DNA of 34,698 bases from Bacteroidota bacterium (GTDB taxonomy: Bacteria > Bacteroidota > Bacteroidia > Bacteroidales > PUMT01). The stretch covers positions 90,685-125,382 of the forward strand of contig PUMT01000231.1 in assembly GCA_003551495.1 (NCBI GenBank), written 5' to 3'. Under the pieces are notes generated by a model, which was not told where the DNA came from, ran no database searches, and saw nothing but the letters and a program-made list of their open reading frames with translations. Below are positions 1-34,698 of the stretch, piece by piece (position 1 is the stretch's first letter; each line of letters begins with the position of its first letter). The translations under genes were made by a program, and so were the position numbers.

Positions 1-118
1 CGGGCATTGAGACCTCAAAGTCTCCTGAGAACAGCCATTGATTTACAACGATCTCTTCTGTAGCGGCAAACCTGCCAGCGCAAACAAAAATCAGAGATAA
101 AACAATTATTCGTTTCAT
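1..118 (-). CDS. N-terminal fragment of a predicted secreted protein (truncated by window edge)
   Basis: Reverse complement reads MKRIIVLSLIFVCAGRFAATEEIVVNQWLFSGDFEVSMP... with a signal-peptide-like N-terminus and no stop before the window edge; start codon at 116-118. Confidence 0.6.
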   Translation of the reverse strand, partial: MKRIIVLSLIFVCAGRFAATEEIVVNQWLFSGDFEVSMP

Positions 119-130
119 ACACGTATTATT

Positions 131-175
131 TTTATTAAGTAATTGGCCTTATGCATCTTACCATGACAATATTTT
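131..175 (-). repeat. 45-bp dispersed element, copy 1 (upstream of the partial secreted-protein CDS)
   Basis: TTTATTAAGTAATTGGCCTTATGCATCTTACCATGACAATATTTT matches 26974-27018 at 43 of 45 positions. Confidence 0.85.
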
Positions 176-417
176 GACTTTCGGTCGATTTTACATGTAA
201 ATTATATGCGCTTCATGCATTACACGTATGATTAAAAATTGCCGGATTTATAATTTATCCTGCAATAGCCTTCAAGTTACAATTTTTTTATTGATTCGAA
301 ACTGTTTGGTATTGCTATCAATGACGCTTTTATGCAATGCAATCATTATAACCCTTGATATGCAGGTTGGAAACTAATTTCAATTACATTAATTTCGAAA
401 GTCAAATAGTAATTGCA

Positions 418-870
418 ATGAGAGCTGTAATACAACGAGTAAAAGAAGCTACTGTAACAACAGGAGGCAAAAGGAAAGCCACTGTAAATTATGGGATGGT
501 CGTATTGCTTGGGATAGAGCATGAAGATACTGTGGAGGATGCTGAATGGCTGAGCAAAAAAATTTCACTTTTGCGTATTTTTGACGACGATAAGGGGGTT
601 ATGAATCTTGATATAAAAGAAGCAGGCGGACAGGCAATGGTTGTGAGCCAATTCACCCTGCATGCCAAAACCAGAAAAGGCAACCGCCCGTCATATATCA
701 GGGCAGCACCACCTGAAAAAGCAATTCCGTTGTACGAAAAATTTGTTGATTTCCTCGAAGATAATACCGGGGAAAAAGTCGAAACAGGAGAGTTTGGGGC
801 TGTTATGGATATAGAGTTGATAAACAGCGGGCCTGTTACAATCATCATAGATACCAAACAAAAAGAGTAA
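418..870 (+). CDS. dtd: D-aminoacyl-tRNA deacylase
   Basis: MRAVIQRVKEATVT..., VSQFTLHA, GNRPSYIRAAPPEKA and INSGPVT are characteristic of DTD. The ORF track start (355) is probably too early; ATG at 418. Confidence 0.93.
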   Translation: MRAVIQRVKEATVTTGGKRKATVNYGMVVLLGIEHEDTVEDAEWLSKKISLLRIFDDDKGVMNLDIKEAGGQAMVVSQFTLHAKTRKGNRPSYIRAAPPEKAIPLYEKFVDFLEDNTGEKVETGEFGAVMDIELINSGPVTIIIDTKQKE

Positions 871-894
871 CTTTTCTGAGAATAAACCTTCTAT

Positions 895-2286
895 ATGAGT
901 TCCGGCAAAATTACCGGTAAGGCGGAAAAAAGGATGGTATTACTGGTGGCTGCAATAGCTTCTTTCCTGACCCCTTATACCGGATCTGCCGTCAATCTTG
1001 CATTGCCTGCTATAGGCCGGGAAATGCAGGTTGATGCCGTTCTGCTTGGATGGGTCGCAACAGTTTATCTTCTTTCCTCGGCGGTTTTTCTGGTTCCTTT
1101 TGGAAGGTTAGGCGACATTTACGGACGCAGGAGAATATTTTTGTGCGGCATGATTTTGTTTTCCTTTGCTTCGGTATTGTGTGCTTTCGCCGGGAACATA
1201 TCTGCCCTTTTGGCCTTCAGGGCAATTCAGGGCGCCGGAAGTGCAATGATATTTGCAACGGGATTTGCAATTTTAACCTCAGTTTTTCCTCAAAAAGAGA
1301 GGGGTAAGGCCATGGGGGTGGCAATTGCATCAGTGTATGCAGGACTGTCGCTCGGACCCGTAACGGGGGGTGTACTTACAGAATATTTCGGGTGGAGGAG
1401 CATTTTTATATTTACTGTAATACCTGGTGTAACAGCAATAACTTTTGTAATTGCAAAAATCAAGAGTGAATGGGCTGAAGCAGGGGGAGAACCTTTTGAT
1501 ATTAAAGGTGCCCTTATTTACGGATCTTCCCTTTTCCTTATAATATACGGATTGTCAGCCCTTCCTTCATTTTATGGGTTTATTGTTGTTTTATCAGGAT
1601 TTGCTGCTTTTTTACTCTTTGTTTTTGTTGAAAACAGAACCGAATACCCTGTATTCAACATGCAGTTGTTCAGGAAGAATCGCTTATTCGCATATTCAAA
1701 TCTGGCTGCATTTATTAATTACAGTTCCACCTTTGCAGTAGCATTCCTGCTGAGTTTTTATCTTCAATCCGTTATAGGGTTAAGTGCCAGGGATGCGGGA
1801 TTGATAATGGTTTCACAACCGGTTGTGATGGTTCTGGTTGCACCTTTTTCAGGAAGGCTATCAGACCGTATAGAACCCAGATACATTTCATCTGCCGGAA
1901 TGGCCCTTACAGCAATTAGTTTGGCAGTGTTTATATTTCTCGAGTATATGAGCCTTTTTATGATCATGGCAAACCTTGTATTTCTGGGAGCAGGACTTGG
2001 CCTTTTTGTTTCTCCCAATACAAATGCAATAATGAGCTCCGTAAAGAAAAAAGATATTGGAATTGCTTCCGGATCTATGGGGACAATGAGGCTTCTGGGT
2101 CAAATGTTTTCGATGGGGATGGTTATGCTGATTTTTTCAATCTATATTGGGAGGGAAGAAATAACCCCTGGAAATACGAGTGAGTTTATTAATTCATTAC
2201 CTGTTTCATTTACTATTTTATCAGTTTTATGTTTTGCCGGAATATATGCCTCATATTCAAGAGGCAACATCAGGGCACGGAATTAA
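895..2286 (+). CDS. MFS transporter, DHA2-like drug/proton antiporter
   Basis: Multi-TM; motif A GRLGDIYGRRRIF; motif C-like GPVTGGVLTEYFGWRSIF. Confidence 0.88.
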   Translation: MSSGKITGKAEKRMVLLVAAIASFLTPYTGSAVNLALPAIGREMQVDAVLLGWVATVYLLSSAVFLVPFGRLGDIYGRRRIFLCGMILFSFASVLCAFAGNISALLAFRAIQGAGSAMIFATGFAILTSVFPQKERGKAMGVAIASVYAGLSLGPVTGGVLTEYFGWRSIFIFTVIPGVTAITFVIAKIKSEWAEAGGEPFDIKGALIYGSSLFLIIYGLSALPSFYGFIVVLSGFAAFLLFVFVENRTEYPVFNMQLFRKNRLFAYSNLAAFINYSSTFAVAFLLSFYLQSVIGLSARDAGLIMVSQPVVMVLVAPFSGRLSDRIEPRYISSAGMALTAISLAVFIFLEYMSLFMIMANLVFLGAGLGLFVSPNTNAIMSSVKKKDIGIASGSMGTMRLLGQMFSMGMVMLIFSIYIGREEITPGNTSEFINSLPVSFTILSVLCFAGIYASYSRGNIRARN

Positions 2287-2367
2287 GCTGCAAAGCTTTA
2301 TGATGGTGGAAAAAACAAATGAATTTGTTAAATTTGCAGTTAATTTTTCAACGCTTTTCTTTTTTGC

Positions 2368-3312
2368 ATGCTAAAGGCAGGACCCGACAGGCAATCTGAT
2401 ATCCACGAAGTAATGAGATATGACACTTCCGGGAAAGGTTTTCTTTTTCCGGATGATTATTATCTAACCCCTGACCCAAATCCTCCGTTCGTTAACAAAA
2501 ATATTTTCATAACTCCTTCACCCTTAAAGGATCAAATGTATTACACTCCTGAAGAATTCTTTAGCGGGGGGAATATCCCTGCTTATACAATTTCGCCGGG
2601 ATCTTATATTTCCTATCTGTCAGGGAAAGAAGAACCCTCAGGAACATTCTCTCATGAGAATACCGATGCAATGCTGGGAATTATTTTGTTCTCTTTAATG
2701 CTTTTAACTGTTGTAAAGCTTTTTTATTCAAGGTACCTTACTTCAGTGCTTGCATCAGTTTTCAGGTATAAATTCTCATACGAACTGTATCACGACAAAA
2801 ATACAAACACCCAGAATACCCTGATTATGTTGCAATTTATATTTGCAATCAATACAGGGTTGTTTTCAATATTTGTTTTGAGGTACTTCGGGCTTGACCC
2901 GTTTCCCGGAGAGTGGGGTATCTTAATTCAATTTCTTATATGTTCGGTTGCTGCAGGGGCAATCTGTTTTTTGAAAGTCTTTATTTTAAAACTTACCGGA
3001 TATCTGTTTGCTAAAAGAGAGATATTTTCCGAATATGCCCACAATATTTCTCTGCTTGCAAAAAGCTTCGGATTATTTCTTTTCCCTGTCATTGCAGGGG
3101 CATTATTTGCACCTGACAACTGGTTGCCCTTTTTTATTTATTCAGGTCTGGCAGCTGCTATTTTATATTATATTGCAAAGATACCCAGAGGTTTCAAATT
3201 GCTGCAAAACAAAGAATTTTCTCTTTTTTATCTCTTTTTGTATCTTTGCACTGTTGAAATAATACCATTGATAATTGCGTTCAGGTTTTTTCAAACGCAT
3301 TTGGTAAACTGA
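2368..3312 (+). CDS. DUF4271 domain-containing membrane protein
   Basis: Several TM segments and a position next to hemD, as known for Bacteroidetes DUF4271 proteins. Confidence 0.7.
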   Translation: MLKAGPDRQSDIHEVMRYDTSGKGFLFPDDYYLTPDPNPPFVNKNIFITPSPLKDQMYYTPEEFFSGGNIPAYTISPGSYISYLSGKEEPSGTFSHENTDAMLGIILFSLMLLTVVKLFYSRYLTSVLASVFRYKFSYELYHDKNTNTQNTLIMLQFIFAINTGLFSIFVLRYFGLDPFPGEWGILIQFLICSVAAGAICFLKVFILKLTGYLFAKREIFSEYAHNISLLAKSFGLFLFPVIAGALFAPDNWLPFFIYSGLAAAILYYIAKIPRGFKLLQNKEFSLFYLFLYLCTVEIIPLIIAFRFFQTHLVN

Positions 3313-3330
3313 TTTTGCGCGAGATATTAT

Positions 3331-4113
3331 TTGAACAAAAAAACTACAGCCTTGAAAATCAAGACAATCTTGGTTTCGCAACCGAAACCCGAAAATGACA
3401 AATCTCCTTATTACGAACTTGCAGAAAAAAATAACCTGAAGGTTGAGTTCAGGCCGTTTATTAAAGTTGAAGGAGTTGAAGCGAAGGAGTTCAGGCAGGA
3501 AAGGATCAACATTCTTGATCACACTGCAGTAATATTTACCAGTCGTACTGCTATCGATCATTTCTTTAGAATTTGCGAGGAACTCAGGGTAAATGTGCCG
3601 GACACAATGAAATATTTTTGCATTTCAGAATCGGTAGCTCTTTATCTCCAGAAATATATAGTTTACAGAAAACGGAAAATCTTTTTCGGGAACAACAGCT
3701 TTAAAGGACTTGTAGAGCAAGACATTACAAAACATTCATCCGAAAAATTCCTGCTTCCGTTGTCGGATATCCATAAACCGGAAATACCCAGAATACTTGA
3801 CAACAACAAGATAAACTATACCAAGGCCATAATGTATAAGACAGTGAGCAATGATTTGTCAGATCTTTCGGATGTCAATTATGACGTGCTTGTTTTCTAC
3901 AGTCCCACTGGAATAAAATCCCTGTTCCAGAATTTTCCCGATTTTGTGCAAAACAATACCAAAATAGCATGTTTCGGACCTGCAACTGCAAGAGCTGTTA
4001 AAAAGGCAGGATTGAGGCTGGATGTTCATGCTCCCACCTCAGAAACACCTTCCATGACAATGGCCCTGGATAAATACATCCGGGAACACAATAAGAATAA
4101 CAACAAAAAATGA
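3331..4113 (+). CDS. hemD: uroporphyrinogen-III synthase family protein
   Basis: ILVSQPKPENDKSPYYELAEKNNLKVEFRPFI..., VIFTSRTAIDHFF, VLVFYSPTGIKSLFQNFP, ACFGPATARAVKKAGLRLDVHAPTSETPSM: HemD fold motifs. Apparent TTG start. Confidence 0.82.
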   Translation: MNKKTTALKIKTILVSQPKPENDKSPYYELAEKNNLKVEFRPFIKVEGVEAKEFRQERINILDHTAVIFTSRTAIDHFFRICEELRVNVPDTMKYFCISESVALYLQKYIVYRKRKIFFGNNSFKGLVEQDITKHSSEKFLLPLSDIHKPEIPRILDNNKINYTKAIMYKTVSNDLSDLSDVNYDVLVFYSPTGIKSLFQNFPDFVQNNTKIACFGPATARAVKKAGLRLDVHAPTSETPSMTMALDKYIREHNKNNNKK

Positions 4114-4195
4114 GAGCTGCCTGGAGCCGCTTTTTTATGTAGTTTATGAGGCCGGCAACTGTAATCAAGGCAGGCAAATTGTTTGAATGATGTGA

Positions 4196-4215
4196 ATACC
4201 GGGATAAACCGGTAT
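4196..4215 (+). promoter_or_regulatory. perfect 7-bp hairpin ahead of rnpA
   Basis: ATACCGG-GATAAA-CCGGTAT, ending 15 nt before the ATG at 4231. Confidence 0.45.
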
Positions 4216-4230
4216 ATATTATTTATCAAT

Positions 4231-4632
4231 ATGTACAGGTTCAGGAAACGGGAGCGGCTAACCGGAAAAAAAACCATCGAAGAGTTGTTTTCGAAAGGAA
4301 ACGCTTTTTTTTCCTACCCTTTCAGGGTTTTCTGGAGGATAACAGAAACAGAGTCAGTATCGCTTTCCAGGATGGCTGTAAGCGTACCTTCCAGAAAAAT
4401 CAAAAAAGCTGTAAAGAGAAATCTGATCAAACGGCGCACCAGGGAAGCATACCGTTTGAAAAGACATGTTTTACTATCCGTTTTGACAGAATTTGAGAAG
4501 GGGGCGGCAATTCTTTTCTTATACACCCCTTCGGATATATTGGAATACAGCAAGATTGAAAAAGGGGTTGAAAAGGCATTTGAAAAAATTGAAGCTGAAT
4601 TGAGAACTAAATTATCTGGCAGGGGTAAATGA
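4231..4632 (+). CDS. rnpA: ribonuclease P protein component
   Basis: [23 protein letters not shown]... and [19 protein letters not shown] (RNR motif). The upstream TTG at 4183 looks too early. Confidence 0.93.
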
Positions 4633-4910
4633 AGCATCACAAAAAAGGTTCCGCTCAACCAGGAGATGAATTTATTGCATTTCGGTTGATTAGAATTGGG
4701 TTAAGCGCACTTTTTACCGGACTTATAAGGGTTTATCAGTATGTTATATCGCCGGTTATCCCGGCATCATGCCGTTTCTTTCCCACATGTTCTGCTTACG
4801 GGATTCAGGCAATAAGGAAACACGGACCTTTCAGGGGCGGATGGCTTACACTTAAACGTATTGCCAAATGCCATCCCTGGGGGCCGCATGGCAATGATCC
4901 TGTGCCTTGA
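4629..4910 (+). CDS. yidD: membrane protein insertion efficiency factor YidD
   Basis: [62 protein letters not shown]; start overlaps the rnpA stop. Confidence 0.95.
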
Positions 4911-4998
4911 TCAGGCTGAAATTCCGGAGATTATATGTAAAACTCCCGAATCTCAAAAAGCAGTCAGCCAGCTTTTCCATCCCGTGCGTTCAGGAAAA

Positions 4999-6120
4999 TC
5001 AATTCCTGATCCTGTTATATTTTTTCATGATTTCAATTACTTCCTTCAGAGGCAAGGCTTCAACCCGGTTACCGTCCCTTCCTGTCATTGTTTCTGCCAC
5101 AAAGAGCGAATTCAGAATAGCTTCTTCTGTTGCTTCTATAGCAGCAAGAAAAAGAGGAGTTACTGCACCGCCATCAAGCACCCTGCTTTCATAATACCTT
5201 GATCCGGTAATAATGTTTTCCTCTGCATTTGACATTGCTATTACATAATCGCCGCTACCGTGAGAGATTATACCGCCTGTTTTACCAAGTCCCAGAACAG
5301 CCCTTTTGGCAAGCCTTTTAAGATTTCTGGAACAAAGGGGCGCATCAGTTACTATAACTATCATGCACGAACCGTCGGCACTTTCAAGGTACTGCCTGTA
5401 GGGATATGTGCCAAGCTCTTTTCCAATCGGAACTCCGTTTACCTCTAAAACCCCACCGTAATTGGTCTGTACAAGCACCCCAACTGTATATCCTCCCAGC
5501 TCTTCGGGCAAAACCCTTGAAGATGTACCGATACCTCCCTTGAATCCGAAACTGCTTGTGCCTGTCCCGGCACCGACATTGCCCTCTTCAACCTTTCCGC
5601 CTGCAGCATTTTCAATTGCCGATAAAACATGGGCTTCTTTAACATGCCTCCCTCTTATATCATTTAGTCTTCCATCATTGGTTTCACCGACAACCGGATT
5701 TACCGATCTTACATTTTCATTTCCTTCAAGTGCAAGTGTGTATGTAAGCAGGGCATCGGCAGCAGCAGGAACACTCAATGTATTTGTCAGAATAACCGGA
5801 GTTTCGATATTTCCAAGTTCTTCAACCTGACTTATTCCGGTAAGTTTTCCGAAGCCGTTTGCAATATACATGGCAGCCGGCACCTTTTCCCGGAAAATGT
5901 TGCCCCCATGAGGTAAAATTGCAGTAACACCGGTTCTCACATTTTCTCCTTCAATTAATGTGACCTGTCCGACTTTTACACCTTCAACATCCGTGATGGC
6001 GTTTAGTTTACCCGGATTCAGAACGCCAACCTCTATTCCGAAATCGCGAACTCTTCCTGTTTGGGAAAAAAGAGTGGAAAACATAAAAAATCCAATGATT
6101 ATTAATGATATAGCTTTCAT
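4999..6120 (-). CDS. P1 family peptidase (DmpA / L-aminopeptidase-D-esterase type), predicted secreted
   Basis: Signal-peptide-like N-terminus; GVKVGQVTL, VVGETNDGRLNDIRG, GNVGAGTGTSSFGFKGGIGTSSRVL; C-terminal ATEEAILNSLFVAETMTGRDGN. Confidence 0.9.
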   Translation of the reverse strand: MKAISLIIIGFFMFSTLFSQTGRVRDFGIEVGVLNPGKLNAITDVEGVKVGQVTLIEGENVRTGVTAILPHGGNIFREKVPAAMYIANGFGKLTGISQVEELGNIETPVILTNTLSVPAAADALLTYTLALEGNENVRSVNPVVGETNDGRLNDIRGRHVKEAHVLSAIENAAGGKVEEGNVGAGTGTSSFGFKGGIGTSSRVLPEELGGYTVGVLVQTNYGGVLEVNGVPIGKELGTYPYRQYLESADGSCMIVIVTDAPLCSRNLKRLAKRAVLGLGKTGGIISHGSGDYVIAMSNAEENIITGSRYYESRVLDGGAVTPLFLAAIEATEEAILNSLFVAETMTGRDGNRVEALPLKEVIEIMKKYNRIRN

Positions 6121-6316
6121 TTTTCAGGGATAATTAATTAACATTTAGTTGATTGAACGCAATATATATAAAAATGTCGTTCTTTCAAATTATTATGCAT
6201 GTGTAAAAACAAGGTTATATTAAATCTATATTCAAAAAGTTTTTTCTGCTATGTCAATTAAGTATATTACATTTTGCCGCATAGAAGAACCTCCATGTTT
6301 GTTAGCATTTTTTCTC

Positions 6317-6342
6317 TGCCGAAGGCTGATGGGGGTTTCATT
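6317..6342 (+). repeat. 26-bp dispersed repeat, copy A (upstream of queD)
   Basis: TGCCGAAGGCTGATGGGGGTTTCATT matches 9765-9790 with 3 mismatches. Confidence 0.65.
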
Positions 6343-6422
6343 GCCGTTTTTTTAACAGACTGGCAATTGTTTGAACTTTCTGACATTTCTTTTTGTTATT
6401 TTCACAAATTACCTAAATGGCT

Positions 6423-6430
6423 TACTTTTG
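6423..6430 (+). promoter_or_regulatory. candidate Bacteroidetes -7 box (TACTTTTG) for queD
   Basis: TAnnTTTG match 18 nt upstream of ATG 6449; no well-spaced -33 element seen. Confidence 0.4.
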
Positions 6431-6448
6431 TAAAAAAACGGATGCTAT

Positions 6449-6898
6449 ATGAAAGTAATCAGGGTCACCAGGGAGTTTACACTGGAAATGGCGCATGCTT
6501 TATGGAATTATGATGGAGACTGCAAAAGCATTCACGGTCATTCCTACAGGCTTTTTGTTACTGTTAGCGGATGCCCTGAAACTAACGATGAAAGCCCAAA
6601 GTTCGGAATGGTAATGGATTTCAATGAGCTTAAAAAAATAGTAAATGAATATGTAATCAGTATTTTCGATCATACTGTTTTGCTCTACTCGGGAGTTGAT
6701 CCTTCTATGTACAGGTCTATGGGACAAATGCTTGAGAGAAAATTAATTACTCCTTATCAGCCCACATGTGAAAATCTGGTTGCCGATTTTGCAGCACGTA
6801 TAAAGGACAAGCTCCCGGAAGGCGTTACGCTGCATTCGCTGAAACTCTACGAAACATCAACTTCGTATGCTGAATGGCATTCATCCGATAACGAATAA
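6449..6898 (+). CDS. queD: 6-carboxytetrahydropterin synthase family protein
   Basis: FTLEMAHALWNYDGDCKSIHGHSYRLFVTV (CxxxHGH), VMDFNELKKIVNEYVISIFDHTVLL, PTCENLVADFAARI, LKLYETSTSYAEW. Confidence 0.92.
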   Translation: MKVIRVTREFTLEMAHALWNYDGDCKSIHGHSYRLFVTVSGCPETNDESPKFGMVMDFNELKKIVNEYVISIFDHTVLLYSGVDPSMYRSMGQMLERKLITPYQPTCENLVADFAARIKDKLPEGVTLHSLKLYETSTSYAEWHSSDNE

Positions 6899-6908
6899 AT
6901 ACCAGTAA

Positions 6909-9698
6909 ATGGAATCACAAAAAAACCTTTTCCTCCTCGATGCAAGTGCATTGATATACCGTTCCTACTATGCATTTATCAGAAATCCGCGTTATAATTC
7001 CAGTGGCCTGAATACTTCCGCCATTTTCGGCTTTCTAAACACACTTGAAGATGTGCTGAAAAGCCGTAATCCTTCACATATTGCAGTTGTGTTCGACCCT
7101 CCAGGTAAAACTTTCAGGAATGAGATATTCAAAGAATACAAGGCAAACCGTGAAAAGGCGCCTGAAGATATTATAAAATCCCTGCCCTATATAAAAAAAA
7201 TGGTAGAAGCTTTCAATATTCCGATAATAGAAGTTGAGGGGTATGAGGCCGATGATGTAATAGGTACTTTGGCCATGAAAGCTTCAGATAAAGGTTACAG
7301 TACTTATATGATGACACCTGACAAGGATTTTTGCCAGCTTGTGTCGGACAATGTTTTTATTTACAAGCCAAAAAGGGGTGGCAACGAAGCAGAAATTTGG
7401 GGAACCAAAGAGGTGAAAGAGAGATTTAAAGTTGATGATCCCGGACAGGTGGTTGATGTGCTGGCACTTATGGGAGACAGCTCCGATAATGTGCCGGGTG
7501 TTCCCGGGATTGGCGAAGTGACTGCAAAAAAAATCATTTCGCGCTACAAAACCGTGGAAAATGTTATAAGCAATATAGGTTCTTTCAAGGGCAAACAGAA
7601 AGAGAACCTGGAAAACTCAAAAGATAAGATCTTTCTTTCAAAAGAACTTGTTACTATTTGCAAAGATGTTCCTGTAGAATTTGATGAAGAAAAGTTCAAA
7701 CGCGCTAATCCCGATATTGAAATGCTCAGGGAGCTTTTTGGAGAGCTGGAGTTCAGAACTACCGCTGAAAGGGTATTCCGCAACATATCAGAAGGTAGTC
7801 GATCTGCCGCTGATTCTGAGTTTAAGCAGGGTAATTTATTTGAGAGTGATGAACCGAAATCAGATGAAATATCTGAAGAAGGATTTGATACCATAAATAC
7901 AACATCACATGAATATATACTTGCCGATAGTTCTGAAAAAATATCTTCGCTTGTGCAGAAGCTTGGCGAACTAAAATCTTTTTGCATTGATCTGGAAACC
8001 ACATCAATCAATCCGCATAACTCTGAAATTGTGGGAATGGCCTTTTCATTCAGGGAACGTGAAGCGTGGTATGTACCTTTCCCACATGAATATGCAAAGG
8101 CTTCAGAAATGCTTTCTTTGTTCAGGCCGGTCCTCGAAGATAGATCAATTGAAAAAACAGGGCAAAATATCAAGTTTGATATCATAGTACTTAAATACTA
8201 TGATGTTCATTTAGAAGGAGAGGTTTTTGACACCATGCTTGCCCATTACCTCCTTCATCCGGAACAAAGACATAATATGGATTATCTTGCTGAAGTGTAC
8301 CTTAAATACAAACCTGTAAAAATTGAGGAGCTGATAGGTGAAAAGGGAAAGAATCAGCGCAGTATGCGTACTGTTGAACCTGAAAAAATCAAGGAGTATG
8401 CAGGGGAAGATGCCGATATAACATGGCAGCTGAAAGGAAAGCTTGAAAATGAACTAAAAAAGAATGACCTTAACCGTCTGGCAAGAGAGATAGAAATGCC
8501 CCTTGCCCCTGTTCTGGCATGTATGGAGTTTGCCGGCGTGAAAGTTGATGTTGAAAATCTTGGAGATATTGCCGGGGGATTGCGTTACGATCTCGAAAAA
8601 ATTGAAAAGGAAGTATTCAGGATGGCGGGAACGGAGTTCAATCTCTCTTCACCTAAACAGTTGGGGGAGGTTCTGTTCGAAAAAATGAAAATAACAGACA
8701 AAGCCAAAAAAACCCGCACAAAACAGTATTCAACCAGCGAAGAGGTGCTTGAAAAACTTCAGGACAAACATGAAATAATTCCCAAGATCCTTGAATTCAG
8801 GGGCCTGAAAAAACTTCTTTCAACATATATTGAAGCATTGCCCAAACTCATAAATTCAAAAACCGGGAAAATACATACTTCCTTCAATCAGGCTGTAACC
8901 GCAACCGGCCGTCTCAGCTCAACAAACCCAAATCTTCAGAATATACCTGTTCGTGAAGAGAGGGGCCGTCTTATCAGAAAAGCTTTTGTGCCCGAAACTG
9001 ATAAAAATGTATTGTTATCTGCTGACTATTCACAGATAGAATTGCGGCTAATGGCTCACATGAGCGGTGATGAAGATATGATTAAAGCGTTTAAAAACAA
9101 TGAAGATATTCACTCGTCGATAGCTTCAAAAATATACAATGTAAGTAAAGAAAATGTGACAAGAGAGATGAGGGCAAAGGCAAAAACGGCAAATTTTGGA
9201 ATAATTTATGGTATTTCTGCTTTCGGCCTTTCACAGAGACTGAATATTCCAAGGGAGGAGGCTTCAGCACTTATAAAAGGCTATTTCAGATCTTATCCGG
9301 GAGTTAAGGATTATATGGACAGTTGTATTGAAAATGCACGTGATAAAGGATACGTTGAAACAATAATGGGGAGGAAGAGATACCTTCCGGATATCCATTC
9401 CCGCAACAGTGTGGTAAGGGGAATGGCAGAAAGAAATGCAATAAATACACCCCTGCAGGGATCTGCCGCAGATATTATCAAGCTTGCCATGATCAGGATA
9501 CATCGCAAACTGACTGAAAAAGAAATGGCAAGTAAAATGATACTGCAGGTACATGATGAGTTGATTTTTGATGTTGCTGAATATGAACTTGAACAGGTAA
9601 AAGAAATTGTTGTACGGGAAATGCAGGGTGCAGCAGATCTCAGGGTACCATTGACTGTTGATATCGGTACCGGCAGTAACTGGCTGGAGGCGCATTGA
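6909..9698 (+). CDS. polA: DNA polymerase I (5'-nuclease, intact DxE proofreading motif, polymerase)
   Basis: LLDASALIYRSYYAF..., SFCIDLETTSINP (DxE), YAGEDADITWQL, TGRLSSTNPNLQNIPVR, SADYSQIELRLMAH, AKTANFGIIYG, LQVHDELIFDV. Confidence 0.97.
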   Translation: MESQKNLFLLDASALIYRSYYAFIRNPRYNSSGLNTSAIFGFLNTLEDVLKSRNPSHIAVVFDPPGKTFRNEIFKEYKANREKAPEDIIKSLPYIKKMVEAFNIPIIEVEGYEADDVIGTLAMKASDKGYSTYMMTPDKDFCQLVSDNVFIYKPKRGGNEAEIWGTKEVKERFKVDDPGQVVDVLALMGDSSDNVPGVPGIGEVTAKKIISRYKTVENVISNIGSFKGKQKENLENSKDKIFLSKELVTICKDVPVEFDEEKFKRANPDIEMLRELFGELEFRTTAERVFRNISEGSRSAADSEFKQGNLFESDEPKSDEISEEGFDTINTTSHEYILADSSEKISSLVQKLGELKSFCIDLETTSINPHNSEIVGMAFSFREREAWYVPFPHEYAKASEMLSLFRPVLEDRSIEKTGQNIKFDIIVLKYYDVHLEGEVFDTMLAHYLLHPEQRHNMDYLAEVYLKYKPVKIEELIGEKGKNQRSMRTVEPEKIKEYAGEDADITWQLKGKLENELKKNDLNRLAREIEMPLAPVLACMEFAGVKVDVENLGDIAGGLRYDLEKIEKEVFRMAGTEFNLSSPKQLGEVLFEKMKITDKAKKTRTKQYSTSEEVLEKLQDKHEIIPKILEFRGLKKLLSTYIEALPKLINSKTGKIHTSFNQAVTATGRLSSTNPNLQNIPVREERGRLIRKAFVPETDKNVLLSADYSQIELRLMAHMSGDEDMIKAFKNNEDIHSSIASKIYNVSKENVTREMRAKAKTANFGIIYGISAFGLSQRLNIPREEASALIKGYFRSYPGVKDYMDSCIENARDKGYVETIMGRKRYLPDIHSRNSVVRGMAERNAINTPLQGSAADIIKLAMIRIHRKLTEKEMASKMILQVHDELIFDVAEYELEQVKEIVVREMQGAADLRVPLTVDIGTGSNWLEAH

Positions 9699-9764
9699 AA
9701 AATTATATACTGAGGACAAATCAAATGAATATTGCAAAGCAATGTTTCGTCATCTCTTCTTATT

Positions 9765-9790
9765 TGCCAAAGGCTGATGGCGCTTTCATT
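9765..9790 (+). repeat. 26-bp dispersed repeat, copy B (upstream of the SUI1 gene)
   Basis: TGCCAAAGGCTGATGGCGCTTTCATT; see copy A. Ends 14 nt before ATG 9805. Confidence 0.65.
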
Positions 9791-9804
9791 AAAAATTCTA
9801 GGAT

Positions 9805-10152
9805 ATGTCAGAAAAAAAATGGAAAAAACGAAAAGGAATAGTTTACTCAACAAATCCGGATTTTCAATTTACAGAAAAGCAAAAGGAAGAACCGGATACT
9901 CTTCCCCCGGATCAGCAGGATCTGAGGGTTATGATTGACAGGAAACAGAGAAAAGGGAAAACTGTGACTATTGTAACAGGTTTTGCCGGAAAGGAAAACG
10001 ATTTGAAAGAGCTGGGAAAACTTCTCAAATCGGGATGTGGAGTAGGAGGAACTGTCAAGGATAACCAGATACTTATCCAGGGCGATATGCATCAAAAGGT
10101 TATGGAAATCCTAAAAAGTAAGGGATACCATGTCAAAAAATCGGGAGGTTGA
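9805..10152 (+). CDS. SUI1/eIF1-like translation factor (YciH family)
   Basis: RKGKTVTIVTGFAGKENDLKELGKLLKSGCGVGGTVKDNQILIQGDMHQKVMEILKSKGYHVKKSGG. Confidence 0.93.
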   Translation: MSEKKWKKRKGIVYSTNPDFQFTEKQKEEPDTLPPDQQDLRVMIDRKQRKGKTVTIVTGFAGKENDLKELGKLLKSGCGVGGTVKDNQILIQGDMHQKVMEILKSKGYHVKKSGG

Positions 10153-10194
10153 AAAAATTGTCATCTGCAATTCACATGTAAATTGAGATATAAA

Positions 10195-13083
10195 ATGAGA
10201 TTTTTCCGGTATTCTGTTTTATTAGTTGCTATTCTATGCCTGTCAACACATAAAGGGCTTTTTGCACAATTCTATTCAACAGGTGAGCCACCTGCATCTG
10301 TTAAATGGATGCAAATAAACACAGACCGTCACCAGATCATTTTCCCTTCCGGATTTGAAATGGAGGCACAACGTATGGCCGGATATCTGGATAACGTTTA
10401 TTCTTATGTATCATGGTCGCTTGACCACGAGCCACGGAAAATACCTGTTACAATCCATAATTTCAATGCCCGTTCTAACGGAATGGTTATCTGGGCACCC
10501 AGACGGATGGAGATTTATCCGGTGCCTCCCCAACGTTTTGCAAGCAATGACTGGCTTTATACCCTGGCAGTTCATGAACAGCGTCATGTTGTACAGGTTG
10601 ATAAAATGAACCGGGGCGGAACCAGATTTCTTTCTTACCTTATGGGAGAACAGGCGCATGGTTTGTCAATCGGCCGTATTCCTTTCTGGTTTCTTGAAGG
10701 TGATGCCGTTTCAGCTGAAACCGCTCTTTCACAGTGGGGGAGGGGAAGACAATCTGCCTTTGAAATGCCCCTGAGAACAATCCTGACAAATACTGACGGG
10801 ATCTTTTCATATGACAAGTCAATGTTCGGATCGTACAGGGATTTTGTGCCGGATCACTATATATACGGTTACCATATGGTTGCTGCTTTGCGAAGTGAGT
10901 ACGGGATTGAACTCTGGCAAAACGCTCTGGACTACGTAGCTGATAACCCCTGGAGTCCGGCACCCTTCGCACAAAGCCTGAGACAACAGACAGGGAAGAG
11001 TCTTACCGGACTTCATGCAGAAGTATCTGAAAATTTGCAAATTGAATGGATAGGGAATAAAAGCTATAACTCCGATACTCAGCCATCTCCGCTGAATCAA
11101 AGGTCTTCCGATCTTTTTACCAGTTACAGGTCAGTACGCTTTCATGACGATACAACATTATTTGCACTCAAATCCGGAATTGCACAAATTGATGAGTTTG
11201 TAAGTATTTCCCAGGATGGTGAAGAGGAAACAATATACAGACCGGGGTTTTTATCTTCACATAGATTTGCATTATCCGGGAAAAGGATTGCATGGTCAGA
11301 ATTTCAGCCCGATCCGAGATGGGGACTGCGAAATTACTCTGTTATAAAAGTATATGATATTTCAACACGAACCGAAAGGGCTGTAACACATCGTACACGG
11401 TTTTTTTCACCGGTATTTGCACCTGACGGACTGTTTTTGGCGGTCATTGAAACCACCCTCAAAAACAACCATTATATTGTAATTCTGGATTCTGTTACCG
11501 GAGAAGAAGTGCGCCGCTATCCATCAGGGGAAGGTGTTCTTTCACTTACAGATCCCCGCTATACTTCCGGAGGAAACGGAATAGTTGCTGTTGCTGCCTG
11601 CAGTAAGGGGAAAAGCATTGTAAGACTCGACCTGGAAACCGGCAATTGGGATACGCTTTTGCCTCCTGCATTCAGAGATCTTACCAGACCGGTGGCAAAA
11701 GATGGAAAAGTGTATTTCCATTCCGATATATCGGGTGTTGACCAGATTTACTCGGTTCATAAGGAAACCGGAGAGTTGTACCGGATTACAGATGTAACTT
11801 TCGGGGCATTCGACCCTGAGATTTCTGCATGCGGTAAAGATATTTATTTCAGTAATTATACAGAAAAAGGCTATGATATTGTAAAAACTTCCATAAACGG
11901 GGAAGCTTTCTCCTACGGTGATCATTTTCAGGAAAGGCAAATCCGCTTTTACAAGGAGCTTAAAGACCAGGAACCCGGTGTGCCCGATCCTTCTGCTTTC
12001 CCCGACTCCACATACAATACCGAACCATATAAGAGATGGAAAAACCTGTTTAATTTCCACAGCTGGTCACCTTTCTATTTTGATTACGATGACCTTGATT
12101 TTTCGAAAGCACCTTTTTCGCCTGGTATTACCCTGTTATCACAAAATATTCTGAATACTGCAAACACCGCAGTTGGATATGCATACAAAAATGGCAACCA
12201 TGTTTTTCACGGGAATTTTGTGTACAGGGGATGGTATCCGGTTATTGAGGTGGGGTTTGATTACGGAGAAGATCCGCAGGTCTTTCAGGGGAGGGATACT
12301 GTGGGCCCCGGGCCAATACCGGGCGGAGATCTTTTAAATCTGAGATCGGTGATTTCGGTTCCCCTCAATTTTACCCACAACCGTTACAGAAGCGGGTTCA
12401 TCCCTTCAATCAGGATGAACTACAATAACTCATATTACCATTACACAAGGGAAGACGAATACAGGAGGGGAATGTTCACCGGAGAAATCAGGCTTTTTGC
12501 CTACAGATACCTCAGGCAAAGCCTCAGGGATATTAACCCGCGATGGGGTCAGTCATTCAGATTAAGGCACCTTGGAAGTCCTTTTGAAGATGAAAACCTG
12601 GGCAGTATTACATCACTTCAGGCTGCTCTGTTTTTTCCGGGTCTTTTTCCACATCACAGTATTATAATAAGGGGGGCTTTACAGAATCAGGAGCCGGAAA
12701 AATATTTAATGAGAAGTCTGGTGGAATTCCCAAGAGGCTACAACACTGAAAGGACTGAAAGGCTACAGTTGCTTCAGGCAGATTATCATTTTCCCGTTGC
12801 ATATCCCGATTTTTCAATTCCTTCAATCGTTTACCTGAAAAGGGTCAGATCGCATTTTTTTGCCGATTACGGGGCCAACCATAATCGCAGGTATGTTGAA
12901 GAACAAAACAGGATTGTCTGGGAAAGAGAGGAACTTTTCTCTTTTGGATTAGGGATAAACACCGATCTACACATTTTCCGGCTGCCGTTACCATTTGATA
13001 TAGGCGGCAGAATAGCTCATGTGCCATCAAGGGGTAAAACATCATTCACTTTCTTTTTCGGGATGGATATGAGTGGACTGTGA
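10195..13083 (+). CDS. secreted HExxH metallopeptidase-like protein with TolB/WD40-like propeller and C-terminal barrel-like region
   Basis: Signal peptide MRFFRYSVLLVAILCLSTHKGLFAQ; AVHEQRHVVQVD (HExxH) followed by FWFLEGDAV; repeated propeller-like blades (e.g. RFALSGKRIAWSEFQPDPRWG, RFFSPVFAPDGLFLAVIE); Tyr/aromatic-rich amphipathic C-terminus. ORF track start 10183 (TTG) is probably upstream of the true ATG at 10195. Confidence 0.7.
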   Translation: MRFFRYSVLLVAILCLSTHKGLFAQFYSTGEPPASVKWMQINTDRHQIIFPSGFEMEAQRMAGYLDNVYSYVSWSLDHEPRKIPVTIHNFNARSNGMVIWAPRRMEIYPVPPQRFASNDWLYTLAVHEQRHVVQVDKMNRGGTRFLSYLMGEQAHGLSIGRIPFWFLEGDAVSAETALSQWGRGRQSAFEMPLRTILTNTDGIFSYDKSMFGSYRDFVPDHYIYGYHMVAALRSEYGIELWQNALDYVADNPWSPAPFAQSLRQQTGKSLTGLHAEVSENLQIEWIGNKSYNSDTQPSPLNQRSSDLFTSYRSVRFHDDTTLFALKSGIAQIDEFVSISQDGEEETIYRPGFLSSHRFALSGKRIAWSEFQPDPRWGLRNYSVIKVYDISTRTERAVTHRTRFFSPVFAPDGLFLAVIETTLKNNHYIVILDSVTGEEVRRYPSGEGVLSLTDPRYTSGGNGIVAVAACSKGKSIVRLDLETGNWDTLLPPAFRDLTRPVAKDGKVYFHSDISGVDQIYSVHKETGELYRITDVTFGAFDPEISACGKDIYFSNYTEKGYDIVKTSINGEAFSYGDHFQERQIRFYKELKDQEPGVPDPSAFPDSTYNTEPYKRWKNLFNFHSWSPFYFDYDDLDFSKAPFSPGITLLSQNILNTANTAVGYAYKNGNHVFHGNFVYRGWYPVIEVGFDYGEDPQVFQGRDTVGPGPIPGGDLLNLRSVISVPLNFTHNRYRSGFIPSIRMNYNNSYYHYTREDEYRRGMFTGEIRLFAYRYLRQSLRDINPRWGQSFRLRHLGSPFEDENLGSITSLQAALFFPGLFPHHSIIIRGALQNQEPEKYLMRSLVEFPRGYNTERTERLQLLQADYHFPVAYPDFSIPSIVYLKRVRSHFFADYGANHNRRYVEEQNRIVWEREELFSFGLGINTDLHIFRLPLPFDIGGRIAHVPSRGKTSFTFFFGMDMSGL

Positions 13084-13084
13084 T

Positions 13085-14080
13085 TTACTTCATGCTTATG
13101 CTGAAAAGTTCCCTGGCGTAGCCGGCTATTTCCGATTCATCATGTTCGGTCATGCATTTGAAATGCTTCCTTGGGCACTTCCTGAATCCCAGCTTTGAAC
13201 ATGGCCGGCATTTTAAATTGGGTACTTCAAAAATACGTGAATAATTTCCAGGGCAATATGGATACATACCGAATCGGGGGTCAGTGCTACCCCAGATTGA
13301 AATTATATTTTTTTTGAACGCCCCAGCAATATGCATCAAACCGGTATCGTGCGTCAGAACAAGTTTCGATTGCCTTATCAGTGAAGCTGACTGATTAATA
13401 TTATATTTACCACATGCATTGAAAACAAAATCACCACTAAGTTTCCTGATCTCTTCAGCGGTTTCGCGGTCTTCTTCACCTCCGGCAAGCATAACAGGCA
13501 GGTTCATCAAATTGCAAATATTTGCAATTTTTTCCGCCGGCATTTTTTTTGTATTGTGCTTCCCCCCTATTGAAAAAACAACATAACCTTTAAGAAATGG
13601 ATCAGGAAAACCTGAAATATCAACTTCATCCTCAACAGGGATAAAATAGTCGAGTCCTTTTTCATCATTTTCTATTTCGAAAAGATTCAAGGTTTCCATA
13701 TAGCGATCGACTAAATGCACGTCAGGCAACCTGTCAATTCCGAAGCTTGTCAGTAACCATTTCTTAATATTCAACTTGTTTAATGAAAAATCGATGTGCC
13801 GGAGCCTGTTTTTTATAATAAAAGTGCGGATATTGTTATGCAGGTCGATTATGTAATCAAAATGCTCCACCCTGAGGGTTTTAATGGTTTGAAAAAGATC
13901 GCCGTTAAAAGTGTGGATCTTATCGATATAAGGATTTTTTATAAGAAGAGGTTCAAATTCTTTCTTTGTGAGATAATGTATTTCGGGGTTATCGCCCTGT
14001 TTTTTCAGGCACCTGACAACAGGAGTTGTTAGTACTATGTCACCTATTGAACTTAAGCGAATTATGAGATACCTGACCAC
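13085..14080 (-). CDS. glycosyltransferase family 9 / ADP-heptose:LPS heptosyltransferase-like
   Basis: YLIIRLSSIGDIVLTTPVVRCLKK, FDYIIDLHNNIRT, VLTHDTGLMHIAGAFKKNIISIWGSTDPRFG. Confidence 0.9.
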   Translation of the reverse strand: MVRYLIIRLSSIGDIVLTTPVVRCLKKQGDNPEIHYLTKKEFEPLLIKNPYIDKIHTFNGDLFQTIKTLRVEHFDYIIDLHNNIRTFIIKNRLRHIDFSLNKLNIKKWLLTSFGIDRLPDVHLVDRYMETLNLFEIENDEKGLDYFIPVEDEVDISGFPDPFLKGYVVFSIGGKHNTKKMPAEKIANICNLMNLPVMLAGGEEDRETAEEIRKLSGDFVFNACGKYNINQSASLIRQSKLVLTHDTGLMHIAGAFKKNIISIWGSTDPRFGMYPYCPGNYSRIFEVPNLKCRPCSKLGFRKCPRKHFKCMTEHDESEIAGYARELFSISMK

Positions 14081-14135
14081 AGCAAGACATTTTAGGAATT
14101 ATCCGGGAATGTAAAAATAAAAAATCCTTAAGCGC

Positions 14136-14438
14136 TTACAAAAGGGTCTTTGAGTAATTAATCTGATCTTCTTCCAGTATTTTTTCACCCAATATCATAA
14201 TGTTGTTATTGATAACCTCGATTATCCCTTTTTCAATTGAAAAATAGAGATCATTCCCTTTTGATGTTACTGTTCTGATAAAACCCTTTTCAAGCGTCGA
14301 TATAATCGGGGCATGATTTCTAAGGACAGTAAACGGGGCTGTTGATCCCGGAACGCTCACAAGCTTCACTGCCCCTGAATAGATGGTCTTTTCCGGGGTC
14401 AGAATTTCCAGGTTCATATGGATATAAGGTGTTTTCAT
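14136..14438 (-). CDS. atpC: ATP synthase F1 subunit epsilon
   Basis: MNLEILTPEKTIYSGAVKLVSVPGSTAPFTVLRNHAPIISTLEKG; directly downstream of atpD. The start may be the internal Met of MNLEIL. Confidence 0.88.
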   Translation of the reverse strand: MKTPYIHMNLEILTPEKTIYSGAVKLVSVPGSTAPFTVLRNHAPIISTLEKGFIRTVTSKGNDLYFSIEKGIIEVINNNIMILGEKILEEDQINYSKTLL

Positions 14439-14453
14439 AAAGAATCAGAGTAT

Positions 14454-16007
<1,554 letters not shown>

Positions 16008-16067
16008 TTACTGTAAAAAAACGCTTTCATAAACCAATTTACGGATAACGGGGTGTTTATGTTTCAA

Positions 16068-17042
16068 TTATGTTTGCCTGCGTATCAGATTTTGTGTAAA
16101 ATTCAGCAGGGGTGTTTTCCTTTCATCTGATACCCTTATATTGTCCATGTTTTTCATTGCAGATGAAAAGTATTCGTTTATTTTCCTCTCGGTTATTGTA
16201 TTGATATTATAATTGTCAAAAATCTTTCTTACCCCGTTAATTTTTGCGGATGGGTTTTTTTCTTCATAAAGAAGGCTTTTCAATATTCCAAGATCTTTTT
16301 TACCGGCCATTTCCATTGTTTTGACAAGGAGGTAAGTCTTCTTGTTCATAAGTATGTCTCCACCGATCTGTTTTCCGAATAATTCACTGTTCCCGTATGT
16401 GTCCAGAAAATCATCCTGCAACTGGAAAGCAAGTCCGAGATTAATCCCGAAACGGTACAATTCAGCAGCATCCTCGTTGGATGCATCTCCGAGGAGTGCT
16501 CCAACATTTAAAGCAGCTGCAATCAGAACCGATGTCTTGAGTCTGATCATTTCGAGATACTCATTTTCTGTTGTCACTGCAGATGTTTCAAAGTTCATGT
16601 CATATTGCTGCCCTTCGCAAACCTCAAGGGCGGTTCTGTTAAAAACCTCAAGTACATTCTTTAGTTTATCATCTGGTATATCTGATAATAAATCGTATGC
16701 AATAACCAGCATTGCATCACCTGAGAGTATGGCAATATTTGTATTCCACTTTGAATGTACAGTAGGCTGGTTACGCCTTATGGGAGCATTGTCCATTATG
16801 TCATCGTGCAAAAGGGTGAAATTATGGAATATCTCAAATGCAACAGAAGGTTTAAGGGCAATGGCAACATCTTCACTGAAAAGATTGCATCCCATAAGCG
16901 TAAGAACCGGCCGCAGTCGCTTACCTCCGTTTTGCAGTGCATAATCGATCGGCTTATAAAGTTCGGAAGGGGTGCGTTTCAGGTGAGTGAGACCCGCAAT
17001 TTCACTGTTTACTTTTTCCTGAAGTTCTTTAGGGGAGTACAT
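16068..17042 (-). CDS. polyprenyl synthetase (trans-prenyltransferase)
   Basis: GGKRLRPVL, LLHDDIMDNAPIRRNQPTVH (DDxxD), GLAFQLQDDFLDTYG (second Asp-rich motif). Confidence 0.94.
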   Translation of the reverse strand: MYSPKELQEKVNSEIAGLTHLKRTPSELYKPIDYALQNGGKRLRPVLTLMGCNLFSEDVAIALKPSVAFEIFHNFTLLHDDIMDNAPIRRNQPTVHSKWNTNIAILSGDAMLVIAYDLLSDIPDDKLKNVLEVFNRTALEVCEGQQYDMNFETSAVTTENEYLEMIRLKTSVLIAAALNVGALLGDASNEDAAELYRFGINLGLAFQLQDDFLDTYGNSELFGKQIGGDILMNKKTYLLVKTMEMAGKKDLGILKSLLYEEKNPSAKINGVRKIFDNYNINTITERKINEYFSSAMKNMDNIRVSDERKTPLLNFTQNLIRRQT

Positions 17043-17210
17043 AGTATAATTTTATTTAAGACCACACCGAAATTACTGTTTTTGTTTTCCATATGCAAGA
17101 ATTCAGGTTTTATTGTTGTCAGTTGCAGGGTTATCGAGAGTTGTAAAATAAATATTAAAAAAATGTTACAATAATTGATATCAGTTTTTTTTATTTGAAC
17201 CGGGTTGTAG

Positions 17211-17218
17211 TACATTTG
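17211..17218 (+). promoter_or_regulatory. candidate -7 box TACATTTG for the Na/Pi cotransporter gene
   Basis: TAnnTTTG match 28 nt upstream of ATG 17247. Confidence 0.4.
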
Positions 17219-17246
17219 CGGGCGAAATTGTTTCATTCTACCGGAA

Positions 17247-18938
17247 ATGGAATATACATTTATCGACTTTTTAACACTTGCAGGCTCCCTTGGGTTTTTC
17301 CTGTACGGCATGAAATCCATGAGTGAGGCGCTTCAGAAAGTAGCCGGACACAAGCTCAGGGCTATTTTGTCAGCAATGACCTCAAACAGGATCAAGGGTG
17401 TCTTCACAGGTTTCCTCATAACTACCCTAATCCAGTCTTCGACCGCTACAACGGTAATGCTTGTAAGTTTTGTAAATGCAGGACTTATAAACCTTATCCA
17501 GTCCATCGGGGTTATTATGGGAGCAAATATCGGGACAACAGTAACCGCATGGCTTATTTCAATATTAGGCTTTAAAGTTAACATAAGTGTTATTTCCCTT
17601 CCTTTGATCGGGCTTAGTTTCCCTTTCATGTTTTCAAATTCCAGAAAAAGAAAGTCCCTTGCCGAACTGGCAATTGGTTTCGCAATGGTGTTCCTTGGAC
17701 TGGAATTTCTTAAGAATTCTGTGCCGGATATATCCGAATATCCAGAGATGCTTGAATATCTCGCAGGTTTTACGGGTGGTGGTTTTGGTTCGGTACTTCT
17801 TTTTATAATGATAGGAACGTTGATAACATTCGTAGTCCAGTCATCCAGCGCAACAATGGCCCTTACACTGGTTATGTGCAATAACGGGTGGATTTCCTTT
17901 GATCTTGCTGCTGCAATGGTGTTGGGCGAAAACATTGGTACTACAATTACGGCTAATATGGCTGCAATAGGCGCCAATATTTCAGCCAGGCGGACAGCAC
18001 TTGCTCATTTAATATTCAATTTGGCGGGTGTGTTTTGGATGTTGCTCCTTTTCAGGCTATTCATTGACCAGATAGACCTGTTCATGATCAAAACATCAGG
18101 GGTATCTCCTTTTGTATCGTTTGCCGCTATTCCAATAGCCCTTTCGGTTTTTCACACATCTTTCAATCTTATCAATACGGGACTGCTAATTGGTCTGGCA
18201 CCCCAGATATCCGGGCTTGTTACCAGACTGGTTCCTCAGAAAGAGGAAGAAGATGAGGAATTCAGGCTGGTTTATATAAATACCGGGATCCTTTCTACTT
18301 CTGAGCTGTCACTTTTCCAGGCTAAAAAAGAGATTGCAGTATACGGCAGACGTACCAAAAAAATGTTCAGATATACCCGTGAACTTTTTAATTCACCAAA
18401 AAGCGGGGATATTGAGTTTTATTACAAAAAAGTTGAAAAATACGAGGATATAAGTGACAGGATGGAGGTGGAGATTGCTACATATCTAACAAAGATAGCC
18501 TCCGGACAGTTAAGCAAACACGGAGCGTCAAGGGTCCAGACTATGCTTAAGTTGATTGACAATATTGAGAGTGTCGGGGATTCCTGCTGGAATGTTGCAA
18601 GGGCTGTTTATCGTAAAAAGGATAATAAGGTGCTCTTTACCGACAAGCAGAGGAAAAATATAAATGAAATGTTTGATCTTGTCGAAAAAGCACTTGATAT
18701 AATGCTCGACAATCTGAATGGCGAATATTCACAGGTTGATGTTGAACCTGCGGTTCAGATGGAGATCAGTATTAATCGCTTCAGAGACCTGCTCAGGGAA
18801 CAGCACCTCCAGGATGTAAAGAACAAGGAATACAAATACGAATCGGGGGTTATTTACAATGATATCATCTCACACTGTGAAAGGATGGGAGACTATATTA
18901 TAAACGTTTCAGAAAGTATTGTTGAAAAATTTGAATAA
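17247..18938 (+). CDS. Na/Pi cotransporter family protein with C-terminal PhoU-like region
   Basis: GLFLYGMKSMSEALQKVAGHKLR-type start, duplicated LIQSSTATTVMLVSFVNAG / VQSSSATMALTLVMCNNG, GANIGTTVTAW / GENIGTTITAN; helical C-terminus. Confidence 0.93.
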   Translation: MEYTFIDFLTLAGSLGFFLYGMKSMSEALQKVAGHKLRAILSAMTSNRIKGVFTGFLITTLIQSSTATTVMLVSFVNAGLINLIQSIGVIMGANIGTTVTAWLISILGFKVNISVISLPLIGLSFPFMFSNSRKRKSLAELAIGFAMVFLGLEFLKNSVPDISEYPEMLEYLAGFTGGGFGSVLLFIMIGTLITFVVQSSSATMALTLVMCNNGWISFDLAAAMVLGENIGTTITANMAAIGANISARRTALAHLIFNLAGVFWMLLLFRLFIDQIDLFMIKTSGVSPFVSFAAIPIALSVFHTSFNLINTGLLIGLAPQISGLVTRLVPQKEEEDEEFRLVYINTGILSTSELSLFQAKKEIAVYGRRTKKMFRYTRELFNSPKSGDIEFYYKKVEKYEDISDRMEVEIATYLTKIASGQLSKHGASRVQTMLKLIDNIESVGDSCWNVARAVYRKKDNKVLFTDKQRKNINEMFDLVEKALDIMLDNLNGEYSQVDVEPAVQMEISINRFRDLLREQHLQDVKNKEYKYESGVIYNDIISHCERMGDYIINVSESIVEKFE

Positions 18939-18946
18939 CCGGATAT

Positions 18947-19831
18947 CTATTTTCTCAAAGCGTCAGCTCCGCTCACGATTTCAATAAGTTCATTGGTGAT
19001 AAGAGACTGTCGTGCTTTATTGTAGTTCAGTTTAAGCTCCCTGATCAGCTTTTCAGCATTATCAGAAGCTTTATGCATTGCAGTCATTCTGGCACCATGT
19101 TCTGATGCTGAAGATTCCAACAGTGCAGAATAAAATAAAATTTTTATGATAAGCGGTATCAGATTCCGGATCAGATGGTCTTTGTCAGGTTCAAAAATAT
19201 ACTCAATTGCATTGGTCACTTCCTCATCTTTATCAGTAGGCTCAATATATAGCGGCAAAAATGTTTCCGATACAAGTCTTTGAACAGCAGCATTTTTGAA
19301 TTTATTGAAAACAAGTTCCACATGGTCAATATCACAACTTTCGAACTTATTCATAGTTGATTCAATAAAAGAAAAGACTTTATCCGGATCCGGTTTTTCA
19401 AGCAATTCGTGATTGACTGAACTTACCTTATAACCCTTTATTTTAAGGTAATCAGCGCCTTTTTTCCCTACACAGATAATTTCTGTATTCCCGTTTTTGA
19501 ATTGTTTGCTGAATTCATTATTGAGAAGTTCAATCACCTTTTTTGAGGAATTGAGGTTAAATGAACCGCAAAGCCCCCTGTTGGAAGTTACAAGAATAAT
19601 CAGCACTTTGTTTACAGGACGTTTTTCCGTGAAAGGGTTTTTAGTATCTGCAACATATCCCCTTATCCTGTCAAGTATTTCCATGAGTTCATCACTGTAG
19701 GGCTTAAGAGTAATTATAGAGTCCTGAGCCCTTCGCAGCTTTGCAGCAGATACCATTTTCATGGCAGATGTTATCTGCCTTGTTGATACAACAGTATTAA
19801 TTCTGGTTCGTATTTCCTTCAGGTTGGCCAT
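18947..19831 (-). CDS. atpG: ATP synthase F1 subunit gamma
   Basis: MANLKEIRTRINTVVSTRQITSAMKMVSAAKLRRAQ; C-terminal SSASEHGARMTAMHKASDNAEKLI...LNYNKARQSLITNELIEIVSGADAL. Confidence 0.98.
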   Translation of the reverse strand: MANLKEIRTRINTVVSTRQITSAMKMVSAAKLRRAQDSIITLKPYSDELMEILDRIRGYVADTKNPFTEKRPVNKVLIILVTSNRGLCGSFNLNSSKKVIELLNNEFSKQFKNGNTEIICVGKKGADYLKIKGYKVSSVNHELLEKPDPDKVFSFIESTMNKFESCDIDHVELVFNKFKNAAVQRLVSETFLPLYIEPTDKDEEVTNAIEYIFEPDKDHLIRNLIPLIIKILFYSALLESSASEHGARMTAMHKASDNAEKLIRELKLNYNKARQSLITNELIEIVSGADALRK

Positions 19832-19863
19832 TCAAAACTGTGTTACCATTATTAGTCTGCTTT

Positions 19864-21447
19864 TCACTCGGGAACATATTTTCCGGAAACCTCTCCGGCC
19901 GTTTCTTCAAGAATATATGTTATTTTTTCATTGAAGATACCTTTAGCAAGCTGTTCAAATACTTCAGGATGCTTTTCGTCAAGTTCCGAGAGAAACAGTT
20001 TTTCAAATTCCTTTACCTTTGCTACGGGGACATCCTTTAGTAATCCCTTAGTGCCGCAATAAATAAGTGCTATTTGTTTTTCTACGGGTAATGGACTGTA
20101 TTGCTGCTGTTTAAGCAACTCAACATTTTTTGCTCCTTTATCCAGCACGTTCATTGTGGCAGGGTCAAGTTCGGCACCGAATTTGGAAAATGCCTCCAGC
20201 TCCCTGTATTGTGCCTGATCAATTTTCAGCGTTCCTGCAACCTTTTTCATAGAGTTGATCTGTGCCTTGCCGCCAACCCTCGATACTGATATACCAACAT
20301 TTATAGCAGGACGGATACCTGCATTGAAAAGGTCGGTATCAAGAAATATCTGCCCGTCAGTAATAGATATAACGTTTGTAGGAATATAAGCCGATACGTC
20401 ACCGGCCTGCGTTTCAACAATGGGAAGTGCGGTAAGTGACCCGTTCCCTTTTACAAGGTGTCTTATAGATTCGGGCAGATCATTCATTTGTGCAGCAATT
20501 TTATCGGAAGCAATTATTTTTGCAGCCCTTTCAAGCAGTCTTGAATGGAGGTAAAAAATATCCCCGGGGTATGCCTCTCTTCCGGGTGGACGCCTCAGAA
20601 GCAGGGAAACTTCACGGTATGCAACAGCTTGTTTTAAAAGGTCGTCATAAATTATCAAGGCCGGCCTGCCGGTATCCCTGAAATATTCTCCAATGGCTGT
20701 TCCGGCAAAAGGTGCATAAAACTGAAGGGCTGCAGGATCTGAAGCCGGAGCTGACACTATAACAGTGTATTTCATTGCACCTTTTTCTTCAAGTACTTTT
20801 GCTATTCTTGCAATGGTTGAATTTTTCTGCCCTATTGCCACGTAAATGCAGTATACCGGCTCTCCTTTTTCGTAAAATTCACGTTGATTAATAATTGTAT
20901 CAATAGCTATTGCAGTCTTTCCGGTCTGGCGGTCGCCAATAATAAGCTCCCTTTGCCCTCTTCCTACAGGAATCATTGAGTCGATAGGCTTAAGTCCTGT
21001 ATACAAAGGCTCCACAACCGGCTGCCGGTATATGACACCCGGTGCCTTCCTTTCGAAAGGCATGTCATATAGTTTTCCTGTAACAGCGCCCCTCCCGTCA
21101 ATAGGGACTCCGAGTGAGTTAATAACCCTTCCGACAAGGCCTTCTCCTGCTCCAAGTGAGGCTATCTGGCCGGTTCGCTTTACCATGTCTCCTTCATTGA
21201 TATTTTCGGAGCTCCCGAGCAACACAGCACCAATATTGTCTTCCTCAAGATTGAGAACTATTCCCCTTGTTCCGGATTCGAATACTATCAGTTCATTTGA
21301 CCGGACATTATTAAGGCCGAAGATTCGTGCAATACCATCTCCAACCTGTAACACGGTTCCAACCTCTTCATATTCTGCTTTCCATTTATAGTTCTGGAGC
21401 TGTTTTTTTAAAATATCTGAGACTTCTCCCGGAGTCAAGTAGTTCAT
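19864..21447 (-). CDS. atpA: ATP synthase F1 subunit alpha
   Basis: [19 protein letters not shown]-like substrate loop, [42 protein letters not shown]. Confidence 0.98.
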
Positions 21448-21468
21448 TATTCCAAGTTTTATTAATGA

Positions 21469-22011
21469 TCAGATTCTTTGAATCAATTTCTCCTTCAATT
21501 TTCCAAGTTGTGTCTTTATGCTTGCATCATACAGCAGGTCATCAACTTTCAGTGTAAATCCACCTATAAGGGAATCATCAACAACATTTGTTATTTCAAT
21601 TTCTGATTTGAGTTTTTTCCCTATCATCTCAGAAAAAAATGCAAACATTTCCTTATCCGGCTTGAATGGAGTTTTCAGTGTAACCTCCCTGATCCCCTTA
21701 TCTTTTTTATAAAGATATTTGAAAACACTTATTATTTGAGGAAGGTGTGATTCCCTTCTTTTTATTATAACAAGGTTAAGCAAATTGTCGGTTTCGACAG
21801 TAATATTTTTCCCCATCAGATCATTGAGGATCTTTTTTTTGCTTTCACCTTTCAAAGCCGGGTCCTTCAGCAAATAAACCAGTTCAGGATTGTTGCCGAG
21901 TAATTCAGCGAGTGATACCATTTCATTATGGACAATATCCAGCCTTCCACCCTCCTTTGCTGCGAGCAGCAAAGCTTTGGCATAGCGTACAGGTATTTTG
22001 TCAATATGCAT
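21469..22011 (-). CDS. atpH: ATP synthase F1 subunit delta
   Basis: VRYAKALLLAAKEGGRLDIVHNEM...; C-terminal DDSLIGGFTLKVDDLLYDASIKTQLGKLKEKLI. Confidence 0.93.
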   Translation of the reverse strand: MHIDKIPVRYAKALLLAAKEGGRLDIVHNEMVSLAELLGNNPELVYLLKDPALKGESKKKILNDLMGKNITVETDNLLNLVIIKRRESHLPQIISVFKYLYKKDKGIREVTLKTPFKPDKEMFAFFSEMIGKKLKSEIEITNVVDDSLIGGFTLKVDDLLYDASIKTQLGKLKEKLIQRI

Positions 22012-22022
22012 CCTAAAAAAAA

Positions 22023-22550
22023 TTAGTTAACCTTGAATTCTTTGAGATATTGCTCCATAAGTTTTTTTTGCTTCTTATCATCTGCCAGTTCTTCCCTCAG
22101 AACCTTTTCAGCTATTTCTAATGAGACCGATGATATCTGCTCCTTCATTTGCTGAATTGCCGCCTCTTTCTCTTCTTCTATCCGTTTTTTTGCCATTTCA
22201 AGCATCTCCTGAGAATTGAGCTTTGCCTGTTCTTTTGCTTCTTCGATTAACTGCTCCCTTGATTGGCGGCCCTTTCTTAGTATAGCCTCCTTTTCAATTC
22301 TGGCTTCCGAAATGATCTTCTCGGATTTTTCTTCAACTTTGGTCATATCTTCCTTTGCTTTTTCAGCCATTATAATCCCCTCCTCAATATTCTTTTCCCT
22401 TTCGCTGATAGCAAGAACAATCGGTTTCCATGCAAACTTGCGAAGAATTATAAAAACAAGTGTGAATGATACGATCATCCAGAAAAACAAGCCAAAATCG
22501 GGTGTAATTAAGTCCATATCACTTACTTTTTTATTATACTGGTGTAACAA
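22023..22550 (-). CDS. atpF: ATP synthase Fo subunit b
   Basis: N-terminal TM, ILRKFAWKPIVLAISEREKNIEEGI, then a long charged coiled coil. Confidence 0.93.
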   Translation of the reverse strand: MLHQYNKKVSDMDLITPDFGLFFWMIVSFTLVFIILRKFAWKPIVLAISEREKNIEEGIIMAEKAKEDMTKVEEKSEKIISEARIEKEAILRKGRQSREQLIEEAKEQAKLNSQEMLEMAKKRIEEEKEAAIQQMKEQISSVSLEIAEKVLREELADDKKQKKLMEQYLKEFKVN

Positions 22551-22581
22551 TTATGGACGCAAGGTTAAGTGCCAAGTCCTT

Positions 22582-22839
22582 TTAAAGGAAAAGCACCAGC
22601 AGGCATACAACTATCGCAAAAAATGCAACACCCTCAATAAGTGCTGAAGAAACAATCATGTTTGACCTTACATCCCCGGCAGCTTCAGGCTGACGCGCTA
22701 TAGTTCCGAGTGCCTCTACACCAATTTTGCTAATGCCAAAGCTGGCTCCTATAAGACAAATACTTGCTGCAAAGGCAGCACCGATTTTGGTAATTGCCAG
22801 ACTCCAGCCTGCTTCAAGAATAATTGTAATGATTGACAT
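22582..22839 (-). CDS. atpE: ATP synthase Fo subunit c
   Basis: Two-TM protein with GTIARQPEAAGDVRSNMIVSSALIEGVAFFAIVVCLLVLFL. Confidence 0.97.
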   Translation of the reverse strand: MSIITIILEAGWSLAITKIGAAFAASICLIGASFGISKIGVEALGTIARQPEAAGDVRSNMIVSSALIEGVAFFAIVVCLLVLFL

Positions 22840-22890
22840 AATTTTTTAAATTTTGGTTAATAAAATTCTTGTTCTATCATTTGGGTTTAC

Positions 22891-24000
22891 TTAGTGTTCG
22901 TCAGATACGGCAGCTCCTATAAAAAGTGAAGTCAGAAGGGTAAAAACATACGCCTGAATAAGGGCTACCAGGAATTCGAGAAAAGTTATAAAGATCCCGA
23001 ACAGGACGGAAACCCCTGTAATTCCGTATCCAAAAAAAGGTGATCTTTCACCGAAGATGAATATCAGCGAAAAGAACCCCATTGTTATAATGTGTCCTGC
23101 CGTTATGTTTGCAAATAAACGGATCATAAGTACAAAAGGCTTTGTAAATACCCCTACAATCTCTATGATCTGCATCAACGGAAGTGGGAATTTCAAAAAA
23201 GCCGGAATACCCGGCGGATTGAGTATATGCCCCCAGTATTTTTTGTTTCCGCTGAAATTGATTGCTATAAATGATGTCAGGGCAAGTCCCATTGTCACAG
23301 AAATATTCCCTGTCACATTAGCTCCCATGGGGAATATTGGTATTAGGCCCAACATATTGTTTATCCAGATAAAAAAGAAAAGCGTGAGTATGTAGGGCAG
23401 AAAAGGTTTGTATTTTTTCTCCCCAATTGCCGGTTTTGCAATATCATCTATAACAAACATTATCAGGGGTTCAAAAAAGCTTTGTATTCCCTTTGGCACA
23501 CCCGATGGTTCTTCCCGGTATCTTTTACCTATCGTTAAAAATATGAGAAGTGTGACCATGACACTGAAAAACATGGCCAACACATTTTTGGTGATTGAAA
23601 AATCTAAAGGTTTTCCTGATTCATCACAAGTTTCACCGTTGCTGTTCACTCTTACAATGCTGCCCTTGTCCGGACCTTCGTTCTCAATTTTAAAACTGTT
23701 GTATGATGAGTAGCCATGATCGAATTTATTTGACATGAAAATATTGAGACCCGATTCCCTGCAGAACAGGATAACCGGCAACGGTATGGAATAATGAGTG
23801 CCCCGGAAAGAAAAGACATGCCATTCGTAAGAGTCTGCAATATGATCGAATATGAACGAGCCCGGCTCAAAACCTTTTCCAGGATCATCATTTTCGCGGG
23901 GACCAGCGTTTAAATCAGATAAACCAGATATCCCCGCAACTGCAATCACTATGACAATTTTTGCTGTTAAGTTCACTCTGTCAGTGATGTAGATTTTCAA
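22891..24000 (-). CDS. atpB: ATP synthase Fo subunit a with extended N-terminus
   Basis: KPFVLMIRLFANITAGHIITMGF and ALIQAYVFTLLTSLFIGAA are canonical; the N-terminus carries a hydrophobic signal-like segment and a ~70-aa insertion. Confidence 0.95.
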   Translation of the reverse strand: MKIYITDRVNLTAKIVIVIAVAGISGLSDLNAGPRENDDPGKGFEPGSFIFDHIADSYEWHVFSFRGTHYSIPLPVILFCRESGLNIFMSNKFDHGYSSYNSFKIENEGPDKGSIVRVNSNGETCDESGKPLDFSITKNVLAMFFSVMVTLLIFLTIGKRYREEPSGVPKGIQSFFEPLIMFVIDDIAKPAIGEKKYKPFLPYILTLFFFIWINNMLGLIPIFPMGANVTGNISVTMGLALTSFIAINFSGNKKYWGHILNPPGIPAFLKFPLPLMQIIEIVGVFTKPFVLMIRLFANITAGHIITMGFFSLIFIFGERSPFFGYGITGVSVLFGIFITFLEFLVALIQAYVFTLLTSLFIGAAVSDEH

Positions 24001-24055
24001 AAAAAACCTTATTATGCAAACTGGTTTATATTCAAACTAGTTCTACGGAAGAATT

Positions 24056-24454
24056 TTAAAATTGTTTGGATTTTTTGATGAAACGTTGGAGGGTGTAGGC
24101 ATCAAACAAAGTGAATACTAAATACGCGGAGAGGAAAGTGATAACAAAGGGAAGTATGTTTTCGTCGTGAGTAACAAGGTATATCACAATGAATGTAAGA
24201 TGAAGCAAAAATTTAAGCAGTGTTGAAATGAAGTAGCGCCGGTTAAAGCTGTCTTTGCCTTCCGGTGAGGCAAAAAAAACAAAAATTCTGGATACCAGAA
24301 CAATTGTAATGAAATAGATAAAAACAATCCAGTATACAGGAAGGTAATGCTCCTTAAGGAGGGTTGTAAACAATATTAATGACACGGCCAGGATAACAAG
24401 GGAGAATACGGCCAGGTTTACTGCAAAGGATAATATTTTGTGTCCCGTTCCCAT
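24056..24454 (-). CDS. small membrane protein, AtpI-like position and topology
   Basis: About four hydrophobic segments, immediately upstream of atpB in the same direction. Confidence 0.55.
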   Translation of the reverse strand: MGTGHKILSFAVNLAVFSLVILAVSLILFTTLLKEHYLPVYWIVFIYFITIVLVSRIFVFFASPEGKDSFNRRYFISTLLKFLLHLTFIVIYLVTHDENILPFVITFLSAYLVFTLFDAYTLQRFIKKSKQF

Positions 24455-24572
24455 ACAGGAAAATATATTGTCGCTTTATGTAAAAGCGAGGCGAATGTTT
24501 ATGCTACGTATAAAGTCCGGCTAAATAATACTTTCCGGGAATAGCAGGTTTTAACTTTTCTTTATAAAAGAG

Positions 24573-24971
24573 TTATTTAACCTGTTTGGTTTCCTGTGGC
24601 TTCCTGAAATCAGTGCTTTTTTCAGCTTCATTGCCGGACATATTGCAGTTACCGGTAAAACGCGAACCGGGTTCAATCGACAGCCTGTTTGTCACGATAT
24701 CTCCCTCAATCAGCGATGATGGCTTGAGGGAGAGCAGTTCAGCAACGGTTATTTTCCCTTCAATTTTCCCGGAGATATCAGCGTTTTTACACTTTATATC
24801 ACCCTTAACTTTTCCTGTTTCACCTATTACAAGCTTCCCTTTTGTTACAAGGTTTCCATTCAGTGATCCGTCTACACGAACATCGCTGTTTGAGTTCAGG
24901 TCACCTGTAATCTCCGTACCGGGACCTATCAGGTTGATCGCATTTGAGTCGGGGTTGTTTGATTTTGCCAT
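24573..24971 (-). CDS. polymer-forming cytoskeletal protein (bactofilin)
   Basis: GPGTEITGDLNSNSDVRVDGSLNGNLVTKGKLVIGETGKVKGDIKCKNADISGKIEGKITVAELLSLKPSSLIEGDI: bactofilin beta-helix repeats. Confidence 0.94.
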   Translation of the reverse strand: MAKSNNPDSNAINLIGPGTEITGDLNSNSDVRVDGSLNGNLVTKGKLVIGETGKVKGDIKCKNADISGKIEGKITVAELLSLKPSSLIEGDIVTNRLSIEPGSRFTGNCNMSGNEAEKSTDFRKPQETKQVK

Positions 24972-25010
24972 AGGTATTTATTTTTGTTTAATCGGTATTA
25001 TACTGTTCGA

Positions 25011-26021
25011 TTATTTTTTATTTACTCCGTTGTATGACCACTTAAGGTACATTGCTCCCCATGTAAATCCTGCACCGAATGTTGCAAGTATTATATTATC
25101 ACCCTTTTTCAGTCTTGGCTCCCATTCCCAGAGGCATAACGGCAGGGTGGCTGCAGTAGTGTTCCCGTATTTCTGAATGTTTATCATAACCTGATCCTTA
25201 CTAATACCCATTCTTTTCGCCACAGCCTCAATTATACGCATATTTGCCTGATGTGGTACAAGCCAGGCGAGCTCTTCGGATTTGATGTTGTGCTTCTTCA
25301 TCATCTCCACAGAAGTGTCGGCCATTTTTGAAACGGCAAATTTAAAAACAGATTGTCCTTCCTGGTAAATGAAATGTTCCCGGGCATCTATTGTTTCATG
25401 GGAAGCAGGTTTTGCTGAACCTCCGGCTTTCATGTGCAGGTGCTTTTTTCCTGAACCGTCGGATTCGAGAATATGGTCAATAATGCCTGTATCTCCATCT
25501 TTGGAAGGTTCAACCAAAACAGCTCCGGCTGCATCACCAAAAAGCGGACATGTTGCACGGTCTGTATAATCAGTAATGGAAGACATTTTTTCTGCACCTA
25601 CAACGACTATTTTTTTGCATGTTTCTGATTCAATAAGCTTGCTTGCCACAGTAAGCGCATAAAGAAATCCTGAACAGGCGGCATTCAGATCGTAGCTGAA
25701 AGCATTTTTTATTCCGGCCTTATCGCATATAATGTTTGCGGTAGCCGGGAACTGCATGTCAGGGGTTACGGTAGCACAAATCAGCATGTCAACTTCTTCA
25801 GGCGATGTGCCTGTTTTATTTAGCAGCTTTTCCACAGCAATAGCACCAAGATGGGATGACCCTTTCCCGTTCTCCTTTAGTATTCTTCTTTCTTTTATGC
25901 CTACCCTGGTCATAATCCACTCATCGCTGGTGTCAACCATTTGGCTTAATTCTTCATTTGTTAGTATATATTCGGGATAATATGCATCAATCCCGGTTAT
26001 TGCTGCTTTTTTCTTAGTCAT
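25011..26021 (-). CDS. fabH: 3-oxoacyl-ACP synthase III
   Basis: [30 protein letters not shown] (active-site Cys), [30 protein letters not shown]. Confidence 0.97.
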
Positions 26022-26962
26022 TATTCAAAAACTTCTTTAAATTTCTCGGTTAGTTTAGCATCAGTAAAAACTTTTGTATTTATTATCATATTTTTTATTG
26101 CTATGGCATTGGATACACCATGACCAATAATTACCGGCTTGTTTATCCCGAGAATGGGTGTTCCGCCGTAATTAACAAAGTTGAAACGTTCAAAAAACTC
26201 GTCTTCAACCTTTCTGGATTTCAATAGATTGTAAAATGCTTCAGCTTCCTTTAAAATAACATTTCCTACAAATCCGTCACAAACAATAACATCTGCCTTT
26301 TCATTGCTGAAGAGGTCATTTCCCTCAACGTTACCGGTAAAACTAAAGTCTTTTGTCCCCTTCATGAGATCATGGGTGCTTTTGGTAAGCAGATTCCCCT
26401 TTTCCTCTTCAGATCCTATGTTTAGTAGCCCCACCCTGGGGTTGTCAATTTTAAATATATATTTAGAGTACAGAGATCCGATAATTCCGTATTGGTATAG
26501 TACATCCGGACGGCAGTCTGGATTTATTCCAACATCAAGTAAAAGGGTTGAAGTGCCTGTAAGTGAGGGTATTTCTGCTGAAATTGTGGGGCGAATGATA
26601 CCGGGGATAGACTTAATGACAAACATTGACCCGGCCATCATGGCACCTGTATTCCCTGCGCTTGCAAATGCATCAATATGTCCTGCTTTCAGTAATCCGA
26701 AACCTTTTACAATACTTGAATCAGGTTTATTGGAAAAGGCTTTGGCCGGATTTTCACCCATCTCAATAACTTCGGTAGTATGTACAATCTCAAATGAAGA
26801 TGGATCAAAGCCCTCTTCACCGGTGAGCTCAACTATCTTTTCCCTGTCACCTATTAAAACTATACCTGTATCATCAGGCAGTTCTTTTCTGGCCATTATT
26901 GCACCTGCTACAGTTGTTTTAGGGGCAAAATCGCCGCCCATTACATCCAATGCTATTTTCAT
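26021..26962 (-). CDS. plsX: phosphate acyltransferase PlsX
   Basis: [74 protein letters not shown]. Confidence 0.97.
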
Positions 26963-26973
26963 AAGAAAATATA

Positions 26974-27018
26974 TTTATTAAGTTATTGGCCTTATGTATC
27001 TTACCATGACAATATTTT
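26974..27018 (-). repeat. 45-bp dispersed element, copy 2 (upstream of plsX)
   Basis: TTTATTAAGTTATTGGCCTTATGTATCTTACCATGACAATATTTT; 43/45 match to 131-175. Confidence 0.85.
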
Positions 27019-27056
27019 CATTGAATTTTGTGAAGATATTGAAAATATCGTCATGG
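27004..27056. repeat. inverted repeat / hairpin in the rpmF-plsX intergenic region
   Basis: CCATGACAATATTTTCA ... TGAAAATATCGTCATGG: 17-bp arms, one mismatch, 19-nt loop. Confidence 0.8.
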
Positions 27057-27227
27057 ACGATTCATGAGAATTGTTCAGTTTTTATACAATAATTTCAACC
27101 GGCTGCCTGAAGCAGCATTATTTTTTCAAAAAATAGAGTTACCCGAAAGCGATACACTGCTTTATAAAATTAAGCGTTGTCAGGAATGCAATAGTTATAA
27201 ACTGATATACAAGTTAATGCGAAATAT

Positions 27228-27413
27228 CTATCCCTCAGCCTCCTTCTCGATTGCCAGCTTGCCACGGTAATGCCCGCATTCTCCGCAAACCCTGTGGAAT
27301 CTAACTGATGCACCACAATTCTGACAAGTCATTAATGTAGGAGGTTCTGCCTTGTAATGGGTTCTTCTTTTATCTCTCCTCTGTTTTGAGGTCTTACGTT
27401 TTGGATGTGCCAT
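27228..27413 (-). CDS. rpmF: 50S ribosomal protein L32 (zinc-ribbon form)
   Basis: MAHPKRKTSKQRRDKRRTHYKAEPPTLMTCQNCGASVRFHRVCGECGHYRGK. Confidence 0.97.
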   Translation of the reverse strand: MAHPKRKTSKQRRDKRRTHYKAEPPTLMTCQNCGASVRFHRVCGECGHYRGKLAIEKEAEG

Positions 27414-27428
27414 TTTAAAGTTATATAA

Positions 27429-27968
27429 TTAGTTCTTGTTTTTAATTAAATTCTTCAGTTTATTCCACCTCATGTCCGTTTCCCTGTTATGTTCATGGGG
27501 TGAGTATTTTTCAAGTTTTTTCAGCATATCCCTGTTGCAGGTGCTGACACCATTTTCATCATCGGAATGAACTTTTTTGAATGGCGCGCTCAGGCATATG
27601 CTTTCATAAAGAAACCGGGCAAGGTTAAACTCAGTTTCCTTGTTATGAAGGTAAATAACATCAACATCTGCCTCTACTGCTTCTTCATTGCCGAACTTGA
27701 TATACAAAAAACCCTCATATTTCAGTGGGAGCTCAAACCGGTCAAGGCATCTGTCGCAAATTGTGTTGACTGTGCCGGTTATCCTGCAGTCGCACACTAT
27801 CAGGTCACTCTTTTTGTCCATATATATATCAGCCTCAAAATCTCCGGAAAGAAATTCCGGGTTTTGAAAATGGTTAAAAAAATCATCAGCCATTCTAAAA
27901 ACAAAATGGTTGCTCCCCTGACGGATTTCATTAATTTTCACCGTGTATTGACTGATATTTGCCGGCAT
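27429..27968 (-). CDS. DUF177 / YceD family protein
   Basis: VCDCRITGTVNTICDRCLDRFELPLKYEGFLYIKF, acidic patch, DMRWNKLKNL C-terminus; directly upstream of rpmF. Confidence 0.9.
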   Translation of the reverse strand: MPANISQYTVKINEIRQGSNHFVFRMADDFFNHFQNPEFLSGDFEADIYMDKKSDLIVCDCRITGTVNTICDRCLDRFELPLKYEGFLYIKFGNEEAVEADVDVIYLHNKETEFNLARFLYESICLSAPFKKVHSDDENGVSTCNRDMLKKLEKYSPHEHNRETDMRWNKLKNLIKNKN

Positions 27969-27990
27969 AACGAGCTTTGAAATTATCCGG

Positions 27991-27998
27991 CAAAAGTA
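27991..27998 (-). promoter_or_regulatory. candidate -7 box (TACTTTTG on - strand) for yceD-rpmF-plsX-fabH
   Basis: CAAAAGTA on + strand, 22 nt upstream of the yceD start. Confidence 0.4.
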
Positions 27999-28164
27999 AG
28001 AATTTATATTAAAAATAAAAAAGAAAATTTATTCCAGGTATTTGTTGCAGTCTGAAAGACAAACCGAAATGAAGATACCGGCACGATAAAGCCGCAGCCT
28101 TTTTATCATTAAGGGTTTTGCATAGAGAACATTAAGCTGGTCATGGCAGGCCGGATACCTGTTT

Positions 28165-28551
28165 TTATGACAAAATATCTTTTATATTGTTTTCAAGGGC
28201 ATCAACAAAGTAATCGTCTTTTTTCAGAATTTTAAGTGCACCGTTTTTCAGCAGTTCGCGGGCAGATTTGTCGTTAGTTTGGCCTGAAAGTACAATAACA
28301 GGAATTTTTTTGTCAATGTGTTTAAGCTTTTTCAGTGTTGCCAGTCCATCAAGAACATCGTTGCTTTTCTCGCTCAGTATATAATCAAGTATAACAAGAT
28401 CGGGTTTAAGATGCATATTTTTAATACAATCCTCGCCGGAAAAGAAAGATAAGATCCTGTATCCGTTTTTGCTTTGAAAAACATACTCCAGGAAATTCAG
28501 TATCAACTTGTCGTCGTCAACAACGAATATAAGCTTGCCGGAAGATTCCAT
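28165..28551 (-). CDS. stand-alone response-regulator receiver domain
   Basis: LIFVVDDDKLILNFLEYVF, DLVILDYIL (phospho-Asp), IPVIVLSGQ, ALKILKKDDYF; no output domain. Confidence 0.93.
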   Translation of the reverse strand: MESSGKLIFVVDDDKLILNFLEYVFQSKNGYRILSFFSGEDCIKNMHLKPDLVILDYILSEKSNDVLDGLATLKKLKHIDKKIPVIVLSGQTNDKSARELLKNGALKILKKDDYFVDALENNIKDILS

Positions 28552-28575
28552 TATTCAACTATTTGGAAACAATTC

Positions 28576-28583
28576 CAAAAGTA
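28576..28583 (-). promoter_or_regulatory. candidate -7 box (TACTTTTG on - strand) for the receiver gene
   Basis: CAAAAGTA on + strand, 24 nt upstream of the start. Confidence 0.4.
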
Positions 28584-28888
28584 CAGATTAAAAAATTAAA
28601 TATATGGCAAGTTAAGAAAAACCATTTTAATGTCACACGTAATGCTGGAGTTTTTTCCGTTTTAAAAAAGGTTTAATGCGTTTAATAAGTTCTAAATTGC
28701 AATTATTTTTTAAGAAATAATAATTTAATTATGTTGTGATTCAATTGGAAAAAAATTATTAAATTTATAGGGGAAGACATTCTTTTTTTAATATTGTAAT
28801 GTATAATTAATTCTTTTGTCATAAGTGTGTATGGCTTCACAGTGTATACTAAAAAATTTAAATTATTTGACAATTTAAACCAGCACAA

Positions 28889-30190
28889 ATGAAAAAAGAT
28901 AGCAGTTATTACCTGATAGCATCCCTTGCATTTATATTGTTTTTCTTCGCGGGATGCAAAAAGGACCCTTCCCTGCCTGCATTAAGCACTCATGCTGCAA
29001 CAGAAATAACTTCCAGTACCGCAAAGAGTGGAGGAAACATAACAGATGATGGAGGTGATGTTATTTCAACAAGAGGGGTAGTCTGGAACACTAATATCAA
29101 TCCATCACTTGAAAATAATACCGGTTCAGTATCTTCGGGCGAAGGTTCAGGAAACTTTACAAGTAACCTTTCGGGATTGACACCCAATACTGTTTACTAT
29201 GTCCGCGCATATGCAACAAACAGTGCCGGCACTGCATACGGCAACCAGGTGCAGTTTGCCACAAATGCCGATATTGCTACGGTAACCACTGCAGATGTAT
29301 TCAATATTAGAGATAATTCTGTGTCCGGTGGGGGGAACGTAATAGATGATGGTGGCGGAAATATTATTTCACGTGGTGTCGTTTGGAGTGAGTCAGAAAA
29401 TCCCACGGTTGAGAATAATTATGGAATGACCGGTGATGGATCGGGGATTGGTGAGTTTGCAAGTGTGATAACCGGACTTGCAGAGGGCACATTGTATTAC
29501 ATGCGTGCCTATGCCATAAACAGTGCCGGAACGGCATATGGTAACCAGGTTGAATTCAGAACCCTTAATGCTTTCTGCGGGATAGTCACTTTTATATACC
29601 GCGGTGAAGAGGTGACCTTAGGAACAGTTGAGGGGCAGAATGGCACCTGCTGGCTCGACCGTAACCTTGGTGCTTCAAGAGTTGCCACGGCATATAATGA
29701 CGATGAGGCCTATGGTGATCTTTTCCAGTGGGGCAGGATGAATGACGGCCATCAGTTCAGAACCAGCGGTACCACATCTACCCTTAGTAACAGTGATAAT
29801 CCCGGCCATTCGAACTTTATAGTTACAACCGAACCTCCATACGACTGGCGTGACCCGAAGAATGATAATTTATGGCAGGGAAATGGAGGAATTAACGTAT
29901 GTCCTGTCGGTTGGCGCGCACCAACTAGTGTTGAGCTAGAAAATGAGCTGCTTAGCTGGATCAGCGAGGATTACACAGGAGCTTTTGAAAGTCCTTTAAA
30001 GATTACTGCCGGAGGTAATCGAGGTTATTATGATGGTACTTTTTATACTGTTGGGATGCGGGGCTTTTACTGGACTACTACGGTCGCCGGCACCCATGCA
30101 CGCTATCTGCGTATAGAAAGCTGGAAAGCCGAAATGGCCCAAATGGCCAGGGCAAATGGGGCCAGTGTGCGCTGCATTAAGGATGAATAA
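28889..30190 (+). CDS. lipoprotein with two Ig/FN3-like repeats and a C-terminal FISUMP-like domain
   Basis: Lipobox FFFAGC; two ~90-aa repeats (GGNITDDGG..TRGVVWNT...YYVRAYATNSAGTAYGNQVQF); FISUMP-like ...GTCWLDRNLGASRVAT...CPVGWRAPTSVE...GASVRCIKDE. Confidence 0.85.
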   Translation: MKKDSSYYLIASLAFILFFFAGCKKDPSLPALSTHAATEITSSTAKSGGNITDDGGDVISTRGVVWNTNINPSLENNTGSVSSGEGSGNFTSNLSGLTPNTVYYVRAYATNSAGTAYGNQVQFATNADIATVTTADVFNIRDNSVSGGGNVIDDGGGNIISRGVVWSESENPTVENNYGMTGDGSGIGEFASVITGLAEGTLYYMRAYAINSAGTAYGNQVEFRTLNAFCGIVTFIYRGEEVTLGTVEGQNGTCWLDRNLGASRVATAYNDDEAYGDLFQWGRMNDGHQFRTSGTTSTLSNSDNPGHSNFIVTTEPPYDWRDPKNDNLWQGNGGINVCPVGWRAPTSVELENELLSWISEDYTGAFESPLKITAGGNRGYYDGTFYTVGMRGFYWTTTVAGTHARYLRIESWKAEMAQMARANGASVRCIKDE

Positions 30191-30295
30191 GTGAAATTTG
30201 GGATATTAATTTAAAATTGTATTGAATATTCTATAACAAGAACCTTTACTGACGGATTAACTCTAATACACAATTAAGTCAAATTTTGCATAAAA

Positions 30296-30511
30296 ATGAA
30301 AGCACAAAAGAAGTCGAGGGTCATGTTCGACGAAAATGAAAATGATTTAAAAAGAGGAAAGAAAAAAAGGTTAAAGCCAGTTAAGAAGAAGAAATCACAA
30401 AAAACCCAATTCCTCGATAGTATAGATGACTTTGATGAAGATATTGATGATCTCAGAAAAGGAGAAACCCTCGACGATTACATTGAAGATGACGAAGAAG
30501 AATATCGCTGA
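30296..30511 (+). CDS. small bipolar-charge protein of unknown function
   Basis: 71 aa; Lys-rich N-half (KRGKKKRLKPVKKKKSQK), Asp/Glu-rich C-half (DDFDEDIDDLRKGETLDDYIEDDEEEYR); clean ATG in its own intergenic space. Confidence 0.65.
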   Translation: MKAQKKSRVMFDENENDLKRGKKKRLKPVKKKKSQKTQFLDSIDDFDEDIDDLRKGETLDDYIEDDEEEYR

Positions 30512-30555
30512 AGTAAAATATTAATTATTTCAGGATATCTTGTGCGAAAAAAGCT

Positions 30556-30681
30556 TTAATCTGCTGCAAAGGTCTGTTTTTTTGGAGCAGAGTTTATAAA
30601 GAATGTTGCCGGTTTATAGTTAATATAGAGTCCCGGCTCAAACATTTTACGCCCGCCCGGTTTCCAGGGAATGAATTTCAT
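30556..30681 (-). CDS. putative 41-aa small ORF, below ORF-track threshold
   Basis: Reverse complement reads MKFIPWKPGGRKMFEPGLYINYKPATFFINSAPKKQTFAAD*; occupies an otherwise unexplained intergenic region. Confidence 0.4.
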   Translation of the reverse strand: MKFIPWKPGGRKMFEPGLYINYKPATFFINSAPKKQTFAAD

Positions 30682-30772
30682 AATCAGTTATCTGACCATT
30701 TTTTTGGTTATATCTTTTTATTATGGAGAAAATACATTGCAGAAAGTAATTTTTTTGTATGCGATGATTTCA

Positions 30773-30780
30773 TAATTTTG
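30773..30780 (+). promoter_or_regulatory. candidate -7 box TAATTTTG for the AAE transporter gene
   Basis: TAnnTTTG 17 nt before ATG 30798; TTTG at 30754-30757 as possible -33 (15-nt spacing). Confidence 0.45.
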
Positions 30781-30797
30781 CCTGAAATATAAACATC

Positions 30798-32387
30798 ATG
30801 GCCGATTTTTTTGATTTAAGTTATTTTGCTCTTTTCTTTATCATTGCGCTGGGAATAATCATTGGCAAGATTAAAATAAGGAATATCTCCTTTGATATCT
30901 CAGCAGTAATATTTGTATCACTTTTCCTGGGGCATCATGGAGTTCTCATACCTGCAGATTTTCAGTATATCGGATTGATCCTCTTTATATTCACTGTGGG
31001 GATTCAGGCCGGACCCGGGTTTTTCGGGGCGTTTAAATCAAAGGGGATGAAGCTGGTTACGGTTGCCGCTTTACTTGTGATGGTTGCAGCGCTTACTACT
31101 TTTCTGCTGGCATATTTATTCAATATAGACAAAGAGGTTGCAGTAGGACTCCTTACCGGTGCACTTACCAGCACACCGGGCCTTGCTGCAGCAATTGACA
31201 AAGCTGATCCCTCTCTTACCACGATAGGATATGGTATAGCCTATCCGTTTGGAATAATCGGTGTTATTCTGGTTGCACGTTTTATGCCTTACCTGTTGAG
31301 GGCAGATATTAAGAAAGCAGAAGAGGAGCTGAAAAAGGAAGAGAAAAATGTTTATCCCGATATTGTTAATCGTCATTTCATTGTTGAGAATGAAAATATT
31401 TTCGGAAAGACAATCAGTGAGTTAAGAATACGGAGCATGACCGGTGCGAGTATTTCGCGTGTTATGCAGAATGGAAAAACCATTACACCCACACCCCGGA
31501 CAGTGCTGAACAAAGGCGACCTTGTGAAGGCGGTTTGTACCGATGAGGCACTTGAAAAGGTAAAACTTTTGATTGGCCATGAAACTGACAGGCAAATTCC
31601 CAGAGATGACAATCTTGAGATACAGTCAGTTTTGGTTACAAATAAAGATGTGGTTAACAAAACTATCGGTGAGCTTAACCTGTTATCCAATCACAATGCC
31701 ACCATAACCAGGATAAGGCGAAGCGGCATAGATATTACCCCGAGTGCATCATCGCAGATAAGGTTTGGTGATAAGCTTATGATTGTCACAAACAGGGAAA
31801 ATATGAATGATGTGACAAATCTTTTCGGTGACGAGGACAAGAAGCTTTCTGACACCAATTTTTTCCCTGTTGCGGCCGGTGTTGTGCTTGGAATTCTGTT
31901 CGGCAGGATAAACATCCAGTTTGGCGAAAGCTTTTCATTCAGTCCTGGACTTTCCGGCGGAGTATTGTTCGTAGCACTTGTACTTGGATATATCGGCAAA
32001 ACAGGACCGGTTGTTTGGTCTATGTCAGGTTCAGCCAATCAATTACTTCGACAGCTTGGCCTTTTGCTGTTTCTGGCAACGGTTGGGACTCACGCAGGCA
32101 GCCATATAGTCGCCACAATAACAGAGTACGGATTGAAAATGTTTTATGCCGGAATTTTAATAACTGTGGTGCCTATGGTGGTGAGTGCTTTTTTTGCCCA
32201 CAAAATCCTGAAAATAAATGTGCTTTCAATATTCGGGACTCTGGCCGGGGGAATGACAAGTACTCCCGCACTTGTTGCAGTAGAACCCATTACTGAAAGC
32301 AATGAGCCCCAGGTGGCATATGCTACGGTATATCCGATAGCTATGGTGCTTATTATAGTATGTGTTCAGATCATGGTTATGATATAG
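30798..32387 (+). CDS. aspartate:alanine exchanger (AAE)-family transporter with two TrkA-C domains
   Basis: Duplicated membrane halves with GALTSTPGLAAAID / GGMTSTPALVAVEP, and two central RCK_C-like segments (NIFGKTISELRIR..., DVVNKTIGELNLLS...). Confidence 0.92.
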   Translation: MADFFDLSYFALFFIIALGIIIGKIKIRNISFDISAVIFVSLFLGHHGVLIPADFQYIGLILFIFTVGIQAGPGFFGAFKSKGMKLVTVAALLVMVAALTTFLLAYLFNIDKEVAVGLLTGALTSTPGLAAAIDKADPSLTTIGYGIAYPFGIIGVILVARFMPYLLRADIKKAEEELKKEEKNVYPDIVNRHFIVENENIFGKTISELRIRSMTGASISRVMQNGKTITPTPRTVLNKGDLVKAVCTDEALEKVKLLIGHETDRQIPRDDNLEIQSVLVTNKDVVNKTIGELNLLSNHNATITRIRRSGIDITPSASSQIRFGDKLMIVTNRENMNDVTNLFGDEDKKLSDTNFFPVAAGVVLGILFGRINIQFGESFSFSPGLSGGVLFVALVLGYIGKTGPVVWSMSGSANQLLRQLGLLLFLATVGTHAGSHIVATITEYGLKMFYAGILITVVPMVVSAFFAHKILKINVLSIFGTLAGGMTSTPALVAVEPITESNEPQVAYATVYPIAMVLIIVCVQIMVMI

Positions 32388-32391
32388 CCAG

Positions 32392-32913
32392 TTACCTTTT
32401 GTAAAACCTGTCTTCAATTTCCTTTGCGATCTCCCTGAATTGGAGTGAAGGAAAGATTTGCGGTGCGACATCGGCAACTTTGCTGTAATAGCGGGAGTTA
32501 TCAATATCATTATTGGGCATGAAGTTATGCTTTGAATCAAAAGCATTTAAAACTACAAACAGTACGCTCAGTATCAGGACCATCTTGGCACCCCCAAAAA
32601 GCATACCCGCTATACGGTTAAGAAAGCCAAGTGCGATTATTTCGAGCAACTTGCTCACAATGTATGCAATAATCGTGATTGTTATAACAATAACAAGGAA
32701 GGTGATTGTAAAAGAGACAAGTTGCAGGTATGGAGTGGAGACTTCGAGTATATTGGTTAGCACTCCTGCAGTCAGATGTGAAAATTTAATTGCCCCCCAG
32801 ACACCTGCAACCAGTGCTGCAAGAGCAGCAGCCATCATTACAAGGCCTTTTTTGAAACCCCTGTATCCGCCCCAGATCACAAGCACAATAATTATGATGT
32901 CTATATAGTTCAT
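32392..32913 (-). CDS. CvpA family membrane protein
   Basis: MNYIDIIIIVLVIWGGYRGFKKGLVMMAAALAALVAGVWGAIKFS. Confidence 0.9.
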   Translation of the reverse strand: MNYIDIIIIVLVIWGGYRGFKKGLVMMAAALAALVAGVWGAIKFSHLTAGVLTNILEVSTPYLQLVSFTITFLVIVITITIIAYIVSKLLEIIALGFLNRIAGMLFGGAKMVLILSVLFVVLNAFDSKHNFMPNNDIDNSRYYSKVADVAPQIFPSLQFREIAKEIEDRFYKR

Positions 32914-32969
32914 AAAAAAGCAGTTACCCTTTTTTCAAATATTGGTTTGCCTGCAATATATAAAATAAT

Positions 32970-32977
32970 TATTTTTG
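32970..32977 (+). promoter_or_regulatory. promoter -7 box of tRNA-Arg (TATTTTTG; -33 TTTG at 32946-32949)
   Basis: TTTG-N20-TATTTTTG, 13 nt ahead of the mature tRNA 5' end. Confidence 0.6.
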
Positions 32978-32990
32978 CAGGTGAAATGTC

Positions 32991-33062
32991 AGCCTCATAG
33001 TTCAAGGGATAGAACAAAAGTTTCCTAAACTTTAGATCCAGGTTCGAGTCCTGGTGAGGCTA
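32991..33062 (+). tRNA. tRNA-Arg (anticodon CCT at 33024-33026)
   Basis: Acceptor AGCCTCA/TGAGGCT, D stem GTTC/GAAC, anticodon arm AAAGT-TTCCTAA-ACTTT, T arm CCAGG-TTCGAGT-CCTGG; CCA not encoded. Confidence 0.93.
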
Positions 33063-33065
33063 CAG

Positions 33066-33103
33066 AAAAGACCCCTTATGATAAATTACATGAGGGGTCT
33101 TTT
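33066..33103 (+). terminator. strong intrinsic terminator after tRNA-Arg
   Basis: AAAAGACCCCTTATG-ATAAATTA-CATGAGGGGTCTTTT: 15-bp stem with one G-T wobble and a U-run in the 3' arm. Confidence 0.9.
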
Positions 33104-33125
33104 GGTTTTATGCGCTCCATGGTTA

Positions 33126-33239
33126 CACCGCAACCCCGTTATGAAAAAACCCGGGGAAAAAGTACTATTTGCTGGTGCTTCATTTTTCACCGCATATTCT
33201 CCACTTATGCGGGGAAAGCATGGGGAATAAGTACTACTT
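33126..33239. repeat. diverged tandem repeat (two units) with internal hairpins
   Basis: Unit 1 (33126-33170) CACCGCA..TTATG..GGGGAAAAAGTACTATTT; unit 2 (33188-33239) CACCGCA..TTATG..GGGGAATAAGTACTACTT. Unit 2 carries CCGCATA...TATGCGG. Confidence 0.6.
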
Positions 33240-34540
33240 TATTCTTTGATGCAACGAACAGACATTCCATATTCACCTACAGGCTGTTGTCTTAAAACAT
33301 TGGTCCCATTGTGACTCATTGTAAAGGACGAGGTACTGGCCCCATCTGGTGTGGAACCCCACCAGTTCCCAATAATGCCTTTAACTCCAAATGATCCGTC
33401 TATAAAATCGCGCCTGCCGCCCGGAAGTGCCCTGAATCCGTATTCATCGGTTGCACCTTCATTGGGGTCATCCCAGTGCTCTGTACCGGTCTCTTTCAGC
33501 TTGCCTCCGGCAACCTCCAGACCACCTGCATAATTGGTAAGTTCTGTCCAGTCATCATCGGAAGCGACTCGCCAGTCTTCGGGACAAAGTTTCCCTGTTT
33601 CCACAGCAAACCAGTTATACAAAGCGCCGTATATCTCCCCGTTGCTCTCTTCATTATCATACCAGGAATATGCACCTGAAGTTGCATTTCGCCATTGACT
33701 GTCTTCTGTTATATTTAGAATATCTGTATCATCATTGTATTTTGTGGTTCTCAGGTTTTCCACCATCCACACCTGGTCACCTATTTTAATTGCCATATAA
33801 AGATTACCATCATCATCTGTAACAGTCCCATACAGTGTTATAAATTGAACCTGTTCACCATAGGTAGTTCCCCAACTGTTAGTGGCATAAGCACGGACAT
33901 AATATGTGGTTTCATTGTCCAGTCCGCTTATCTCACTTGTAAATTCTCCTGTTCCGCTACCATCTGTAGTGTAGCCATCATTATCATCAAGGGTAGGATC
34001 TTCGGTTGTGCTCCATACCACTCCCCGCGCAGTTACAGGTGATCCACCGTCGTCTGTTACATTTCCCCCTCCTTTGGCCGAATCATCAGTTATATCTTCA
34101 ATAGAACCAGTAGTTACTTCAGCAGGCAAATAGGCTGAAGTACTGAACTGAACCTGGTTTCCGTAGGCGGTACCTTCACTGTTTGTGGCATATGCACGTA
34201 CATAGTAGGAAGTTTCATCATCCAGACCCGTTATGCTGCTTGTAAATGTGCCGGCTCCAGTACCATCCGTAGTCTGGCCGGTGTTGTCCTGCAAGGTCGG
34301 GTTTGCACTGGTACTCCATACAACTCCACGTGCTGTAATCTGTGAGCCACCGTCGTCGGTTATATTTCCCCCGCTATTTGCACTTGTGAAAGAGATATCA
34401 CTTACACTTGCAGTTGTTAATGTTGCAATTTCAATTACCGGATCACTCTCTGAATCTTTATCGCATCCGTGACTAAAAAAGACAAATATTCCTGCAAATG
34501 CCAGGAAAGGAATAAAGCGAAAAATATTTTTTTTATTCAT
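33239..34540 (-). CDS. lipoprotein with two Ig/FN3-like repeats and a C-terminal FISUMP domain
   Basis: MNKKNIFRFIPFLAFAGIFVFFSHGC lipobox; repeats at about 34417-34142 and 34114-33839; FISUMP region DDDGNLYMAIKIGDQVWMVENLRTTKYND...CPEDWRVASDDDW...GFRALPGGRRD...GMSVRCIKE. ORF-track start 34588 appears too early. Confidence 0.9.
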   Translation of the reverse strand: MNKKNIFRFIPFLAFAGIFVFFSHGCDKDSESDPVIEIATLTTASVSDISFTSANSGGNITDDGGSQITARGVVWSTSANPTLQDNTGQTTDGTGAGTFTSSITGLDDETSYYVRAYATNSEGTAYGNQVQFSTSAYLPAEVTTGSIEDITDDSAKGGGNVTDDGGSPVTARGVVWSTTEDPTLDDNDGYTTDGSGTGEFTSEISGLDNETTYYVRAYATNSWGTTYGEQVQFITLYGTVTDDDGNLYMAIKIGDQVWMVENLRTTKYNDDTDILNITEDSQWRNATSGAYSWYDNEESNGEIYGALYNWFAVETGKLCPEDWRVASDDDWTELTNYAGGLEVAGGKLKETGTEHWDDPNEGATDEYGFRALPGGRRDFIDGSFGVKGIIGNWWGSTPDGASTSSFTMSHNGTNVLRQQPVGEYGMSVRCIKE

Positions 34541-34643
34541 ATCGGTTTTATTAAGGTTAATATTAAAATTAAAGCCTTCAATAAGCAAACTATATACCCC
34601 TTTCCGGCATTATTAAAAAAAGCAGGTTATATTCAGTGTTCTT

Positions 34644-34698
34644 ATGGAACCTGATATACAGGGAGTTTATGAAATTTTAAAACAAATTATGAAAAAAA
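34644..34698 (+). CDS. possible start of a CDS truncated at window end
   Basis: ATG followed by 18 open codons: MEPDIQGVYEILKQIMKK...; too short to assign. Confidence 0.25.
   Translation, partial: MEPDIQGVYEILKQIMKK

Follow-up and report, generated by a model that had tools for sequence, protein, structure and literature searches.

The plsX and left-edge loci carry two copies of a longer repeat

The window analysed here, a 34,698-nucleotide stretch of a Bacteroidales MAG (G000; 2.9 Mb in 275 contigs), contains plsX on the minus strand (26,021–26,962; PF02504, E = 3e-87) and, running off its left edge, the start of a 497-aa secreted protein (1–118, minus strand; weak PD40/DPPIV_N matches). 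The original prediction described a near-identical 45-bp element upstream of both genes. As it stated, 26,974–27,018 and 131–175 differ at 2 of 45 positions, the minus-strand gap is 11 nt to the plsX ATG (26,960–26,962) and 12 nt to the ATG at 116–118, and both copies read ATG GTA AGA TRC ATA AGG CCA ATW ACT TAA TAA on the minus strand. A 21-nt core occurs at these two sites only within the window (0 expected; 100 shuffles), and the match at 43 of 45 positions is real and beyond chance. An Rfam search of the window returned a tRNA as its sole match.

The 45-bp stretch is merely the left end of a longer repeat unit, whose extent the prediction had missed. The plsX-side copy (26,958–27,065, plus strand) is a complete short form that matches our covariance model at 126.9 bits and has an empty site in G001, a genome of the same genus as G000. 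It measures 108 bp with both TTCAT ends, and the inserted DNA comprises 26,963–27,065. The left TTCAT (26,958–26,962, plus strand) is the host target, antisense of the plsX start ATG-AA and found once in the G001 empty site; the right TTCAT (27,061–27,065, plus strand) is the element's own 3′ end, which almost every copy whose right end is intact has conserved. Between them lie an internal guide, CTTATGTATC (26,991–27,000, plus strand), supported by covariation at column pairs 6-36, 42-105 and 5-37, and a central palindrome with 17-nt arms that are 94% complementary (27,004–27,020 and 27,040–27,056, plus strand). The second copy (114–240, plus strand) is a long form of ~173 bp cut after ~126 nt, with 126 nt aligned to the long-form consensus and a model match of 32.3 bits. 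Its right end is lost and its left end is partly changed, and its left TTCAT (114–118) is antisense of the neighbouring gene's start codon.

Copy number, size classes and distribution

A genome search of G000 with the plsX-side copy returned 46 matches, of which ~25 were clear, showing that the repeat is dispersed. Copies from G000 and its family fall into two size classes, ~106 nt and ~165–173 nt, that have both ends in common and differ in the middle segment; on the plus strand the unit reads TTCAT followed by AAGAAAATATTTTTATTAAGTWATTGGCCTTATGTATCTTACCATGACAATATTTT...GATATTGAAAATATCGTCATGGACGATTCAT. DNA searches found it in 14 of 15 genomes searched of the same family, one by weak match only, and gave weak hits only among order mates outside the family. 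With the covariance model, the element was found in 7 of 247 genomes sampled across the order; the matches include eight copies in G166, which belongs to a second family (f42), and single copies in G029 and in G145 (f15). The exact right end also occurs in named records, which are Bacteroidales/Bacteroidetes MAGs carrying sediment sample codes; judging from the record names, these sediments would be those of soda lakes. No viral contigs carrying the element were found.

Some copies within G000, and likewise within G006, are identical or nearly identical to each other, showing that activity was recent. In addition, many G006 copies sit within ~15 bp of contig ends (C64, C75, C133, C137, C161). 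Short-read assemblies therefore probably break at the repeat, and its true copy number is likely higher.

Precise empty sites in a sister species

The element is precisely inserted at two sites. In G001, plsX is preceded by a single ATGAA and the element is absent: the empty site reads ...AACTGAACATCACTC joined directly to ATGAAAATAGC, and the filled G000 site reads ...AACTGAACAATTCTC, the element (ATGAATCGTCC...TTTTCTT), and then ATGAAAATAGC. The exbB/tolQ locus behaves in the same way, with ...TTTACTAACCATAATCTGCACAA joined to ATGAACTA in G001 and ...TTTATTAACCATAATTAACACAG, the element and ATGAACTA at the filled site. The element was also absent from the remaining readable plsX starts in the family. 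Because of these precise empty sites before ATGAA at plsX and exbB/tolQ, we regard the repeat as a non-autonomous mobile element and not as an inherited leader. A leader insertion common to G001 and G014 (L055/L111) was left out of the evidence because its flanks are nearly identical, so that misbinning or transfer is possible. The lpxA start carries the element in G009 and G015 (L068, L096), and other readable lpxA leaders of the family are without it.

Many copies abut start codons

Read in antisense, the terminal TTCAT gives ATGAA, and in 42 of 80 scorable copies the start codon of an ORF abuts the element exactly; a copy was counted if the ORF beginning at that ATG had 90 aa or more, or 50 aa or more where it stayed open to the DNA edge. 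Across 378 kb of G000, we counted 83 TTCAT sites coinciding with called starts, 1405 within called genes and 214 in other places. Among the sites where an insertion would spare every gene, starts therefore make up 27.9%, a baseline built on a rough ORF call. The observed fraction exceeds this 28% baseline (p = 3e-6) as well as one of 35% (p = 0.001). Target choice combined with removal of harmful insertions explains much of the pattern, with perhaps a two-fold excess remaining. Genes preceded by the element in G000 include plsX, dnaN and dut, assigned by Pfam, and exbB/tolQ, a leucyl aminopeptidase and a lipoprotein, assigned by sequence reading.

These counts bear on the reading that the repeat is dispersed with no preference for target or start, and that the proximity of both window copies to starts is coincidental. 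Such a reading would accommodate the 22 of 54 full copies that lie away from any ORF start, but it is at odds with the excess of copies exactly at starts, with a left edge that is always TTCAT, and with the clean empty sites; we disfavour it as very improbable indeed.

A host motif, TTCATnCGtATAAAgTATAGTTA, recurs just upstream of ATGAA starts with or without the element. Many copies have it in their right flank (e.g. L048, L086, L114), and it occurs element-free at L003, L022 and L115; it looks like a promoter very close to the start codon.

An internal segment pairs and covaries with both junctions

In the plsX-side copy, the internal CTTATG pairs with the left junction CATAAG (26,960–26,965), and the internal ATGTATC pairs with the right end GATTCAT (27,059–27,065). 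Put generally, one internal segment provides two helices, CTNATG with CATNAG at the left junction and ATGNAYC with GRTTCAT at the right end. Guide and junctions covary: column pair 6-36 is A-U in 23 copies, C-G in 8 and G-C in 1, and column pair 42-105 is U-A in 25 and C-G in 7, with 0 unpaired in either case. The covariation extends to one base of the host target, as host-side target base 5 and guide base 37 form U-A in 23 copies and C-G in 4, with 0 unpaired, when copies of other families are included. All of these counts cover related copies and not independent events, and the evidence for a changed target base comes from four copies.

The window's family combines TTCAT with an ATG guide, and two other families combine TTCAC with a GTG guide. 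Copies with a GTG guide have TTCAC as their left site and keep TTTCAT or TATCAT at the right (four copies; family f42 and G029). Since left and right differ in these copies, the flanks did not arise by ordinary target duplication; the window's family, with TTCAT at both flanks, is by itself undecisive on this point. In two of the four TTCAC copies the GTG begins an ORF, of 256 aa in one and 305 aa in the other; the remaining two open only 28 and 19 codons.

Because both helices use the ATG, a linear molecule can form just one of them at a time; at a circle junction, the two would be continuous. The internal CTNATGNATC is almost the complement of GATTCATNAG, the sequence formed when right and left ends are joined.

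The mini-ORF and the leader RNA

Once inserted, the element becomes part of the gene's 5′ leader, and its minus strand includes a 9-codon mini-ORF (MVRYIRPIT, stop; 26,978–27,007 in the plsX-side copy). The original prediction had offered three alternatives: a 5′-leader regulatory element, a translation-coupled mini-ORF and a small element targeting start regions. The last of these agrees with the empty sites and with the 42 of 80 copies at starts. The mini-ORF fared poorly: codons 4, 8 and 9 vary non-synonymously, at the second position, and substitutions are not mainly synonymous, as would be expected of a leader peptide. In family f42, two paired positions alter the peptide (AGA to AGT, ATA to ACA) with pairing kept. 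As the changes follow pairing and not codons, the mini-ORF looks incidental, and conservation does not lie in the peptide. The second in-frame stop, although present in both window copies, is a local feature, occurring in 5 of 32 distinct aligned copies. The prediction would have reduced the element to a simple dispersed repeat if copies lacked a preferred position and substitutions ignored the mini-ORF frame; substitutions do ignore the frame, but position is preferred. We also considered a coupled chain of MNRP, a 17-aa and a 9-aa peptide, which overlap exactly in 28 copies, and rejected it because neither the long forms nor several of the short ones keep the chain unbroken.

A related reading is that the element is a domesticated 5′ leader or translation-control RNA, kept because its hairpin or mini-ORF regulates genes. 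Its placement between the promoter side and the start codon of essential genes would fit this, as would the folding of the sense RNA, which is better than that of shuffles (z = -4.6), and the mini-ORF length, which is kept in most copies. However, plsX and exbB/tolQ of the sister species manage without the element, the downstream genes are functionally unrelated, and substitutions track pairing. Left-end-only remnants, considered as candidate domesticated leaders, were rejected as such because they show no enrichment at starts relative to full copies (p = 0.62). We therefore consider regulatory domestication improbable and favour a mobile element.

Comparison with known systems

Classical MITEs are bounded by terminal inverted repeats that are related to those of a transposon, and their insertion often causes target duplications. 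The element resembles them in its full and internally shortened sizes, its non-coding nature and its dispersal near genes, but shows neither terminal inverted repeats nor target duplication. Further counterparts are the PATEs (palindrome-associated transposable elements) of Haloquadratum walsbyi (PMC3119063), which were reported to be mobile in a strain with all IS200-type genes disrupted (PMC3119063). As in PATEs, there are near-terminal palindromes and no terminal inverted repeats, the ends AAGAAAATA... and ...GGACGA-TTCAT not being inverted copies of each other; the element is too short for a transposase (106–173 nt), is mobile as judged from the empty sites, and makes no ordinary target duplication. 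The likeness extends to copies shortened by internal deletion, to insertions specific to a strain, and to activity that was reported where no intact tnpA exists (PMC3119063). In contrast to PATEs, the short form uses one palindrome and one guide for both ends, the target is TTCAT or TTCAC on start codons, the hosts are Bacteroidales and not haloarchaea, and no IS605-type element linked to it by sequence was found, the Y1 genes found in the family having other ends.

For IS608 and ISDra2, guides and targets have been described (PMC5934647, PMC2806898). With these, the element shares insertion 3′ of a fixed 4–5 nt target retained at the left flank, a terminus formed by its own right cleavage site, and a guide 5′ of a palindrome that pairs with the cleavage sites, in a geometry that differs in detail. 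It differs in having neither tnpA nor tnpB, in a guide pairing longer than the described tetranucleotide guides, and in the use of one segment for both junctions. REP/RAYT systems and the CGTC-tagged REPs, which lack a dedicated transposase, are likewise short dispersed palindromes, Bacteroidetes included, and Bacteroidetes Y1 subclass 2.6 is structurally atypical (PMC3733652, PMC6006769). Unlike REPs, the element measures 106–173 nt against 20–40 bp, has no GTAG at the palindrome foot, has a defined target and empty sites, and sits at start codons, whereas REPs lie downstream of genes.

Search for a mobilizing enzyme

No transposase with matching ends was found in the genomes examined. The Y1 transposase (PF01797) had no match in G000, G001, G005 and G006, all incomplete MAGs with many copies each, and Y1 genes elsewhere in the family have ends unrelated to the element. 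A Y2 search (PF04986) gave no match, but as its control genomes were likewise without one, this result is uninformative. No autonomous copy with both ends further apart was present in the loci examined or evident among the G006 hits. IS110-type genes (PF02371) occur in G000 and G006, but were rejected as a source since their flanks are unlike the element. In five family genomes, C-terminal Y1 transposase fragments are followed by a CCCACAAGCTAAAAAGACTTGTGGG hairpin, several of them at contig starts (L076–L080); this is a different IS200/IS605-type element.

A candidate mechanism

Together, fixed-target insertion on the 3′ side, the absence of terminal inverted repeats and guide pairing are traits of IS608 and ISDra2, and from these we infer single-strand transposition in trans; the chemistry, a circular intermediate and the type of enzyme are all deduced. 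We thus judge it likely that the repeat is a non-autonomous, PATE-like mobile element that inserts at start codons through trans-supplied single-strand transposition directed by its internal guide. A single-strand DNA transposase acting in trans would excise and insert the folded plus strand, with the guide CTNATGNAYC just 5′ of the palindrome pairing with CATNAG, whose boundary falls between CAT and NAG, at the left or target junction and with GRTTCAT at the right end. Insertion takes place immediately 3′ of TTCAT, and the element ends in its own TTCAT; because TTCAT is the antisense of ATGAA, insertion before an ATG-AA gene does not disrupt the coding sequence, and selection would purge most intragenic insertions and leave many at start codons.

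The same mobile element might instead be moved by another recombinase, not of the Y1/HUH type, for instance through a double-stranded or folded circle junction in which GATTCATNAG recombines with TTCAT. The near-complementarity of the internal CTNATGNATC to the joined ends would suit such a route, as would the failure to find a Y1 enzyme in the four copy-rich genomes and the IS110-type genes in G000 and G006. Yet no copy was found with a linked recombinase, the IS110-type flanks do not resemble the element, and the guide-target rule closely matches IS200/IS605, which makes this route rather unlikely.

More tentatively than for single-strand transposition itself, we propose jointly that the guide is matched to the start codon itself (CTN-ATG facing ATGAA in antisense), letting the element enter without harm between leader and coding sequence, that TTCAC retargeting in other families, compatible with GTG starts, arose naturally through a matching guide change, and that the mover is possibly not a Y1 enzyme; we hold this combination to be possible but doubtful. 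If true, it would represent natural retargeting of a transposon by guide-target pairing, thus far engineered in IS608, and a parasite that, by targeting start codons in antisense, has a simple way to spread without breaking genes. The plsX and exbB/tolQ leaders, rewritten in one species and not in its sister, would then offer a direct test of how bacteria tolerate a sudden change of leader.

A second palindromic repeat, AACCCGCATGGTTTGTTCATGTTATTTTGTCTGCCAAAGGCTGATGCGGGTTTCAT together with variants that have other complementary arms, likewise ends in TTCAT (L103:50–130, L082, L100, L105, L177). At L105, the start-codon element lies directly 3′ of this TTCAT end.
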